Notes under the pieces: model-generated | Seen by the model: only the letters and a program-made list of their open reading frames with translations | What the model was told of the DNA's origin: nothing | The model's database searches: none | Shown here: positions 1-64,000 of the stretch, piece after piece | Position numbering within the stretch: the stretch's first letter is position 1 | Layout of the letters: every line of letters begins with the position of its first letter | DNA from: an uncultured Clostridia bacterium | GTDB lineage: Bacteria > Bacillota > Clostridia > Peptostreptococcales > Anaerovoracaceae | Assembly: GCA_945928865.1 (NCBI GenBank) | Contig: CAMENZ010000002.1 | Span: 62,001 to 126,000 of the forward strand | DNA length: 64,000 nucleotides | Direction: 5' to 3' | Position numbers and translations under genes: made by a program

Positions 1-1
1 T

Positions 2-223
2 TTTACTGTACCTGTGAATTTTTTCAAAGAAAAAAAACCTCATACATTTCATAACAAAATATATCAGGATACTAAAGATTTCCCCTATGAGCTTACCGGT
101 ATTTCTCCGGATTATAATTGGCGAATCGGAAGCCAAACCATATACATATATCACTATATGAATCACATTATCTGGGGTATTACAGCAGAAATTTCTAAAT
201 GGTTTGTGGAGGAGCTGTTATAA
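2..223 (+). CDS. CoA pyrophosphatase-like Nudix hydrolase, C-terminal fragment
   Basis: The reading frame is open to the left edge, so this is the last ~73 residues of a gene that begins outside the window; the GTG at 14 is probably internal. The segment has the pattern VPxxFF, then FPYEL, YNWRIGS and IIWGITAEI, which I recognise from the C-terminal part of Nudix hydrolases that cleave coenzyme A to phosphopantetheine and ADP. The catalytic Nudix box would lie upstream and is not visible, so activity cannot be judged. The gene converges with the CAP-domain gene on the other strand. Family assignment is from memory of conserved sequence; another Nudix subfamily is possible. Confidence 0.7.
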   Translation, partial: FTVPVNFFKEKKPHTFHNKIYQDTKDFPYELTGISPDYNWRIGSQTIYIYHYMNHIIWGITAEISKWFVEELL

Positions 224-234
224 AGCTCCCCCAC
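206..234 (+). terminator. Hairpin at the end of the Nudix gene
   Basis: Arms 206-216 and 224-234 pair over 11 positions with one mismatch and enclose the stop codon in the loop. No T-run follows on the plus strand, so it may act as an mRNA 3' stabiliser or weak terminator rather than a strong intrinsic terminator. Confidence 0.45.
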
Positions 235-257
235 AGAAATGAAAAAGAATATTTTCA

Positions 258-277
258 AGAGAATATTTAAATTCTCT
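258..277 (-). terminator. Weak hairpin at the 3' end of the CAP gene
   Basis: AGAGAAT (258-264) pairs with ATTCTCT (271-277) around a 6-nt loop that holds the stop codon of the minus-strand CAP gene. The RNA then runs into a loosely U-rich stretch. Together with the 206-234 hairpin it separates two convergent genes. Confidence 0.4.
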
Positions 278-1574
278 TATATTTGCTCCAATTTCCGTAA
301 ACCTTCTCACCATTTACAACCTTAAAGGCTCTAATCCTATAATAGTGCTTAATCCCAGCCTTGACTTTTAAAAGTTTTGTTGAAGGTTTTTCATTCATCA
401 CAGTGGCAACAACGATTTTTTTACTTTTGTATAAGCTTCTTGAAATTTCATATCCGTCAACTCCATCAAGCCTACTCCAGATAATACGAATCTTATTACT
501 ACTCAATCTACTAACTTTATTTATTTTCAAAGCCTCCATCAAGTTAATCAGATAGGCTTCATCATCACCCTTTTCACTTACCTGTTGTTCTTCATCAGGT
601 TTATCCTCACCTATATCTTTAACCTCAACCTTTATTTCTTTTTTTATTTCAAAAGGAAGATTTTCACATAATAAAACAGTTTCTCCTTTAGACTTACCAA
701 TAACCTTGCCATCTTCTATTATAGCCACTTCAGGGTTCGCCGAACTCCAATTTAGAGTCAAAGCCCCTTCTCTCATCTTACTATTAGGCGCAATTTTTGC
801 ATTGTTAAACTTAACTATAGCTTTCGGTAACTTAACCGGTTCCCCCTTTATAATTAAGCTCTCTTTGCTAAATTTAACACTCTGAACATTAATGTTTTCA
901 TCTAAAAAGTTTACTATTCTTTCATCATAGGCATTAAACGCTCCATCATCAACTTCGTTTGAGTTTCCTTTTGTTAAAACTTGAACCCAATATGTAATCC
1001 CATCCACCTTAACACTGGCTATACCAATAGAATCGAAGTTTGGATTAAGCATATTTCTTCTATGGCCTTGACCTGAATAAGGTCTGTTTTCCTCTCTCCA
1101 CAGATTGAAAGCATCACTACTTTTTGCTAGAAAATCCCCTGAACCCCAAGCAATATTTTCCCCTCCTGCGGTAGCTCCCTCTGGCAACATCTTAAATACT
1201 GTTCCACCACTGGGTCTATTATGATCCCAATATACAGCCGTTTCCATAGCTCTCTGCATAGCTATTTTTTCCAAACCATAATCATATTTTAAAGGATTTA
1301 ATCCCGAAACAGTTCTTTTCGTAGTATTGTCAGAGTTCCAACACCAAGTGTCCGAAGTTCTGAAATCGTTTAACTCATCCAACATATTCCGAGCTTCTTT
1401 TTGATTAAAAACTCCGCCTATGGTAAGCTCTTTATTAGAAAGCCCATATACTTTAGAAATACCCTCAACCATACCACAATCCACTTTTACAGGCAAGCTA
1501 CCCCATAAAAAAGGTAAACTCAATACTGCGGTAAGGGTTAAAACCAATATTTTAGTTATTTTGCTATTTTTCAT
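267..1574 (-). CDS. Secreted CAP-domain (SCP-like) protein with Ig-like and FN3-like C-terminal domains
   Basis: A 435-residue exported protein. The chosen start is the ATG at 1574, which has AAGGAGG 6-7 nt upstream and opens a typical signal peptide (MKNSKITKILVLTLTAVL). Longer upstream frames have no ribosome binding site. Residues about 45-215 form a CAP domain: the pattern LDELNDFR, then GGENIAWG, SGQGHRRNML and YWVQVLT is characteristic. Residues about 230-325 resemble a bacterial Ig-like (Big2) domain (WSSANPEVAII, GKVIGKSKGETVL). The last ~85 residues look like a fibronectin type III domain (IIWSRLDGVDGYEISRS, HYYRIRAF). No sortase signal or C-terminal membrane segment is present, so it is probably released or non-covalently bound. 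Its substrate is unknown. Confidence 0.85.
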   Translation of the reverse strand: MKNSKITKILVLTLTAVLSLPFLWGSLPVKVDCGMVEGISKVYGLSNKELTIGGVFNQKEARNMLDELNDFRTSDTWCWNSDNTTKRTVSGLNPLKYDYGLEKIAMQRAMETAVYWDHNRPSGGTVFKMLPEGATAGGENIAWGSGDFLAKSSDAFNLWREENRPYSGQGHRRNMLNPNFDSIGIASVKVDGITYWVQVLTKGNSNEVDDGAFNAYDERIVNFLDENINVQSVKFSKESLIIKGEPVKLPKAIVKFNNAKIAPNSKMREGALTLNWSSANPEVAIIEDGKVIGKSKGETVLLCENLPFEIKKEIKVEVKDIGEDKPDEEQQVSEKGDDEAYLINLMEALKINKVSRLSSNKIRIIWSRLDGVDGYEISRSLYKSKKIVVATVMNEKPSTKLLKVKAGIKHYYRIRAFKVVNGEKVYGNWSKYKRI

Positions 1575-1623
1575 ACTTTTCCTCCTTAAAAGGTTATATC
1601 GAACCGCCTTTATAATATGCAAA

Positions 1624-1647
1624 AAGGCGATGGAATCCCACCGCCTT
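1624..1647 (-). terminator. Intrinsic terminator downstream of the P-loop gene
   Basis: AAGGCGATGG (1624-1633) pairs with CCACCGCCTT (1638-1647) over 10 bp, one of them a wobble, around a 4-nt loop. On the minus strand the stem is followed by TTTTTGC. It lies just after the stop of the P-loop gene (1665) and before the CAP gene start. Confidence 0.8.
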
Positions 1648-1664
1648 TATATAGTCTCATTATA

Positions 1665-2087
1665 TTAATTTAAAATCTGACAGCCTTCAAAATCTACACC
1701 GATCATTTCCTCTTTTTCTGCACTTAAGGAAACTACGAAGTCCATACCATAATTTTTAGAAATGTCTTTTAATCTTTCTACGAATTCAGGTAAATCACCT
1801 AAAGTGAAATCTGCATGTTTTAAAATACTATCGATAAAAATAGTTTCAATGTCGTGATCAGAACTGATAATTCCATAAAGGAAACCGATATATTCATCAC
1901 AATTTGTAATGTGTTCAAAATCTTCCATACAAATTACTCTTATTCTATATTTAAGGTCATACATTAATCTCTGATTTTTATTTATAAAAATTATGCTTCC
2001 CTTGCTATTTTCAACGGCATTATTTGCGATATCTATCATTTGTTTAGTCTTACCGCTACCCTTGTGTCCTACTAATAATTTAACCAT
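1665..2087 (-). CDS. Small P-loop ATP-binding protein of unknown function
   Basis: A 140-residue soluble protein. It starts MVKLLVGHKGSGKTK; GHKGSGKT (about residues 7-14) is a Walker A motif, and a hydrophobic strand ending in Asp (TIFIDSILK, about 83-91) could be Walker B. The ATG at 2087 has AGGAGG 8 nt upstream; a GTG at 2096 overlaps that Shine-Dalgarno and is unlikely. I recall similar short ATP-binding proteins in many clostridia, but none with a function I can name. It is monocistronic: its own promoter lies at 2125-2153 and a terminator follows at 1624-1647. Confidence 0.8.
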   Translation of the reverse strand: MVKLLVGHKGSGKTKQMIDIANNAVENSKGSIIFINKNQRLMYDLKYRIRVICMEDFEHITNCDEYIGFLYGIISSDHDIETIFIDSILKHADFTLGDLPEFVERLKDISKNYGMDFVVSLSAEKEEMIGVDFEGCQILN

Positions 2088-2124
2088 AATGGCCACCTCC
2101 TACGATTCCTATCTATTGTAGTTT

Positions 2125-2153
2125 AGTATACAATATTTGAAACAGGTTTTCAA
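2125..2153 (-). promoter_or_regulatory. Sigma-A promoter of the P-loop gene
   Basis: On the minus strand TTGAAA (2153-2148) and TATACT (2130-2125) are separated by 17 nt. The -35 element is the left half of an inverted repeat, TTGAAA-N5-TTTCAA, which could be a regulator site. Confidence 0.6.
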
Positions 2154-2156
2154 CTG

Positions 2157-3203
2157 TTATTTCATATTTTGCATATTTTCTCCATTGAGTCTAAGTTGTC
2201 CACAGGCCCCATCTATATCATCACCCATCTCACGCCTTATGGTTACAGGAATTCCAAAGCTTTTTAACCCTTCTTGAAACCTTAATACAGCTTCTCTATT
2301 GGAAGTTTTCAGCCCCGTTTCCTTAACCTCATTTAAGGGTATCAAATTAACATGACAAAGCATACCTTTCAAAAGCTTTCCTAAAGCCCGGCTATGTTCT
2401 ATAGTATCATTTTCTCCCCTAACTAGAGTGTACTCAAAAGTTATTCTGCGGGAAGTATTAGCTGTGTATTTTTTACAAGCCTCTATTAATTCTCCTATAG
2501 GATACACCTTATTTATAGGCATAAGTTTACTCCTATTTTCATCATCTACCTGATGAAGAGAGATTGCCAGATTGACCTGTGGGAAATCCTTACTAAAATT
2601 TTCAATCATAGGCACCACACCACAAGTAGATACTGTAATATTTCGCATACCTATATTCAAACCGTCTTTAGAATTAACCAGCTTTAAAAACTTAGATAAA
2701 TTCTCATAATTATCGAAAGGTTCTCCCGTTCCCATAACTACTATATGACTTATTTTTTCGCCTGTATCCTTTTCCGTCATCAGAACCTGTCCTAACATTT
2801 CTGCAGGAGTCATATTTCGCCTTAAACCTCCAATAGTAGAGGCACAGAATTTACATCCCATTCTGCACCCTACCTGTGAAGATATACATATAGAATTACC
2901 GAATTTATATTTCATAAATACGCTTTCTATAACATTCCCATCTTCTAAGCGAAACAAATATTTTCTAGTTCCATCTATCTTAGACTCTTGGAACTTCACA
3001 ATTTGAGGAAGGTGAATATTAAAATTATTTCTAAGTTTTTCAATTAAGGTCTTAGGTAAATTTCTCATTTCACCAAAATCTCCAACACCCTTATGAAGCC
3101 ACATAAAAACCTGTTTTGCTCTGAATTTAGCCTCGCCCATAGAAATAAAAATCTCTTCTAATTGAGCAAGGTCTAAATCCAATAAATTTAATCCTTCGGA
3201 CAT
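2157..3203 (-). CDS. rlmN: Dual-specificity RNA methyltransferase RlmN
   Basis: 348 residues, the normal length for RlmN, a radical-SAM enzyme that methylates C2 of A2503 in 23S rRNA and of A37 in some tRNAs. The iron-sulfur motif is visible as CRMGCKFCAS (C-X3-C-X2-C, about residues 113-122). The GTGEPFDN segment and the second catalytic Cys near the C terminus (GACGQLR) are also present, so the protein-RNA crosslink chemistry should be possible. The RlmN and Cfr families share these motifs; length and housekeeping context favour RlmN. It starts 1 nt after the ileS stop and is likely translated from the same mRNA. Confidence 0.95.
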   Translation of the reverse strand: MSEGLNLLDLDLAQLEEIFISMGEAKFRAKQVFMWLHKGVGDFGEMRNLPKTLIEKLRNNFNIHLPQIVKFQESKIDGTRKYLFRLEDGNVIESVFMKYKFGNSICISSQVGCRMGCKFCASTIGGLRRNMTPAEMLGQVLMTEKDTGEKISHIVVMGTGEPFDNYENLSKFLKLVNSKDGLNIGMRNITVSTCGVVPMIENFSKDFPQVNLAISLHQVDDENRSKLMPINKVYPIGELIEACKKYTANTSRRITFEYTLVRGENDTIEHSRALGKLLKGMLCHVNLIPLNEVKETGLKTSNREAVLRFQEGLKSFGIPVTIRREMGDDIDGACGQLRLNGENMQNMK

Positions 3204-3204
3204 T

Positions 3205-6200
3205 TTATATTCTTTCTACATCGATACCTGTCTTATGACCATTCAAATCATAAGTTTCCATATCCTTTTCTACAAATAACATTTCTAAAGCTAAAGTTTC
3301 ACTCTTAATATATGTTTCATACTCACTTAAAGCAGCCTTAACTTCATCATCACCTGCAAGGAAAATTTTAATATTATCCATCATTTCAAAATTCTTAGCT
3401 TTTCTCATCTGCTGAACCTTAGAAATTAATTCTCTAGCTAAACCTTCTTTGATTAAATCTTCATTTAATGCAGTATCTAAAATAGTAAAGATATTATTTT
3501 CCATAGCTACAGCGAATCCCTCTTTTGCAGAAATTCTAATATCTAAGTAATCCTTTACCACATCAAAATCTTCTCCGCCTAAGTTAACTGTAACCTTACC
3601 CTTTTCCTCAATTTCACTGATGAACTCTTTTGGACTAACCTTAGCCATATAAGCTCCGAAATCCTTAACCTTAGCACCGAATACAGGCCCTGCAGCTCTG
3701 AAATTAGGCTTAAGTGAGAAATTCATATATCCGTCTAAATCCTTTTCAAATACTACCTTCTTAACATTGAGTTCTTCCTCAATTAAAGGTGTTAGATCGC
3801 TGATTTTGCTCTCATATTTACCGTCTACTAAAACCTCAGATAATGGCTGTCTTACTTTAATTTTTTCCTTTTCACGAGTACCTCTTCCTAAGGTTACTAG
3901 GGAACGAACTAAATCCATTCTTTCTTCAACGCCGTCATCAATTAAGCTATCATCCGCCTTAGGGAAATAAGCTACATGAACTGTTTCCTCACCTGTAAGA
4001 TTCATATACATTTCATCTGCTATAAATGGTGCAATCGGAGCGATTAACTTAGCTAAACCTACTAAAACTTCGTAAGTTGTTAAGTAAACACTCTTCTTAT
4101 CTAAAGTCAACTCTTCGCCATAGAATCTTCTTCTAGCTCTTCTGATATACCAATTAGATAAATCTTCTGCAACAAAATCAGTAATACCTCTAACTGTCTT
4201 CATGTGGTCATAATGATCCATATTATTAGTAACATCTTTAACTAACTTATTATACTTAGATAAAATCCATCTATCCAGCTCCGGTCTATCGGCATAAGCC
4301 ACATTGAAATCTCTTGGATCTATATTATCCTGATTTGCATATAAAATGAAGAAGTTATACACATTTCTTAAAGTTCCGAAGAACTTAGACACTACATCTA
4401 CTAAGCCTTCTTCATCAAATTTAGTCGGAGTCCATGCAGGAGAAACGCTTAATAAATACCATCTAGTAGCATCTGCGCCATACTTATCTAACATTTCAAA
4501 AGGAGAAACAGTGTTTCCCTTATGCTTAGACATTTTCTTTCCTTCCTTATCTAAGATAAGGTCGTTTACTAATACATTCTTATATGGAGCCTTACCCATG
4601 ATAAATGTTGAAATTGCCATCAATGAATAGAACCAACCTCTAGTCTGATCTATACCTTCACAGATAAAGTCAGCAGGGAATAATTCTTCAAAGTCTTCCT
4701 TATGTTCAAATGGATAATGCCACTGAGCAAACGGCATAGAACCTGAGTCAAACCAGCAGTCCATAACTTCTAAAATTCTATGCATCTTTTCTCCACACTT
4801 AGGGCATGTAATAGTTACATCATCTACATACGGTCTATGTAATTCGATAGTCTCATCTATATCTTCATTAGCTAAATTAACTAATTCTTCACGGGAACCT
4901 ACACAATGTAAGTGTCCACAATCACACTGCCAAATAGGAATAGGTGTACCCCAATATCTGGATCTGGAAATAGCCCAGTCTTTAACTTCTGCTAACCAGT
5001 TTCCAAATCTCTTTTCACCTACATAATCAGGATACCAATTTACTGTATTATTATTAGCTACGAGTTCGTCTTTTAATTTAGACATCTCTATATACCAAGA
5101 CTTCTTAGCATAGTAAACTAAAGGTGTATCACATCTCCAACAATGTGGATAGTTATGTTCCATTTTTTCCTTTTTATAAATCTTATTGCCTTCTGCTAAG
5201 TATTTGATGATTTCTACATCTAAACCATCTTCCATTACAAAACGTCCTGCCCAAGGAGTTTCAGTATAAAGACCTCTCTCATCTACCGGCTGAAGTACCG
5301 GCAAATCATATTTTCTACCACAGTTATAGTCATCTTCACCAAAAGCCGGAGCAGTATGAACAATTCCTGTACCATCTTCAGTAGATACATAATCCATGCA
5401 AGTCACAAAGAATGCTTTCTTATCCTCAGGAACGGAAACAAAAGGCATAAGCTGTTCGTATTCCATATATTCTAATGAAGTACCCTTCATTTCTTCTAAA
5501 ACTTCGTATTCTTCACTGCCTAAAACTTTATCTACCAGACCTTTAGCTAAATAGAATATATTTCCTTCATTATCTCCTGACTTCATAACCACTTTTACAT
5601 AGTCAATATTTCCACCAACTGTAAGAGCAGTATTTGAAGCTAGAGTCCAAGGAGTTGTAGTCCATGCTAAGAAATATTCATTATCCGCATCTTTTTTCTT
5701 AAATTTGCAGATTAAAGTATTTACCTTAACCATTTTGTAGCCCTGAGCTACTTCGTGCGAAGCTAATCCTGTTCCACATCTTGGACAATAAGGAATAATC
5801 TTATGACCTTCATAAATTAAGCCGGCATCAAAAAATTTCTTTATTATCCACCAACCACTTTCAATATAGTTATTATCTAAAGTTATATAAGGATTATCCA
5901 TATCAGCCATATATGCCATTCTGTCTGACATTTCTGTCCACATTTCTGTATATGTAAATACGGACTCACGGCACTTCTGGTTAAATTCCTTTATTCCATA
6001 AGCTTCTATATCTTGCTTTCCACTCATGCCTAACTGCTTTTCAACTTCGATTTCAACAGGTAAGCCGTGAGTATCCCAGCCACCCTTTCTCTTAACCTGA
6101 TATCCCTGCATAGTTTTATATCTATTAATGGAATCCTTAAGAGTTCTAGCCATAGCATGATGTATACCCGGCTTTCCATTTGCTGTAGGTGGTCCTTCAT

Positions 6201-6327
6201 AAAAGACGAAAGACTCACACCCTTCTCTCTCTGTTACGCACTTATGGAGTAAATCTACTTTTTTCCAATTTGCGACCTGCTCTTTTTGAACTTCTGCAAC
6301 AGGTTTTTCTGATAACTTGTTAAACAT
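3205..6327 (-). CDS. ileS: Isoleucyl-tRNA synthetase, long (type 2-like) form
   Basis: A 1040-residue class Ia synthetase. The HIGH-type motif is GIHHA, just after EGPPTANGKP near residue 45-60, and the second signature is KMSKHKG. The editing domain region lies between them, with TTTPWTL visible. Cysteine pairs CPRC and CDCG and CPKC in the insert regions suggest zinc sites. The end of the protein shows no C-terminal zinc-finger of the E. coli type. With the length of about 1040, this fits the type 2 (eukaryote-like) IleRS found in many clostridia, a class usually insensitive to mupirocin. That subtype call is inference. Expression is controlled by the T-box leader at 6384-6612. Confidence 0.97.
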   Translation of the reverse strand: MFNKLSEKPVAEVQKEQVANWKKVDLLHKCVTEREGCESFVFYEGPPTANGKPGIHHAMARTLKDSINRYKTMQGYQVKRKGGWDTHGLPVEIEVEKQLGMSGKQDIEAYGIKEFNQKCRESVFTYTEMWTEMSDRMAYMADMDNPYITLDNNYIESGWWIIKKFFDAGLIYEGHKIIPYCPRCGTGLASHEVAQGYKMVKVNTLICKFKKKDADNEYFLAWTTTPWTLASNTALTVGGNIDYVKVVMKSGDNEGNIFYLAKGLVDKVLGSEEYEVLEEMKGTSLEYMEYEQLMPFVSVPEDKKAFFVTCMDYVSTEDGTGIVHTAPAFGEDDYNCGRKYDLPVLQPVDERGLYTETPWAGRFVMEDGLDVEIIKYLAEGNKIYKKEKMEHNYPHCWRCDTPLVYYAKKSWYIEMSKLKDELVANNNTVNWYPDYVGEKRFGNWLAEVKDWAISRSRYWGTPIPIWQCDCGHLHCVGSREELVNLANEDIDETIELHRPYVDDVTITCPKCGEKMHRILEVMDCWFDSGSMPFAQWHYPFEHKEDFEELFPADFICEGIDQTRGWFYSLMAISTFIMGKAPYKNVLVNDLILDKEGKKMSKHKGNTVSPFEMLDKYGADATRWYLLSVSPAWTPTKFDEEGLVDVVSKFFGTLRNVYNFFILYANQDNIDPRDFNVAYADRPELDRWILSKYNKLVKDVTNNMDHYDHMKTVRGITDFVAEDLSNWYIRRARRRFYGEELTLDKKSVYLTTYEVLVGLAKLIAPIAPFIADEMYMNLTGEETVHVAYFPKADDSLIDDGVEERMDLVRSLVTLGRGTREKEKIKVRQPLSEVLVDGKYESKISDLTPLIEEELNVKKVVFEKDLDGYMNFSLKPNFRAAGPVFGAKVKDFGAYMAKVSPKEFISEIEEKGKVTVNLGGEDFDVVKDYLDIRISAKEGFAVAMENNIFTILDTALNEDLIKEGLARELISKVQQMRKAKNFEMMDNIKIFLAGDDEVKAALSEYETYIKSETLALEMLFVEKDMETYDLNGHKTGIDVERI

Positions 6328-6383
6328 AATTTTTTTCTCCTTAATATTTTTTGAATGTCTTTCCTTTCGTGAGTTAGGTCTAT

Positions 6384-6612
6384 AAAAAAACGCCCCTACT
6401 CCGAACTGGATTAGGGACGATTATACTTAACCGCGGTACCACCCTATTTGCGAACCAAAGGTTCGCCTCTCATGGCTTGGTCAGACTCCGGAGTGATATT
6501 CACTTAAGCATTACCACCACTCTCTCAGCCATTTTAAGGGGTTAAATTTCCCTTAAAAGGAGCGGCTCTCTGTAAGGACTTTATCCTAAGCTACTGGTTC
6601 CTTCACCGTCTG
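6384..6612 (-). promoter_or_regulatory. T-box riboswitch leader of ileS
   Basis: On the minus strand the conserved T-box core AGGGTGGTACCGCGG lies at 6445-6431. It is followed by a terminator stem (6419-6408 with 6402-6391) and seven T residues (6390-6384). Upstream, the S-turn-like AGTAG, the AGAGAG and GGTGG elements of stem I are visible. The sequence GAATATCAC at about 6500-6492 places ATC (6497-6495), an isoleucine codon, where the specifier should be. Uncharged tRNA-Ile should stabilise the antiterminator and allow ileS transcription. The promoter was not identified; it must lie between the rpoZ stop and about 6612, or the leader is reached by read-through. Confidence 0.93.
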
Positions 6613-6640
6613 TATATTTAATTATTTAAAAGATAAGATT

Positions 6641-6835
6641 TTACTCTTCTCTTCTATAAGTGATTAAATCCTCTGCGATTTCGTTAGCTGCAATAGATAC
6701 AGGTCTTTCGATATCTACATCGGTTAAAATTGGCTTGCCGTCAATAATATCTCTAGCACGCTTTGCGGCTAAAATAACAAGCGTATATCTGCTATCTGCC
6801 TTTTTTCTCATCTCATTTACTGATGGATATAACAT
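6641..6835 (-). CDS. rpoZ: RNA polymerase omega subunit
   Basis: 64 residues, typical of the short Firmicute omega. The family signature YTLVILAAKRAR (residues about 17-28) followed by IDGKP is clear. Omega helps assemble and stabilise the beta-prime subunit of RNA polymerase. The gene begins 1 nt after the gmk stop, with a GGAGG-like site inside the gmk 3' end, so it is translationally linked to gmk as in many Firmicutes. Confidence 0.92.
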   Translation of the reverse strand: MLYPSVNEMRKKADSRYTLVILAAKRARDIIDGKPILTDVDIERPVSIAANEIAEDLITYRREE

Positions 6836-6836
6836 A

Positions 6837-7457
6837 TTACTCTTCCTCCGAATACTTCTCTATTAATTCTTTAGCTGTCATAGTAACCTTAGAATGTTCA
6901 GCAACTAAAATTGCCTTAATTCTATTAACAGCCTCTTCTAACTCTCCATTAACTACACAATAATCATATTTTTCTATATAAGACAGTTCTTTTAAAGTAC
7001 TGCTTAAACGCATTTCAATGGCTTCTGCTGTTTCTGTGCCTCTACCTGTAAGCCTTTTTCTCAGCTCTGCCATAGATGGCGGTAGTATAAATATGAAAAC
7101 TCCGTCCGGATAATTTTCCTTAATTTGAAGAGCTCCTTGCATTTCAATTTCTAAAATAACATCTATACCCTTCTCCAGCTTTTCCATAACAGGAGCTTTA
7201 GGCGTTCCATAACGATTTTCATATATGCTGGCGTGTTCTAAAAATCCATCTTTCTCTACAATTTCCTCAAAATCCGCATGGCTCACAAAATAATAATGCA
7301 CGCCTTCTACTTCACCCTCACGAGGAGCCCTAGTAGTCATAGATATGGATAACTGTAAGTCTGAATCCTTTAAGAGTTCCTTACAGATAGTTCCTTTACC
7401 TGCCCCAGATGGTCCTGAAACCACATATAATTTGCCCTTATGTTTTCCTAAATTCAT
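6837..7457 (-). CDS. gmk: Guanylate kinase
   Basis: 206 residues; phosphorylates GMP (and dGMP) with ATP to GDP. The P-loop SGPSGAGKGT is at about residues 14-23. The GMP-binding region TTRAPREGEVEGVHYYF and the catalytic EIEMQGALQIK segment are visible. The start ATG is preceded only by a weak purine stretch (GACGGGG). The gene sits between yicC and rpoZ, the usual Firmicute order, but without the small remA gene that often separates yicC and gmk. Confidence 0.96.
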   Translation of the reverse strand: MNLGKHKGKLYVVSGPSGAGKGTICKELLKDSDLQLSISMTTRAPREGEVEGVHYYFVSHADFEEIVEKDGFLEHASIYENRYGTPKAPVMEKLEKGIDVILEIEMQGALQIKENYPDGVFIFILPPSMAELRKRLTGRGTETAEAIEMRLSSTLKELSYIEKYDYCVVNGELEEAVNRIKAILVAEHSKVTMTAKELIEKYSEEE

Positions 7458-7521
7458 TTATATGCCCCGTCTTTCTTATTTGAAAAAATATTTTACCATA
7501 AAACCAATGCTTTTTCAAGTA

Positions 7522-8406
7522 CTATTCTATATTCTGTACCTGTTCCCTTATTTTTTCAATTTCCGCCTTTATATCCAACATATAATTTGTAATAGAAATA
7601 TCATTAGCTTTAGAACCGATAGTATTAGCTTCTCTATTCATTTCTTGTACTAAGAAATCTAATTTCTTTCCTACGGTAGCTTCTTTGCCCGATAAAATAG
7701 TCTTAAGCTGCATTAGATGACTGTTTAATCTGGTAACCTCTTCATCAACTGCACATTTATCTGCAAAAATTGCCGCCTCTACTAAAATTCTATCCTCCGG
7801 AATATTTACATTATTTCCTAATAATTCTTTTATCCTGTCCTTTAATTTTTCAGCATACTCTGCTACTAATTTAGGATTTCTATTTTCAATATTGCTTAAA
7901 ATAGCCTTAATATTATCCCCTTTTCTTAATAAATCTTCTACTAATTTTTCTCCTTCCACAGCTCTCATATTTTCTAAGTTCTTAGCTGCTTCTGTAGTAG
8001 GTATTAAGATAGCTTCAATTATCTTTTCCTCATCTTCCACATCAGGAATAGATTTCATAACATCAGGAAGGCCTGCTAAAAGACCTAAACTAATTTCATT
8101 TTCTAATCCGAATTCACTCTTTAGCTGATTTAAATTATCCACATACTGCTTTGCAATAGGTAAATTCAGTTTAATGTTCATATCATTTTCAGTAATATTT
8201 TCTACCATAATAGAAACATCTACCTTACCTCTTTTTAAGGTCTCTTTAACCCTATTTTTAATCTTATCTTCAGCAAAGCTGTATCTTCTAGGCATTTTTA
8301 CAGTAATATCTGAGTATCTATGATTTACAGACTTAATTTCCACTATAATATTTCTTTCTCCGTCAGAATATTCACTTCTTCCGAAACCTGTCATACTTTT
8401 TATCAT
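7522..8406 (-). CDS. yicC: YicC/YloC family endoribonuclease
   Basis: 294 residues, full family length. The N terminus IKSMTGFGRSE and the segment EIKSVNHRYSDI are family hallmarks, as is the C-terminal DFLVQEMNREANTIGSKAND. YicC-family proteins have been described as endoribonucleases; the E. coli protein affects small RNA turnover. The physiological substrate here is unknown. It precedes gmk and rpoZ, probably in one operon, with a possible promoter at 8452-8480. Confidence 0.9.
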   Translation of the reverse strand: MIKSMTGFGRSEYSDGERNIIVEIKSVNHRYSDITVKMPRRYSFAEDKIKNRVKETLKRGKVDVSIMVENITENDMNIKLNLPIAKQYVDNLNQLKSEFGLENEISLGLLAGLPDVMKSIPDVEDEEKIIEAILIPTTEAAKNLENMRAVEGEKLVEDLLRKGDNIKAILSNIENRNPKLVAEYAEKLKDRIKELLGNNVNIPEDRILVEAAIFADKCAVDEEVTRLNSHLMQLKTILSGKEATVGKKLDFLVQEMNREANTIGSKANDISITNYMLDIKAEIEKIREQVQNIE

Positions 8407-8451
8407 ACCATTTGCCTGCCTTTCTCAATTTAAATGTATGAATACTAAAAC

Positions 8452-8480
8452 AGTGTACACGAAAACCACTATAAGTTCAA
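8452..8480 (-). promoter_or_regulatory. Possible promoter of yicC-gmk-rpoZ
   Basis: TTGAAC (8480-8475) and TACACT (8457-8452) are 17 nt apart on the minus strand, with the yicC start about 46 nt downstream. Each element matches consensus at four of six positions. Confidence 0.4.
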
Positions 8481-8497
8481 GGGTATTAAAAAATTTT

Positions 8498-8513
8498 GTA
8501 ATAAAATTATTAC
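8498..8513 (-). terminator. A+T-rich hairpin at the rqcH 3' end
   Basis: GTAATA pairs with TATTAC across a 4-nt loop, overlapping the rqcH stop codon. The minus strand then reads AAAATTTTTT. The stem is short and A+T-rich, so efficiency is uncertain. Confidence 0.45.
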
Positions 8514-10204
8514 TTCGACTTCGGCAATTTAGGATTCACCCAAACAGTTCTGTTATTAGTAAAAATCACCATACCCGGTTTCGCACCTGCCGGTTTCTTT
8601 ACATATTTTATAGGTACATAATCTACAGGAACATTTTCAGAACCTCTAGCCTTAGAATGATAAGCAGCTATTTCACAACCGGTTACAATGTCCTCCTCAC
8701 TTATTTCCTTTTCTCCGGCTTTCAAAATTACATGAGAACCCGGAATATCTTTAGTATGAAGCCATAGATCTGTCTTAGAACCGGTTTTAAAAGTCAGAAT
8801 ATCGTTTTCCTTATTATTTCTTCCAACTAAAATAGTGGCTCCACTTTCAAGTAAATATCTATGAGGCTTAGGCTTGTCAGCCTTTTCTTTATAGCCTCCT
8901 CTTTCTTTACGCTTCCTTAGGTATCCCGTTTCTACCAATTCACGCCTTAAACTTTCTATCTCACCTATATCATCAGTATTCTCTAAAAAAGTCAAAACTG
9001 ACTCTAAATAAAGTATCTCTCCTTGATTCTTCTCCAGCTGTAACTGCTTTTCCTTAACCGCCGTTTTAGCTTTGCCATATTTTTTAAAATATTGTTGTGC
9101 ATTTTTTGAAGGACTATCTTTAGGATTCAAATTCACAGTAACCTTTTCACCGTTATAATAATTTATTAAATCAACCGTCCTCATGCCCGTCTTTATCATG
9201 TGAAGATTTGCAGTAATAAGTTCTCCAAAAAGTCTTAAGTCTTCTGAATTCTCAGCCTTAATTAAATCTTCCGAAAGTCTTTTCTTCTTCAAATACATCT
9301 TATCTAAATTAGCATTTACTGCACGAATCAAATCATGGGATTTTTGTTTACCCTGATTTGATGACTCCCTAAGACTAAAATATTTCTCTAAACACCTACT
9401 TATGCTTTCAAAAGTTTCTACCCTGCACACCTTTTCATATTCATCCAACTTCAAAATATGGAATTCTACAGGTTCTTCCTTATCTGAATAATATATATTA
9501 GGCTTAACACTATTAGACTCAATTTTTTCTTTAATATCTATTAAAAACCCAATTTTATCTTCTCTACTAGCAATTTCCTCTGCCAAAGCCGGTGAAATCC
9601 CACCAATTTTTCTAAGAAGCGCAGCCCCCTTATTAGCCTTTAGTATATCTTCCAAGTCCTCAGATTTTCCCTCTAACAACTCCTTATAAGGCACCTTATC
9701 CTGCTTAGGCGGATATTCATAAATTATTCCGGGCAAAATCTGTCTAGCCCTATTTACATCAAAAGAAACTCTCTTTATAGCATCTAAAATCTTACCTGTA
9801 GCAGCATCTACTAAAACAATATTAGAATGTTTTCCCATAATTTCAAATATGAGTTTTTTGGATACATTAAAACCTAGTTCATTTAAAGTTTCAATATGAA
9901 ACTCTATAATTCTCTCCGAATCCTTTTGAATAATCTCTGTAATTCTACCACCTTGTAAATGCTTTCTTAAAAGCATACAAAAAGCTAAAGGGGCAGGCGG
10001 ATTTACAGGACTCCCATCAATAAAGTGTACCCTTGCATGAGAAGATCCTGAAGATGCAAAAACTTTAAAATTCCCTTTTTTTGAATGTATGTTAAGTACC
10101 AGCTCATCTTTCTCAGGCTGGTAAACCTTTTCTATTTTCCCTAAAAGTATATTTTCCTTAAGCTCCCAAACAACTGCTTCAGTAACTAAGCCGTCATACG
10201 CCAT
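8510..10204 (-). CDS. rqcH: Rqc2 homologue RqcH (NFACT family)
   Basis: 564 residues. RqcH binds 50S subunits obstructed by peptidyl-tRNA and directs addition of C-terminal alanine tails that mark the nascent chain for degradation. The N-terminal NFACT-N domain begins MAYDGLVTEAVVWEL and contains CMLLRKHLQGGRI (about 76-88). A coiled-coil region rich in Lys and Glu spans about 285-430. The NFACT-R domain at the C terminus has WLHTKDIPGSHVIL and the VPVDYVPIKYVKKP to NRTVWVNP pattern. At the position of the Asp-Arg pair known to be essential in B. subtilis (97-98) this protein has Glu-Arg. Older annotations call the family fibronectin-binding. It lies 8 nt downstream of the lipase gene. Confidence 0.93.
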   Translation of the reverse strand: MAYDGLVTEAVVWELKENILLGKIEKVYQPEKDELVLNIHSKKGNFKVFASSGSSHARVHFIDGSPVNPPAPLAFCMLLRKHLQGGRITEIIQKDSERIIEFHIETLNELGFNVSKKLIFEIMGKHSNIVLVDAATGKILDAIKRVSFDVNRARQILPGIIYEYPPKQDKVPYKELLEGKSEDLEDILKANKGAALLRKIGGISPALAEEIASREDKIGFLIDIKEKIESNSVKPNIYYSDKEEPVEFHILKLDEYEKVCRVETFESISRCLEKYFSLRESSNQGKQKSHDLIRAVNANLDKMYLKKKRLSEDLIKAENSEDLRLFGELITANLHMIKTGMRTVDLINYYNGEKVTVNLNPKDSPSKNAQQYFKKYGKAKTAVKEKQLQLEKNQGEILYLESVLTFLENTDDIGEIESLRRELVETGYLRKRKERGGYKEKADKPKPHRYLLESGATILVGRNNKENDILTFKTGSKTDLWLHTKDIPGSHVILKAGEKEISEEDIVTGCEIAAYHSKARGSENVPVDYVPIKYVKKPAGAKPGMVIFTNNRTVWVNPKLPKSK

Positions 10205-10212
10205 AAGCCCTC

Positions 10213-11079
10213 CTAAATATTTTTTATAAATCCAACAGCCTCTAAAATAGCTTTTTCACCCGTAATCTCCGGAGCACCATTATGAATTTCATGATAATAT
10301 CCATCTAACTCTACGTATGTAAAATTAGGATTTTCACTATTTTTATTTAATTTGGCAAAATTTCTGGCACCCACAGGACTACATATCTTGTCTTCCGAAC
10401 CCTGCATTAAAAGACAAGGTTTTTCAAAGGCAGATTTTGCGGTAACATTTTCAAAATTAGTTCCCTCTTCCAAACTCTGTCCTATAGTGAACCCTTCATA
10501 AGCACATAACATACTAATTTTAGGATGTACCAAAGGGTCCTGCTTATAAGGTCTTACAAAATCCAAATTCCCCAAATCCTTTTCTTCACACTCCGAAGAT
10601 GTAGTAAGACTAGGTGCTAATTTGCTCATAAGTTTAACAACTTGAAATAGACCTTTGCTAACAGGCTTTACCAGTCTTATCCAAGGTGCAGAAATTATAT
10701 AAGCCGCAGGAATGTGATTCTTACAGCCTCTTGCCCTATAATCTAAAGTTATATTTCCTCCCATACTATGTCCATATAAAATCAAAGGAATATCAGGGTA
10801 TAACCTTTTAGCATAAGATATTAATGCATCAATGTCCCCTAAAATTTCTGTTCTGGGAGCTGCATGGCCTCTTACTCCACCACTCTTTCCATGACCTCTC
10901 AAATCCATAGAAATAAGAGCAATGCCTTCTTTGTTAAAAAATTCAGCCATTCTCTCATATCGTCCTGCATGTTCGCCAATTCCATGTATTAAAACCACAA
11001 CATGATTAGGATTTTCGCAAAGATATTCATAACCTTTAATTTTAAAGTTTCTGCCTTCTAAATCAAAATTCTTATACAT
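10213..11079 (-). CDS. Alpha/beta hydrolase, monoacylglycerol lipase / lysophospholipase-like
   Basis: 288 residues, no signal peptide, so probably cytoplasmic. The motif order is that of the Hydrolase_4 family: HGIGEHAGRYE, then DLRGHGKSGG, the nucleophile elbow GHSMGG (Ser near residue 109), a late Asp in QGSEDKICSP and His in YYHEIHNG, completing a Ser-Asp-His triad. Such enzymes release fatty acids from monoacylglycerols or lysophospholipids; the actual substrate cannot be read from sequence. The start has a strong AGGAGGTG site. It is transcribed away from the zinc-ribbon ORF and shares the phased-repeat intergenic region with it. rqcH follows in the same direction. Confidence 0.88.
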   Translation of the reverse strand: MYKNFDLEGRNFKIKGYEYLCENPNHVVVLIHGIGEHAGRYERMAEFFNKEGIALISMDLRGHGKSGGVRGHAAPRTEILGDIDALISYAKRLYPDIPLILYGHSMGGNITLDYRARGCKNHIPAAYIISAPWIRLVKPVSKGLFQVVKLMSKLAPSLTTSSECEEKDLGNLDFVRPYKQDPLVHPKISMLCAYEGFTIGQSLEEGTNFENVTAKSAFEKPCLLMQGSEDKICSPVGARNFAKLNKNSENPNFTYVELDGYYHEIHNGAPEITGEKAILEAVGFIKNI

Positions 11080-11167
11080 AATTCACCTCCTGTTTTTCCC
11101 AACACTCTTTTTTTAATAATCATTTCTCCTTAAAATCCGTCTTTCTATCCACTAATTCTGCAAAATA

Positions 11168-11222
11168 TTACATAAAACAGTTAATTTATTACATCATTTT
11201 ACAATATTTTACATTTTTTACA
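11168..11222. repeat. Five phased TTACA repeats in a divergent intergenic region
   Basis: TTACA occurs at 11168, 11189, 11199, 11209 and 11218, so spacings are 21, 10, 10 and 9 nt, close to whole helical turns. The array lies between the lipase gene (minus) and the zinc-ribbon ORF (plus), about 60 nt upstream of the latter, where an operator would sit. No regulator is known for it. Confidence 0.6.
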
Positions 11223-11280
11223 AAAGTTATGCTATTGTTAACTTATCTTAGGACTGACTGATAAATTAAGGAGGTTAATT

Positions 11281-11397
11281 ATGAAAAAGACCTGTCCTTG
11301 TTCCTTATGCGGGAACTATTTAAAAATTACCACCTTTAAAGGTGGTTATGTTTGTGAAGATTGCGTAGATTTTATTAAGGTCACAACTAAGAAATAA
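11281..11397 (+). CDS. 38-residue CxC-CxxC zinc-ribbon-like protein
   Basis: A short ORF with an excellent Shine-Dalgarno (AAGGAGG, 7 nt before the ATG). Its sequence is MKKTCPCSLCGNYLKITT, a GGY turn, then VCEDCVDFIKVTTKK. Two Cys clusters (CPCSLC and CEDC) around a short strand-turn-strand resemble a rubredoxin-like or ribbon zinc knuckle. A clear intrinsic terminator follows at 11471-11495, which supports a real transcription unit. It is one of few plus-strand genes in the window. I do not recognise a named family; it could bind zinc, nucleic acid or a partner protein. Confidence 0.7.
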   Translation: MKKTCPCSLCGNYLKITTFKGGYVCEDCVDFIKVTTKK

Positions 11398-11470
11398 AAT
11401 ATAGGTGCTTAAATCGGAACACCATATAGAAACTTTCTCTTTCGCACAATTATCCACTACGCAATCAATT

Positions 11471-11495
11471 GAGGGCTTTTAGCCCTCTTTATTTT
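11471..11495 (+). terminator. Intrinsic terminator of the zinc-ribbon unit
   Basis: GAGGGCT (11471-11477) pairs perfectly with AGCCCTC (11481-11487) around a 3-nt loop, followed by TTTATTTT. The T-run direction fits plus-strand transcription. Confidence 0.85.
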
Positions 11496-11498
11496 AAC

Positions 11499-12527
11499 CT
11501 AAAATTTATTATCGGATTTACTTATTCTGCTTACCTTACCTACAGAACCATCCAGCTTAAAAGGTCTGCCCACTGGTTTTTTAGGTCTATAGTCCTTTTC
11601 TTCGTATTCATTTGATTTGTATGGTCGACCCTCCGGCTTACCGAATTTATAATCTCTAGCTTCCCTTCTGTCTGACCTATAGCCTCTGCCTTCCGGCTTA
11701 CCGGATTTATAATCCCTATTTTCTTTTCTGTCTGATCTATAACCTCTGCCTTCCGGCTTGCTAGATTTATAATTTCCAGCTTCTCTTCTGTCTTCCCTTA
11801 CGGAATGACTGTAAGCTGCTTTAGTAGGCTTATTTACCTTATAAGTTCTGTCTTTATATTTTGCTGATTTGTCTAACTCTAAATTCTTATTTTTTTCTCT
11901 TTTTTCTTTATTTTTAGCAATTCTCTCTTCATGAGCAGTTTTATTAAGTCTTTTTTTAGTTTTTGGCTTCATAATAGAATAACCGAATTTACCGAGAGCC
12001 AGTTTACTTGTTGTAAAATACTCTCCATGAATATAAGAAAGCAGTCTTGCTTTATCTAAATTGAATTTGCCTTTATCATCTATATAAGTTTCATCTACAT
12101 GAACCTTAACTATTTCTGCCATATACATATCATGGGTGTTAAAAGTTTGTTTTCCTATAACCTTACATTCTAAATTAACAGGCGATTCTACTATCATAGG
12201 ACAGCTTACCTCTTCACCATATTCTTTAGTCAATCCCATTTCTTTAAACTTATCTAAATCTCTACCTGATTTTACACCACAAAAATCCGTTTCCTTAGCT
12301 AAAGCTCCAGTAGTCAAATTGATTACAAATTCCCCGGATTCTTCAATTATATCATGAGAATATCTCTCAGGTCTAATGGACACATAGGTTATTGCCGGAC
12401 TTGAATTTATAATACCTGTCCAACCTATAGTTATAATATTTTCGTTATTCTTTTCTTTACTTCCACAAGATACCATAACTACAGGTAGTGGTGCTAAAAG
12501 GGCTGAACCCTTAAATGATTTTTTCAT
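11499..12527 (-). CDS. Flavin reductase-like protein with a basic repetitive C-terminal tail
   Basis: 342 residues from the ATG at 12527, which has GAGG 6 nt upstream; an upstream TTG overlaps that site. Residues about 1-190 match FMN-binding split-barrel flavin reductases: PLPVVMVSCG, ITIGWTGI, VSIRPERYSHDII, GEFVINLTT, FCGVKSGRDLDKF and SPVNLECKV. Such proteins bind FMN and often reduce flavin with NAD(P)H. The family usually ends near GKFGYSIMK. Here about 150 extra residues follow, rich in Lys, Arg, Asp, Tyr and Gly, including four 20-residue repeats of the type DYKSGKPEGRGYRSDRREAR (11535-11774). The tail looks disordered and could bind RNA or acidic partners. The apparent Cys near the N terminus is part of the flavin domain, not a lipobox. 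Confidence 0.85.
   Translation of the reverse strand: MKKSFKGSALLAPLPVVMVSCGSKEKNNENIITIGWTGIINSSPAITYVSIRPERYSHDIIEESGEFVINLTTGALAKETDFCGVKSGRDLDKFKEMGLTKEYGEEVSCPMIVESPVNLECKVIGKQTFNTHDMYMAEIVKVHVDETYIDDKGKFNLDKARLLSYIHGEYFTTSKLALGKFGYSIMKPKTKKRLNKTAHEERIAKNKEKREKNKNLELDKSAKYKDRTYKVNKPTKAAYSHSVREDRREAGNYKSSKPEGRGYRSDRKENRDYKSGKPEGRGYRSDRREARDYKFGKPEGRPYKSNEYEEKDYRPKKPVGRPFKLDGSVGKVSRISKSDNKF
11535..11774 (-). repeat. Four 60-bp tandem repeats encoding the flavin-reductase tail
   Basis: Four in-frame 20-codon units. Their conserved core is Y-K/R-x-x-K-P-x-G-R-x-Y/F. Units 1 and 2 are closest to each other, units 3 and 4 more diverged, suggesting stepwise duplication. Confidence 0.85.
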
Positions 12528-12572
12528 ATTTTTCCTCAATTTCTTTTTCTATTTGCATATTATTTATTGCCT

Positions 12573-13511
12573 TTATTTTCTCAAATTATCTAGAATTTTC
12601 TGAAAGGCTTCAGGTATATCTCTTTCAAATTCCATATATTCACCGGTTCTTGGATGTACAAAACCTAAAACTTTAGCATGAAGCAATTGACCTTCTACAG
12701 ATATAGTCTGTTTTTTAGGGCCATATACTAAATCCCCCACTAAAGGATGTTTAATATATGACATATGAACTCTTATTTGGTGAGTTCTACCGGTTTCTAG
12801 CTGCGCTTCTATTAAGGTGTATTTACCTAACCTTTCTAAAACCTTATAGTGAGTAACAGCTCTCTTGGAGTTTTCCCTTGTAACAGCTTGCTTCAATCTG
12901 TCTTTCGGGTTTCTTCCGATAGGTGCATCTATGGTACCCTCATCTTCAGAAAATCCATTATATACTAAGGCTATATATTTCCTTGTAATACTATGTTCTG
13001 CCAGTTGCTTAGATAAACCTTCGTGTACTAAATTATTCTTTGCTATCATTAAAAGTCCACTAGTATCTTTATCTATTCTATGAACAATTCCGGGTCGTAT
13101 AACTCCGTTAATTGAAGACAGTCTATCTCCTAAATGATACATAATAGCATTTACCAAAGTTCCGGTGTAATTTCCTATAGCAGGGTGGACTACCATTCCC
13201 CTTGGCTTATTTACCACTAAAACATCATCATCTTCATAGACTATATCTAGAGGAATATTTTCTTTTTCTATAGCCAATTCCTCCGGCTCCGGAATATTAA
13301 TTTCTATTTTATCTAGGGCTGCAACTTTTTCTTTTTTGCTCAGGCAAATTTTGTCATTTACCCTAACAGCTCCACCTTCAATAAGCTTTTGTATAAAGCT
13401 TCTGGAAGTTTCTGTTAAATGCAAAGAAAGCACTAAATCAAGTCTAGTGCCTTTTTCATCTTCCTCTATAATAAATTGATAATTTTTAAATTGATTTTCA
13501 ATTTGATTCAT
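12573..13511 (-). CDS. rluD: RluA/RluD-family pseudouridine synthase
   Basis: 312 residues. An S4-type RNA-binding domain occupies about 15-85 (RLDLVLSLHL, FIQKLIEGGAVRVND). The catalytic domain carries VNKPRGMVVHP and the active-site HRIDKDTSGLL with the nucleophilic Asp. It ends with ETGRTHQIRVHM and HPLVGDLVYGP. RluD-type enzymes modify uridines in helix 69 of 23S rRNA; the exact target here is inferred, as paralogues share the motifs. The start overlaps the lspA stop by 4 nt (ATGA), so the two are translationally coupled. Confidence 0.92.
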   Translation of the reverse strand: MNQIENQFKNYQFIIEEDEKGTRLDLVLSLHLTETSRSFIQKLIEGGAVRVNDKICLSKKEKVAALDKIEINIPEPEELAIEKENIPLDIVYEDDDVLVVNKPRGMVVHPAIGNYTGTLVNAIMYHLGDRLSSINGVIRPGIVHRIDKDTSGLLMIAKNNLVHEGLSKQLAEHSITRKYIALVYNGFSEDEGTIDAPIGRNPKDRLKQAVTRENSKRAVTHYKVLERLGKYTLIEAQLETGRTHQIRVHMSYIKHPLVGDLVYGPKKQTISVEGQLLHAKVLGFVHPRTGEYMEFERDIPEAFQKILDNLRK

Positions 13512-13954
13512 TCTTTCCCCTCAAACCAAAACATATACAACATTAAAAAACCACAACCTAAACATATGGCTATATCTGCCACATTGAATACAGGCCAAAC
13601 TTGAAAATCAAACATATCTGTAACATATCCATTGAAAACTCTATCTATTAAATTTCCCAGACCTCCTGCTATAATTAAGCTTAAGGCGGAAAACATAGTC
13701 CAATGGGCTTTTTTATGTTTCTCCATATACCAAACAGCTGTTATTACAGCTATAAACGGTAATGCAGTTAATATGAGCCCCCTACCTGATAACAAACTAA
13801 AGGCTGCACCTCTATTTTGAACATAGGTAATGCTAAAAATATTTTCTATAATAGTCCTGCTTTCACCCACATACATACATTCTCTCACCATAAATTTTAC
13901 AGCCTGATCCAGTATTATTAAAAAAGCAACTATTACATATCTGAATTTTCTCAT
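13508..13954 (-). CDS. lspA: Lipoprotein signal peptidase II
   Basis: 148 residues with four predicted membrane segments. The aspartic protease cleaves signal peptides from diacylglyceryl-modified prolipoproteins. Conserved blocks are DQAVKFMV, VQNRGAAFSLL, GGLGNLIDRVFNGYVTDMFDF (the two catalytic Asp residues lie in GNLIDR and VTDMFD) and FNVADIAI. It overlaps divIVA upstream and rluD downstream by 4 nt each, a tight translational chain. Confidence 0.96.
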   Translation of the reverse strand: MRKFRYVIVAFLIILDQAVKFMVRECMYVGESRTIIENIFSITYVQNRGAAFSLLSGRGLILTALPFIAVITAVWYMEKHKKAHWTMFSALSLIIAGGLGNLIDRVFNGYVTDMFDFQVWPVFNVADIAICLGCGFLMLYMFWFEGKE

Positions 13955-14577
13955 CTGATATTTACCATAGTTTTAGTCATGTCCATAGGTTCCAGATTTT
14001 GTTCATCAAATTTATCCATAACTACTGTATGGGCTGTAGCCTTAGCTATTTTAGCCTCAGCCTTTGTTTCTTCTTTTAATCCTAAATTAGTCATAGATGC
14101 AGGTAAAAAATCTTCTTCAAACTCTGTAAAGATATCTTCTTGTGCTACTTCTACTCTTTCTAATTCAGCTTCTAACATCTGTCTATATCTATCACGCATT
14201 TTATCAAATCTCTGCTTCATTCTTAAGCCTTCATCGCTATATTTGGTAATAGATTCCTTAGCATCTCTGGTAATCAAAGCTGCTTCCAATTCTGCATTCT
14301 TAAGAAGAATTTCCGCTCTTCTTTCTGCACTGGCAGCAATATCATTCATTAAAGATTTTGCAGCCTCTAGAGTTTCATAAACAGAAGTTTCAGTGGACAT
14401 ATGTTTATCTACCTGACTATGAGCCTTTTCAAGTTCGCTCTTTAACTGCTTATTTTCTCTAATCAATTTTTCCATATCGACTATTATTAAATCTAAAAAT
14501 TCGTCGACTTCGTCTTCATTATAACCCTTTTTGCTTCTGGTAAAATCTTTATTTTCAATATCAGCAGGTGTAATCAT
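13951..14577 (-). CDS. divIVA: DivIVA-family cell division / polarity protein
   Basis: 208 residues. The N-terminal ~60 residues (ITPADIENKDFTRSKKGYN, then EVDEFLDLI) are the membrane-curvature binding domain of DivIVA. A long coiled coil follows (about 30-75 and 85-165), then a variable acidic C terminus. DivIVA gathers at septa and poles and recruits other proteins. The start has GGAGGG 7 nt upstream. It sits next to yggT and sepF, the common Gram-positive arrangement downstream of division genes. Confidence 0.93.
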   Translation of the reverse strand: MITPADIENKDFTRSKKGYNEDEVDEFLDLIIVDMEKLIRENKQLKSELEKAHSQVDKHMSTETSVYETLEAAKSLMNDIAASAERRAEILLKNAELEAALITRDAKESITKYSDEGLRMKQRFDKMRDRYRQMLEAELERVEVAQEDIFTEFEEDFLPASMTNLGLKEETKAEAKIAKATAHTVVMDKFDEQNLEPMDMTKTMVNIR

Positions 14578-14597
14578 TTTAATCCCTCCAAACTTCT

Positions 14598-14879
14598 CTA
14601 AAAAATACGATATATAAGTCTTATAACAATGGATGAAGCAACTTCAATCATAAACATTGCTAGTAAAACTGAAAAATCAAACATTCCTGTATCAAACCTT
14701 GATAAAATTTTCTTACAAGGTAGCACTATAGGTTCAGTTAATTTTATCGATAAAATATGTAATTTACCAACTGCACCATTCCTATTTATCGGAAACCAGC
14801 TCAATATGGCTCTAAATATTAGAGCAAATATCAAAATCTGGCTAAACCAATATATAGCTAAAATCCCAATAGTTTTCAT
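14598..14879 (-). CDS. yggT: YggT/YlmG family membrane protein
   Basis: 93 residues with two hydrophobic segments (about 8-28 and 67-90). Between them lies the family block ILSWFPINRNG and LTEPIVLPCKKIL. YggT/YlmG proteins are small membrane proteins linked to division or membrane organisation, with no fixed biochemical role. It sits between sepF and divIVA as in most Gram-positives. The start has GTAGGA overlapping the sepF stop. Confidence 0.9.
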   Translation of the reverse strand: MKTIGILAIYWFSQILIFALIFRAILSWFPINRNGAVGKLHILSIKLTEPIVLPCKKILSRFDTGMFDFSVLLAMFMIEVASSIVIRLIYRIF

Positions 14880-14887
14880 ATTTTATC

Positions 14888-15370
14888 CTACACTCTCCAA
14901 GGACTCTTGCTTGCCCCGAAATCAAATCCTTTTTCTTCCTGATTTGCTGCTATATCTACACTTTCAGGAGCAAAGATGAAAATATTATTAGCGATTTTTT
15001 GAACATTTCCATTTAAAGCATAGGTTGCTCCGGATAAAAAGTCAAAAATCTTTTTCGCAGTTTCTGTTTCAATCTTTTCTAAATTAATAATGACAGGTCT
15101 TCTGCCCTTTAAATTATCTACTAATTTAGGACATTCATCAAAGCTCTTAGGCTCTATAACTACTAACTTAAAAGCACTGGTTCCGGCTACTGAAAGTCTT
15201 TTTTCAATAGGCATAGCCTTTATAGGCTCTGCATTTCTCTGATAAAAATTGCTCTGGACTCTCTTTTCTTCCTTCTGTCTTTCTATTTCCGCTTCTAATT
15301 CTTCTTCTGTGAAATCTTCCTCTTCCACATCTATTCCCACTAATTTCTTTAATGCATCTGAAAATCCCAT
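14888..15370 (-). CDS. sepF: SepF, FtsZ-bundling membrane anchor
   Basis: 160 residues from the ATG at 15370, which has AAAGGAGA upstream; the frame continues further upstream without a ribosome binding site. The N terminus MGFSDALKKLVGID is the amphipathic membrane-binding helix. An acidic linker follows, and the SepF core starts near residue 70 (KLVVIEPKSFDE, VIINLEK, ARKIFDFL-like TAKKIFDFLSG, ALNGNVQKIANNIFIFAPESV). SepF ties FtsZ to the membrane. It may be especially important here because no ftsA is found next to ftsZ. Confidence 0.93.
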   Translation of the reverse strand: MGFSDALKKLVGIDVEEEDFTEEELEAEIERQKEEKRVQSNFYQRNAEPIKAMPIEKRLSVAGTSAFKLVVIEPKSFDECPKLVDNLKGRRPVIINLEKIETETAKKIFDFLSGATYALNGNVQKIANNIFIFAPESVDIAANQEEKGFDFGASKSPWRV

Positions 15371-15383
15371 TTCTCTTCTCCTT

Positions 15384-16091
15384 TTAATTTCCTTGTTTTT
15401 TAGCGTAATCTCTGTTTCCAAAAATCATAGTACCAACTCTGATTAAATTGGATCCTTCCTTAATAGCTACTTCAAAATCATTAGACATACCCATTGATAA
15501 ATACTTAAAATCTAAGTTTTCATGGTCTATTTTTTCATATTCATCATAGAGAGCTTTAACCTCTCTAAAATACACAGCTGCATCTTCCGGTTCATCTTCA
15601 AAAGGTGCTATACACATTAAACCTTTAATTTTAATATTAGGACATTTTTCCAGAATATCTTCTATTAGCTTTCCGGTTTCTTCTGTAGTAATTCCAAATT
15701 TACTTTCTTCCATAGCAGAATTTACCTGAATTAATATGTCCATAGTTTTATTATGCTGTAAAGCTCTCTTATTAATTTCTTCCGCTAACTTTAAAGATTC
15801 CACCGAATGAATCATATCCACTTTATCTATGATATATTTAACCTTATTTGTCTGTAAATGCCCAATTAAGTGCCACTTTACATGTTTAACTCTATCATAT
15901 TTATTTAAAATTTCCTGAACCTTATTTTCACCTATATCTGTAATACCACAGTCAATCGCCTCATTTATTTCATCTACATCATGAAGCTTAGTAACCGCTA
16001 CTAAAAGTACATCTTCTCCCTTTCGTCCGGCAGTTTCTGCGGCTACTTTTTTTAGGTTATTTACATATTCAATATTATCTTTAATTGCCAC
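15384..16091 (-). CDS. yggS: YggS family pyridoxal phosphate-binding protein
   Basis: 235 residues from a GTG at 16091 with GGGGGAG 8 nt upstream; this Shine-Dalgarno overlaps the preceding stop codon. The alanine-racemase-like barrel contains LLVAVTKLHD with the PLP-binding Lys, IGENKVQE, WHLIGHLQTNK, VNSAMEESKFG and SMGMSNDFEVAIKEGSNLIRVGTMIFG. YggS buffers and distributes PLP and has no clear catalytic activity. The gene precedes sepF in a likely operon. Confidence 0.93.
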   Translation of the reverse strand: MAIKDNIEYVNNLKKVAAETAGRKGEDVLLVAVTKLHDVDEINEAIDCGITDIGENKVQEILNKYDRVKHVKWHLIGHLQTNKVKYIIDKVDMIHSVESLKLAEEINKRALQHNKTMDILIQVNSAMEESKFGITTEETGKLIEDILEKCPNIKIKGLMCIAPFEDEPEDAAVYFREVKALYDEYEKIDHENLDFKYLSMGMSNDFEVAIKEGSNLIRVGTMIFGNRDYAKKQGN

Positions 16092-16107
16092 TTTTATCAC
16101 TCCCCCT

Positions 16108-17046
16108 TTAAGATTTAACAGGTCTAAGAATTTTAGCATAATTGCTAATGGTTATTAATTCCTTACCCTCTTCATCAAAAAATCTATTATTAGATACAAC
16201 CGTTTGATCTCCTACGGTGATTAAAACATTTACAGGTATAAAGACGTCCGTTCCCAATTTATTTAAGGTGTAAACACCTTTATGACCATCTTTTTTCACT
16301 ATGCTGTCAGATTCTAAAATAATACCATCTTTACTATTCTTTATTATATTACATTTTCCTATTCTAAGGCTATCAAATTTTTCATAATATCTATTGCAAG
16401 CTAAAATCACTTGTCTGTTCTTCCCCTTTTCTTCTAGGGAGCGAACAACCATTTTAACTCTCTCTTTATCATTAAACTCTACTAAAAGTTTTTGATTCAG
16501 CTCCACATCTGAAAGGTCTTCTTTACTCAGCCAACAAATCAAATACCATTCCTTATTGTCAACAATTTTGAAAATTGGATTACCTTTCTGAGCGGATTTT
16601 GAGGCACAACTCCTTAAAACACCCTTCTTTTCTTCTTCCTTATCAGAGTCTTTAAGAACTAATGCTGACGGTTTGATTTCATTTAGCTTATCTATAGGAA
16701 AATCCCCTTCCATTCCATCATAACAATAGCTTACAATTCCTCTTTCCTGAGAATTATATGCCATACCGCCAACCTGAACAATTCTGCTGCCTGAACGCTT
16801 TAAGCTGCCTTCATCAGAAAATCTGGTAACATTTCCTTCATTATCTGAAACATACAATCTTTCTTCTCTAACTACTAAATAATCTGTTTCTACAGTAGTC
16901 TCTAAGGTGCCATATTCAGCAATATATGTGTCTGTAAATATAGTCGAAACCTTAGGCATCATATATATAATTATGTACAAAATTAAGATTATACCCAAAT
17001 AACCTAAAACCCACATTTTAACCTTGTTATTTTTTTTCGTCTTCAT
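16108..17046 (-). CDS. HlyD-like membrane-anchored protein of unknown role
   Basis: 312 residues from the ATG at 17046. A basic N terminus precedes one membrane helix (about 12-31, VLGYLGIILILYIIIYMM). The rest is extracellular and beta-rich, with segments reminiscent of HlyD-family adaptor proteins (a lipoyl-like part with GNPIFKIVDNKEWYLICWLS). No Shine-Dalgarno precedes the ATG; instead a promoter ends 6 nt upstream (17053-17081), so the mRNA may be leaderless. I recall similar proteins beside yggS-sepF in other clostridia. A role at the septum is inference from neighbours only. Confidence 0.7.
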   Translation of the reverse strand: MKTKKNNKVKMWVLGYLGIILILYIIIYMMPKVSTIFTDTYIAEYGTLETTVETDYLVVREERLYVSDNEGNVTRFSDEGSLKRSGSRIVQVGGMAYNSQERGIVSYCYDGMEGDFPIDKLNEIKPSALVLKDSDKEEEKKGVLRSCASKSAQKGNPIFKIVDNKEWYLICWLSKEDLSDVELNQKLLVEFNDKERVKMVVRSLEEKGKNRQVILACNRYYEKFDSLRIGKCNIIKNSKDGIILESDSIVKKDGHKGVYTLNKLGTDVFIPVNVLITVGDQTVVSNNRFFDEEGKELITISNYAKILRPVKS

Positions 17047-17052
17047 AGTTTT

Positions 17053-17081
17053 AATATACCACAAAGTATAGTTTTTTACAA
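17053..17081 (-). promoter_or_regulatory. Promoter producing a probably leaderless mRNA
   Basis: TTGTAA (17081-17076) and TATATT (17058-17053) are 17 nt apart. The -35 overlaps the trmD stop codon. The ATG of the HlyD-like gene begins 7 nt after the -10 element, where transcription should start. Confidence 0.6.
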
Positions 17082-17840
17082 TTCCATAAGGATTTTTTCT
17101 ATGTTATTTTTTTCTTTTTTAGTAAGATCTTCTGTTCCTGTTTTATTTATCTTCCACTTATCTAATAAATCTCTTCTAAATTTAGCCGTTCTTCTAATAG
17201 AATTTTCCAATCTCCACAGTTTAATAGCTTTATGATTGCCGCCTTTTAATACCTCCGGCACCTTAAGACCTTTAAAATCAAAAGGCTTTGTATATTGGTC
17301 ATATTCTAAAAGTCCTGAATATATAGACTCTTCCGTAGCCGACTCCATAGTGCCTAAAACATCAGGTATAAATCGGGACATACTGTCTACCAACACCATA
17401 GCAGGCAACTCTCCGCCTGTAAGCACATAATCTCCTATAGATACTTCTTCCATATCCCAGTATTCTAATACCCTCTGATCAACCCCTTCATAATGGCCAC
17501 ACAGTATGGTAATTTCTTCTTCTACCGCTAAATCTCTAAGGATATTTTCATTTATAACCTTGCCTCTAGGCGACATATATAAAATCTTTTTGTTTTTAGA
17601 TTTTCCTTCTAAGCCGTAAATTTTTTCTAAAGCACTGAAAATAGGCTGACAAAACATAACCATGCCAGCCCCTCCACCATAAGGTGTATCATCAACCTTT
17701 TTAGCCTTATCTAAGGTGAAATCTCTTATATTCAAAATATTTATATCTAATATACCCTTTTCTCTAGCTCTACCTAAAATGCTGTCGGTAAAAACTCCAT
17801 TAAACATTTCGGGAAAAAGGGTCAAAATATTTATTTTCAT
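17076..17840 (-). CDS. trmD: tRNA (guanine37-N1)-methyltransferase
   Basis: 254 residues; methylates G37 next to the anticodon to prevent frameshifting. SPOUT-family knot motifs are clear: LTLFPEMF at the N terminus, PYGGGAGMVM, ILCGHYEGVDQRV and IGDYVLTGGELPAM. Last gene of the ylxM-ffh-rpsP-khpA-rimM-trmD transcription unit; unlike many bacteria, rplS does not follow. AAGGA precedes the ATG by 6 nt. Confidence 0.97.
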   Translation of the reverse strand: MKINILTLFPEMFNGVFTDSILGRAREKGILDINILNIRDFTLDKAKKVDDTPYGGGAGMVMFCQPIFSALEKIYGLEGKSKNKKILYMSPRGKVINENILRDLAVEEEITILCGHYEGVDQRVLEYWDMEEVSIGDYVLTGGELPAMVLVDSMSRFIPDVLGTMESATEESIYSGLLEYDQYTKPFDFKGLKVPEVLKGGNHKAIKLWRLENSIRRTAKFRRDLLDKWKINKTGTEDLTKKEKNNIEKILMEL

Positions 17841-17873
17841 ATTTATTCCTTAATCAAAATCCACTTATAAAGA

Positions 17874-18395
17874 CTAAGCTTCTATACCCTCATCTATAAA
17901 TCCTGCAATTAACTTAATCTTAATAAGCCTGTCCTCTTTAGAAATTTCTTTTACAAATTCCCCTACAGCCGGAAGTAAAAATTCCTTGCCTGATAGAGTT
18001 TTAATCTGGTATATATCTTGAGCAGATCCTTGAGTTACACCTGTAAGTACACCGATTTCCTTTGAATCCTCAAAATCTACAACCTTCATACCTATTAAAT
18101 CTCTAATATAAAAGGTATCTGAAGGAAGCTCCCTTAAATCTTCTTCTAAAATATACACTTCTCTATCTCTAAGAGCCTCTGCACCATTTCTATCATCTAC
18201 ATTTTTCAGTTTAAGAACTATCATATTCTTCTGATTTCTGACAGATTCAATTTCGTACTGTGTAAAATCCGTCTTATGTTTAATATATATTTTTTCTAAA
18301 TCTTCAAATCTATCTTCATAAGAATAGTTATAAACTTTAACCTGTCCTTTTAGCCCAACTGAATTAACAATTTTTCCTATTAAAATTTTTTCCAT
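17874..18395 (-). CDS. rimM: Ribosome maturation factor RimM
   Basis: 173 residues. The N-terminal beta-barrel (ILIGKIVNSVGLKGQVKVYN) and the PRC-barrel (YIRDLIGMKVVDFE, GVLTGVTQGSAQDIYQIK, LLPAVGEFVKEI) are both recognisable. RimM binds ribosomal protein S19 and helps assemble the 30S head. It lies between khpA and trmD, separated from khpA by a 70-nt gap holding a perfect 9-bp hairpin. Confidence 0.95.
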   Translation of the reverse strand: MEKILIGKIVNSVGLKGQVKVYNYSYEDRFEDLEKIYIKHKTDFTQYEIESVRNQKNMIVLKLKNVDDRNGAEALRDREVYILEEDLRELPSDTFYIRDLIGMKVVDFEDSKEIGVLTGVTQGSAQDIYQIKTLSGKEFLLPAVGEFVKEISKEDRLIKIKLIAGFIDEGIEA

Positions 18396-18415
18396 TTTTT
18401 CTCACTATACACTTA

Positions 18416-18440
18416 AGGCACATGCTAATCACATGTGCCT
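18416..18440 (-). other. Intra-operon hairpin between khpA and rimM
   Basis: AGGCACATG (18416-18424) and CATGTGCCT (18432-18440) pair perfectly over 9 bp with a 7-nt loop. No T-run follows on the minus strand, so it is more likely an mRNA processing or stability element than a terminator. Confidence 0.6.
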
Positions 18441-18465
18441 AATTATAATATGCATAAAATTGTTC

Positions 18466-18699
18466 TTATTCCTTAACAATTTCTACCGTCACTTTTTTAT
18501 TTTCTTTTATGGCCGCAGCCTTGATAACAGTGCGTAAAGCTTTAGCAATTCTTCCTTGCTTTCCAATAACCTTACCCATATCTTCACTGTCTACTTTTAA
18601 TTGAATGACTGTTCCTTGACGACCTTCACATTCGGTAGTTATTACTCCCTGTGGGTTGTCTACAAGTGACTTGGCAATTACTTCAACCAATTTAGTCAT
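18466..18699 (-). CDS. khpA: KH-domain RNA-binding protein KhpA
   Basis: 77 residues, a single KH domain with the GxxG-type loop in VIGKQGRIAKALRTVIKAAA (about 40-59). KhpA, usually with its partner KhpB/Jag, binds many transcripts and affects cell division and elongation in Gram-positives; here that role is inferred. The gene sits between rpsP and rimM, its standard place. Confidence 0.95.
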   Translation of the reverse strand: MTKLVEVIAKSLVDNPQGVITTECEGRQGTVIQLKVDSEDMGKVIGKQGRIAKALRTVIKAAAIKENKKVTVEIVKE

Positions 18700-18720
18700 T
18701 AGTTTTCACCGTTTCCTTAA

Positions 18721-18963
18721 TTATTCAATGATTCCTGATTTTTTAAATAAAGCTCTAACAGTTTCTGTTGGCTGTGCTCCATTGGATAACCATTTGTTAG
18801 CCTTTTCAGCGTCAATCTTAATTGTCTTAGGTTCTGTCATTGGGTTGTAGTAACCTATTTCTTCAATAAATCTACCATCTCTTGGTGTTCTTGAATCTGC
18901 AACAATAACTCTGTAAAAAGGTGCCTTATGTGCTCCCATTCTTCTTAATCTGATTTTTACCAT
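18721..18963 (-). CDS. rpsP: 30S ribosomal protein S16
   Basis: 80 residues. [24 protein letters not shown] at the N terminus, then [12 protein letters not shown], are the S16 signatures. It binds 16S rRNA early in 30S assembly. AAGGAGG lies 8 nt before the ATG. It directly follows ffh. Confidence 0.97.
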
Positions 18964-18977
18964 TTTTAAAATCCTCC

Positions 18978-20318
18978 TTAAAATAATCCTCTTAAATTTT
19001 TATTTTTCTTCATAAAGCTTGGATTGCTGAACTGCTTCATAAGTTTCTTAGAATCCTCATACTTTTTGATTAAACTATTTACTTTAGAAACCGGCTGTCC
19101 CGCTCCGGAGGCAATTCTCTTTCTACGGCTGGCATTTAACAAATTAGGATCTCTTCTCTCTGCCAAAGTCATAGAGCAGATTATTGCCTCCATTTGCTTA
19201 AATTCCTTTTCACCCTTTTCTATATCTTCTTCACTTACCTTGTTCTTACCTAAGCCCGGTATCATCTCTAAGATTTTACCTAAGCCACCCATAGCTTGAA
19301 CCTGACCCATTTGCTCTAAAAAGTCTTCTAAGGTAAATTCATTCTTTCTAAGCTTTTTTTCAAGCTTAGCCGCTTTTTCATCATCATAGGCCTCTTGAGC
19401 TTTTTCTATAAGAGATAACATATCTCCCATACCTAAAATCCTTGATGCCATCCTCTCCGGATGGAAAGGTTCCAAAGCATCCAGCTTTTCACCCATACCT
19501 ATGAACTTTACAGGTTTTCCTGTAACTTTCTTCGCAGATAATGCTGCACCACCACGGGAATCACCATCTAACTTAGTCATGATAATTCCATCTATACCTA
19601 GCTTTTCATTAAAGCCTTCCGCTGCATTTACCGCATCTTGACCTGTTAAAGCATCCACTACCAGCAAAATCTCATGGGGCTTTACAGCTTTCTTAACCCT
19701 AACCAGTTCTTCCATCAGATTTTCATCAATCTGAAGTCTTCCGGCAGTATCCACAATCAGTACATCTAAGCCTTTTCTTTCAGCTTCCTTCTTTGCGGCT
19801 AAAGCTATATCCTCAGCTATATTGCTGTTTCGATCAGTATAAACCGGTACATCTACAGATTTTCCGACCACTTCTAATTGATCTATAGCAGCAGGTCTAT
19901 ATATGTCACAGGCAGCCAACATAGGTTTTTTACCATTTTTCTTAAGATAGCTTGCCAGCTTACCACAGGTAGTAGTTTTACCTGTACCTTGAAGACCAAC
20001 CATAAGCAAAACAGTAAACCCGCTTGGGCTATATGTAAGCTTGGAATTAGTTCCACCCATCAGTTCAACCAGCTCATCATTTACAAGCTTAATAACCTGT
20101 TGACCCGGTGTAAGACTCTCCAGCACATTAGTACCCATGGCTTTTTCTTTTACATCTTTAACAAAATCTTTAACTACCTTAAAGTTTACATCCGCCTCTA
20201 AAAGAGCCAGCTTAACCTCACGCATAGCCAAATCAATGTCTGCCTCCGTTAAAACACCTTTGCCCTTAAGTTTTTGAAAGGTGGCTTGGAGTTTTTCCGA
20301 TAAATTCTCAAACGCCAT
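18978..20318 (-). CDS. ffh: Signal recognition particle GTPase Ffh
   Basis: 446 residues from the ATG at 20318 (GAGG 7 nt upstream). N domain about 1-85; G domain with [10 protein letters not shown] (G1), DTAGRLQ (G3) and [11 protein letters not shown] (G4); methionine-rich M domain about 300-446 with [16 protein letters not shown], which binds 4.5S/6S RNA. Ffh delivers ribosomes making membrane proteins to FtsY. Two nt separate it from the ylxM stop. Confidence 0.97.
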
Positions 20319-20320
20319 AC

Positions 20321-20692
20321 TCAATCCTCTATTTTATCTATTATAGCCTTAACTTTTCTAAGCTTTTCTTTATCTTTGCCCTCAAAATCTCCTTCTAAAA
20401 GACTTTCTATCAGTTCATCAATTTCAGAAATAGCTCCCCTTGATTTCATCATCTTATTTACTAATCCCAGCTTTTCTTCATAAGTCATAAGACTCATTTC
20501 TGCGGCCTTAAGTGTATTATGTACCGCCTGTCTGGAAATGCCGAATTCTCCTGCAATTTCCCCTAAGGAATAGTTTTCTTCATGATAAAGGCTCATAACT
20601 TCATTCTGCTTCGCAGTTAAAAGTCCACCATAGAAATCATAAAGCAGGCTAACCTTTTCGATATTTTCCACGCCCTTAACTTCTCTTGTCAA
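20321..20692 (-). CDS. ylxM: YlxM family helix-turn-helix protein
   Basis: 123 residues. The region LYDFYGGLLTAKQ, HEENYSLGEIAGEFGISRQAVHNTL is a sigma-70 region 4-like helix-turn-helix, followed by an acidic helical tail. YlxM proteins sit upstream of ffh in Firmicutes and are implicated in the SRP pathway. The start is probably the TTG at 20692 with AAAGG 10 nt upstream. A GTG at codon 8 has AAGG only 3 nt away and is less likely. Confidence 0.92.
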   Translation of the reverse strand: MTREVKGVENIEKVSLLYDFYGGLLTAKQNEVMSLYHEENYSLGEIAGEFGISRQAVHNTLKAAEMSLMTYEEKLGLVNKMMKSRGAISEIDELIESLLEGDFEGKDKEKLRKVKAIIDKIED

Positions 20693-20717
20693 TTTTTAAC
20701 TACCTTTCTACTAAACC

Positions 20718-20739
20718 TGTAAAGGTTTTTCCCTTTACA
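20718..20739 (-). other. Hairpin in the 5' leader of the ylxM-ffh operon
   Basis: TGTAAAGG (20718-20725) pairs perfectly with CCTTTACA (20732-20739) around a 6-nt loop, directly after the expected transcription start. It could protect the mRNA 5' end. Confidence 0.5.
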
Positions 20740-20750
20740 CTCACCAACTT

Positions 20751-20779
20751 AATATATCACAACTAAAAATAGCTGTCAA
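20751..20779 (-). promoter_or_regulatory. Strong promoter of the ylxM-ffh-rpsP-khpA-rimM-trmD operon
   Basis: Perfect TTGACA (20779-20774), 17-nt spacer, TATATT (20756-20751). The -35 is embedded in the 3' arm of the sppA terminator. Confidence 0.8.
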
Positions 20780-20801
20780 CACTTTTTTGTTAACAGCTAT
20801 T
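20768..20801 (-). terminator. Intrinsic terminator of sppA
   Basis: A 14-bp stem (20768-20781 with 20788-20801, one wobble) with a 6-nt loop, 30 nt after the sppA stop. The minus-strand RNA continues UUUUUAG. Confidence 0.8.
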
Positions 20802-20832
20802 CTTTTTATTATATTTTATTTTCTATAATAAG

Positions 20833-21951
20833 CTATTTTTGAATATTAGACATATAACTTACTTCAAACTTCCCATTCATGCCTACGATTTTCTCAATTT
20901 CGCCCACACTGTTCCCTAAAAGCATACTGTTAGCATTAATGCCTAAAGAAGATAACAGATTAGTTTTATCGGATGAAACAAAATCTTCAATATAACAATT
21001 CTTTCCTAAATTATAGTTATCTCTCATATCAGCTACAGCATCTTCAAAAGTTCCTATATTATCTATGAGATTAAGTTTCTTCGCCTGTTTTGCAGTATAA
21101 ATTCTGCCATCAGCTAAAGCTTTAACCTTTGCCAAAGGTATATTTCTGCCCTTTGCAACTATATCTGTAAACTGTTCATAAGCTTCATCTACCAAAGACT
21201 GAAAAATTTCTTTCTGCTCTTTGCTAAGAGGTTCCGTCATAGAACCCATTGCCTTATTAGGGCCGGAAGTAATAGCTTGCGTCTTAACACCTAACTTATC
21301 TAAAAGTCCGCTTACATCATATAAAGTACCGATAGTTACACCTATTGAACCTGTCCAACAATTTCTGTTAGCATAGATTTTGTCACATGGAGCTGATATA
21401 TAGTATCCACCGGAAGCTGCCATAGATTGCATGGAAGAATAAACCGGTCTACCTGTCCTTTCCTTATATTCCAAAATCTTAAAATAAAGCTCATCTGATG
21501 CATAAACACTACCACCGGGAGTATCCACATATAAGATTATCCCTTTATTTTTATTATCGTCTATCATATCATCTATAGAATTTAATAAGTATCTATGATT
21601 ATATAAAGAAGTTTCCCCTGCCTCACTTATAGTAGTTTCGATATGCAGTACACCTACATAGTTATGGTTAAAATTGCCTGCAACTACATCTGTTCCATTT
21701 TCTCCAATTAAACTTCCTAAACTTCCATTTAAGGCTTTAGTGCAGCTTCTTCCTATAAATACTAGGAAAACTAATACTAAAGCAATGACTATAATAGCCT
21801 TAGCCCAACCGGGAAACTTTTTCTTAGGTTTTTCCATAATAGGTCTGCCTCCATATACATAGGCTCCCCTTCCATTTTCCCCGTAGAGATTACCCTGATT
21901 CATAGCCGGTTCTTCTCTAAAATTCTCTCTCTGTTCGTTAAAATTATCCAA
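20833..21951 (-). CDS. sppA: Signal peptide peptidase SppA (S49 family)
   Basis: 372 residues from a TTG at 21951 with GGAGG 8 nt upstream. A 45-residue Gly/Asn-rich cytoplasmic head precedes one membrane helix (about 47-66). The protease domain has YVDTPGGSVYASDEL, the nucleophile Ser180 in SMAASGGYY, GSIGVTIG, and the general-base Lys233 in SGPNKAMGS. The spacing of 53 matches Gram-positive short-form SppA. It degrades leftover signal peptides in the membrane. It has its own promoter and terminator. Confidence 0.94.
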   Translation of the reverse strand: MDNFNEQRENFREEPAMNQGNLYGENGRGAYVYGGRPIMEKPKKKFPGWAKAIIVIALVLVFLVFIGRSCTKALNGSLGSLIGENGTDVVAGNFNHNYVGVLHIETTISEAGETSLYNHRYLLNSIDDMIDDNKNKGIILYVDTPGGSVYASDELYFKILEYKERTGRPVYSSMQSMAASGGYYISAPCDKIYANRNCWTGSIGVTIGTLYDVSGLLDKLGVKTQAITSGPNKAMGSMTEPLSKEQKEIFQSLVDEAYEQFTDIVAKGRNIPLAKVKALADGRIYTAKQAKKLNLIDNIGTFEDAVADMRDNYNLGKNCYIEDFVSSDKTNLLSSLGINANSMLLGNSVGEIEKIVGMNGKFEVSYMSNIQK

Positions 21952-21981
21952 AATCTAAACCTCCATATTTTTAATAAACAA

Positions 21982-22010
21982 ATTATATATAATAAGAAGA
22001 CATTTTTCAA
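21982..22010 (-). promoter_or_regulatory. sppA promoter
   Basis: TTGAAA (22010-22005), 17-nt spacer, perfect TATAAT (21987-21982), 30 nt before the TTG start codon. Confidence 0.75.
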
Positions 22011-22161
22011 GTAAATTAAGCCTATTATTTAGTGTGAAGATTTTGCGAAGTTTTATGAATTTTAAACTTTTCGCCTTTTCAAATCATCTATTATAGTGTA
22101 AATTATATATTGTAATTTTATTTTAATTTACATAAATTTTATTGTACAGGAGGTATGAAAT

Positions 22162-22905
22162 TTGAGAGAGGACTTTAAAAACGGTCCTGCTATTGAAGTT
22201 CGTAATCTTAGGAAGGAATACATCATGGGGACTGAGAGAGTTGTTGCTCTTAAAAATGTAAACCTGACTATAAATCGTGGTGAAATATGCTGTATCTTCG
22301 GAACCTCAGGCTCCGGAAAAAGTACGCTTTTAAATCAGCTTGCCGCCTTAGAAAAACCTACACGGGGTGGGGTTAAAATAGGTGGTGTTTTGATTTCAGC
22401 CATGAACGAAAATCAATTAGCAACCTTTAGACAACGGCATTTAGGTTTCGTTTTCCAAGCCTACAACCTTCTTTCAGAGTTGACAGCTGTAGAAAATGTT
22501 GCCTTGCCTTTAGTATTTAGGGGAATGTCTAAAGAAAGCCGCGAATTAGAAGCTAAAAAAATGTTGATAAAGGTCGGATTAAAAGACAGATTTCACCATT
22601 TTCCGGGTCAAATGTCAGGTGGACAGCAACAAAGAGTTGGTATCGCCAGAGCCTTCATAGCTCGACCGGAAGTAGTATTTGCTGACGAGCCTACGGGTAA
22701 CTTAGATTCTAAAACTACCAAAGAAGTAATGGCAATGATAAAGGATTTTGCCAGAAAATTCAATCAAACTATCGTACTGGTCTCTCACGACCCTGAAATG
22801 ACGGAATATGCCGACAGGGTTATCACTCTCATAGATGGAGAAATAGTTAGCGATGTATGTAAAAACCATATTGATAAAACAGGAGATAATATAAAAAATG
22901 AGTAA
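22162..22905 (+). CDS. ABC transporter ATPase, LolD/MacB type (cassette 1)
   Basis: 247 residues. Walker A GTSGSGKST, Q-loop FVFQAYNLLSELT, signature MSGGQQQR, Walker B VVFADEPTG and switch His in LVSHDPEM are all intact. This belongs to the type VII exporter (MacB/LolCDE) class, which drives mechanical transfer rather than passing substrate through the membrane. The start is a TTG with AGGAGG 8 nt upstream; an ATG at 22155 is out of frame. The last 8 nt overlap the next gene. Confidence 0.95.
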   Translation: MREDFKNGPAIEVRNLRKEYIMGTERVVALKNVNLTINRGEICCIFGTSGSGKSTLLNQLAALEKPTRGGVKIGGVLISAMNENQLATFRQRHLGFVFQAYNLLSELTAVENVALPLVFRGMSKESRELEAKKMLIKVGLKDRFHHFPGQMSGGQQQRVGIARAFIARPEVVFADEPTGNLDSKTTKEVMAMIKDFARKFNQTIVLVSHDPEMTEYADRVITLIDGEIVSDVCKNHIDKTGDNIKNE

Positions 22906-24655
22906 GATATTCAAAAAAAGTTTAGCACTTTTAACTGCATTTATAATAGGATGCTATTCATTGCCTAATTACGCCTTTGCAGCATCAGGAGGAACCTCTG
23001 AGATTTTAATTACGGGATATGAAATTTCCAATAATCTTAACACTATAACTAAAAATATGGTAATTCCAAAGATTACTATTCATTTAAAAAAATCTGACGG
23101 CACTTCCCTTACAGATAAAGCTGAAGCATCCAGATTAGCAGATAATTTCAGCATCGGTTCTTCCGCTACCGTAAAGGTTAAAAACGGAGAAAAAATCGAA
23201 TTTGAAGGAATAAAATACTCCGGTAAGGGTAATACTTTAAAATTCTTAGTTAATGACAATGGAATAAATCAAAATCTTTCTATCAGTGTAAACGAATGTA
23301 AAGAATATGAAGAGCCTACCTATGAACCACCTAAAGTAGATCCCATTCCGGCTCCTATGGTGACTTTAAGCAGAAATGAAATCAATTCTCCTATTAAGGA
23401 AAATCAGGAAATGGTAATAACAGTGCGTGTTAAAAACATAGGTACTTCAACTATGACTTCACCAATAATTCAGTTTACACCGTCTGATTCACTTTTTCTT
23501 CCGGGAACCAGTTCCTCCATTCAACTTAACAATATTGCAGGAGGAAAAGAGGAAACTGCTCAAATTAGAATTAAAGCTTTTGAAAAAATCACTTCGCAAA
23601 ATCAATACCTAGATGCTGAAGTAAAATTCCGTTATAACAATGCCGTTCATTGGACTGATGGCAGCAGCTCCGGTAGAATCAGCATTCCGGCAAAGGTTAG
23701 CAAAGATAAAAAAGATGAAAATAATGACGAAACAGGTAGCCCTGTACCAAACATTATAATCAAAGATTATAGCTATGGCGGTGAATCCATACCTGCCGGT
23801 GAAAAGTTCCGTCTATCTATAAAATTAAAAAATACAAGTCACAAACTTCCTATAGAGAATATGGTAGCAACTGTAACTGCAGGACAAGATTTTGCTATAA
23901 ACGGATCTACAAATACCTTCTTTTTCAATAAAGTTAAAGCAGGCAAGAGTGTTTCTCTCGCACTTCCAATGAAAGCGACAAATACTGTACAAAGTGCACC
24001 TACACCTATATCCGTAAATGTAAAATACGAATATGTGGATCAGAAAAAGAGAACAGCAGTGTCAACTGATCTTCAGGTAAGCGTTCCTGTTTATCAAAAA
24101 GATAAATTTGAAATCAAACCGCCTACTCTGCCACCTACAGCTTTCTTAGGAGAGGAAAACAGTTTCCAATTCACCTACACAAACAAAGGTAAAGGTACAA
24201 TCTACAATGCTGAAGTAGAAGTTTCAGGTGATGTGTCTACACCTACTCCTATACAAAATTTAGGAAACCTAGAGGCCGGTAAAAACGGTACTGTTTCCTT
24301 CGCTTTTACACCTGAAAAGGCAGGTAAGTGTAAGTTCAAAATCACAGTTCGCTATGAAGATGACAATGGCGTACAGAAAGAGCGAGTATTTAACCCTACT
24401 CTCCAAGTCGAAGAAGCAATACCTGACGAACCTCTTCCAGACTTGCCACCTGATCTTGTAGAGGAAGAAAACAAATTAAATTGGCCTCTCATAATCGGTG
24501 GTACCTTAGCAGGACTTTTAGGTATTTTCATTTTCATAAAGAGAAGAAAAAAGAAAAAATTAGCCAAGAAGGAAGCTGAAATGTGGTCCAACTGGGATGA
24601 CAATAACGCTTCTGAAACAACTAAATCAGAAGAACAATCTACGGGGGCAAAATAA
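22898..24655 (+). CDS. Membrane-anchored extracellular beta-domain (CARDB-like) protein of ABC cassette 1
   Basis: 585 residues. Signal peptide (about 1-29, ending YAFA-AS), an N-terminal domain to ~140, then three repeats about 110 residues long that look like immunoglobulin-fold CARDB/NEW3 modules (MVITVRVKNIGTSTM, FRLSIKLKNTSHKLPIENM, NSFQFTYTNKGKGTIYNAEV). Pro-rich linkers separate the modules. A C-terminal helix (about 526-545) is followed by KRRKKKKLAKK and a 40-residue cytosolic tail. Its place between ATPase and permease, where MacA would be in Gram-negatives, suggests a substrate-capture or adaptor role; this is inference. Its stop shares one base with the next start codon (TAATG). 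Confidence 0.75.
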   Translation: MSKIFKKSLALLTAFIIGCYSLPNYAFAASGGTSEILITGYEISNNLNTITKNMVIPKITIHLKKSDGTSLTDKAEASRLADNFSIGSSATVKVKNGEKIEFEGIKYSGKGNTLKFLVNDNGINQNLSISVNECKEYEEPTYEPPKVDPIPAPMVTLSRNEINSPIKENQEMVITVRVKNIGTSTMTSPIIQFTPSDSLFLPGTSSSIQLNNIAGGKEETAQIRIKAFEKITSQNQYLDAEVKFRYNNAVHWTDGSSSGRISIPAKVSKDKKDENNDETGSPVPNIIIKDYSYGGESIPAGEKFRLSIKLKNTSHKLPIENMVATVTAGQDFAINGSTNTFFFNKVKAGKSVSLALPMKATNTVQSAPTPISVNVKYEYVDQKKRTAVSTDLQVSVPVYQKDKFEIKPPTLPPTAFLGEENSFQFTYTNKGKGTIYNAEVEVSGDVSTPTPIQNLGNLEAGKNGTVSFAFTPEKAGKCKFKITVRYEDDNGVQKERVFNPTLQVEEAIPDEPLPDLPPDLVEEENKLNWPLIIGGTLAGLLGIFIFIKRRKKKKLAKKEAEMWSNWDDNNASETTKSEEQSTGAK

Positions 24656-26031
24656 TGAGATTTTCAGATATACTTAGAATGTGCTTTGAAAACTTAAAAA
24701 GACGAAAAGGTAGAACCTTTTTAACAGTTTTAGGCGTATTCATTGGTTGTGTGTCCATCATTGTAATGGTCTCAATCGGTGTAGGTATGAAAGAATCTAA
24801 CGATAAAACGCTTGCCGAGATGGGGGATTTAACCATAATAGAGGTTTCCAGCCAAGGGGGAAAAAATATAAATGGTAAAACTGTTAAGTTAAATGACGAG
24901 GCACTTAAAACCATAAGTGCAATCCCCAATGTTACTGCTGTTATGCCTAAAACATCTTTAGATGAATTTTCCATAAAAATGACGGCAGGTATCAACGATA
25001 GATATAAGTGTGAATGGGCTACCTTGGTCGGTGTAGATTTGAAAGCTATGCAATCAATGGGATATACTGTATTAGACGGCAAAACCCCTCAGGACGGCGG
25101 TTATACCGTAGTCGGAGGTCAATTCTTTGCCTATGCTTTTACTGATTCCTTTATGCCTGAAGGAAGAAACCAAATTGACAGGTGGTCAAATATGTCGGAA
25201 GATGGTAAAAGTGAAAATTTACCTGATCCTTACTTCAATCCTTTAAATACACCTATAATGCTTCATATCACCAAAGACGCCGAAGATAAAAATGAACTCA
25301 CTCAAGAACTTAAAATCGGTGCCATTGTAAAAGAAGACTATAGCAAAGGTTACGAAACCTCAGAGGGTATTTTAATGGATATCAAAGATATGAAAGCATT
25401 GATTGCCAAGGTAAAAGAAATACCCGTAAATAACATTGAATATTCTACATTCCTAGTAAAAACCGACCATATCAATTCTGTTCAGGAAGTAGAAAAACAA
25501 ATAAAAGAGTTAGGTTACGGTACTTATTCCATGGAATCTATACGAAAATCTATGGAAAAAAGCTCAAGGCAAATACAAATGCTTTTAGGTGGTCTGGGAG
25601 CTATATCCCTCTTTGTAGCTGCCATAGGTATAACTAACACCATGATAATGTCCATTTCCGAACGAACTAAAGAAATAGGTATTATGAAAGCCTTAGGCTG
25701 TTATGTAAAAGATATTAGACTGCTGTTTCTTATGGAAGCAGGAAGTATCGGTCTGATAGGCGGTGTTGTCGGTTGCTTCGTAAGTATTTTAGCTTCCATA
25801 GGAACAAATTTATTCTCCATGGGTGCTTTCAGCCCTGAAGGAACATTTACTCTGAGCATGATAAAAGATGCTCTATTTGGAGGTAAAGATATTACAAGAC
25901 TTTCCGTTATCCCCATTGAATTGATTGTTTTTGGAATCCTATTTTCAGTTTTAGTCGGCTTAGTGTCCGGATACTATCCTGCCAATAAGGCAGTTAAAAT
26001 AACAGCTTTAGAAGCAATAAAAAGCGACTGA
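24655..26031 (+). CDS. MacB-type ABC permease (cassette 1)
   Basis: 458 residues. N-terminal helix after MCFENLKRRKGRTFLTVLGVFIGC, a long extracellular MacB periplasmic-core-like domain (about 50-290), then three helices of the FtsX domain with the conserved NTMIMSISERTKEIGIMKALGC. Length and topology are standard for MacB-like permeases. With the ATPase and the CARDB-like protein it forms a three-gene operon ending in a bidirectional terminator. Confidence 0.93.
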   Translation: MRFSDILRMCFENLKRRKGRTFLTVLGVFIGCVSIIVMVSIGVGMKESNDKTLAEMGDLTIIEVSSQGGKNINGKTVKLNDEALKTISAIPNVTAVMPKTSLDEFSIKMTAGINDRYKCEWATLVGVDLKAMQSMGYTVLDGKTPQDGGYTVVGGQFFAYAFTDSFMPEGRNQIDRWSNMSEDGKSENLPDPYFNPLNTPIMLHITKDAEDKNELTQELKIGAIVKEDYSKGYETSEGILMDIKDMKALIAKVKEIPVNNIEYSTFLVKTDHINSVQEVEKQIKELGYGTYSMESIRKSMEKSSRQIQMLLGGLGAISLFVAAIGITNTMIMSISERTKEIGIMKALGCYVKDIRLLFLMEAGSIGLIGGVVGCFVSILASIGTNLFSMGAFSPEGTFTLSMIKDALFGGKDITRLSVIPIELIVFGILFSVLVGLVSGYYPANKAVKITALEAIKSD

Positions 26032-26047
26032 TGAATTAAGTTATAAT

Positions 26048-26085
26048 AAAAACCCTTAGATGCATATTGCTTCTAAGGGTTTTTT
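26048..26085. terminator. Bidirectional terminator between convergent genes
   Basis: AAAAACCCTTAGA (26048-26060) pairs with TCTAAGGGTTTTT (26072-26084). A and T runs at both ends allow termination in both directions, serving the ABC operon (plus) and the LRR surface protein gene (minus). Confidence 0.88.
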
Positions 26086-26117
26086 ACTATAAAAATTCAA
26101 ATATAAAATCTAAGAAA

Positions 26118-28529
26118 TTATTTTATTTTTCTCCTTTTTATAATACTTACAGCTATAAGTAAAATTCCTGATATTGCCACCATCCCTATATAAACCGGTG
26201 TATCTATGCTGTAACCTGTTCTCGGAACACTATTATCTTGAGTAATTTTACCATCGTAATTAGGTTTTTCAGATTTATCATTATCTGAGTCCTTTATCGA
26301 CTCCTTATCATCAGGTTTTGATTCTTTTTTATCATCCTCTATAACAGTAACTACAGCTTCTTTCACATCGCTTGCTCCGTTTTTATCACTTACCTTGAAA
26401 ATAATTATATATTTGCTTACCTTATCCTTATTAAATCCCCCATCATTGATGAGTTTAACCTCTTTAGTTAAATCTCCGTCTTCCTTATCTATAGCTGAAA
26501 CAACTAAAGTCATTAGATCAAGGCTTTCACCGGGCTTTATGGTCTTATTCTTAACTGTAAGAACAGGCGGCTCATTTTTAGGGTATGTAGGAATACTTGG
26601 GTTTGATGGGTTATCATTATTACCAATGAATTTCCAGTGACCTATGAACACTACATTTTTATCCTTAATTGTCACTTTCAGAGGTGCAGGTTGAGTAGCC
26701 ACATCTGAAAGAGTCCAACCGTCAAACCTCCATTTACCACCGTCCACATTAATTTCACTGTTCTTAATTTCAGGAGGACTTACTTCATCTCCTTTAGCAA
26801 CATTGTCAATCTGAGGACATAATTTCATAACATCTTCAGGTAAGTCTTTTCCTGATGTGACACTTACAAAATTATATTTTACAGTATACCCCTTTACATA
26901 GAGCAAAACAGGTAAATAAAATGGTTCTGTAAAATTGTAATGAGTTCCTAACGGCTCCACCTTAGCTCCCGTATCATAGTAATAAGTTACAAAGGTGTTA
27001 GGTTCAACCCCTGTAATACCTTCATCAGATACAGAAATACCCCCTATACTATATCCGTCCATTTTTAAGGTTTTATCTACATCTTTACCTTCATTGTACT
27101 TATAAATTTCAATTTTTTCTCCGCCTTTTTTATACCGCATCATGCGTATAGTATATTCTGAGCCATCTTTTATAATCTTGTTATACTTAAAATTAGGCAC
27201 ATAAGTATCCAACTTTAGAGGTTCTCCTTTTTTTGGTGCCTCCACTTCCAATGCAAAAGGTGTAACTGATGAACCTCTATAGTTTTGATAAGATGAAACC
27301 CTCATATTGCTGCTATTTACTTTTTCAGGTAAATCCAAGCCTAACAATCGGTTTCCAAATACTCGTATCTGCTGTCTGTTTCCATCAGCACTCGGTACAA
27401 AATATTTGCTTAAATCTATATAATAAAGAGTTCTATTATTCTTTATATGAAAATACTTTTGCATATCTGTAGGCTTAATACCGTCTGTATCAATGGTTGA
27501 AACTCTACAATCATCCAAGTGTACAAATTGTAAATTAGGTTTATCTCCCAACTTTACCTTCGTAAGAGTTTCAACTCTATTGGCAATAATACATTCTAAA
27601 TCTTTTAGAGCTGAAACATCTATTTCTGTAAATTGATTCGGTTTCCCGAAAATTTCCGGTTGAAACTCTTTTTCAATATTTTCAAGGCTTAAACGTCTTA
27701 ATCCTGTAGGAAGAGCCGGTGCCTTTAAAAGCCCTACCTGATATATATTTAAATTTACTAACTTTGAATTATTAGATAAATCAATATCAGGCAAAATACC
27801 TCCTATTATACTAGTTTCCTTTAACTCCTTATTTTGCGATAAATCCAAACCCGTCATATCTACAGTATTACAGAATGCAAGGCTTAAGTATTGCAACCGC
27901 TCCATGCTCTTTATGGAATTTTTCAAATGAATTGGATCTTTTACCTTAACCCAATATGCAGCTTTTTCGCCGTCAACAGCTTTAGACTCCAATTGTAATT
28001 TTTCTATATTCTTAAAATATTCTAAACCTGTAAAATCATAAGGCTCCGAAGTATGCTTCATATTTCTTGTATCGATGACATTCACATATTTTTCTAGATA
28101 TATTTTGGTCAAAAATGGCTTCTGCTCATCTCTAACTGTCACTACATTTTCAGCTTTAAAATAATCAATAAGACATTCTCTAAAATTATCATCAGGAAAG
28201 TTGGCTTTATTTAAAAATAAAACTTCCTCATATTCATGCCCGTCATATCCTTTGTACGGACCTACATAACCCTTTTCATCTCCTGTTAAAACACCTTCTT
28301 TCTGCTCCGACATTGTAAAAACTTCAGAGTCCTTATCAATCGGATTAACTTCCTTTTCCTTTACACCATCACTAACTAAGATGTTTTCTGATTGTTTATT
28401 TGTATCAGAGCTTATTCCTTCATTAAATCCACTTTCTGCAAATGCAGGAAACATAAACCCTTCTGCTATCAAAGATAAACTTACGAAAATAGCAAAACAA
28501 TGATACAACATTTTTTTCTTATCCATCAT
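26118..28529 (-). CDS. LRR surface protein with PRTG sortase-type anchor
   Basis: 803 residues. Signal peptide about 1-31 (ending AFA-ES). Residues about 105-400 hold irregular leucine-rich repeats (LEYFKNIEKLQLES, LQYLSLAFC, LDLSQNKELKET, IDLSNNSKLVNLNIY, LRRLSLENI). Next come a domain resembling InlB B-repeat / Listeria-Bacteroides repeats near 560-630 (YTVKYNFVSVTSG, WRFDGWTLS) and a cadherin-like DUF5011-type domain (PPVLTVKNKTIKPGESLDL, IDKEDGDLTKEV). A charged linker leads to VPRTG, a hydrophobic helix and KRRKIK: a sortase sorting signal with V in place of the usual L. Probably an adhesin; ligand unknown. AAGGAGG is 8 nt before the ATG. Confidence 0.82.
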   Translation of the reverse strand: MMDKKKMLYHCFAIFVSLSLIAEGFMFPAFAESGFNEGISSDTNKQSENILVSDGVKEKEVNPIDKDSEVFTMSEQKEGVLTGDEKGYVGPYKGYDGHEYEEVLFLNKANFPDDNFRECLIDYFKAENVVTVRDEQKPFLTKIYLEKYVNVIDTRNMKHTSEPYDFTGLEYFKNIEKLQLESKAVDGEKAAYWVKVKDPIHLKNSIKSMERLQYLSLAFCNTVDMTGLDLSQNKELKETSIIGGILPDIDLSNNSKLVNLNIYQVGLLKAPALPTGLRRLSLENIEKEFQPEIFGKPNQFTEIDVSALKDLECIIANRVETLTKVKLGDKPNLQFVHLDDCRVSTIDTDGIKPTDMQKYFHIKNNRTLYYIDLSKYFVPSADGNRQQIRVFGNRLLGLDLPEKVNSSNMRVSSYQNYRGSSVTPFALEVEAPKKGEPLKLDTYVPNFKYNKIIKDGSEYTIRMMRYKKGGEKIEIYKYNEGKDVDKTLKMDGYSIGGISVSDEGITGVEPNTFVTYYYDTGAKVEPLGTHYNFTEPFYLPVLLYVKGYTVKYNFVSVTSGKDLPEDVMKLCPQIDNVAKGDEVSPPEIKNSEINVDGGKWRFDGWTLSDVATQPAPLKVTIKDKNVVFIGHWKFIGNNDNPSNPSIPTYPKNEPPVLTVKNKTIKPGESLDLMTLVVSAIDKEDGDLTKEVKLINDGGFNKDKVSKYIIIFKVSDKNGASDVKEAVVTVIEDDKKESKPDDKESIKDSDNDKSEKPNYDGKITQDNSVPRTGYSIDTPVYIGMVAISGILLIAVSIIKRRKIK

Positions 28530-28568
28530 ATCGATATCCTCCTTCTTTTTTCTAATGAATACAATAAT

Positions 28569-28597
28569 ACTATACCATACAAATCCATGTTACGCAA
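28569..28597 (-). promoter_or_regulatory. Promoter of the LRR surface protein
   Basis: TTGCGT (28597-28592), 17-nt spacer, TATAGT (28574-28569), with TGG just before the -10 (extended -10 type). Start codon 40 nt downstream. Confidence 0.65.
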
Positions 28598-28628
28598 CTT
28601 TTTTATGTAATTCTATAGAATTATTCCC

Positions 28629-28673
28629 AAAAAAAATCAGCACGATAAGCATTTTCGCCTATCATACTGATTT
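28629..28673 (-). terminator. Terminator downstream of the ten-repeat surface protein
   Basis: AAATCAG (28634-28640) pairs with CTGATTT (28667-28673), with an inner GATA/TATC stem. The minus strand continues with eight T residues. Located about 80 nt after the stop at 28751. Confidence 0.8.
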
Positions 28674-28750
28674 ACTTTCAAAAGTCAAAGATATATCTGA
28701 TTTTTATCTGCAATTTATCGTAACCGATACCCTACAAATTTCATATCCAA

Positions 28751-31700
28751 CTAAATATTTACTTTTTTCTTCTTAAGCTGAACATAAATTCCTAAAACAG
28801 AAAGTGCCATAGCTAAAATATAATCTGTATATGGAAATTCATCGCCTGTACGAGGAATATCCTTCCTGCCATCTTCTTTCTTTCCGTCGTTAATCTTGAT
28901 TCCGGCATTATTCTGTTTTTTCTCTTTTACTACATCCTTACCGGAAATAAATACAATTTTTCCGTTAGGATATGTAATAGTCACATTACCGTTTTTAGAT
29001 ACACTAATTGTTGTTCCCTTAGGTAATTTAGGATTAGCCTTCTTTATTGCTACCTTAACCTTTTCCTTTTCAGTTTTAGTCAACTTGTCTGAATCCTTAA
29101 CCAAAACTTTTACCGGTTTATTTATCTTAGGCATCTTATCTTTCGGATCTGTATTTTCAGGTTCCTTCACCTCGTTCTTCTTAATGAGATTAGTCCCCTT
29201 AACAACAGTTACTCCACCATAAGGAGATTTTACTGTAACAGTTCCGTCATCTGCTACCTCTATCTTTGTATCCGGTGATAAGTGTGGGTTAGCTGCTTCT
29301 ATTTCCTTTTTCAGCTTTTCCTTTTCTTCTTCTGTTAAAGCAGCAGGATTATCTACAACTAAATCTTCACTAGGTTCATTAACTACAGGAGGCGTTACTA
29401 CAACAGGACTGTATCTTCTAACTACTAAATCCGCACCATGAATAATATCTGTAAAATCTTTTTCAACATATTTTACTGTTCCGTCATCTTCAATCACTAA
29501 TTGTGCCGAATCTATCGCAACTGTAGGATTCGCATCTATTATAGCTTTCTTAACTAACTCTTTTTCTTGATCTGTAAGTTTATTCGTATCTCCTACAGGT
29601 ACCTTATTATTCGGAATATTTAGACCTTGAGCTACTACTTCCCTACCCTGAACTTCACCAATTGCGTTACCGTTTTTATCAGTAACCGTAACTGTTCCAT
29701 CATCTGTCACTGTTATCTTAGCATCAGCAGGTAAGCCCGGATTTGCCTTCTTAATAGCTTCTATTACTTCTTCTTTTTCAGAGTCAGTTAAATGAGCAGG
29801 ATCTAAAACCTTAACCTTTTCTGTAGGTGGATTTATACCTTTTTCAATGATATCTTCTCCTGCTATCTTATCTAAAACTTTTCCGTCCTTATCAGCAATA
29901 GTTACATTTCCCTTTTCGTCAACGGTTACTGTAGCTCCTTCAGGCAGTGCATCCTTATTAGCTTCTTTAATCTTATCTTCCAGAAGTTTTTTCTCACCGT
30001 CTGTGAGTTTGTCAGGATCTACTACCTTTACCTTTGGATTAGGGGTCTCAAAGCCCTTCTCCACTACATCACTACCGGCTGTTTCTCCGATACTTACATC
30101 ATCTTTATCTGTAACTGTAACCTTTCCGTCATCTGCCACTGTTATCTTAGCATCAGCAGGTAAGCCCGGATTTGCCTTCTTAATAGCTTCTATTACTTCT
30201 TCTTTTTCAGAGTCAGTTAAATGAGCAGGATCTAAAACCTTAACCTTTTCTGTAGGTGGATTTATGCCTTTTTCAATGATATCCTCTCCTGCTATCTTAT
30301 CTATATTCTTATTAGCCTTTTTATCAAAGACCGTAATAGTACCTGAAGTATTATCTACATTAATTATATATTTACTTTCATCAAAATCCGGATTAGCTTT
30401 AATGAATGCATTTTCTATATTTTCAATTTCACCACGAGTCAATGAAGTCGGATCTGCTACCTTAACTTTAGGGTTAGGTGCTTTGAAACCCTGAGTTACA
30501 ACATCTTTCCCAGCAACATCTCCTATATTAACGCCGTTTTTATCTGTAACAGTAACCGATCCATCATCTGCTACAGTTATTTTATCTTCATCAGTTAAAC
30601 CCAGATTTGCCTTCTTAATTTCTTCAATGACGTCTTTCTTATCTGCTTCTGTAAGTTTAGCAGGGTCCGAAACCATTACCTTATCAACAGGTAAATTTAT
30701 TCCTTTTTCTACTAAATCTTCTCCCGCTATCTTATCTAAGACTTTTCCGTCCTTATCAGCAATAGTTACATTTCCCTTTTCATCAACGGTTACTGTAGCT
30801 CCTTCAGGGAGTTTATCCTTATTAATTTCTTTAATTTTATCTTCCAGAAGTTTTTTCTCATCATCTGTAAGCTTATCAGGATCTACTACCTTTACCTTAT
30901 CCTTAGGAACATCAAAGCCTTTTTCTACAACCTTATCTGCCGAAACTTCACCTAAAGGTGTTCCATCTGCTTTTTCAACTGTAACCTTACCATTATCTTC
31001 TACAGTAATCTTAACATCAGCAGGTAAATTAGTATTCGCTTTTTTAATTTCTTCAATTACTTCCTTCTTATCTGCCTCTGTCAATTTTTCAGTATTAACA
31101 ACCTTTACCTTAGGATTTGGCGGCTGAATGTTTACAAATTTCACCTTTACAATATTATATACTTCCTGACCCCAAGGGTTAGTAGTCTTAACCTTAATAT
31201 CATAATCAGAGGATTTATCTGTAATACCGCTTAAATCAGAGCTTGTATTAAAATCTGCGTCTGATGATTTCTTATAACCTACGATGGTTCTCTGTCCATA
31301 TTTCTGTGTAAATTCTTTTCTGAAATATTCTTGGAACTCATCTCTGATATTATTAAATTGGGTGCTCTTAATAGATAAATTAAGCATAGCTAACACTTCA
31401 TCTGTTGTAACACTTTCTGTAGTAAATTTAGTTATGGTTCCTTCACCTATAAGCTCATCGGTATATCCTATAATTCTATAAAAATAAGCAGTAGATGCCC
31501 CATTATTATCCTGATACTCTACATGACGGGTATACAGTCCACCGGGTTCGTGATTATAGTTACCTTTAATAATTAAATTATTGTCTTGTTGTTCCGTCAT
31601 CAAACCTGATGATCCAACATTTGCATTTTCATTATTATTACCATCTAAATTCTTGAAAATATCAATAGTTCCATCATCTTTTCCCGATATTTTCAGAAGA

Positions 31701-32590
31701 GTTTTTAAGCTGTCAGAATTCTGTGAATTATCAGGAGATTTTCCTGTAGTAGCTTTACCCATTACAAAAAAGACCGGATATAAATCCTGTTCAGCGTTAG
31801 GTAAAACAGTTATCGCCTCAGCATTGCTCTCTACAGTAGGGGCAGGATTTACCTTATATCCAACAAAATAAATATTTTTTACATTTTCGTATGTAGTATT
31901 ATTTTTCAAACTCTCTTCTAATAGAACAGAAGATTTTTTAATATACAACTGTTGGTAGTATGGAATCCCGCCCGGCACAGTTGCACTAGCTAATTTTATA
32001 GCCTTATTGGTACCCGGTGCATTTACAGTAAGTGGAGAACCTCCATTGATAGCATTAATAGTAATTGTATCGCTATCACCTACCGCACCACTCTTAAATT
32101 CTACAGTAGAACCACCATATAATGTAGAAGGATCAACCAGATCCATAACCTGAATCAGGTTGCTATTGAAATAATACTGATATGGTGGAGTACCATTGTC
32201 ATGACTATACCCGTCTTGACCTGCTTCAGCTTTAGCTTTTTCATAACCTTCAAGGGTTCTAAGATCTGTCCCCTCTGCGTGGAGCTTTACTAAAATGTCA
32301 TTTCCTGTAATAGGTGTAGTATCATTTATATCATATAAATATACAAAATGCTTATCATTTTCTACTAAACCTATATCATTTCTGTTTTCTACAGACTTTC
32401 CGGCAATTCCTGCCACATTAGTTGCCTTTCCATTAAAAGTAATACTATACGCAGATACCGGAGGGTTTTCATTAGTAACTCCGTCAGCATAAGCTATACT
32501 ATTTCCTTTAAGACCTAATGTCTGGAAAATCATCGTAAAAACTACAGCCATAGCTAAAAATTTAGCCCAGCTCTTTTTCATCGAAATCAT
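28751..32590 (-). CDS. Large repeat surface protein with PRTG sortase-type anchor
   Basis: 1279 residues. Signal peptide about 1-36 (ending AYA-DG), with AAAGGAGG 8 nt before the ATG. A unique N-terminal region (about 40-485) is followed by ten degenerate repeats of ~71-80 residues. Each has the pattern KVxVxDPxxLTxxEKxxVxxxIKKANPxLP, then ITVADDGxVTVTDKxG and a GxDVVEKG end, resembling repeat modules of other Gram-positive surface proteins. Repeats 5 and 7, and 2 and 6, are nearly identical. The end is IPRTG, a hydrophobic helix and KKKKVNI, a wall-sorting signal. Likely a stalk holding the N-terminal part away from the cell. The N-terminal function is not recognised. Confidence 0.85.
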   Translation of the reverse strand: MISMKKSWAKFLAMAVVFTMIFQTLGLKGNSIAYADGVTNENPPVSAYSITFNGKATNVAGIAGKSVENRNDIGLVENDKHFVYLYDINDTTPITGNDILVKLHAEGTDLRTLEGYEKAKAEAGQDGYSHDNGTPPYQYYFNSNLIQVMDLVDPSTLYGGSTVEFKSGAVGDSDTITINAINGGSPLTVNAPGTNKAIKLASATVPGGIPYYQQLYIKKSSVLLEESLKNNTTYENVKNIYFVGYKVNPAPTVESNAEAITVLPNAEQDLYPVFFVMGKATTGKSPDNSQNSDSLKTLLKISGKDDGTIDIFKNLDGNNNENANVGSSGLMTEQQDNNLIIKGNYNHEPGGLYTRHVEYQDNNGASTAYFYRIIGYTDELIGEGTITKFTTESVTTDEVLAMLNLSIKSTQFNNIRDEFQEYFRKEFTQKYGQRTIVGYKKSSDADFNTSSDLSGITDKSSDYDIKVKTTNPWGQEVYNIVKVKFVNIQPPNPKVKVVNTEKLTEADKKEVIEEIKKANTNLPADVKITVEDNGKVTVEKADGTPLGEVSADKVVEKGFDVPKDKVKVVDPDKLTDDEKKLLEDKIKEINKDKLPEGATVTVDEKGNVTIADKDGKVLDKIAGEDLVEKGINLPVDKVMVSDPAKLTEADKKDVIEEIKKANLGLTDEDKITVADDGSVTVTDKNGVNIGDVAGKDVVTQGFKAPNPKVKVADPTSLTRGEIENIENAFIKANPDFDESKYIINVDNTSGTITVFDKKANKNIDKIAGEDIIEKGINPPTEKVKVLDPAHLTDSEKEEVIEAIKKANPGLPADAKITVADDGKVTVTDKDDVSIGETAGSDVVEKGFETPNPKVKVVDPDKLTDGEKKLLEDKIKEANKDALPEGATVTVDEKGNVTIADKDGKVLDKIAGEDIIEKGINPPTEKVKVLDPAHLTDSEKEEVIEAIKKANPGLPADAKITVTDDGTVTVTDKNGNAIGEVQGREVVAQGLNIPNNKVPVGDTNKLTDQEKELVKKAIIDANPTVAIDSAQLVIEDDGTVKYVEKDFTDIIHGADLVVRRYSPVVVTPPVVNEPSEDLVVDNPAALTEEEKEKLKKEIEAANPHLSPDTKIEVADDGTVTVKSPYGGVTVVKGTNLIKKNEVKEPENTDPKDKMPKINKPVKVLVKDSDKLTKTEKEKVKVAIKKANPKLPKGTTISVSKNGNVTITYPNGKIVFISGKDVVKEKKQNNAGIKINDGKKEDGRKDIPRTGDEFPYTDYILAMALSVLGIYVQLKKKKVNI
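28930..31125 (-). repeat. Ten-unit coding repeat of the surface protein
   Basis: Ten units of roughly 210-240 bp. The most recent copies are 29701-29874 and 30130-30303, which differ at only about 3 of 174 positions by eye. A stretch near 29868-29945 is also close to one near 30731-30810. Confidence 0.85.
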
Positions 32591-32640
32591 ATTCGTTTCC
32601 TCCTTTCATTTTTAAAACAGAATACATAAATTTCAGTATA

Positions 32641-32668
32641 ATTATACCACATTACAGCTCATTTTCAA
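32641..32668 (-). promoter_or_regulatory. Promoter of the ten-repeat surface protein
   Basis: TTGAAA (32668-32663), 16-nt spacer, perfect TATAAT (32646-32641) preceded by TGG (extended -10). About 50 nt before the start codon. Confidence 0.75.
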
Positions 32669-32748
32669 TAAAAATGTTAAAATTTACGTTTTAAATTTAT
32701 TATTAATTGATATAATCAATATTTATTCGTAACAACTTCTATTTATAA

Positions 32749-32786
32749 TATTTAATTTTGTATAAGTACTTATACAAAATTAAATA
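32749..32786. repeat. 38-bp perfect palindrome
   Basis: Left arm 32749-32767 and right arm 32768-32786 are exact reverse complements with no spacer; the centre reads TATAAGTACTTATA. It is about 80 bp upstream of the surface-protein -35 element, and the 32591-32908 interval holds no gene. Confidence 0.9.
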
Positions 32787-32868
32787 AATTGTATATTTTT
32801 TTGTTTTACGTGTAGTACAATAATAGTCGATTTATAGATTAACAGCTTGACTTTTTTACATAAAAATA

Positions 32869-32901
32869 GCTGACCATAAGTCTACTCCTCTTACAGTCAG
32901 C
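32869..32901. terminator. Terminator of the M13 peptidase gene
   Basis: GCTGAC/GTCAGC plus an inner TAAG/CTTA stem, starting 8 nt after the stop at 32909. U-rich tails exist in both directions (TATTTTTA on the minus strand). Confidence 0.7.
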
Positions 32902-32908
32902 ATTTTTC

Positions 32909-34936
32909 TTACCAAACCTTAAGTCTGTCTTCCGGCTTTACATACATGCCGTCACCTTCTTTAACATTGAAAACCTTATAAAATTCATCTGTAAGGTTTA
33001 CAATATTATTTACTCTAAACTTGTCAGGTGGATGGACATCTATTAAATTAGAAATCAAAGCCTCCTCAGTGTTTACCGAACGCCACACCGCAGCATAGCT
33101 TTCAAACAATTTCTTAGTATCCATATTTTTTTGTTTAGCTATATCAAGAGCAACTGTCATTCCGCCTAAATCTGCCATAATTTCTCCTGTAGAAATTTTA
33201 CCGTTCACATTATGACCTTTCACCACTTCAAGAGCTGAATAAATTTCTGCGGCTTTCTTTGCCTTTTCTTTAAACTTTTTCAGATCTTCTTTAGTCCACC
33301 AATTCTTAACATTACCGTTTTCATCAAACTTTGCTCCTGTAATATCAAAAGCATGAGAAATTTCGTGACCTATTACAGTTCCTATCCCGCCTAAGTTTTC
33401 TACATCGCTTCTATCTGTAGAATAAAAAGGTGCTTGTAAAATAGCTGCCGTAAAGGTAATATCGTTTGACAAAGGATTGTATGCAGCATTTACTGCATGC
33501 GCCGGCATACTCCAAGTTTTTTTATCAGGAGCTTTTGAAAGTTTATCGAAAGTTTCCTTTGTATTTCTCATATTCATTGATTCAACAGCATCTACGAGAT
33601 TGCCACCTTCTGCATAAGTTTTAACTGATGTAGAAGAAAAATCAGGCCACTGATCCGGATATCCTATTTTTAAATCCATGGTTTCTAATTTCTTAAGCGC
33701 CTTTTCTCTAGTAGAATTGCTTATCCAATCAACTTCTCCCAATCTTCTCTTATAATTAGCTATAACTTCCTCAGCCATTTCTAAAACTTTCTTTTTAGTT
33801 TCAGGTGAGAAATTTTTTTCTACATAAAGTTTACTCAATCCATCTGTATACACTTTATCCGTAAGATTATAAGCCGACTCTTCATCTGTATCCTGATAAA
33901 CAACCCCATCCATAACGGCATTATATTCACTTTCCGCCTTCATTACATCTCTGGATAAAGCGTTGATATTCTTTTTTAATAAGTCTACTTCTAATAAGCT
34001 TTTAATAACTTCAACATTTTTCTTCACGAAAAGTTTGTTTAAAGTAGTCAATACTTTTGGCTGTTCTACGATTACTTTATCCTTATCAGTTACACCATTA
34101 TTTTTAAGGATTTTCTGCATCGGGAAGTTTCCTGCCAATTTCCCCAACTGCTTAAAAGTTACAGGATTATAAGTCTTGTCAAAATTCATCTGTTGACCCT
34201 GTTCTAAGGATGCTTCAACAATTTTCTTTTCAAAATTATAAATCTCCTTAGCTCTCTTAGCAGCTAAATCTTTATCATACCCTAAGATAGATAATAATTT
34301 TTTAGTGTAATTCAGATATGCCTTTCTTGCTTTTTTAGAAAAGTTATCCTTGCCGGAATAATAGCTTTTTTCTATGCCGACTTTAGAACCCATAATATAA
34401 ATTGCATTCTTAGTTGTATTTTTCATATCTTTATCAACTATGAAATCAACTAACTGTCCATAGCCTTTATTAAAGTTTGCTGTTATGTAGTTAGAAACTC
34501 CCTTTACAGATTTAATATTTTTGATTTTGTCTAAATTAGCTTGTATAGGTTTTAATCCCAACTCGTCTCTTTTAGAAAAATCTACTGCCATATTGTAAAA
34601 ATCTACGATCTTTTTTTCAATACTTCCATCTTTTAAATTTTTATAATCAGCATTCAGTTCTTTAATACTTTTGCTGATTACATCTTGAGTTTTCTTAGCT
34701 AATAGATCAAAATTCCCATAACTGTTTTCCCCTTCAGGAATTTTAGTCTTTGTCAGAAACTCATAATTCATATGAGTATAAAAGTCATCTTTAATTTCAG
34801 GTTTTGACTTTATTGTCTGAGCTTCATAAGAAACTGTTCCCTCATTTTTTACAGAGGGTTTTTCGCCTTGAGCATAAGCCGACACAGCCATACTCGCTAC
34901 GAGAAGCATTGCTAAAACAATCTTTCTTTTTCTCAT
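32909..34936 (-). CDS. Secreted M13 family zinc metallopeptidase
   Basis: 675 residues from the ATG at 34936 (AAGGAG 10 nt upstream), close to the usual M13 length. Signal peptide about 1-22 (MRKRKIVLAMLLVASMAVSA). The neprilysin-like zinc site is intact: VIGHEISHAFD (HExxH) and GEIMADLGG (third ligand Glu and ExxxD). VNAAYNP, the substrate-binding NAxY, and the C-terminal RVNNIVNLTDEFYKVF are also present. It should cleave short peptides outside the cell. No membrane anchor or sorting signal. Relatives in lactic acid bacteria (PepO) are intracellular, so export is notable. Confidence 0.92.
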   Translation of the reverse strand: MRKRKIVLAMLLVASMAVSAYAQGEKPSVKNEGTVSYEAQTIKSKPEIKDDFYTHMNYEFLTKTKIPEGENSYGNFDLLAKKTQDVISKSIKELNADYKNLKDGSIEKKIVDFYNMAVDFSKRDELGLKPIQANLDKIKNIKSVKGVSNYITANFNKGYGQLVDFIVDKDMKNTTKNAIYIMGSKVGIEKSYYSGKDNFSKKARKAYLNYTKKLLSILGYDKDLAAKRAKEIYNFEKKIVEASLEQGQQMNFDKTYNPVTFKQLGKLAGNFPMQKILKNNGVTDKDKVIVEQPKVLTTLNKLFVKKNVEVIKSLLEVDLLKKNINALSRDVMKAESEYNAVMDGVVYQDTDEESAYNLTDKVYTDGLSKLYVEKNFSPETKKKVLEMAEEVIANYKRRLGEVDWISNSTREKALKKLETMDLKIGYPDQWPDFSSTSVKTYAEGGNLVDAVESMNMRNTKETFDKLSKAPDKKTWSMPAHAVNAAYNPLSNDITFTAAILQAPFYSTDRSDVENLGGIGTVIGHEISHAFDITGAKFDENGNVKNWWTKEDLKKFKEKAKKAAEIYSALEVVKGHNVNGKISTGEIMADLGGMTVALDIAKQKNMDTKKLFESYAAVWRSVNTEEALISNLIDVHPPDKFRVNNIVNLTDEFYKVFNVKEGDGMYVKPEDRLKVW

Positions 34937-35121
34937 AATCAAAATACTCCTTTTTATTTTTTTAACATTCCGCTCAATATTATAACCTAATTGGCAAGTC
35001 AATATGTGAAATTGGAATGAATTATTATACATCAACAATTCACTTTAAATTCACAGATATTCAAAATATCCATATAAAATATTAAACGCTGTCAACTTAA
35101 AAACCAAACTTATAGAAAACT

Positions 35122-36159
35122 TTACTTATTATAAGCCTCTTCGTCTTCTTTTCTATTCTGCTTAACGATTTCTAATTTCTTAATGTATTTTTCTTCATTA
35201 GCAGCATCACCTATAGACTTATAGGCTTTTTTTAACTCCTCCATAACCTCTTCATTGCTAGGCGAATATTGTAGAGCAGTCTTAAAACATACTATAGCTT
35301 CTTCTAAATTTTCCACTCCTTTATAGGCAATTCCTAAATAATACCATAGAGGCCACCAGTTACTAAATGCTCCTTCCCTATATTGTTCCAAAATCTTTAT
35401 GCCTTCATCAAACCTGTTGGAAAGCACCAGATTGTAACCCTCTTCTATTACTATAGGTTCTTTCAACTGATTTAATCTTTCAACTATTTCTTTTTTAGTT
35501 TCTTCAATTTCCCCTGAAACAACTCCTGTAAGCTCAGATTTTGAGCCAAATTCTTCTAAAAGCGTAAGATATGTCTCCCATGTAATCTTTGCTTTAATAT
35601 AAAGCCCCATATTCAAATATGCATAACCTAAAAAATAAAAGGCTTCCTTTAATTTAGGATTTTTAAGAGTGGTAATTTCAAAGGCTTCCAAAGCTTCCGC
35701 CTTAAATCTTCCGACAAATTCCTCACCTTCGCCTACTTCGTAAGCATCTTTACAAGCCCTGCCATAACAATAATAAGCATTGGCGTTATCAGGGTCTATT
35801 AGCATAGCAGCTCTGAACTGAATACAAGCATAGTCATAATCATTCTTCTGTGCTCCATCTACTCCATCTGCAATTAAAGCATCGGCAAATTTTTTATCAA
35901 AATTATGGAGAATATAGTTGACATAGTTATCCCTATATTCAAATTCAGGATCACAGCCGATTACAAATGCCATATTCTTTGCAATAGCTAATACTGTAAT
36001 GTTATTTAACTCTGTTTTCCTTATGGGAACAGGTACTTCATTTAAAATCTCATAGACGCCTGCCTTTTTCAAATATGACTCTGATAATTCATCAAAAATC
36101 ATATCTTTAAGATGAGCTACTAAATATCCACCTATTCTATCTTTTTCTTTAAATTCCAT
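35122..36159 (-). CDS. TPR-repeat protein
   Basis: 345 residues, no signal peptide. Residues about 95-200 and 235-330 contain tetratricopeptide repeats (FRAAMLIDPDNANAYYCYGRA, LKEAFYFLGYAYLNMGLYIKA, WPLWYYLGIAYKGVENLEEAIVCFKTALQYSPSNEEV). The N-terminal ~85 residues are not recognised. TPRs bind protein partners; none is indicated. The start follows the radical-SAM gene end by 11 nt, so co-transcription with argS is likely. Confidence 0.82.
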   Translation of the reverse strand: MEFKEKDRIGGYLVAHLKDMIFDELSESYLKKAGVYEILNEVPVPIRKTELNNITVLAIAKNMAFVIGCDPEFEYRDNYVNYILHNFDKKFADALIADGVDGAQKNDYDYACIQFRAAMLIDPDNANAYYCYGRACKDAYEVGEGEEFVGRFKAEALEAFEITTLKNPKLKEAFYFLGYAYLNMGLYIKAKITWETYLTLLEEFGSKSELTGVVSGEIEETKKEIVERLNQLKEPIVIEEGYNLVLSNRFDEGIKILEQYREGAFSNWWPLWYYLGIAYKGVENLEEAIVCFKTALQYSPSNEEVMEELKKAYKSIGDAANEEKYIKKLEIVKQNRKEDEEAYNK

Positions 36160-36170
36160 AAATTCTCCTA

Positions 36171-37067
36171 TTAAAGTCGTCTAAATCTTTCATCTTTTAA
36201 TAAACCGGTATTTCCCATTACCTGCTTCAAAGAAGAAATCAATCTATCATTATCTTCGGGCAAGTTACCTCTTAAGGACACATAGTTTGAAGCATGATTT
36301 GACCTGAACACACAGGATTTTTTAGGCCTTGCATATTCTAAAATCAAAGCAGTCTCTTCTAATACCTTATCTGCAGGAAGCAACTTAAACCTACCGGAAT
36401 GAACATCATCAAATAATGGTGATGGAGCCTCTACCATAAGAGTTAGTAAGCTGACATAAGATGCATTCATCTCACCTATCATCTTACCCGTTTCTATAGC
36501 GTGCTCTTCCCATAGGTCAACCCCGGCTAAACCACTGATAAAGGTTACAGAAGTTTGAATGCCTACAGATTCCAATTTATTAACTGCCTCTATGAGTTGC
36601 TCTCTAGTCTCACCCTTTTCTATAAGTTTCAAAATCTTCTCACTTCCGGATTCAGCCCCTAAGTAAACCAACTTAAGTCCTGCATCTTTAAGTTCTTCTA
36701 ACTCTGCACGAGTTTTTCTAAGAACATCCGAAGCCCTGCCATAAAGACTAACTCTCTCACACTCCGGAAATTTATCACTTATATAGTTCAAAATCCGAAT
36801 AAGCTTTCCATTGGATAAACAAAGAGCATCTCCATCACAGAGGAACATTCTCTCCACTCTCTTGTAATTGTTTCTTGCCCAATCTAAATCTTCTAAGACT
36901 TCTTCGATTTTGCGAAGTCTAAATTGCTTGTCCTTAAACATATTACAAAAGGTGCATTTATTATGGGAACAGCCAATTGTAACCTGTACTAACATACTAT
37001 ATGCCTCACTTGGAGGTCTGTATATGTTGCCGATATATCTCATACTTTTTATATTTCTCCCAGACAC
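36171..37067 (-). CDS. Radical SAM protein of unknown function
   Basis: 298 residues from a GTG at 37067 immediately after the argS stop (TAG-GTG); an ATG at 37043 is an alternative start closer to the conserved MRYIGNIYRPPSEA. The cluster motif is CSHNKCTFC, C-X4-C-X2-C rather than the common C-X3-C-X2-C. FLCDGDALCL, YLGAESGSEKIL and VTFISGLAG follow the radical-SAM barrel order (COG1032-like). Such proteins bind a 4Fe-4S cluster and S-adenosylmethionine. No substrate can be inferred. Confidence 0.82.
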   Translation of the reverse strand: MSGRNIKSMRYIGNIYRPPSEAYSMLVQVTIGCSHNKCTFCNMFKDKQFRLRKIEEVLEDLDWARNNYKRVERMFLCDGDALCLSNGKLIRILNYISDKFPECERVSLYGRASDVLRKTRAELEELKDAGLKLVYLGAESGSEKILKLIEKGETREQLIEAVNKLESVGIQTSVTFISGLAGVDLWEEHAIETGKMIGEMNASYVSLLTLMVEAPSPLFDDVHSGRFKLLPADKVLEETALILEYARPKKSCVFRSNHASNYVSLRGNLPEDNDRLISSLKQVMGNTGLLKDERFRRL

Positions 37068-38783
37068 CTACATTCTTTCAGGTGTTTCCATTCCAAGAAG
37101 TCTAAGACCGTTTTTAATTGCAGTTTTAGCAGCTACAACCAAAGCAAGCTTAGCAAGCTTTTCATTTTCATCTTCAACTAATATATGCTCATCATGATAG
37201 AATTTATTGAAGGCTTGAGCAATATCTACTATGTGGCGTGTTAAAATTGACGGTTCATATCTTTCACCGGCTTCTATAATCACCTTAGGAAGAGCATATA
37301 TATCCTTAGCCAATTCGTAGGAAGCTTCTCCTGTTAAATACTTAGGATCAATTTCCACAGCATCTAATTTTGCCATAACTTCTTCTCCTGCATTTCTAAG
37401 AATAGATGCACATCTTGCATAGGTGTACTGAACATAAGGGCCTGTTTCCCCATTAAAGTCTAACACCTTATCCCACTTAAATACATAATCTTTAATTCTA
37501 TTATTGGAAAGTTCATTAAATACTACAGCACCTACACCTACCTGTCTAGCAGTTTCTTCTATATTATCTGTAGCTACTCCCTTTTCCTTAATAATCTTGC
37601 CGGTTTCTTCAATAGCACGATTAAGTACATCTTCTAAGAATACCACTCTTCCTGCACGCGTTGACATAGTTCCTTCTTCCAAACTTACAAGTCCAAATGG
37701 TACATGAACTATATCCTTAGCCCATTCATATCCCATAAGCTCAAAGATTTTCTTAAATTGCTGGAAGTGAAGATTTTGCTGTGAAGCTACTACATAAATA
37801 TTTTTATAGAAATTATAAGTTTCTTTACGATACTTCGCACAAGCTAAGTCACGAGTTATATACAAGGTAGAACCGTCAGATTTCAATATAGGTGCAGGAG
37901 TAAGTCCATAAGGCTCCAAGTCAACAATTTCTGCACCCTGTGATTCTACTAATAAATGCTTATCTCTTAATTCCTGAACTACCTGAGGCATTTTATCGGA
38001 ATAGAAAGACTCTCCTGCATAAGAATCATAGGAAATTCCTAATAAATCATATACCTTTGTAAATTCCTTAAGCGATTCATCTCTAAACCACTGCCAAAGT
38101 CTAACTTCTTCCGCCTCTCCCTGTTCTAATTTAGCAAAGGTTTCCCTTGCTTCATCATCTAAAGCCGGATTAGTTTCTACTTCTTCATGGAATCTGGTAT
38201 AATATCCTAACAAAGTTTTAATAGGTTCTCTCTTAACATCTTCTTCATTACCCCAATGACGAAAAGCTACGATCATCTTACCAAACTGAGTACCATAGTC
38301 TCCTAAGTGATTTATACGGATAACCTTATATCCCATAGCATCCCAAAGAAGATTTATTGAGTTACCGATTACAGTGGAACGAATATGTCCGATATGGAAC
38401 GGCTTTGCAATATTAGGAGAAGAGAATTCTACCACTACCGGTGTTCCATTTCCTATATTTGTCTTACCGAATTCAGTCTTTTTTTCATTCACTTCGGATA
38501 TTATGTCCTTAATAAACACTTCTCTGTTAATAAACATATTTACATAGGCATTTACCTGTTCAACTTTTTCAAATAAAGAGTTTTCCCTAATGGCATCTGC
38601 AATGTCCCTAGCAATTAAAGGCGGTGCTTTTCTAAGAGTCTTAGCTAGTTTAAAGCATGGGAAAGCATAATCGCCCATTTTGGAATCCTGCGGAATTTCC
38701 AACATACCTTCAATTTCAGTTAATTCAAGGTCAGTTAATTTTTCTTTTAATATTTTAGCAACTTCATTAGCAAAATTTATCAT
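37068..38783 (-). CDS. argS: Arginyl-tRNA synthetase
   Basis: 571 residues from the ATG at 38783 (AAGGAG 7 nt upstream). N-terminal Add-1 tRNA-recognition domain (about 1-110), then SSPNIAKPFHIGHIRS with the HIGH motif, the MSTRAG variant of KMSKS (EEGTMSTRAG), and the DALR anticodon-binding domain near the C terminus (ILRNAGEEV, HIVDIAQAFNKFYHDE). The protein ends ETPERM, as ArgRS does. The DUF523 gene stops 1 nt upstream. No T-box is visible. Confidence 0.97.
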   Translation of the reverse strand: MINFANEVAKILKEKLTDLELTEIEGMLEIPQDSKMGDYAFPCFKLAKTLRKAPPLIARDIADAIRENSLFEKVEQVNAYVNMFINREVFIKDIISEVNEKKTEFGKTNIGNGTPVVVEFSSPNIAKPFHIGHIRSTVIGNSINLLWDAMGYKVIRINHLGDYGTQFGKMIVAFRHWGNEEDVKREPIKTLLGYYTRFHEEVETNPALDDEARETFAKLEQGEAEEVRLWQWFRDESLKEFTKVYDLLGISYDSYAGESFYSDKMPQVVQELRDKHLLVESQGAEIVDLEPYGLTPAPILKSDGSTLYITRDLACAKYRKETYNFYKNIYVVASQQNLHFQQFKKIFELMGYEWAKDIVHVPFGLVSLEEGTMSTRAGRVVFLEDVLNRAIEETGKIIKEKGVATDNIEETARQVGVGAVVFNELSNNRIKDYVFKWDKVLDFNGETGPYVQYTYARCASILRNAGEEVMAKLDAVEIDPKYLTGEASYELAKDIYALPKVIIEAGERYEPSILTRHIVDIAQAFNKFYHDEHILVEDENEKLAKLALVVAAKTAIKNGLRLLGMETPERM

Positions 38784-38784
38784 A

Positions 38785-39228
38785 CTAGATCTCCTTTTTA
38801 AATTCTTCTTCTGTGATAACCTTAATATTATTATTTTTAAGCAATTCTGCAAAGATTCCATTTCCTGAAATTAATCTTCCCGAAAAACTTCCATCGTAGA
38901 TTTTACCCCATCCACATGATGGACTTTTAGCCTTCAAAATCGCACCTTCGATAGATTCACCCTCACCTTTAGATTTTTCTAAAGCCTGTTTTAGTGAAAA
39001 TAAAGCACCCTTTTGAAAATTCTCCGTTACATCTTTGCCTTCCTTATTTATAACTCTATTATCCTTTATTTCTGCCGGTATTCTGGGCGTTTCCAAACCG
39101 CCCTCTTCTTCAGGACAAAGACCTATGAATTTTCTATTTTTAAGAAAATCCACCACTTCCTGATTGAAATTATTACCGCCATTATATTTACAATTTTCAC
39201 CTAAAAGGCATTTACTCACAATATACAT
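38785..39228 (-). CDS. DUF523 family protein
   Basis: 147 residues from the ATG at 39228 with AGGGG 7 nt upstream; this start overlaps the mutS2 3' end. The family pattern is complete: SKCLLGENCKYNGGNN, LCPEEEGGL-PRIPAEI and AKSPSCGWGKIYDGSFSG. Conserved Cys residues suggest metal or cluster binding. Function unknown; in some proteins this domain is fused to a second DUF and linked to photolyase-like genes, not here. Confidence 0.9.
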   Translation of the reverse strand: MYIVSKCLLGENCKYNGGNNFNQEVVDFLKNRKFIGLCPEEEGGLETPRIPAEIKDNRVINKEGKDVTENFQKGALFSLKQALEKSKGEGESIEGAILKAKSPSCGWGKIYDGSFSGRLISGNGIFAELLKNNNIKVITEEEFKKEI

Positions 39229-39232
39229 ATAC

Positions 39233-41614
39233 TCACCCCTTAAGTTTAACGACTGTAACCCCATCGCCACCTTCATTAAATTCACCCCTTTTATGAGAGG
39301 CAACTAAATGATGAGATTTAAGCATATCTCTAAGACCTTTTTGCAAAATTCCGGCTCCCCTACCATGTACTATGGTAACTTCTTTAAGCCCTGCCAAATA
39401 GGCATCATCTAAATACTTATCTACACGATATATGGCATCCGAAAGATTTTCACCTATAACATTTATAGATATGCTGATATCCATAGCTTTTTTTCTAAAT
39501 AGACTGCCTTGTGAATATTTAGAAGTCTTAGGTCTTGCCTTTTTTCCCGGTCCTTGATTTATCAACATTAAATCTTGAACCTTTACATACATTTTTATAA
39601 CTCCTACCTGAATTTGAAGCTGACCTTCTGAATCCGGTTTAGTTAAAACTTCTCCATTTTGACCTAATGTCAAAAGCTTAACCTTGTCTCCCACCTTTAT
39701 ATCTTTAGCAGATACAGGTTTATCATTTACTTCTCTGACTAAGGTTTCTGCATACTTATTTTCTATTTCTGTTAAACGACCCTTGCCCTTAGCTAAACGA
39801 TTATTTCGTTCTCCCAAACTTTCCACTTTGCTAAGTTTCTTAAGATCTTCTTGAACTTCATTAGCTGTTTCTCTAGCTTCCTTTATAATGGCTCTAGCAT
39901 CTTCCTTAGCTTTAGAGAGAACTTCTCTTTCGTGTTTTTCTAATAATTCCAGCCTTCGCTTCATAGCCTTTTCTTCTTCTTGAAGTTTAGCCGTAATAGC
40001 TCTGGCTTCATCTCTTTCAGCTTCAGCCTTTCGTTTATCCTCTTCAATGGCAGAAATAACTTCTTCAAACTCCATATCACGATTTTCTATAAGCTGAACT
40101 GCCCTGTCTATAATAGTACCACTTAAGCCTAATTTCTTAGAAATTTCAAAGGCATTGGATTTTCCCGGAATACCTATGGATAATCTATATGTCGGACTTA
40201 AGGTTTCCACATCAAATTCCATAGATGCGTTTTCTACATTATCCGTTGAAAGAGCATATTTTTTAAGTTCATTATAGTGAGTAGTAGCAATAGTTGTAGC
40301 ACCATTTTCGGACAACTTTTCTAAAATAGCAATGGCTAAAGCTGCCCCTTCTGTTGGATCTGTACCTGCCCCTAATTCATCTAATAAAACCAGCGTCTTA
40401 GATTTTGCTTTATTCACTAAGTCCACTGTATTTTTCATGTGAGATGAAAATGTCGATAGGCTCTGCTCTATACTCTGCTCATCTCCAATATCGGCAAATA
40501 TATCTTCATAAATAGGTAATTGACTCATAGACGAAGCAGGAATATGCAACCCGCTTTGACTCATCATGCACAGCAGCCCTACAGTCTTAAGAGTAACTGT
40601 CTTACCTCCTGTATTAGGGCCTGTAATAACTAAGGTTCCATATTCATCACCTATATGAATATCTATAGGAACAACCTTCTTTTTATCTATCAAAGGATGC
40701 CTTGCCTTCCTTAATTTAAGGAATCCTTCATCATTTATTTCAGGTCTTTCCCCTGACATTTTCACAGAAAGTTTACCCTTAGCAAATATTATATCCAACT
40801 TTACCAGTAATTTTTGATTATTGATTAAAGCCTTAAAATGTTCCGCCACATTTGAAGAAAGTTCAGCTAAAATTCTTTCAATTTCAACTCTTTCTGCGAT
40901 TTCCAACTCTCTCAGGCTATTATTTAAATCTACAATCACCTGTGGTTCTATAAAAAGTGTCTGTCCGGAGCCTGACTGGTCATGAACTATACCGGCTATC
41001 TTACTTCTATGCTCTGCCTTTACAGGAACCACATATCTTCCATCCCTCATTGTAACTATGGCATCTTGGAGATAAGTTTTGTTGCTCTGAGCACCGATCA
41101 TAGAATTTAATTTAACCCGTATGGCTTCATTTTGCCTTAAAATTTCCCGCCTAATATTTTTAAGCTCGGCAGATGCCGTATCTGCCATTTCATCCTCTGA
41201 CAAAATAGACTTATCAATTCTATCACATAATTTAGGAAATACTTCTAAAAGCTCCGTCATTTCTCTAATGATAGGAATAGGCGGTACATCATTTTTAAGA
41301 AAGCCTAATATATCCTGAGTTACCCTCATATTATACAAAATCTGCAATAGCTGTCTCATTGACAGGCTTCCACCTTTTTTCGCAAAATGAAGGCTATCAT
41401 TTATATCATATAGCTGTCCTATGGGTAAATTACCTTTTTTTACTATTACATCTACCGCTTCACTAGTTTCCTTAAGTCTTTCTTCTATAAGCTCTTTATC
41501 CTTAAGAGGTAATAGCTTACCTAAGCTTTCCTTAGCCATAGGCGAGCCGGCTTGAGACTTAAGTAATTCGATTATTTTATTGTATTCTAAAAGCTTAAGT
41601 CCCCTCTGGTTCAT
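39233..41614 (-). CDS. mutS2: MutS2 (ribosome-splitting / Smr protein)
   Basis: 793 residues. Central MutS-like domains, ATPase with TGPNTGGKT (Walker A, about 335), LVLLDELGAGTDP (Walker B) and TTHYNELKKYA. A coiled-coil clamp (about 515-640) and KOW-like segment precede the C-terminal Smr domain (about 715-793). B. subtilis MutS2 (RqcU) splits collided ribosomes upstream of RqcH; older work proposed antirecombination. In the Smr domain the usual LDLRG is INVIG here, while VHGRGAG is kept. It starts 3 nt after zapA. Confidence 0.95.
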   Translation of the reverse strand: MNQRGLKLLEYNKIIELLKSQAGSPMAKESLGKLLPLKDKELIEERLKETSEAVDVIVKKGNLPIGQLYDINDSLHFAKKGGSLSMRQLLQILYNMRVTQDILGFLKNDVPPIPIIREMTELLEVFPKLCDRIDKSILSEDEMADTASAELKNIRREILRQNEAIRVKLNSMIGAQSNKTYLQDAIVTMRDGRYVVPVKAEHRSKIAGIVHDQSGSGQTLFIEPQVIVDLNNSLRELEIAERVEIERILAELSSNVAEHFKALINNQKLLVKLDIIFAKGKLSVKMSGERPEINDEGFLKLRKARHPLIDKKKVVPIDIHIGDEYGTLVITGPNTGGKTVTLKTVGLLCMMSQSGLHIPASSMSQLPIYEDIFADIGDEQSIEQSLSTFSSHMKNTVDLVNKAKSKTLVLLDELGAGTDPTEGAALAIAILEKLSENGATTIATTHYNELKKYALSTDNVENASMEFDVETLSPTYRLSIGIPGKSNAFEISKKLGLSGTIIDRAVQLIENRDMEFEEVISAIEEDKRKAEAERDEARAITAKLQEEEKAMKRRLELLEKHEREVLSKAKEDARAIIKEARETANEVQEDLKKLSKVESLGERNNRLAKGKGRLTEIENKYAETLVREVNDKPVSAKDIKVGDKVKLLTLGQNGEVLTKPDSEGQLQIQVGVIKMYVKVQDLMLINQGPGKKARPKTSKYSQGSLFRKKAMDISISINVIGENLSDAIYRVDKYLDDAYLAGLKEVTIVHGRGAGILQKGLRDMLKSHHLVASHKRGEFNEGGDGVTVVKLKG

Positions 41615-41617
41615 AAA

Positions 41618-42079
41618 TTATCTCTCCATCTTATTCAGCTTTTCTTTTAATTGAAGGTTTTCCATTTTTAATTCAAAATATGAATTTTCAAATTCAGTAC
41701 ATTTTTCTTCTAACTGACGGCATTTTTCTTCCATCTCTTTAATATCGTCATTTACCTTAGCTGTACCTTCTTTATATTGAAGGAAATTTTTCTTCACTTC
41801 CTCCCACATATCCATATAATGCTGCACATCTTTTTCCAGCTGATCTTTTTCTTCTTGAAGCTGTTCAGCTTTAGTCCTTTCTTGAAAGAACTCATCTGCA
41901 ACATTTACAGCAGCTAAGGTTGCTAAGGCTCCCGGCTGTCTGCCTATAAAGAATTTGCCTATTTTTCTAATTTTTTCATCTACATAATCTGCTATAGCCA
42001 CAATAGTTTCCGCATCTCTTTCACTGCTAACTATATAATCTTGACCGTAGATTCTAACCTTAACTTGACTGTTTTCCAT
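41618..42079 (-). CDS. zapA: ZapA, FtsZ ring-associated protein
   Basis: 153 residues. The N-terminal half has VKVRIYGQDYIVSSERDAETIVAIADYVDEKI and LAAVNVADEFF, typical of ZapA. A long coiled coil follows (about 70-150). ZapA crosslinks FtsZ filaments. It is longer than E. coli ZapA because of the extended coiled coil, as in several Firmicutes. The arrangement pheT-zapA-mutS2 is common in clostridia. Confidence 0.92.
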   Translation of the reverse strand: MENSQVKVRIYGQDYIVSSERDAETIVAIADYVDEKIRKIGKFFIGRQPGALATLAAVNVADEFFQERTKAEQLQEEKDQLEKDVQHYMDMWEEVKKNFLQYKEGTAKVNDDIKEMEEKCRQLEEKCTEFENSYFELKMENLQLKEKLNKMER

Positions 42080-42135
42080 ACTCTACCTTCTTTCTTCTAT
42101 ATAATTATTAAATACATAATATGTAAATACTTTTA

Positions 42136-44598
42136 TTAAAGTTCTCTAAGACTTACACCTAATTTTTCCTTAAGATTTTCTAAAACTAAACTATGAGCTT
42201 TCTGAACATCATCTTCTGTAAGAGTTCTGTCATTATGTCTGTAAGTCAAGCTAAATGCCATAGACTTCTTACCTTCACCAATCTGGCTGCTGCGATATAT
42301 ATCAAACAGTCTTACATCTCTTAATATGGTATTATCAGATGCTTTTATTACCTTTTCAATTTCAGCCACCGTCATAGATTCGTCGCATAAAAGGGCTATA
42401 TCTCTAGTCATAGCCGGATACTTAGGAAGTGGTCTATAGGCTTTAGTTGTATCTGCTAATTCAAAAATATTATCAAACATAAGCTCACATCCATAGCATC
42501 TAATACCTATTCCATATTTTTCTGAAACTTCCGGATGAATTTCGCCCATAATTCCTAATTCTACTTCTTCTTCCCTATCTCCATTTTCCAAATGGGCTAT
42601 ATGTTTAGCCACAATTCTGCCACATCTACCCGGATGATAAGTTCCATATTCTGTTTCAGGCACAAACTCTAAATCTTCAATGCCTAATTTATTTAAAAGG
42701 GTAATTACCACACCCTTTAAGGTAAAGAAATCTACTCCCTGTCCATACATTCCTATAGAAAGATTGTAGCTTTCCATAGGTAACTCCTGTGGATTTAATA
42801 CATTCTCCATAAATGTATTTCCAATTTCAAAAGCCTTCATTTCAGCTAAATTCCTAGAGTAGTTTCTACCCATAACTTCTAACATCTGAGGCATTAAAAT
42901 GGTTCTCATTACAGAAGTATCTTCACCTAATGGATTCAGTATTTTTACAAAAGCTCTTTCCCAAGAATCTTCCTCAATCCTAACATTGTCAACACTCTTA
43001 GGACTTACAAAAGAATAAGTCTGAATTTCATTCAAGCCTATGCCTGTTAAAGTATCTTTAGCTAAATCTTTTAAGTCTCTATCAGGGCTCTGACCCGCTT
43101 CATTATTTCCCTTAGGAATAGTTACAGGAAGTTTATCATATCCATAAAGTCTAGCTATTTCTTCTACTATATCCTCTTCAATTTCAATATCCTGTCTAAC
43201 AGTAGGAGGAGTTACAATTAAATCATCAGCCGTACCCTCCACTTTCATTTCCAAACTTTCAAGATACTTGACCATCTGGTCTCTATCCAAGGAAATTCCT
43301 AAAACCTTATTTATTCTACTAACCCTTGCATTTACAGATTTTGCTGAAATGACATTAGGATACACATCTACTCTGTTTCCTACAACTGTACCTGCACCTA
43401 ACAGCTCTATTAAATAACAAACTCTGTCTGCAGCTGCCTGACAAAGGTTAGGGTCAATGCCCTTTTCATACCTGCTGGAAGCCTCTGTTCTAAGTCCCAA
43501 TTTTTTAGCAGTGGTTCTTACAGAATTAGCTTCAAAATTAGCAGATTCAATTACTATAGTTGTAGTATTCTCCGTAATTTCAGAATTTAATCCACCCATT
43601 ACACCAGCTACTGCTACTGATTTTTCACTATCGTGAATCATAAGCATATTTTCGTCTAACTGTCTTTCGCTGCCATCTAAGGTTGTAAACACTTCCCCCT
43701 TATCCGCCTGTGAAACCACAATTTTATGGTCCTTTAAAGCTTCAATATCGAAGGCATGAAGAGGCTGTCCATATTCAAGCATAACATAGTTAGTAATATC
43801 CACTATATTATTTATAGGACGCATTCCCGCATGAATTAAACGCTTCTGAAGCCACCATGGAGACTGTCTGACTTTTACATCTCTAACAACTCTGCCTACA
43901 TATCTCTTACAAAGGTCGCTCTTTATCTCTACAGAAAGAAATTCCTCTGCACTTCCTTCTTCCTTTTCGCACTTAGTATTAGGATATTTTAGCTCTGTTC
44001 CAAAAGTAGCCCCTGCTTCTCTTGCCATACCTATCATAGACAAGCAATCAGGTCTATTAGGAGTAATTTCAAAATCTATAATCTCATCCTTAAGACCTAA
44101 GGCATCACTGAAATCCATTCCTAAAGTATATTCACCTTCTAAAATCCAAATTCCATCTTTCTGGTTTACAGGTACCACCTTATCTTCAAAACCTAATTCT
44201 CCAAAGGAGCACAACATTCCATAGGATTCTACACCTCTAAGCTTACCTTTAGTAATCTTAGTGCCGCCTTCTTCCTTAGTTTTTCCATGAAGAGGACCCG
44301 GAATTACAGAATTGTGAAGAGCCACCGGCACTAAAGCCCCTTCAAAGACATTAGTTGCCCCTGTAACTATCTGAACAAAATCCGCCTGCCCGATATTCAA
44401 CTGGCAAACTACCAATTTATCTGCATCCGGATGTTTTTCAATCTTCTCAATTTTTCCTACTACTACATTCTTAAAATCTCTGCCTACCAGCTCTAAAGTT
44501 TCCAAATTAGAGCCGGACATAATCATTCTATCACAGAATTCTTCCGGCGATACTTTTATATCTGTATAATCTTTTAACCACTCTAAACTTACAATCAT
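42136..44598 (-). CDS. pheT: Phenylalanyl-tRNA synthetase beta subunit
   Basis: 820 residues. Domains in order: EMAP-like tRNA-binding domain (about 40-155, VVVGKIEKIEKHPDADKL), B3/B4 editing region with GMAREAGATFG to NNIVDITNYVMLEYGQPLHAFD, B5 (QDIEIEEDIVEEIARLYGYDKLP), catalytic-like core, and the C-terminal FDX-ACB domain (YRPLPKYPAMTRDIALL). Works as an alpha2-beta2 enzyme with PheS, encoded 16 nt upstream. Confidence 0.97.
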   Translation of the reverse strand: MIVSLEWLKDYTDIKVSPEEFCDRMIMSGSNLETLELVGRDFKNVVVGKIEKIEKHPDADKLVVCQLNIGQADFVQIVTGATNVFEGALVPVALHNSVIPGPLHGKTKEEGGTKITKGKLRGVESYGMLCSFGELGFEDKVVPVNQKDGIWILEGEYTLGMDFSDALGLKDEIIDFEITPNRPDCLSMIGMAREAGATFGTELKYPNTKCEKEEGSAEEFLSVEIKSDLCKRYVGRVVRDVKVRQSPWWLQKRLIHAGMRPINNIVDITNYVMLEYGQPLHAFDIEALKDHKIVVSQADKGEVFTTLDGSERQLDENMLMIHDSEKSVAVAGVMGGLNSEITENTTTIVIESANFEANSVRTTAKKLGLRTEASSRYEKGIDPNLCQAAADRVCYLIELLGAGTVVGNRVDVYPNVISAKSVNARVSRINKVLGISLDRDQMVKYLESLEMKVEGTADDLIVTPPTVRQDIEIEEDIVEEIARLYGYDKLPVTIPKGNNEAGQSPDRDLKDLAKDTLTGIGLNEIQTYSFVSPKSVDNVRIEEDSWERAFVKILNPLGEDTSVMRTILMPQMLEVMGRNYSRNLAEMKAFEIGNTFMENVLNPQELPMESYNLSIGMYGQGVDFFTLKGVVITLLNKLGIEDLEFVPETEYGTYHPGRCGRIVAKHIAHLENGDREEEVELGIMGEIHPEVSEKYGIGIRCYGCELMFDNIFELADTTKAYRPLPKYPAMTRDIALLCDESMTVAEIEKVIKASDNTILRDVRLFDIYRSSQIGEGKKSMAFSLTYRHNDRTLTEDDVQKAHSLVLENLKEKLGVSLREL

Positions 44599-44614
44599 GG
44601 TACTAAATTCTCCT

Positions 44615-45637
44615 TTATTTAAACTGCTCTATAAATCTCATATCATTTTCGTATAATAAACGAATATCATCTATTCCATATTTAAGCATGGCTACACGCT
44701 CTACACCCATACCAAAGGCAAAGCCTGTATACTTTTCAGTATCTATACCGCCTACATTTAAAACAGATGGATGAACCATACCGCAGCCTAAAATTTCTAT
44801 CCAGCCGGAACCCTTACAAACTCTACAGCCTTTGCCCCCACACTTAAAGCAACTAACATCCATCTCAGCTGATGGCTCTGTGAAAGGGAAATGATGAGGT
44901 CTAAATTTCGTCTTAGTTTCTTCTCCAAACATTTGCTTAGCAAAGCTATCTAAAACACCCTTAAGGTCAGCCATAGTAATACCTTCATCTACAACTAAGC
45001 CCTCTACCTGATGGAACATAGGACTATGAGTAGCATCAGGTGTATCACATCTAAAACATCTTCCCGGTGCAAACACTCTAATTGGAGGTTTCTGAGATTG
45101 TAAAGTTCTAACCTGAACAGGAGAAGTCTGAGTCCTTAAAAGCACTTCCTCATTCACATAAAATGTATCTGTCCAATCTCTTGCCGGATGATTAGGTCCC
45201 GCATTCAAAGCATCAAAATTATTAAATACAGTTTCAATCTCAGGTCCCTCAGTTAAAGTAAATCCCATAGACTTAAAGACCTTAGCAATTTCCTCCATAG
45301 TAACTGTAAGAGGATGCTTAGTTCCCAGCTTTATTTCCTTCGCCGGTTCAGTAATATCAATTTTTTCTGCTCTAAGCTTTGCTTCCTGAGCCTTTTCCTT
45401 TAGAGCCTTAAAAGCATTATTGATAGCAGCTTCAATCTCTCCCTTAGTTTGATTGGCAATTCTACCCATTTCTTTACGGTCTTCCGGGCTAAGTTTTCCC
45501 ATACCTTTTAATATTTCGGTGAGTTGTCCCTTCTTACCCATTACCTTGATTCTAATTTCTTCCAACTCAGGAAGACTTACAACCTTTTCAATCTGCTCTT
45601 TCGTTTCCTCTAAAATACCTTTTAATATTTCCTGCAT
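44615..45637 (-). CDS. pheS: Phenylalanyl-tRNA synthetase alpha subunit
   Basis: 340 residues. Coiled-coil arm at about 1-90, then the class II core: HPLTVTMEEI, GPEIETVFNNFDALN, HPARDWTDTFYV, LLRTQTSPVQ and FRCDTPDATHSPMFHQVEG. A Cys cluster (SCFKCGGKGCRVCKGSGWIEI) and GFAFGMGVERVAML complete it. The assumed ATG at 45637 has AAAGG 13 nt away, which is far. An 8-codon ORF (45622-45648) overlaps the start. No T-box is present, unlike many Firmicute pheST operons. Confidence 0.96.
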   Translation of the reverse strand: MQEILKGILEETKEQIEKVVSLPELEEIRIKVMGKKGQLTEILKGMGKLSPEDRKEMGRIANQTKGEIEAAINNAFKALKEKAQEAKLRAEKIDITEPAKEIKLGTKHPLTVTMEEIAKVFKSMGFTLTEGPEIETVFNNFDALNAGPNHPARDWTDTFYVNEEVLLRTQTSPVQVRTLQSQKPPIRVFAPGRCFRCDTPDATHSPMFHQVEGLVVDEGITMADLKGVLDSFAKQMFGEETKTKFRPHHFPFTEPSAEMDVSCFKCGGKGCRVCKGSGWIEILGCGMVHPSVLNVGGIDTEKYTGFAFGMGVERVAMLKYGIDDIRLLYENDMRFIEQFK

Positions 45638-45699
45638 TTTTTCGTCATAACCTTTCTGCTTTAATTATCAATTTATATATAAATACTTAATATACTGTT

Positions 45700-46497
45700 T
45701 TATTTTCTGAGAGCCTCATACATCAAAATCCCACCTGCCACACTTGCATTCAAAGATTCAATGTTTCCTACCATAGGAATCTTAACCCTTATGTCTGCCT
45801 TGTTCATAAGTTCTTCCGAAATCCCATTGCCCTCATTACCTATTATAATTGCTACATTTTCCCTTAAATCCACTTCATAATAAAATAAATCCGTATCCAA
45901 AGATGTCGCAACCAATTTCTTATTTCTCTTATTTACAAAATCCACCAAATCAGAAACTGTATCTAATAAAATTATGGGAATTCTGAAAAGGGAGCCTGTG
46001 GCAGAACGAACAACCTTAGAAGAATACACATCCCCACTGCCTTTTAAAACTATTACTGCCTTAAAACCTGCACCATCAGCAGTTCTAATTAAAGTCCCTA
46101 TATTACCCGGGTCTTGAAGTCTGTCTAAAACTATATAATTGCCTTTTTCTCCATTAGCTAAACATTCATCTAACTCAATTTTTCTTTTTTCTACTACTGC
46201 AATTATCCCTTGGCTCTGCTCTGTTTCAGAAATTTTATCAAATAAATTTTTGTCTAATACAACTAATTTATCCATTACAGCATTCTTAATATCTTCTAAA
46301 GAATTCCAATCCTTATTAAAAAAATCTACTCCTTCTTTGACAAAGACTACCTCGACAGGCACATTATTTTTAACAGCTTCAGCTAAAAGATTTTCGCCTT
46401 CGATTAAATATTTATTCAATTTGTCACGATATTTTTTAGACTTTAGCTGTTCAGCCATTTTATATGTTTTATTATCTTTAGACCTAATTTCCTTCAT
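45700..46497 (-). CDS. TrmH/SpoU family 23S rRNA 2'-O-methyltransferase
   Basis: 265 residues from the ATG at 46497 (AGGTG 7 nt upstream). An N-terminal substrate-binding domain (YLIEGENLLAEAVKN) is followed by the SPOUT knot motifs: DPGNIGTLIRTADGAGF, IIGNEGNGIS and IPMVGNIESLNASVAGGIL. The enzyme transfers a methyl group to a ribose 2'-OH in rRNA or tRNA; position unknown. It lies upstream of pheST, a frequent pairing. Confidence 0.92.
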   Translation of the reverse strand: MKEIRSKDNKTYKMAEQLKSKKYRDKLNKYLIEGENLLAEAVKNNVPVEVVFVKEGVDFFNKDWNSLEDIKNAVMDKLVVLDKNLFDKISETEQSQGIIAVVEKRKIELDECLANGEKGNYIVLDRLQDPGNIGTLIRTADGAGFKAVIVLKGSGDVYSSKVVRSATGSLFRIPIILLDTVSDLVDFVNKRNKKLVATSLDTDLFYYEVDLRENVAIIIGNEGNGISEELMNKADIRVKIPMVGNIESLNASVAGGILMYEALRK

Positions 46498-46523
46498 AAA
46501 TGGACACCTGTAATTTACCACAA

Positions 46524-46544
46524 AAGCCGGCTTGTCACCGGCTT
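46524..46544. terminator. Hairpin terminator after ftsZ
   Basis: AAGCCGG (46524-46530) and CCGGCTT (46538-46544) form a perfect 7-bp stem with a 7-nt loop, 15 nt after the ftsZ stop; four T residues follow on the minus strand. A longer T-run exists on the plus side, where no gene needs it. Confidence 0.65.
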
Positions 46545-46558
46545 AGTTTTTTTATTCA

Positions 46559-47755
46559 TTAAAGAAAGCTTGGTATTTCAAACCTTGAAGTACCCTGCTC
46601 ATCTTCTTCCTGCTTAAAGATTTCTTGAAGAGTAACTTCAGTGCCATTTAAGCCCTCAACTCTTCCTATAACATCCTCTCCCACACTACTGGTTCCTAAA
46701 GTACTACTGGTTTCTTTAGGAGTATTCATACCTGTACTATGAACTTCCGGTTTGCTTACAGGTTGCTGAAAGCCACCTATAGGTGCATCTAAACCTTCAT
46801 CAAAACCTGTTGCAATTACAGTAACTCTGATTTCGTCTTCCATAGTCTCATCTATAGCCGCACCGAATATCATTATACATTCTCTATCTGCCTGCTCTTC
46901 AACTTGGCTGGCGATTTCGTTAATTTCATACATACCTAAGTCATATCCACCTACTACATATAAGAGGATAGCCTTAGCACCTTGTATAGTAGTTTCCAGA
47001 AGCGGACTCTCTATAGCAGTTTTTACTGCATCGGCAGAACGCTTTTCGCCCTTTCCATAACCTACTCCCATGTGTGCCACACCTCTGTCTGTCATTACAG
47101 ACTTAACATCGGCAAAGTCCACATTGATTAAAGCCTCATCAGAAATCAGATTGGATATACCCTGAACACCCTGTCTCAAAACATCATCTGCCATCTTAAA
47201 TGCATCTAACATAGATGTAGTTCTCTCGCAGTTTTGAAGCAGCTTATCATTAGGCACTATCACTAAAGAGTCTACATACTTCTTTAAGAATTCAACTCCT
47301 AATTCAGCCTGTCTTTTTCTTTTTGCCCCTTCAAAGGAGAAAGGTCTGGTAACTACACCTACTGTTAAAATACCCATGTCCTTAGCAGTCTTAGCAATTA
47401 TAGGCGCTGCACCTGTGCCGGTACCACCGCCCATACCTGCTGTAATAAAGACCATATCTGAGCCATCAATTAAAGCAGCTATGTCATCTAAAGTTTCCTC
47501 AGCAGCTTTCTGTCCAACTTCCGGATTCGCTCCTGCTCCCAAACCTTTAGTAAGTTTTTCTCCAATCTGAACCTTAGTTTCAGCAGCACATCTATTAAGT
47601 GCCTGTCTATCAGTATTTACAGCGATAAAATCAACGCCCTTAAGTTCAGCTTCTACCATTCGGTTTACTGCATTACAGCCACCTCCGCCTACACCAATTA
47701 CTTTGATTATCGCACCTTTTTCCATATTTGTAACGAACTGTATCATGTCATCCAT
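46559..47755 (-). CDS. ftsZ: Cell division GTPase FtsZ
   Basis: 398 residues. [17 protein letters not shown] at the N terminus, the tubulin signature [13 protein letters not shown], and the T7 loop [11 protein letters not shown] are intact. A variable linker (about 320-375) leads to the conserved C-terminal peptide RFEIPSFL that binds SepF and other partners. AGGAGG lies 10 nt before the ATG. It is separated from ftsQ by 0.7 kb and has its own likely promoter (47804-47812), so it is expressed independently of the upstream wall cluster. Confidence 0.98.
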
Positions 47756-47803
47756 TAAATCATAACCTCCTACACTCTAACTTCCACAGGATTATCTTTT
47801 TAT

Positions 47804-47812
47804 ATAATATCA
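47804..47812 (-). promoter_or_regulatory. Possible extended -10 promoter of ftsZ
   Basis: On the minus strand TGATATTAT (47812-47804) matches an extended -10, about 50 nt before the ftsZ start. No good -35 is seen. Confidence 0.4.
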
Positions 47813-47864
47813 TATTTTTGTATTAAATGCACTCTTTTTTTAAGCATTTTCAAGGAAATTTCAA

Positions 47865-48110
47865 CAAAACTATGGTATTTTTAGATTTTACATAAAAATA
47901 GACTATAGTGCGGTTGCAAACCCCTAAAAATAGTATAGATTTTAGAATTTGTAAGAAACTGCACTATACTATGTGAGCTGACTTCATTAAAAATAGTTAT
48001 TTTTTTAGATTTTGTAAGAAATCGCACTATTTTATTTTATCAAGAAATATTGTAAATAGTGAGTATCAGAGATTTTACAAGAATTCACACTATTGAAGTT
48101 GTGGGTAATC
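47865..48110. repeat. Degenerate 62-nt tandem repeat between ftsQ and ftsZ
   Basis: A core of the type AGATTTTGTAAGAA recurs at 47883, 47944, 48007 and 48070, that is every 61-63 nt. It is followed by a CACTAT-type end and preceded by AATAGT, so units can fold as hairpins closed by AATAGT/ACTATT. A further related stem lies at 48162-48198 (TAGTGGTAAAT pairing with ATTTGCCACTA). No ORF with a ribosome binding site was found in 47756-48458. Confidence 0.75.
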
Positions 48111-48356
48111 ACTAACATCTGTTATATAGCACTATTTCAAGCCTTATGCAGGCTAATTCTGTAGTGGTAAATCTATAACATATACTATTTGCCACTATTT
48201 TCACCTTACAAATAAGCCTGTGCAATTAAAACTCTTCTAGAAAGTAAGGGGAAACTGTAAATTATAACCCTAAAATCAAAACCCAAATTCTGACTTATAG
48301 GACAAATTCTTTAATCAATATTTTAGACAAATCTTTCAGCAAATTTATCCAATCAT

Positions 48357-48401
48357 AAAAGAGGCTATTAACTATACAAGATAGCTTAATTAACCTCTTT
48401 T
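48357..48401 (-). terminator. Terminator of the mraZ-to-ftsQ wall cluster
   Basis: AAAAGAGG (48357-48364) pairs with CCTCTTTT (48394-48401), with weaker inner pairing, about 60 nt after the ftsQ stop. U-rich tails are present in both directions. Confidence 0.65.
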
Positions 48402-48458
48402 ATTATTCATATTTTTTTCACACTAAGAGCAAATATCATTTTCAATAGTATCACCACT

Positions 48459-49208
48459 CTAATCCAACTTAGGGGTAAATGAAATGTAATTATCTCCGCT
48501 TATAGTTATAGTTCCTCTTTCAATTTTTTTCTTAAAGAGTTCACTTATGACTAACTGTAAGTTTTTAGTCTCTATAGAATCTTTCAAATGTTCAAAGGAA
48601 CCTTCGCATATTAAGTTATTAAGCACATAGGCATCTATTCCCTTTTTAGAAACAGTTAATGCCTTAAAGTACATATCGTTCTTAGATGCAGCCTCTAAAA
48701 TTTCCATTGTCTGCCGCATGAGGACCTTCTGTTCCATCTCAATAGGCTCTCCAATATTCAATTTACTTATGGTCATACCTCTAAGTATGGTAAGTTCAGG
48801 TTCTACAGAAGTTCTTCTTAAAACAGTTCCTTCGTTATCGATTACTATAAACTTACTACCATATACCGCAGCAGCCACCTGCCGCCTTTCATCCAATTCT
48901 ATAACTATAGTATTAGGTAACTTTCTCTTTATAGAAATATTTTTCATGTAAGAGTCTCTCTTAAGCCTTTTTTTAATTTCGCCTGTATCCACTCCTATAA
49001 AAATATTTCCTCCTGTTTTACAGTTTCCCATGTGCAAAATCTCATCATCAGAATAATAACTGTTGCCCTCTACTTCATAGGTTTTCACTTGAAATATAGG
49101 TGACTTCATTAAAAAAATCAAGGTAGCACAAACTAGGATAAAAAATGAAAATTTTATCCAGAATTTCATCCTATTCTTCCTTATTAAAATTTGTCTATGC
49201 TCTTTCAC
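48459..49208 (-). CDS. ftsQ: Cell division protein FtsQ/DivIB
   Basis: 249 residues from a GTG at 49208 with AGGTGG 5 nt upstream; a GTG at 49217 overlaps that site. A basic N terminus, one membrane helix (about 17-37), then a POTRA domain (FQVKTYEVEGNSYYSDDEIL, IKKRLKRDSYMKNISIKRKLPNTIVIELDER) and the FtsQ beta domain. It forms the FtsQ-FtsL-FtsB/DivIC scaffold at the septum. Last gene of the cluster before the noncoding gap. Confidence 0.9.
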   Translation of the reverse strand: MKEHRQILIRKNRMKFWIKFSFFILVCATLIFLMKSPIFQVKTYEVEGNSYYSDDEILHMGNCKTGGNIFIGVDTGEIKKRLKRDSYMKNISIKRKLPNTIVIELDERRQVAAAVYGSKFIVIDNEGTVLRRTSVEPELTILRGMTISKLNIGEPIEMEQKVLMRQTMEILEAASKNDMYFKALTVSKKGIDAYVLNNLICEGSFEHLKDSIETKNLQLVISELFKKKIERGTITISGDNYISFTPKLD

Positions 49209-49234
49209 TAAGTCCACCTACTATTTTATAAAAT

Positions 49235-50341
49235 TTATTTTCTCAAATCAGCCTTTATAGTTTCATAAATAATTTCTAAAGCTCTAAGTGGCGCAGCCTC
49301 TTTACTAGCTTCACTTAAACGCTCGATTTCTTCCGGATTTTCTCTAAGTCTATAAATCTCCTGTTTCAATCTATCAGCACTAAAATCTTTTTCCTCGATT
49401 AAAATAGCTCCACCCTTATCAGACACAGCTTTCGCATTATAGAATTGATGATTGCCCGTAACATTAGGAGACGGAATGAGAATAGAAGCCTTTCCACAAA
49501 CAGTAGTTTCCGCAACTGATAAAGCACCGGCTCTGGAAACAACCACATCTGCACCGGTTAAATAAGAATCCATATTATCTATGTAATCTTTAACCCTTAT
49601 ATTATCACAAATGGTGAGCCCTTCTTCCCTAAATTTATCTAAAACATCTTGAAAATACCATTTTCCCGTTCCAAATACTAAAGTTGTACCCTCTTTTCCA
49701 TTTATTTCTTTAGCTAACTCATATACAGCTTCATTAATTTTCTCTGCTCCTAAGCTGCCGCCAAAAGTAAATATGACAAAATCTTCTTTAGATATACCGA
49801 TTTTATCCCTAGCTATACCCTTATCTAAATCAAAAAAACTTTTTCTAACCGGATTTCCTGAAGCGACTAACTTTTCTCTATTTTTAAAGTATTTACCGCC
49901 TGCTTCAAAACCCAAAAATATTTTTTCCACATAAGGCTCTAACTTTTTATTCGCCATGCCAGGAAAAGCATTTTGCTCATGAATATAAGCTTTGGCACCG
50001 AAAAGTTTTGCTGCTAAAATAACGGGGAAACAAACATATCCGCCCGTGCCGATGACCACATCAGGATTAAATTCCTTCATGATTTTTTTTGCCTGCATAA
50101 CGCCTTTTAAAACAGTCATCCCTGTTTTAATCAGCTCCAAAGGTTTCTTTCTGGCAAACCATCTGGCATCTACTAATCTAAATTCGTAGCCTGCCTTAGG
50201 TACAACTTCGCTTTCAATCCCCTTTTTATTTCCTAAGTAAAGAACCTGACAATCTTCTTCCATTTCTCTAAACTTATCAGCTATAGCAATGGCAGGATAA
50301 ATATGTCCTCCGGTTCCACCTCCTGTAACTATTATACGCAT
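49235..50341 (-). CDS. murG: MurG, lipid II-forming GlcNAc transferase
   Basis: 368 residues; transfers GlcNAc from UDP-GlcNAc to lipid I on the inner membrane face. IIVTGGGTGGHIYPAIAIA at the N terminus, HEQNAFPGMANK, FGGSLGAEKIN and ADVVVSRAGALSVAETTVCGKASILIPSP are the GT28 signatures. AGGAG precedes the ATG. It lies between ftsW and ftsQ. Confidence 0.97.
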   Translation of the reverse strand: MRIIVTGGGTGGHIYPAIAIADKFREMEEDCQVLYLGNKKGIESEVVPKAGYEFRLVDARWFARKKPLELIKTGMTVLKGVMQAKKIMKEFNPDVVIGTGGYVCFPVILAAKLFGAKAYIHEQNAFPGMANKKLEPYVEKIFLGFEAGGKYFKNREKLVASGNPVRKSFFDLDKGIARDKIGISKEDFVIFTFGGSLGAEKINEAVYELAKEINGKEGTTLVFGTGKWYFQDVLDKFREEGLTICDNIRVKDYIDNMDSYLTGADVVVSRAGALSVAETTVCGKASILIPSPNVTGNHQFYNAKAVSDKGGAILIEEKDFSADRLKQEIYRLRENPEEIERLSEASKEAAPLRALEIIYETIKADLRK

Positions 50342-50406
50342 AGTTTCTCCTATCTGACCTTAACTTTTTTATAGTCGGATTTTGAAATATATTTCCAAAT
50401 ATCCTC

Positions 50407-51579
50407 TTATTTCTTAGATATATTTACTAAAATACCCATAAGTGCCATAAATATCCACAGAGCATTACCACCATAACTTATAAAAGGTAAAATTACCCCT
50501 GTTGGTGGCATACAAGATGTTACAACTGCAAAGTTAATAAACACCTGAACCCCTAGCATTATAGTAATACCGGAAGCAAACATCATTCCTGTATAATCTT
50601 TAGCTTCAATGGCTATTTTACATCCACACCACATTAAAATTATATAACATATTACTAAAAACAGTATGCCTAAGAAGCCTAATTCTTCGCCTACTATGGC
50701 TAAAATAAAGTCATTTTGGGGCATAGGAAGGTATAGCGTTTTCTGAACACTATTTCCTAATCCCAAACCTGTAACCCCTCCGGTTCCAAGCGCCAACAAT
50801 GACTGCACTACATTATAACCCGTGCTTAGAGGATCTGCAAAGGGATCTAAAAAGCTTTGAATTCTAGCCATTCTGTAACCGGTAGTATCCAGCATAACCG
50901 CCGCAACTCCCACAAAAGCTCCCATAATTATCAAACCTATTACATGAGACCATTTGATTCCTGCTACAATTAACATACCCATAGCTATAAAAACTACAGT
51001 AGCCGCAGTACTCAAATTAGGCTGCTTAATAATCAATAAAGCATATATTCCTGTCAATCCCAAAATGGGAACTACACCTTTTCTTATATCCGAACCCCAC
51101 TTAGGATGCCTTGAAAAATAGCCGGTTATAAAAATAATCATTGCCATCTTAGCCATTTCTCCCGGCATTATGGTTATAGGTCCGATTTTTATCCATCTAG
51201 TAGCTCCATAGGCGTTGCTACCTATCACAAATACTAAAATCAAAAATATAAATCCTATAATATAAGCAAAGAACCACAAATTCGCCCACAAGTGATAATC
51301 TACTCTGGCAAAAAACCACATAATAAGTACCCCTGTAATAAGCCAAACAATCTGCCTTATAAGATAGTGATACGGTGTTCCATATTCATTTATTGATAGA
51401 TAATAACTTGCGCTAAAAATCATTACAGTACCAAATATAGTTAAAATCGCCACCATAATAGGTACTAAAAAGTTGCCTTTTTTACTCTTTCCGGCAGGCT
51501 TTCTATCCTTAACTCTAGGCATTTCCAATAGGTTATCGCTATAGCGCAGTGATTTTTTTCTAACTCCTGATTTCGTCAT
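50407..51579 (-). CDS. ftsW: FtsW-type peptidoglycan glycosyltransferase (SEDS)
   Basis: 390 residues, about ten membrane helices after a 35-residue basic cytosolic head. SEDS hallmarks: ARWIKIGPITIMPGE-type block (TRWIKIGPITIMPGEMAKMAMIIF), KQPNLSTAA with the catalytic-region Asp replaced by Asn (see below), and the C-terminal PPTGVILPFISYGG. Polymerises lipid II with its PBP partner encoded in the same cluster. SEDS proteins often read KQPDLGT here, so Asn at this place is a difference to check; the catalytic Asp proper lies in the large outer loop. FtsW versus SpoVE cannot be separated by sequence alone. Start shares one base with the murD stop. Confidence 0.92.
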   Translation of the reverse strand: MTKSGVRKKSLRYSDNLLEMPRVKDRKPAGKSKKGNFLVPIMVAILTIFGTVMIFSASYYLSINEYGTPYHYLIRQIVWLITGVLIMWFFARVDYHLWANLWFFAYIIGFIFLILVFVIGSNAYGATRWIKIGPITIMPGEMAKMAMIIFITGYFSRHPKWGSDIRKGVVPILGLTGIYALLIIKQPNLSTAATVVFIAMGMLIVAGIKWSHVIGLIIMGAFVGVAAVMLDTTGYRMARIQSFLDPFADPLSTGYNVVQSLLALGTGGVTGLGLGNSVQKTLYLPMPQNDFILAIVGEELGFLGILFLVICYIILMWCGCKIAIEAKDYTGMMFASGITIMLGVQVFINFAVVTSCMPPTGVILPFISYGGNALWIFMALMGILVNISKK

Positions 51580-52973
51580 TACATTCCCAATCTATTTACA
51601 CAATCTTTAAAATGTCTACCCCTCTGTTCAAAGTTTTCATACATATCCCAGCTGGCACAAGCAGGTGACAGAAGCACGTTGTCTCCCTTTTCAGCTAATT
51701 CATAGGCAACTTTTACACATTCATCCATATCTTTACATAGGACAAAATCCATAAACCCTTCAGCTTCTGCACAGTCCTTAAGTATATTTTTATCTCTTCC
51801 TAAAAGAATCAATTTCTTAACCTTACCCTTAAAGTTTTTAATCAATGGGCTAAAGTCCTGCTCTTTTCCATCACCACCGGCAATTAAAAGTATATCTTTT
51901 TCTATTGCATTTATTGCAACTATAGCAGCATCCACATTGGTTCCCTTAGAATCATTGTAGAATTTTATACCATCTATCTCTCCTGCATATTCAATTCTAT
52001 GCTCAACTCCATTAAAATCTAAAAGACCGGCTCTTATAACCTCTGCCTCTATTCCTGAAAAATAGCAAATAGCTGCTGCTGCCAAAGCATTTTCAATATT
52101 ATGTTTTCCTAAAATCTTCAATTCATCTTTACTGCATAAAGATATTTCTTCACCATTTTCGTTTTTAATAGTAAGCATATCCCCTTTCAAAAAAGCACCT
52201 AAAGATAACTCCTTTTTCCCGGAGAAAGGAATAATTTTAGCTTCTGGTTTCTTTCTAATATTTTCTAAACAAAGTTTATTTAAAACTTCATCATCTGCAT
52301 TCAAAACCAAATAACCTCTACCATCTTGATTTTGCCAAATTTTAGCCTTACTTTCACCATATTCTTCCATAGTATGATGTCTATTTAAGTGATCCGGTGT
52401 CAAATTCAAAATAGCCGATACGAAAGGTTTGAAATACTTAGTAGTTTGAAGCTGAAAAGAACTTGTCTCCGTTATTAACCAGTCCTCTTCAGTAGTTTCT
52501 AAAGCTTCTGAAATTACAGCCACTCCTATATTCCCCACAACATGAGTTTTTTTCTTAGCCTTATTAAAAATTTCTCCCACTAAAGTAGTTGTTGTAGTTT
52601 TACCATTGGTACCTGTAATAGCTACAAAGGTTCCCCTTCCCAGTCTATATGCAATTTCTAATTCTCCTACAATTTCAGTGCCTCTAGCCTCAGCCTCTCT
52701 GACAAACTCTAGCTCCGGATTCACTCCCGGGCTTAATATCATCATATCAAAATCCGCCTCTAAACCAGGTAGACAACCGAAAAAGCATTTTATCTTTCTA
52801 CTGTCTAAATAATTTAATAACTGTCCGTCTATATCTTCTCTTTTTTTAGAGTCTTGAACGGACACCATAGCGCCTAAAGATAATAAAGCCTTAGCTGCCG
52901 CTATACCTGATTTACCCAAACCTACGACTAGAACTTTCTTACCTTTAATATTTTCAATATTCATATTATCCAT
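51579..52973 (-). CDS. murD: UDP-MurNAc-L-alanine:D-glutamate ligase
   Basis: 464 residues from the ATG at 52973 (AAAGGAGG 7 nt upstream). VLVVGLGKSGIAAAKAL (UDP binding), AITGTNGKTTTTTLVG (P-loop), LNLTPDHLNRHHTMEEY and FYNDSKGTNVDAAI define MurD. Adds D-glutamate to the stem peptide in the cytoplasm. Located between mraY and ftsW. Confidence 0.96.
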   Translation of the reverse strand: MDNMNIENIKGKKVLVVGLGKSGIAAAKALLSLGAMVSVQDSKKREDIDGQLLNYLDSRKIKCFFGCLPGLEADFDMMILSPGVNPELEFVREAEARGTEIVGELEIAYRLGRGTFVAITGTNGKTTTTTLVGEIFNKAKKKTHVVGNIGVAVISEALETTEEDWLITETSSFQLQTTKYFKPFVSAILNLTPDHLNRHHTMEEYGESKAKIWQNQDGRGYLVLNADDEVLNKLCLENIRKKPEAKIIPFSGKKELSLGAFLKGDMLTIKNENGEEISLCSKDELKILGKHNIENALAAAAICYFSGIEAEVIRAGLLDFNGVEHRIEYAGEIDGIKFYNDSKGTNVDAAIVAINAIEKDILLIAGGDGKEQDFSPLIKNFKGKVKKLILLGRDKNILKDCAEAEGFMDFVLCKDMDECVKVAYELAEKGDNVLLSPACASWDMYENFEQRGRHFKDCVNRLGM

Positions 52974-52997
52974 TTTCAAGCCTCCTTTAAAAACTAA

Positions 52998-54014
52998 TTA
53001 TATATTCATAATTCCATAGGCTATTAAGCCTAACACTGCGGTTACACCTGTAAAAAGTACAACTACCTTTGTTTCATGTAATCCCGATAATTCAAAATGA
53101 TGATGAAGTGGTGCCATCTTAAAAAATCTTTTGCCACCGGTCTTTTTAAAATAGACTACTTGAATTATTACTGATAAAGCTTCTAAAACATACACAAGCC
53201 CTGCTAAGGCTAAAAGTATCTCTAACTTCATCATAATAGCAGTAGATGCTAATAGACCGCCTATCATCATGGAGCCTGTATCGCCCATAAATATTTTAGC
53301 CGGATAATGATTATATATTAAAAATCCTAAACATCCACCTGCTAACGCCCCTACAACTATAGGATAATCTACATAACCTGCTAAGGAACCACCGGCTACC
53401 ATAAACATACAAACTATAACTGTTACGCTAGAAGCCAATCCATCTAAACCGTCAGTTAAATTAACTGCATTAGAAAATGCTACCATAACAAATATAATCC
53501 ATAAGATATAAAATATTCCCAAATTTACATAAATGTCTGCAATAGGAATGAAAATACTGGAATTTATAGGAGCTTCTGTATAAAGACCTATGGTCATATA
53601 GTCACCGGAATGTAAATAAGCCCATATTCCGAATACAAGGGAAAAGCCTACCTGCATAACTATTTTTTGCTTAGGACTTATACCCGAATTATTCTTTTTA
53701 ATAGCCTTTTCATAATCATCTATGAATCCTATCAATCCAAATAAAGCTCCTGTAATAAGCACCACCACTATATTTATGCTCCAAACCTTAGTCACTAAGG
53801 ATACCACCAAAGCACTGATAATTGTAGCTCCTAAAATAGCAACTCCACCCATACTGGGAGTTCCGGTCTTATGAAGATGAGACTTAGGGCCTTCTTCTCT
53901 AACAAACTGCTTAAACTGATGTTTCTTTAAAAAAGGAATCAATAAGCTTGTGAAAATTCCACCTAAAACCAAACCCATAACTATGGTAAAAATAACCAAT
54001 AATAAATTTCCCAT
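52998..54014 (-). CDS. mraY: MraY, phospho-MurNAc-pentapeptide transferase
   Basis: 338 residues with ten predicted helices. It makes lipid I by transferring phospho-MurNAc-pentapeptide to undecaprenyl phosphate. GTPSMGGVAI, LIGFIDDYEKAIKKNNSG (catalytic Asp pair), NLTDGLDGLAS and MAPLHHHFELSG are all present. Spaced 4 nt from murF. Confidence 0.97.
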   Translation of the reverse strand: MGNLLLVIFTIVMGLVLGGIFTSLLIPFLKKHQFKQFVREEGPKSHLHKTGTPSMGGVAILGATIISALVVSLVTKVWSINIVVVLITGALFGLIGFIDDYEKAIKKNNSGISPKQKIVMQVGFSLVFGIWAYLHSGDYMTIGLYTEAPINSSIFIPIADIYVNLGIFYILWIIFVMVAFSNAVNLTDGLDGLASSVTVIVCMFMVAGGSLAGYVDYPIVVGALAGGCLGFLIYNHYPAKIFMGDTGSMMIGGLLASTAIMMKLEILLALAGLVYVLEALSVIIQVVYFKKTGGKRFFKMAPLHHHFELSGLHETKVVVLFTGVTAVLGLIAYGIMNI

Positions 54015-54018
54015 ACTT

Positions 54019-55446
54019 TTACTCCATTATCTTATCTACAATTTCTTTTAACTTCATACCGTTAGATGCTTTTACTAAAATTACATCATTTGGTTTTATC
54101 ACATCATTTATTTCTGATTTTAATAAATTCCTATCAGAATAATATCTCACTTTTTCACTACCCATAAGCTTTTCAGCTTCCTGAGCATAAAATTCAGCAT
54201 CCTTGCCGACAGCAATTAGCATATCCGGCTTTTTCTCACCTACATATCTACCTACCTGTCTATGAGAATTTTCGCTTTCATCTCCCAGCTCAAACACATC
54301 TCCCAAAATAGCTATTCTCCTGCCTTTTCCTAACACTTTTGTAGCCATTAAAGTATTTACAGCTGAAATAATAGAAGCCGGGCAAGCGTTATATGTATCA
54401 TCTATAACTCTGACATCACCCTTCACCATTACATTAAGTCTATTACCTGTCAATGCCAATCCTTTTAAACCTTCAATCGCCTCTTCTACGGAAATGCCTA
54501 TCTTAGACATGGCGCCTATAGCTAAGGTTGCATTCAGACTGTTATGTGCACCTGGTACATTCAACTTCACTTTATAGTCTTTATCTTTATGAGTCAAAAT
54601 ATACTCTATACCCTTATCCCCATAATCTTGTATCTGACTAACTTTGTAATCCGGTCTGCTATAAGGTTCAATTCCTTCCCCCACTCTTACTACATCATAT
54701 TTTGCTCCATATCCCCTAGCAAAATCCACCTGCCCTAACATATCGTTATCTCCATTGATTATTAAAGCAGAATTTTCATCAAAATTCTTAGTGAGCTCAA
54801 GTTTTGCAGCCAAAATCCCTTCTCTGGATCCAAGATTCTCTATATGAGATACTCCCACATTAGTTATAACCCCTATATCCGGTCTAACAATGTCCACTAA
54901 AGTTTCTATTTCACCTTTATGCTCCATTCCCATTTCCAGAACTGCCACCTGAGTATCTATATCTAATCCTAGAATTGCCAAAGGTAAGCCTATAGCATTG
55001 TTATAGTTTTTAGGATTTCTTCCGGTTTTATACTTAGTAGAAGATATATAATATAACATATCTCTAGTACTGGTTTTACCAACACTTCCGGTTACACCTA
55101 TTTTTGCCACCGTATTCAAACCATCCAAATAGTTTTTAGCTAATTTTTGAAGAGCCTTAAGAGTGTCCTCAACTACGATTATGTTCACATCTCCTTGACT
55201 CCCTAAAAAAGCCTCTTTAGGAACTTTATCTTCATCGCTGACCACTAAGGTTCTGCAACCTTTTTCAATTACCTGACCCAAGTATAAATGTCCATCTGTA
55301 TTTTCTCCCTTTATGGCAAAGAATAAGTCTCCCAATCCAACTTGCCTTGAGTCAATTTTTACATCATATACAGTAGAATCCTCATTGCCATAAATAAGTT
55401 CGCCCTCTACTGCTAATAGTAATTCTCTAACAGAATACTCTCTCAT
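54019..55446 (-). CDS. murF: UDP-MurNAc-tripeptide:D-Ala-D-Ala ligase
   Basis: 475 residues. The N-terminal domain carries YDVKIDSRQVGLGDLFFAIKGENTDGH; the ATPase region has GVTGSVGKTSTRDML, NYNNAIGLPLAIL and MGMEHKGEIETL; later VIDDTYNACPASI. Completes the UDP-MurNAc-pentapeptide. It directly follows the PBP gene; murE, usually found here, is missing. AAAGGG lies 6 nt before the ATG. Confidence 0.96.
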   Translation of the reverse strand: MREYSVRELLLAVEGELIYGNEDSTVYDVKIDSRQVGLGDLFFAIKGENTDGHLYLGQVIEKGCRTLVVSDEDKVPKEAFLGSQGDVNIIVVEDTLKALQKLAKNYLDGLNTVAKIGVTGSVGKTSTRDMLYYISSTKYKTGRNPKNYNNAIGLPLAILGLDIDTQVAVLEMGMEHKGEIETLVDIVRPDIGVITNVGVSHIENLGSREGILAAKLELTKNFDENSALIINGDNDMLGQVDFARGYGAKYDVVRVGEGIEPYSRPDYKVSQIQDYGDKGIEYILTHKDKDYKVKLNVPGAHNSLNATLAIGAMSKIGISVEEAIEGLKGLALTGNRLNVMVKGDVRVIDDTYNACPASIISAVNTLMATKVLGKGRRIAILGDVFELGDESENSHRQVGRYVGEKKPDMLIAVGKDAEFYAQEAEKLMGSEKVRYYSDRNLLKSEINDVIKPNDVILVKASNGMKLKEIVDKIME

Positions 55447-55485
55447 ATTTTCCCTTTCAAAATCCGCTTATAAATTATATCTCAA

Positions 55486-57462
55486 TTATTCGTTGTATAG
55501 ATATACAACCGTTTTCTTTCTAACCTTAGTACCTGCCTTAGGATATTGGTCTACTACTACAAAATTTTCATTTTTCGCCTTGTCCGGTCTGTCATATTTT
55601 AGGTTTCTGCCACCTATAACTCCTGCAGCTTCGCTAAAATTCATACCTACCACATTAGGTACTACCGTATTGCCACCCTTAGCATCAGCTTCCTCAGAAG
55701 AAGAATACTGAGGTGTAACATTCATATACCTCATTATATCACCTAAAATTTCTTTAGCAATAGGAGCTGCAATAACAGAACCATAAATAGCTGTCTTAGG
55801 GCTGTCTACAACTACTAAAATAGAAACCTTAGGGTCATTCATAGGTGCCATACCTAAAAATGAACTATAATAATACTGTCCGTATTGTCCATTAGCCTCT
55901 ACCTTGTTGGCAGTTCCCGTCTTACCACCTACTCTATATCCCGGAAGTTTGGCATTTCCGCCTCCTGCTTCTGAAACTACATATTCCATAATATCTTTCA
56001 TAATTTTAGAAGTTTTATTGGAAATAACCTTCCTGACAACTGTAGGTTTAAACTCTTTAACCATGTTGCCTTCATTATCAGCTAACCCCTTAACATATCT
56101 AGGCTGCATAAGTTTTCCACCATTTCCTATGGCATTTGCAGCTGTAAGTAATTGAATAGGTGTAAGGGAAATTCCTTGACCATAGCCTATTGTAGCCAAT
56201 TCTACCGGTCCTACATTATCTAAGCTCTGTATAATAGCCTTAGCTTCTCCCGGATAATCTATGCCTGTAATATCTGTTATGCCGTATAAATCTATATACT
56301 TATACATCCTAGTCTTACCCATAAGTCTGGCAACTTCTGCTAAGGCAGGGTTGCAAGAATTACCTACTGCCTTTTTTATATTTTGAACACCGTGATTCCC
56401 TGTGCAATGTAAGGTGTAATCTGCAATATGGAAAGTGCCTTGACAATAGAACGTTTGATTTAGATTTATAGCCCTTTCCTCTATAGCAGAGGATGCTGTA
56501 ATAAGTTTAAAAGTAGAACCCGGTTCGTATGTATCGCTTACTATAGGGTTTTTCCACATTTTGAAAAGATAAGCACTCTTTTCCTCATTAGATAGTTTCT
56601 TATACTCCGACTGGGATGCTTCAGGTATGCCATAAGGATTATTAGGGTCATAACCCGGTGTTATGGCATTAGCCAGCACTTCTCCCGTTTTCGGATCCAT
56701 AATAAGGCACATAATTCTCTTTGCCTTAGTCTTAGCATAGGCTTTTTCAATGGCCTTTTCTGCATAGTATTGAACTGCTTCATCTAAAGTCATAACCAAA
56801 TTATAACCGTCTTGAGCAGGATGGTAACTTTCCGTTCCACCTACCAATTCATTTCCTGTTAAGTCTGTATTTTTAACCCATCTTCCGGACACTCCCTTTA
56901 GATATTGGTCATATTCCAATTCAATTCCGGTTCTTCCCACATTATCATCTGTAACACTGCCTAATAATTGAGACGCAAAATCTCCTAAAGGATAAAACCT
57001 TCTAGTACCTTCCATCAGCTCTATGCCTTCATAATTGAGTTTTCGTATCTCATCTGCCGGTTTTTTCTCTAAATATTTTGTAACACAAACTAAAGGATTG
57101 TCACTATATAAAATTTTCTTTAAGTCTTTTTTATTTAGTTTTCCTATTTCAACTAAATTTTCTATTAACTTTTCAATTTTTTCTTCTTCATATTTTTCCT
57201 GAATAACTACAGGTCTAACCCATAAAGCATAACAAGAAACAGTTGTAGCCAACTCTTTACCGTTCCTATCATAAATAATACCCCTGTTAGGTTCAATTAC
57301 CATATCCTTAGTTTGCTGGGATATAGCCCTGTTTGTATATTCTTCAGCATCTATAATCTGTATCTTTGCTATTACAAAAGTTAAAATTAAAATCATTATA
57401 CTCAATATAACAAAGCCGCTGAATATTCTTATTTTGTTTTCCCTTGTCACAGGTGCTCTCAT
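55486..57462 (-). CDS. ftsI: Class B penicillin-binding protein with PASTA domain (FtsI/SpoVD type)
   Basis: 658 residues. Short cytosolic head, one helix (about 13-31), dimerisation domain beginning PNRGIIYDRNGKELA, and transpeptidase domain with EPGSTFK (active Ser near 316), GNSCNP (SxN) and GGKTGTA (KTG near 512). One C-terminal PASTA domain (about 595-658, VVPNVVGMNFSEAAGVI). It crosslinks septal peptidoglycan with FtsW. Whether it is the vegetative FtsI or a SpoVD-like enzyme is not decided by sequence. AAGGAG precedes the ATG. Confidence 0.93.
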   Translation of the reverse strand: MRAPVTRENKIRIFSGFVILSIMILILTFVIAKIQIIDAEEYTNRAISQQTKDMVIEPNRGIIYDRNGKELATTVSCYALWVRPVVIQEKYEEEKIEKLIENLVEIGKLNKKDLKKILYSDNPLVCVTKYLEKKPADEIRKLNYEGIELMEGTRRFYPLGDFASQLLGSVTDDNVGRTGIELEYDQYLKGVSGRWVKNTDLTGNELVGGTESYHPAQDGYNLVMTLDEAVQYYAEKAIEKAYAKTKAKRIMCLIMDPKTGEVLANAITPGYDPNNPYGIPEASQSEYKKLSNEEKSAYLFKMWKNPIVSDTYEPGSTFKLITASSAIEERAINLNQTFYCQGTFHIADYTLHCTGNHGVQNIKKAVGNSCNPALAEVARLMGKTRMYKYIDLYGITDITGIDYPGEAKAIIQSLDNVGPVELATIGYGQGISLTPIQLLTAANAIGNGGKLMQPRYVKGLADNEGNMVKEFKPTVVRKVISNKTSKIMKDIMEYVVSEAGGGNAKLPGYRVGGKTGTANKVEANGQYGQYYYSSFLGMAPMNDPKVSILVVVDSPKTAIYGSVIAAPIAKEILGDIMRYMNVTPQYSSSEEADAKGGNTVVPNVVGMNFSEAAGVIGGRNLKYDRPDKAKNENFVVVDQYPKAGTKVRKKTVVYLYNE

Positions 57463-57483
57463 ATTTTCTCCTTAAAACGTAAG

Positions 57484-57522
57484 AAGCCAGACTACTTAAT
57501 TCCATTTTCAGTTGTCCGGCTT
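57484..57522 (-). other. Hairpin between ftsL and the PBP gene
   Basis: AAGCCAGAC (57484-57492) and GTCCGGCTT (57514-57522) pair over 9 bp with one wobble across a 21-nt loop. Only a short T-run follows (CTTACGTTTT), so a processing or attenuation site is as likely as a terminator. Confidence 0.5.
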
Positions 57523-57552
57523 GCTTTTGTATGAAATTATTCTAATTATGTT

Positions 57553-58110
57553 CTAATAAGCTCTCTTTCTGATGGCCTTAGTAAGATTTTTTATCTTCTT
57601 AACTCCATCATCTAAGTATATTCTTTGAGCATTTGCAGGGTACCTCATATTAAGCTCATCTATAGCATAATCTTCTATTACCCCTATACTGTTAGAGTCT
57701 TGTAACTCTATATTTATCATCTTTATCTCATTTTCTAGAACTAAATTAGCTCTGTTAACTTGATTTATGGAATATTGTACATTAGTTGCTTCTGCGTTCA
57801 GCCAAACTATTCCAACCAGTAAAGCACCTATGGCTAAAAACATTCCAATAATTCTAAAAGTTACTTTATGGTTTAATATAGCCTTTTCTTTAGAACCTTC
57901 TGCAGTTTCCACTTCTCTTAAAGTATTACTGCGTCTAAGATGAGAAGAATCTTCCCTTTTAACTCCAACCTTTCTATCACGGTTAGGCAGGGTATTATAA
58001 TGTCTTTCCCATTCCGGCTCAGGTGCCATACTTCTCAAAAAATCACTAGTGTAGGAAGATGGTGCCATATATGTATATTCTCTTGTATACTTTCTTTCAG
58101 CCTGTGCCAT
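57553..58110 (-). CDS. ftsL: FtsL-like division protein
   Basis: 185 residues. A long charged cytosolic part (1-82), one helix (about 83-104, FRIIGMFLAIGALLVGIVWL) and a short outer coiled coil (about 108-145, INQVNRANLVLENEIKMINIELQ). This topology and its position between rsmH and the PBP gene identify it as FtsL; sequence conservation in this family is low. FtsL scaffolds FtsQ and FtsB/DivIC and activates FtsW-FtsI. The N-terminal extension is longer than in B. subtilis. Confidence 0.82.
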   Translation of the reverse strand: MAQAERKYTREYTYMAPSSYTSDFLRSMAPEPEWERHYNTLPNRDRKVGVKREDSSHLRRSNTLREVETAEGSKEKAILNHKVTFRIIGMFLAIGALLVGIVWLNAEATNVQYSINQVNRANLVLENEIKMINIELQDSNSIGVIEDYAIDELNMRYPANAQRIYLDDGVKKIKNLTKAIRKRAY

Positions 58111-58149
58111 AAAATACTTCCTTCTTTCTACTTTCTCGATTTCTCTTTG

Positions 58150-59085
58150 CTACAGTTTTTCTGCAATCCTCAGCTTTGCACTTCTGGATCTGGGATTTTC
58201 TTCTATTTCTTCCTCTGTGGGTAAAATAGGCTTGCCTGACTTTTTACTTATATCTCCAACCTTACCACATACACATACAGGAAATTCTTTAGGACAAGTG
58301 CAAGGATTAACCCTTTTATTTATAATATCCTTTACAATTCTGTCCTCCAGGCTATGGAAGGTAATAACACAAAATCTGCCTCCCTCACCTAATACATCTA
58401 AAAATTCTGTTACAGCCCTCTCCAGTTGTCCCAGTTCATCATTCACTTCAATTCTTATAGCCTGAAAAGTTCTCTTTGCAGGGTGAGGTCCGTCTCTTCT
58501 CGCCGCCTTAGGAATAGCTCCCTTAATAACATCTACCAAATCTTCAGTGGTTTCCAGATTGCCCTTCCTACGCCTATCCACTATGAACTTGGCAATTCGT
58601 TTCGCCCAACGCTCTTCGCCATATTTCTTAATGATTTCCTCTAACTCCGCTTCGCTATAAGTGTTGACTACATCATAGGCAGTAAATTTATCATCTTGGC
58701 TCATTCGCATATCTAGAGGTGCTTTATTCATATAAGAAAAACCTCTTTCCGGATTATCAAGTTGGAAAGAAGAAACTCCTAAATCCAACAAGGCTCCATC
58801 AATTTTAGAGATATTCAAATCCTCTAAAACCTGTTTAATATCCGAATAATTACTTTGAACAAAGATTTTTTTGCATTCGTATTTTGCCAATCTTTTCTCT
58901 GCCGCTGCTAGTGCATCTCTGTCCCTATCTATACCTATTAAAATCCCCTTCTCATTTAACCTTTGGCATATTCCTTCTGCATGTCCCCCTCCCCCAAGGG
59001 TTCCATCTACATATATACCATCTGCCTTAATGTTTAATCCTTCTATACACTCATCATATAGCACAGATATATGTTTAAATTCCAT
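58150..59085 (-). CDS. rsmH: 16S rRNA (cytosine1402-N4)-methyltransferase RsmH
   Basis: 311 residues, formerly Mra[14 protein letters not shown], the SAM-binding [38 protein letters not shown] and [18 protein letters not shown] are the family blocks. Methylates N4 of C1402 in the P site. Second gene of the cluster, 12 nt from mraZ. Confidence 0.96.
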
Positions 59086-59097
59086 AACACATCCGTC

Positions 59098-59529
59098 CTA
59101 AAAATCATATTCCAGCAAAGCCTCACTGAAGTCTTCTTGCTCAAGTTTTCCTAAATTATTAGGAGAATCCCAAGCTTCTTTTCCCCAAACTTCAATCTTA
59201 TCCATAGCGCCCATAGTAACTAATTCTTTTTCAATGGAAGCATAGGCCTTTAACTCCTGAGGTATAACGATTCTTCCTTGCTTATCAAAATCACACTCTT
59301 GAGCATTTCCACAAAAATGTCTTATGAAAGCTCTAACCTTAGGATCAGATTTCGGTAAAATCTCCAGTTTTTCCAGCTGTTTAGTCCAGTCTTCAAAACT
59401 GTAAATATACAAACACTTATCTAAACCCTTAGTCAACACACAACCCTTACCTAAAGCCAATCTCAATTTAGATGGCACAATCATTCTGTTTTTTTCGTCT
59501 ATGGAATTGTAAGTAGTTCCCATGAACAT
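59098..59529 (-). CDS. mraZ: MraZ transcriptional regulator
   Basis: 143 residues. Two AbrB-like swapped-hairpin half-sites: TYNSIDEKNRMIVPSKLR and ECDFDKQGRIVIPQELK, each with the DxxGR/DxxNR-type motif. MraZ binds repeats in its own promoter and represses the wall/division cluster. Start at 59529 has GGGGGC 8 nt upstream; an ATG two codons later is possible. GTGGTG repeats lie upstream at 59641-59735. Confidence 0.95.
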   Translation of the reverse strand: MFMGTTYNSIDEKNRMIVPSKLRLALGKGCVLTKGLDKCLYIYSFEDWTKQLEKLEILPKSDPKVRAFIRHFCGNAQECDFDKQGRIVIPQELKAYASIEKELVTMGAMDKIEVWGKEAWDSPNNLGKLEQEDFSEALLEYDF

Positions 59530-59640
59530 AAAATCATGCCCCCTAACCTTGAAATTACTTGATTTTAAGAATTATATTTATTCAATTTTCTAAAACATAT
59601 TGTTTCTGGATAGAAAACTCCAAAATAAATATAATTACCT

Positions 59641-59735
59641 TTATCACCACTATACACCACTTTCCCCCATTCGTCAAGAAAAATATGAAAATTTAGTGAA
59701 GTTTTTCACCACTTTTTTCACACTCTCACCCATTC
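59641..59735 (-). promoter_or_regulatory. mraZ promoter with candidate MraZ boxes
   Basis: TTGACG (59677-59672), 17-nt spacer, TATAGT (59654-59649). Within and around it the minus strand carries AGTGGTG twice at a 10-nt interval (AAAGTGGTGTATAGTGGTGA), with another AAAGTGGTGA and GAGTGTGA further upstream. These G-rich direct repeats spaced one helical turn apart fit autoregulation by MraZ. The leader is about 110 nt. Confidence 0.7.
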
Positions 59736-59779
59736 AAATTTCAAGTTTTGTATAAATTCTTTATTTATCCTGATTAATA

Positions 59780-59788
59780 TGTTATACT
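59780..59788 (+). promoter_or_regulatory. Extended -10 promoter of ABC cassette 2
   Basis: TGTTATACT: an extended -10 with TATACT at 59783-59788, about 32 nt before the start codon. The -35 region (TTTATT) is poor. Confidence 0.5.
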
Positions 59789-59819
59789 TTAGTTAATTAA
59801 AGAAAGGTGGTGTATCAAT

Positions 59820-60524
59820 ATGACTGCATTTGTAGAATTTCAAAATGTAAAAAAAGAATATATTATGGGCGAAGTAAAAATAGAAGCCTTAAGAGATGCC
59901 TCTTTTCAAGTAAACCAAGGAGAAATCTGTGTTATAGTAGGTCCTTCCGGAGCCGGTAAAACTACTCTTCTAAATATCCTTGGGGGCATGGATTTTTTAA
60001 GTGACGGGAAAGTCTTTCTAGACGGAGCTGAAATTTCAAAATATAATAAAAAACAACTTACTTTATATAGACGAAATCAGATAGGTTTTGTTTTCCAATT
60101 TTATAATCTGGTTCAAAATTTAACTGCTTTAGAAAATGTAGAATTGGCTACTCAGATTTGTACTAATCCTATGGATTCTAAAGAAGCTTTAGAAAAAGTG
60201 GGTTTAACAGAAAGAATAAACAACTTCCCTGCTCAGCTTTCCGGCGGCGAGCAACAGCGTGTAGCTATAGCTAGAGCTCTGGCAAAAAATCCAAAGCTTT
60301 TACTATGTGATGAACCGACAGGAGCTTTAGATTATAGCACCGGAAAAGCCATACTGAAATTATTGCAAACTATGGCTAAAGAAAAAGGCATGACAGTCAT
60401 AATAATAACCCATAACGGTGCTATAACACCTATGGCAGACCGTGTAATACATGTAAAAAACGGTACAGTTCACTCATCAGAAATAAATGACAATCCTACT
60501 TCTATCGATTTAATTGAATGGTAA
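59820..60524 (+). CDS. ABC transporter ATPase, LolD/MacB type (cassette 2)
   Basis: 234 residues with GAAAGGTGG before the ATG. Walker [11 protein letters not shown]-loop [13 protein letters not shown], signature LSGGEQQR, Walker [13 protein letters not shown] and switch His ITHNG are intact. Same class as the cassette 1 ATPase but clearly diverged. It pairs with the giant permease 13 nt downstream. Divergent from mraZ. Confidence 0.95.
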
Positions 60525-60537
60525 CAGGAGGCGCCCT

Positions 60538-63500
60538 ATGAAAAATATAATGATAAAATCTATCATAAGGGAAATAAAAAAAAGCTTTTCAAGATGGTTC
60601 GCCATCACTGCCATAATCGCCTTAGGGGTAGGTTTTTTTGCAGGCTTAAAAGTATGCAAAGAATCTTTTTGGATTACAGGAGATAACTTTTTAAAGGAGC
60701 ATAACTTCTTCGACTTTAAACTTCTATCCACCTTAGGATTCGATGATGACAGTGTAAAAGAAATAGCTAAAACCAAAGGTATTTCAATGGCTGAAGGCTC
60801 TTATTCATCAGATATAATAGTTCAACTTTCCAATAATGGAAAAAACTCTAATAAGGATTCCTTAAGCGATTCAGTTGCAAAATTTCACACCATAAGTAAA
60901 AATATTTCAACGCCAAGTCTTATTGTGGGGAAAATGCCAAAAACCAACAGTGAATGTTTAGTAGATGCTAACAGGTTTTCTAAAGAAGATATAGGAAAAA
61001 CCTTATACATCTCAGATTCCAATACAGAAGAAACCTTAAAAAATTTAGCCTTTAATTCTTACAAGATTACCGGTTTAGCTAAGTCACCACTCTATCTCAA
61101 CTACGAAAGAGGCTCAACTTCCTTAGGAGATGGCACCGTAAGTTACTTTGTGTATATTCCGGAAGAAGGCTGGAATATGGATTTCTTTACCGAAGTCTAT
61201 GTCACCCTGGAAAAGGGTGGTGCCATTTTTTCAGACGAATATATAAACAATGCTAAAAAACTGGAAAAACCTTTAGAAAAGGTTCTCGAAACCACCGCTA
61301 AACAAAGATATGACTCTGTGTTGGATAAGGTCAATTCTAAATTATCCAAGGCAGAAGCTAAACTTGCTAAAGCAAAATCACAGCTAAAAAAAGGTGAAGC
61401 GAAATTAAAAACTAAGGAAATTCAGTTACTCCAAAATCAATCAAAAATTTTAAAAGCAGAAAAAGAAATTAAAAATAATAAAATCCTTTTAAAAGAAAAA
61501 GAGAAAGAACTAAGCCAAGCCAAAACGGAATTAGAAGAAGGCTGGAAAAAATACAAATCAGGCTTAGAAGAACTTTCTAACAATAAGGCTTTAGCTTATG
61601 AAGAATTAAAACCCTTAGAAACCGCCCTAAATCAAGCTAACGGTACGCCTTCATACGAGCAAGTGTTGTTGCAGTATAACAGGGCAAAGGAAAAAATAGA
61701 TGAAAATTTCAAAGAAGCCGAAGCAGCCTTGAACAATACAAAAAAAACTTTGGAATTAAATGAAGCAAAATTATTAGCAGGTGAAAAAGAACTCTCAAAG
61801 GGTGAGCTTGAAATTTCTAAAGCTATAAAAAAATTGCAAGAGGGACAATCCACCCTTAAAGAAGGTAATAAAAAACTGGAAACAGCACATAAAAATCTAA
61901 AGAAAGCCAAAGATAAAATTTTTAGAGAGGAAGATAAATTCAGAAAAGCTAAAAACGAACTGAAAAAAATTAAAAATCCTACTACCTATGTTTTAGGTAG
62001 AGATACTAATGTTGGCTATGTATGTTTTGAAAGTGATACTAACATTGTAGACGGTATCGCCAAAGTATTTCCTATATTTTTCTTTTTAGTAGCCGCCTTA
62101 GTGGTTATGACAACTATGACACGAATGGTAGATGAACAAAGAACACAGATAGGAACTATGAAAGCTTTGGGATATGGCAAAATACAAATACTTTTGAAAT
62201 ATGTTTTCTATGCCCTTAGTGGTGCTTTGGTAGGTGGATTTTGCGGATTCTACTTAGGTTCCCATCTTTTCCCTGCGACAATTTGGAAAGCTTATGGAAT
62301 CATGTACGGTTTTGCCCCACTGACTTTTTATATAAATCCTTCTATAGGAAGTTTATCTATTTTGGTGGCTGTCATCTGTGCAGTAGGTACCACTATTTAC
62401 TCTTGTTATGGAGAACTTTTAGAGGTTCCTGCTCAACTAATACGACCTAAAGCCCCCGCCTTAGGGAAAAGAATTTTTTTGGAAAAAGTGTCTTTTATAT
62501 GGAAACGCCTAAGTTTTCTACATAAGGTTACAGCGAGAAATATATTCAGATACAAAAAAAGATTTTTCATGATGGTAATGGGAATCTGCGGTTGCACCGC
62601 ATTGCTCCTAACAGGTTTGGGATTAAACGATTCAATTAAAGGTGTAGTCGATGCACAGTACGATGAAATAATGCACGCCGATTACATAGTTAATTTCGAT
62701 AGAGCCTTAAGAGATGAAGAAAAAACAGACTTCTTAAAAGAAAACAAAAATATAATAAAAGATGCCCTGTTCACATACAATGTATCCATGGATGCCAGAT
62801 ATGGTAAAAAAACAAAATCCGTAAATTTAGTGGTTTGTAACGAAAAAGATAAAATAGAGAAATTTATAGACATTCATGATGAAGACGGGAAAAAGCTTAA
62901 CTTCCCTAAAAAAGGTGACTGTATAGTAAATTCCAACCTTGCCCTAAGACTTGGCCTCAAAATAGGCGATACCATAACTCTTAGAGATAGCGATATGAAT
63001 GAAGTAAGAGGTAAAATCAGCGGTCTATGTGAGAATTTCGTATATAACTATATGTATATCAACAAGGAAACCTATCAAGCTCAACAAGGAGATTTTGAAA
63101 TGAATTCCGCCTTCCTTCTAGGAGTAAAGGATAATGCTAACAAATTACAAAATCCTAGCGAGGGAGCTGCTCAATTAATGAAAAGCGATCATGTGGCTGC
63201 TGTATCCATATCTCAAGCCTTTAGAGATAGAATTTCTAATATGATGAAAAGCCTGGATTATGTCGTTGCTCTAGTAATAGCTTGTGCCGGAGCTTTAGCC
63301 TTCATAGTTTTATATAATCTGACAAACATAAATATCACCGAGCGAATTAGGGAAATTGCAACTATAAAGGTTCTGGGTTTTAATAGACGAGAAACCGCTT
63401 CCTATGTATTTAGAGAAAATCTGGCTCTTACAGGCATTTCAGCTTTAATAGGCTTGCCTCTAGGAAATCTTTTACACCTATTTGTAATGTCTCGAATCGT

Positions 63501-63654
63501 AGTAGACTTAATAAGCTTCCATATTCATATCAACCTGTTAAGCTACATACTTTCAGTAGTTATAACCTTCCTTTTCGCTCTGCTAGTTAATTTAGTACTG
63601 TTCTTCAAATTAGATAAAATAAATATGGCAGAATCACTAAAGTCCATTGAGTAA
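60538..63654 (+). CDS. Large FtsX-type ABC permease with extracellular coiled coil (cassette 2)
   Basis: 1038 residues from the ATG at 60538 (AGGAGG 6-7 nt upstream). First helix about 17-36, then an extracellular part containing a Lys/Glu-rich coiled coil (about 255-475, repeats such as SKAEAKLAKAKSQLKKGEAKL and ELSKGELEISKAIKKL). FtsX domain 1 lies at about 510-640 (TRMVDEQRTQIGTMKALGYGK), a second core at about 665-900, and FtsX domain 2 at the C terminus (NINITERIREIATIKVLGFNRRE). The architecture matches fused permeases of antimicrobial-peptide or lipid extrusion type. Substrate unknown; no two-component genes are adjacent. Confidence 0.9.
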   Translation: MKNIMIKSIIREIKKSFSRWFAITAIIALGVGFFAGLKVCKESFWITGDNFLKEHNFFDFKLLSTLGFDDDSVKEIAKTKGISMAEGSYSSDIIVQLSNNGKNSNKDSLSDSVAKFHTISKNISTPSLIVGKMPKTNSECLVDANRFSKEDIGKTLYISDSNTEETLKNLAFNSYKITGLAKSPLYLNYERGSTSLGDGTVSYFVYIPEEGWNMDFFTEVYVTLEKGGAIFSDEYINNAKKLEKPLEKVLETTAKQRYDSVLDKVNSKLSKAEAKLAKAKSQLKKGEAKLKTKEIQLLQNQSKILKAEKEIKNNKILLKEKEKELSQAKTELEEGWKKYKSGLEELSNNKALAYEELKPLETALNQANGTPSYEQVLLQYNRAKEKIDENFKEAEAALNNTKKTLELNEAKLLAGEKELSKGELEISKAIKKLQEGQSTLKEGNKKLETAHKNLKKAKDKIFREEDKFRKAKNELKKIKNPTTYVLGRDTNVGYVCFESDTNIVDGIAKVFPIFFFLVAALVVMTTMTRMVDEQRTQIGTMKALGYGKIQILLKYVFYALSGALVGGFCGFYLGSHLFPATIWKAYGIMYGFAPLTFYINPSIGSLSILVAVICAVGTTIYSCYGELLEVPAQLIRPKAPALGKRIFLEKVSFIWKRLSFLHKVTARNIFRYKKRFFMMVMGICGCTALLLTGLGLNDSIKGVVDAQYDEIMHADYIVNFDRALRDEEKTDFLKENKNIIKDALFTYNVSMDARYGKKTKSVNLVVCNEKDKIEKFIDIHDEDGKKLNFPKKGDCIVNSNLALRLGLKIGDTITLRDSDMNEVRGKISGLCENFVYNYMYINKETYQAQQGDFEMNSAFLLGVKDNANKLQNPSEGAAQLMKSDHVAAVSISQAFRDRISNMMKSLDYVVALVIACAGALAFIVLYNLTNINITERIREIATIKVLGFNRRETASYVFRENLALTGISALIGLPLGNLLHLFVMSRIVVDLISFHIHINLLSYILSVVITFLFALLVNLVLFFKLDKINMAESLKSIE

Positions 63655-63668
63655 TATCAATGGACTTT
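63639..63668 (+). terminator. Terminator of ABC cassette 2
   Basis: AAAGTCCATTGA (63639-63650) pairs perfectly with TCAATGGACTTT (63657-63668). The loop contains the permease stop codon. A T-rich tail follows. Confidence 0.8.
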
Positions 63669-63692
63669 ATTTCTATCCTTCTATTCAATTTA

Positions 63693-64000
63693 CTATTTAA
63701 TATAAATTTCCGCCTGCACATTGATTTCTCCATTAGGTAAAATAGACTTAAACCAATATACATTATTTTGGTTAGTACTAAAAATTTTCAGTTCATCACC
63801 AAGCTTTGCTTCGTTTACAAAGTGTAATCTTAATTTTTCCACCCTGCCTGTACCTGATATTAACTCCGTTATATAATCTAAAAACATATCTAGGGTATAT
63901 GTGTTATTCATATGCCCGTTTCTATCTATATCCCTTAAATAAACCCTTCTACTATCTATAAGTTTTAATTGACCTTCTATATCATCAGAAATCTTAAATT
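63693..64000 (-). CDS. Acyl-ACP thioesterase, C-terminal fragment
   Basis: The frame is open to the right edge, giving 102 residues of the C-terminal part. The segment RVYLRDIDRNGHMNNTYTLD holds the DxDRNGHxNN motif of the second hot-dog domain of FatA/FatB-like acyl-ACP thioesterases, which release fatty acids from acyl carrier protein. The catalytic region lies partly outside the window. An ATG at 63911 inside that motif is not the real start. It converges with ABC cassette 2. Confidence 0.75.
   Translation of the reverse strand, partial: FKISDDIEGQLKLIDSRRVYLRDIDRNGHMNNTYTLDMFLDYITELISGTGRVEKLRLHFVNEAKLGDELKIFSTNQNNVYWFKSILPNGEINVQAEIYIK

Follow-up and report, generated by a model that had tools for sequence, protein, structure and literature searches.

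A flavoredoxin-like flavin reductase whose ancestral basic C-terminal tail, probably lengthened by tandem duplication, may tether it to RNA or the ribosome

Why does a flavin reductase of an uncultured Clostridia bacterium end in 156 strongly basic residues that include four 20-residue repeats? The gene lies in the window, the whole stretch of 64,000 nucleotides that was analysed, and the original prediction described it as an ordinary reductase domain fused to a tail that may tether the enzyme to RNA or ribosomes. The reading that we favour, tentatively and at somewhat less than an even chance, is that of a flavoredoxin-like reductase whose tail tethers it to RNA or the ribosome and has been lengthened here by tandem duplication. 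Two features define the enzyme itself:

11499..12527, minus strand: flavin reductase gene with basic tail (from the open reading frame, the AGGA before the ATG and the orthologue starts)
12015..12491, minus strand: Flavin_Reduct core with a split-barrel FMN-binding fold (PF01613, E 4.9e-27; 2d5m; Foldseek 2r6v)

The ORF at 11499-12539 on the minus strand is one uninterrupted open frame. Its probable start is the ATG at 12527 (codon 5 of the ORF), which gives a protein of 342 residues, follows an AGGA placed 5 bases ahead of it, and agrees with the equivalent start residue of the orthologues; the alternative TTG at 12539 would give 346 residues. The claimed flavin reductase domain is well established, as PF01613 matches residues 17-175 (346-residue reading) with 95.4 bits, well over the cut-off of 27, and the core matches flavoredoxin 2d5m with an E value of 2.9e-24. 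The fold points the same way: the best Foldseek match of the predicted structure is 2r6v (E 5.1e-16, TM on the target 0.78), and the AlphaFold2 model aligns with flavoredoxins and PH0856 at target TM values of 0.75-0.81, as expected for the split-barrel FMN-binding fold. This model, based on an alignment of 13 sequences, has a mean pLDDT of 65.3 with the tail included and a pTM of 0.50, the core blocks being mostly above 70. Identity as StyB, RutF or HpaC is ruled out by the NCBIfam cut-offs (23, 19.1 and 18.8 bits, compared to 200, 254.75 and 205.95 required).

The tail begins after GYSIM and can be divided as follows:

11502..11969, minus strand: basic C-terminal tail, 156 residues, net charge +26 (sequence after GYSIM)
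11844..11957, minus strand: ancestral part of the tail, a predicted basic helix beginning KKRLNK (AlphaFold2; counterpart in orthologue tails)
11502..11831, minus strand: lineage-specific extension, predicted disordered and rich in K, R, E, S, Y, G and P (pLDDT; genome search)
11739-11798, minus strand: repeat unit 1, REDRREAGNYKSSKPEGRGY
11679-11738, minus strand: repeat unit 2, RSDRKENRDYKSGKPEGRGY
11619-11678, minus strand: repeat unit 3, RSDRREARDYKFGKPEGRPY
11559-11618, minus strand: repeat unit 4, degenerate, KSNEYEEKDYRPKKPVGRPF

The composition is close to what had been described, namely about 150 residues rich in Lys, Arg, Tyr and Gly: Lys and Arg make up about one third of the 156 residues, Tyr 7% and Gly 7%, and 25 residues are acidic. 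The four 20-residue repeats are also present, as in-frame units of 60 bp, for which TRF reports a 60-bp period with a score of 219. Units 1-3 share 70-80% protein identity among themselves, and unit 4 shares 30-45% with them. At an offset of 20 the tail shows 50 self-matches, compared to a best value of 27 in 2000 shuffles, which excludes a chance origin of the period. The last 40 residues of the protein carry a net charge of only +5, unexceptional among the frames of the window. In the AlphaFold2 model, residues 191-228 of the 342-residue protein form a helix (ten-residue blocks with pLDDT 65-95) that contains the stretch common with orthologues, in which T4, K6, R7 and R16 are invariant among 16 tails picked for similarity. 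From about residue 233 to the C-terminus the blocks fall to pLDDT 36-44; disorder, which the original prediction had proposed to look at, is thus predicted for an extension of about 110 residues following the predicted helix, and these final residues are without counterpart in the orthologues.

Whether the tail was fused onto a tail-less enzyme depends on how the relatives end. When 349 genomes of the same family were searched in six frames, 211 gave a match at E 1e-30 or better and the other 138, many of which are incomplete, gave none at that level; the C-termini of orthologues were read in 103 of the 211, covering 39 genera. Before counting, we set aside the window itself (L001, L031), distant or unmatched loci (L047, L048) and one interrupted frame whose tail was not delimited (L102), while three paralogues (L028-L030) were moved from the orthologue counts to the flavin reductase controls; L027 was omitted from the tree as well. 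All 103 same-family orthologues carry a Lys/Arg tail after the core, of 13-78 residues and net charge +6 to +21. Over the 98 distinct proteins (five identical to named records are counted as named in this set), the tail has a median length of 27 residues and a median net charge of +12, with a median of -4 for the core. The share of long tails is overstated, because many of the 60 fetched loci were chosen for long open frames. Tails are shorter outside the family, with medians of 9.5 residues for eight loci of the same order and 8 for 15 named loci (range 1-79 over both groups).

The contrast with other flavin reductases is clear. The last 25 residues have a median net charge of +10 (+4 to +13) in the 103 orthologues, whereas 23 other flavin reductases (19 from the family, four from the order), some of which (e.g. 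L186, L192) end before the aligned core does, have a median of +1 (-6 to +5) and no tail. Its presence in all 103 orthologues and absence from these 23 enzymes indicate that the basic tail is ancestral in the orthologue group and that the window protein extended a pre-existing tail. Two statements of the original prediction have to be revised accordingly. The family does not normally end near GYSIMK, since the same-family orthologues read continue with KPKTKKR-like tails of 13-78 residues, and an end within a few residues of this site is confined to more distant relatives; and the tail is lengthened here, not fused. The proposed search for flavin reductases with similar tails did find them, in every same-family orthologue read, although without the 20-residue repeat. 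The finding is therefore less odd as a fusion and more widespread than first thought.

Outside the family (f10), the orthologue L022 has a Ser/Lys/Gly-rich tail of 79 residues and no rluD directly upstream; a long branch leaves its position in the tree uncertain. Clostridium aminobutyricum clusters with same-family sequences on the quick tree, and the host family is probably Anaerovoracaceae in GTDB terms.

These data also bear on another explanation, namely that the tail takes to an extreme the general Lys/Arg bias of bacterial C-termini, which would raise protein level or slow degradation. PMC7246954 reports that a C-terminal lysine raises expression in Mycoplasma pneumoniae and that the bias extends over 1,582 genomes. 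According to its abstract, the expression library varied the last two codons, while the basic stretch here covers 13-156 residues, and the 23 other flavin reductases lack one. The general bias explains neither the length of the tail nor the contrast with paralogues, and we consider this explanation highly improbable.

The window tail is the longest among the orthologues read, a statement that holds for 103 of the 211 genomes and that unread genomes could overturn, and no other tail read showed a regular Tyr/Arg repeat. No comparable period was found in seven other tails of at least 58 residues, the closest being L055 and L060, where 27 and 33 of 1000 shuffles reach the observed self-match. When the 126-residue extension was searched against the 349 genomes, it gave a strong match to itself only, together with four weak ones (E 0.002-0.01), one of which contains internal stops. 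The best of these (E 0.002) is the Arg-rich end of what we take, from its sequence and its ribosomal-protein neighbours, to be ribosomal protein S3 (G296, L136). Searches of the tail against Pfam, NCBIfam and the PDB found no known RNA-binding domain or repeat, the sole match of any kind being a sub-threshold spiralin lipoprotein (12.6 bits, compared to a cut-off of 140), and a PDB profile search with 16 aligned tails gave nothing at E 10. No plasmid-borne relative of the extension was found in PLSDB at E 1e-3, and no structured RNA in the window at Rfam gathering scores; the literature titles and abstract openings listed did not mention this protein.

An in-frame mobile or palindromic element is ruled out, as the degenerate KPEGRxY pattern occurs at three sites in the genome, all inside the flavin reductase gene, and the tail protein has no match at E 10 or better in the rest of its own genome. 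The palindrome of a terminator-like hairpin at 11692-11705 within the tail arises from GKPE codons in a single unit, and units 1 and 4 do not preserve it. Helicases had been cited as carrying such tails; this finds no support in this genome, since the last 40 residues of six helicase-domain frames have a net charge of 0 to +3 (a seventh, L148, ran off its locus and was left out), and the lack of a basic end in these six rules out a helicase-like tail.

Is the extension selected, or has it merely accumulated? In sister pairs, the pN/pS of the tail lies between 0.06 and 0.26 for 13 of 14 pairs, several of which share members, and reaches 0.54 in the remaining one; the cores give 0.02-0.28. Tails of sister species thus appear to evolve mostly under purifying selection. 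Within the window protein, 13 of the 27 differences between repeat units 1 and 2 and units 2 and 3 are synonymous, compared to means of 5.5-7.7 in neutral simulations, an excess with p from 0/5000 to 0.0136 over eight settings. This excess speaks for the repeats having been translated as protein once they had been duplicated. An unstable frame, named originally as a reason to doubt the tail, is not seen; the frame is intact and the repeat units of this one genome look constrained. The tail is real, in frame and probably under constraint, that of the extension being drawn from the repeat units of a single genome.

Tail length is nevertheless labile, which keeps partly neutral growth a live rival: the short ancestral tail would matter, but the extension would have grown almost neutrally as low-complexity sequence through repeat slippage and been tolerated for its solubility and charge. 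Tails appear to turn over rapidly: in the related MAGs L036 and L037, 169 of 180 core residues are alike, yet the tails measure 25 and 78 residues. Tails of at least 58 residues take seven changes, or about seven independent gains, a rough figure on a quick, poorly resolved tree with 41 open forks; long tails are unlike one another in sequence, close sisters excepted; and repeat unit 4 is degenerate. Such growth accounts less readily for the synonymous excess between units, for the 14 aromatic residues of the window tail (at most two in any same-family tail read), or for 155 codons open in the tail frame when both other frames of the strand contain stops. We regard near-neutral growth as unlikely, though a serious contender.

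Taken together, the long basic tail in every same-family member read, the purifying selection in sister pairs and the absence from paralogues are best read as a polyanion tether. By length, basic charge, predicted disorder and selection (for the extension, in one genome), the window tail fits basic-tail tethered proteins. Which polyanion it would bind is suggested in part by the gene neighbourhood:

12573..13511, minus strand: RluD-type pseudouridine synthase (PF00849 and S4), directly upstream of the flavin reductase
11281-11397, plus strand: small protein of 38 residues, encoded convergently to the flavin reductase, with two CxxC pairs and a GGAGG ribosome-binding site
8510..10204, minus strand: NFACT (RqcH-type) gene (PF05833, PF05670), downstream of the flavin reductase

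The gene order in the window is rimM, trmD, HlyD-like, alanine-racemase-fold, sepF, divIVA, lspA, rluD and flavin reductase, followed by the small convergent gene, an alpha/beta hydrolase and NFACT. The 38-residue protein, presumably zinc-ribbon-like, is matched in 29 of 132 flavin reductase loci, duplicates included; when whole genomes are considered, 17 of 21 contain a match at E 0.1 or better, in many cases a weak one.

Among 96 testable same-family loci (three more had flanks too short for the count), the gene immediately upstream of the flavin reductase is rluD in 63, NFACT in seven and neither of them in 26. The gap to rluD has a median of 18 nt over 68 cases, including five named records, a value that is approximate because gaps were taken between aligned parts. 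NFACT is directly upstream in L004, L054, L057-L059, L064, L066 (g20), L008 (g19) and L033, at 6-27 nt in eight distinct cases, and L033 has the order rluD, NFACT, flavin reductase. Neither gene is directly upstream in any of the eight same-order loci, while the 15 named loci include five with rluD and one with NFACT; nine of them (L038-L046) lack the neighbourhood, five of these belonging to other families according to NCBI. The arrangement would fit a shared transcript with the gene of an rRNA pseudouridine synthase or of a ribosome-rescue factor, and the window gene is perhaps co-transcribed with rluD, but the cluster is one of general housekeeping. Tails are also present at all 26 same-family loci with neither gene directly upstream and in L022, so the tail is independent of this neighbourhood.

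Basic tails are able to bind membranes, DNA, polyphosphate and acidic partners as well as RNA, which weighs against an RNA or ribosome tether. So do the 25 acidic residues of the window tail, the low charge of its last 40 residues, the absence of an RNA-binding family match, and the tails at loci without rluD or NFACT directly upstream; the weak match to the end of S3 counts in its favour. The tail might then bind an anionic membrane, nucleoid DNA, polyphosphate or an acidic redox partner, consistent with a family that conserves tail charge more than sequence and with the membrane and division genes lspA, divIVA and sepF in the wider cluster. Nevertheless, Leu, Ile, Val, Met, Phe and Trp together make up less than 6% of the pooled tails, ill-suited to an inserting amphipathic helix; charge is not segregated on one helix face, 17% of shuffles reaching the observed charge moment; and the nearest neighbours are usually an rRNA-modification or ribosome-rescue gene. 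We judge such a target improbable, if well worth keeping in mind. From the gene neighbours and the tail composition we infer that RNA or the ribosome is favoured over membrane or DNA.

We thus return to the RNA or ribosome tether, in which polyanion binding by the tail, the nature of the polyanion and a benefit to the reaction are all inferred. The basic tail of the orthologue group would hold the enzyme electrostatically to RNA, with rRNA or the ribosome the most likely partner. A 60-bp unit duplicated in tandem and in frame would have lengthened the ancestral helical tail in this species, and the long disordered Tyr/Arg/Lys repeat would add contacts and hence avidity. Tethering would serve the reaction, for instance by providing reduced flavin to an RNA-modifying or ribosome-associated enzyme. 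A bolder version, which we put forward as a long shot, is that of a clade-wide flavin reductase associated with the ribosome or rRNA and co-transcribed with rluD or rqcH, which would provide reduced flavin or sense redox state at the ribosome, and whose Tyr/Arg stickers in this species, placed at intervals of 20 residues, would bring about RNA-dependent condensation. The interest of the finding lies mainly in a basic-tailed flavin reductase that occurs across the family next to rluD or rqcH. If the tail binds RNA or ribosomes, this clostridial enzyme would be a candidate for connecting redox state to the modification of rRNA or the rescue of ribosomes; natural tails that range from 1 to 156 residues, all on the same kind of core, also form a ready length series for testing bacterial basic tails.

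Among known systems, the core resembles in sequence and fold the flavoredoxins and FMN-binding split-barrel proteins of Desulfovibrio (2d5m), Methanosarcina (3bnk) and Pyrococcus (PH0856, 2r6v), whose chains of about 182-196 residues are matched across the core, the long basic tail being extra in the window protein. Clostridial orthologues behind rluD, for example in a goat-rectum MAG (L032) and in C. aminobutyricum (L035), have the same gene, gene order and KPKTKKR tail start, but with tails of 32 and 21 residues, respectively, and without the 20-residue repeat. The Arg-rich C-terminal extension of S3 is alike in composition, on a different core and without convincing homology to the window tail. 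Finally, the lysine-rich KKE/D disordered domains of snoRNPs, as presented in PMC11528048, are eukaryotic and borne by RNP proteins rather than by a flavin enzyme; we claim no kinship with them, only an analogy of working, that of a charged disordered tail on proteins tied to rRNA modification.

Follow-up and report, generated by a model that had tools for sequence, protein, structure and literature searches.

A tandem array between ftsQ and ftsZ in an Anaerovoracaceae genome is probably one decayed copy of a dispersed mosaic repeat

The ftsQ-ftsZ gap and its tandem array

The window analyzed here is a 64,000-nt stretch of the genome of an uncultured Clostridia bacterium and contains the division genes ftsQ and ftsZ, which are separated by 703 nt (Table 1). 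A preliminary description of the sequence had proposed comparing this gap with those of related genomes. In relatives of the same family that have ftsQ followed by ftsZ, the gap is approximately 80-290 nt (250 nt in the closest relative, L127) and too short to hold the element described below. Subtracting the element leaves about 255 nt, so that the surplus over the relatives corresponds to about one element. On the ftsZ side of the gap, AAAAAAAGAGTGCATTTAATACAAAAATATGATATTATA is similar to AAAAAAAGATGCATTTCTATAGAATATATGATACAATA of the nearest relative (p about 0.02); similarity on the ftsQ side is not significant (p 0.27). The AAAAAAAGAGTGCATTTAATACAAAAATATGATATTATA stretch may therefore represent the conserved promoter of ftsZ, lying downstream of the insertion and undamaged by it.

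Four AGATTTTGTAAGAA-like cores had been noticed in this gap at 47883, 47944, 48007 and 48070. They have 4, 1, 0 and 2 mismatches, respectively, and lie 61, 63 and 63 nt apart. The period exceeds chance: the gapless self-match of 47865-48110 is best at a lag of 63 with a score of 43, while 500 dinucleotide shuffles gave scores of at most 16. A repeat search returned 3 copies of 46 nt with 63-nt spacing and 74-76% identity. The four-unit array thus holds overall, its first unit (47883) bordering on chance, with shuffles containing a mean of 1.2 and a maximum of 5 such matches. The unit ends reported as able to pair are indeed complementary (AATAGTG and CACTATT), the additional fifth stem exists at 48162-48199 (TAGTGGTAAATC..TTTGCCACTATT), and the interval contains no convincing open reading frame, the only one of at least 40 aa being a 48-aa GTG ORF on the minus strand. 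What needed revision is the extent of the feature, as the tandem repeat is present but forms a mere part of a longer element reaching to about 48308.

The outer ends of this element were inferred from a common end motif together with the gap size of the relatives, and the motif at the right is the probable outer limit of the insertion. Modules H1 to H5 and the tail are kept, the left block is worn, and the right block of approximately 250 nt that comes after the tail in fuller copies is gone. H4 ranks among the most conserved blocks. Since the 5' arm of H5 is common to both modules, H4 and H5 are mutually exclusive folds.

Table 1. Positions of genes and repeat modules at the ftsQ-ftsZ locus (window coordinates)
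Feature	Position	Strand	Remarks
ftsZ	46559..47755	-	Pfam-confirmed
ftsZ leader	47756..47865	-	promoter-like stretch common with nearest relative (p about 0.02) and Shine-Dalgarno AGGAGG; outside the repeat
Degraded copy of dispersed mosaic repeat	47866..48308	+	antisense to ftsQ/ftsZ; own-genome matches at about 47927-48258
Left block	47866..47927	+	diverged (AAACTATGGTATTTTTAGATTTTAC; better copies AAACTGTGAATTTAAGATTTAGATTTTGC); least certain part, compared by eye, without statistics
Hairpin module H1	47928..47972	+	AAATAGTATAG..CTGCACTATACTAT
Hairpin module H2	47991..48035	+	AAATAGTT..AGATTTTGTAAGAA..CGCACTATTTTAT
Hairpin module H3	48054..48094	+	AAATAGTGAG..AGATTTTACAAGAA..CACACTATT
Module H4	48130..48166	+	CACTATTTCAAGCCTTATGCAGGCTAATTCTGTAGTG; CACTA/TAGTG outer and AGCC/GGCT inner pairs
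Module H5	48162..48199	+	TAGTGGTAAATC..GCCACTATT; the fifth stem of the preliminary description
Tail	48204..48256	+	ACCTTACAAATAAGCCTGTGCAATTAAAAC..GTAAGGGGAAAC
End motif	48292..48308	+	GACTTATAGGACAAATT (consensus GACTTATAGGACAAAAA); count only slightly exceeding that of the chance control
ftsQ (POTRA_1)	48459..49217	-	Pfam-confirmed

The window has other repeats as well. A 435-nt unit occurs in 2.6 copies at 29688-30808 (72% matches) and a 60-nt tandem repeat in 2.7 copies at 11632-11793 (83%). The stretch 59935-60441 is 66-71% similar to three other sites in the genome (L117, L123 and L111); these are probably paralogous genes.

A mosaic repeat family in the genome

Using the gap as a query against its own genome (1.55 Mb, 19 contigs) detected more than 20 further sites with 67-87% identity, and queries made from the left and right blocks of better copies added others. 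A search for further copies of the core had been suggested, and it is borne out by pieces of the element at about 40 other sites in the same genome. We analyzed 41 sites, the window copy included. They constitute a non-coding mosaic repeat of up to about 730 nt, whose pieces follow a conserved order with different modules absent at each site.

The fullest copy (L029:2035-2763, contig C10) is 729 nt long. It starts with a left block (beginning ACTTATAGGATAAAAAA), continues with H1-H3, H4 (CACTATTTCAAGCCTTGTATAAGCTAATTATGTAGTG), H5 and a tail ending in GTAAGGGGAAAC, and finishes with the right block. H1-H3 have AATAGTG/CACTATT-type arms around a AGATTTTG-type core; H5 has AATAGTG/CACTATT arms as well and carries the core in reverse. 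The right block folds back on itself via CTACCATACATTTT and CATAAGGG arms.

A second hairpin series was also observed, in which the same left block (GGTAATTTATGGTAAAAGTTG) precedes modules with GTTGTC/GACAAC arms and, again, a AAAATCTG core. It occurs at L090:881-1110, L091:818-1080, L093:834-1160, L099 (minus strand, near 829) and L100 (minus strand, near 871). Since the left block is common to both series, two or more related mosaics are present in this genome.

Two of the copies, L083:631-1198 and L085:928-1483, have flanks that are 93-98% identical and look like a segmental duplication rather than separate insertions. Their identical internal junction had made amplification of a deleted form a candidate, which we rejected because the flanking sequence is common to both. 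The non-independence of these two sites leaves the picture of placement and orientation given below unchanged. Another copy (L032, minus strand, about 2820-2850) begins right after a tRNA-like sequence (GGGGCTCGAACCCGTGAGGGCAGCTC), possibly an insertion at a tRNA gene.

Distribution outside this genome

A covariance model of the H4-H5-tail region matched 18 copies in the genome itself and had no match in another 79 genera of the family, under strict filters that weak relatives could escape. At the DNA level, 40 relatives yielded just two matches of 28-29 nt, which is near chance. Exact patterns of two conserved stretches were matched neither by any of 84,980 species genomes nor by IMG/VR, sets from which records of this very genome are possibly omitted, and phage and plasmid records held nothing similar to the element. 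The best reading of these searches is that the repeat would be lineage-specific, at the level of a species or genus.

This distribution bears on the suggestion that the array binds a protein controlling ftsZ. As a role specific to this locus it is not supported: the modules recur by dozens of unrelated genes, the ftsQ-ftsZ gaps of relatives are too short for the element and the core is absent in the 79 other genera. A more general version takes the AATAGTG..AGATTTTG..CACTATT units as recurrent sites of a DNA-binding protein, either a regulator or one involved in chromosome organization. Arms and core vary less than a large part of the linker sequence, and the half-sites recur in both orientations with a regular spacing of 61-63 nt. 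However, common origin also predicts such constancy, most modules are missing from many copies, and the copies lie beside many different genes with the core confined as described above. We consider the binding-site explanation very unlikely.

Placement and orientation of the copies

According to simple ORF calls, the analyzed copies sit between genes or at gene edges, adjoining many different genes. Convergent gaps are over-represented: 12 of the 41 copies lie in one, compared with 16 among 141 other gaps (p about 0.01), a background taken from stretches chosen around the copies. In co-directional gaps, 20 of 23 elements are oriented opposite to the genes (p 0.0005). Relative to the leading strand, as assigned by GC skew, the opposite orientation prevails by 32:9 in total (p 0.0004), with counts of 22:1 for co-directional and 8:4 for convergent gaps. 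Because genes lie mostly on the leading strand, effects of transcription and replication are not cleanly separable in these counts, and the evidence leans toward transcription given the weaker bias in convergent gaps. The orientation bias suggests, without proving it, that the reverse orientation is harmful when transcribed. An alternative meaning is that such a strong bias could reflect a function in transcripts.

Folding of the element

One form of such a function would be that the modules act as gene-sense RNA hairpins which stabilize, process or terminate messages and are hence kept at many operons. The 20:3 bias against co-directional genes fits this proposal, as does the split of 8:4 relative to the leading strand in convergent gaps. 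Also in its favor, the fold of the full copy surpasses that of its shuffles, with z about -2.8 for gene-sense RNA and -4.0 for plus-strand DNA. For the window copy, the fold is modestly better than shuffles on the plus strand (z -1.9) and no better on the minus strand (z -0.26), which is the strand co-transcribed with ftsQ-ftsZ. The consensus fold of the alignment is better than that of column-shuffled controls for either strand (z about -3), as is expected of a sequence full of inverted repeats.

The covariance analysis of the hairpins proposed in the preliminary description gave no sign of selection on pairing. Among 11 copies, the arms of a stem either do not vary or have lost pairing without compensation, with double changes and pair types within the range of column shuffles, and in the alignment fold the covariation term has the wrong sign. 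An RNA gene with covarying stems was rejected for this lack of covariation above shuffles. In addition, no Rfam family matches the element, no terminator-like site was found in 47700-48500, and each copy is truncated differently. No selected RNA fold is evident in the element. A structured regulatory RNA, one of the roles first considered for the array, would be expected to show compensatory changes or a match to a described family, and neither was found. We therefore regard gene-sense RNA hairpins as an unlikely reason for the persistence of the modules.

Ends and mobility

The third role first considered, remains of a small mobile element, agrees well with a dispersed multi-copy family, a gap enlarged relative to those of relatives, and mosaic truncations. 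The array looks like an old mobile-type insertion and not like a control device of ftsZ. The left end GACTTATAGGACAAAAA recurs among copies, and its inverted form is found at the right end of one copy only (L089), a possible sign of terminal inverted repeats. The motif is scarce, occurring at 7 places in the genome, barely above the control level. No closely spaced pair exists among these 7 places, so that an autonomous copy bounded by the motif was discarded as a candidate. Right ends are mostly truncated, and neither a target-site duplication nor an exact empty site could be made out.

Domains of three transposase families, Y1_Tnp (IS200-type), DDE_Tnp_1 and rve, were searched for and none was found in the genome; the control genomes were positive. 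This indicates that the mobilizer is of a kind not recognized here or was lost. It also weighs on the possibility that the units are REP/REPIN-type or IS200/IS605-derived hairpins moved in single-stranded form by a Y1 transposase, a mode of transfer that would account for the replication bias. Hairpin modules and the 32:9 bias against the leading strand would suit such elements. However, that bias is unclear (8:4) under convergent transcription, and the cognate Y1 (RAYT) transposase is not found in this genome, although the same search detects Y1_Tnp in control genomes. A REP system driven by a Y1 transposase was excluded on this ground, and we find the broader Y1-based origin highly improbable.

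It is quite improbable, too, that the repeat belongs to an undescribed class of hairpin mosaics, multiplied without a recognized transposase and with an orientation set by transcription, one of its strands being tolerated, or put to use, in messages across the genome. Instead, the array is very likely a single decayed copy of a composite interspersed repeat that is lineage-specific, non-autonomous and non-coding, similar to BOX elements or MITEs. We propose that this repeat multiplied in the lineage in the past through a mobilizer not recognized in the genome, and that the copies would then have eroded through deletions. In the ftsQ-ftsZ gap, a copy oriented antisense to both genes may have landed immediately upstream of the ftsZ promoter without disturbing the leader. 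Its influence on ftsZ, if any, would be incidental, consisting of extra spacing and of hairpins in read-through RNA from ftsQ.

Comparison with known repeats

By analogy, the closest kind of known element appears to be a composite interspersed repeat such as BOX. The BOX elements of Streptococcus pneumoniae (boxA-boxB(n)-boxC) are modular, non-coding and intergenic, have strong predicted folding, are enriched between convergent genes and are restricted to few related species (PMC3049150). The present repeat is likewise composite, non-coding, intergenic and multi-copy, with ordered modules of variable internal content, a strong predicted fold, enrichment between convergent genes and a narrow lineage. 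Unlike BOX, with which we found no matching sequence, it consists of approximately 40-nt hairpin modules with several arm types, its full copy, at about 730 nt, is far above the size of typical small repeats (<200 bp), and a strong orientation bias was measured.

Bacterial MITEs are also short, non-autonomous, non-coding, inverted-repeat rich and dispersed (reviewed in PMC10969869). The repeat shares with them its multiple copies, short length and lack of coding capacity. It cannot be assigned to them formally, as neither target-site duplications nor a parental transposase or insertion sequence came to light; a terminal inverted repeat is suggested by one copy. REP, BIME and REPIN elements with their RAYT transposases (PMC2817692, PMC3116915) similarly comprise palindromic extragenic modules in mosaic arrays with both orientations per array. 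Here, in contrast, the Y1/RAYT transposase is lacking, the modules are longer and the arm types are several and unrelated.

We conclude that the feature is real, ordinary in kind and not specific to cell division; the repeat family that it represents is new, and its type is known. What seemed to be a control array specific to ftsZ is thereby struck from the candidates and replaced by a genome-wide repeat family. This family raises the question of why a repeat with no recognized mobilizer keeps nearly always to a single orientation where the flanking genes are co-directional, and it offers a test case for the spread of hairpin-rich repeats in small genomes without obvious transposases.
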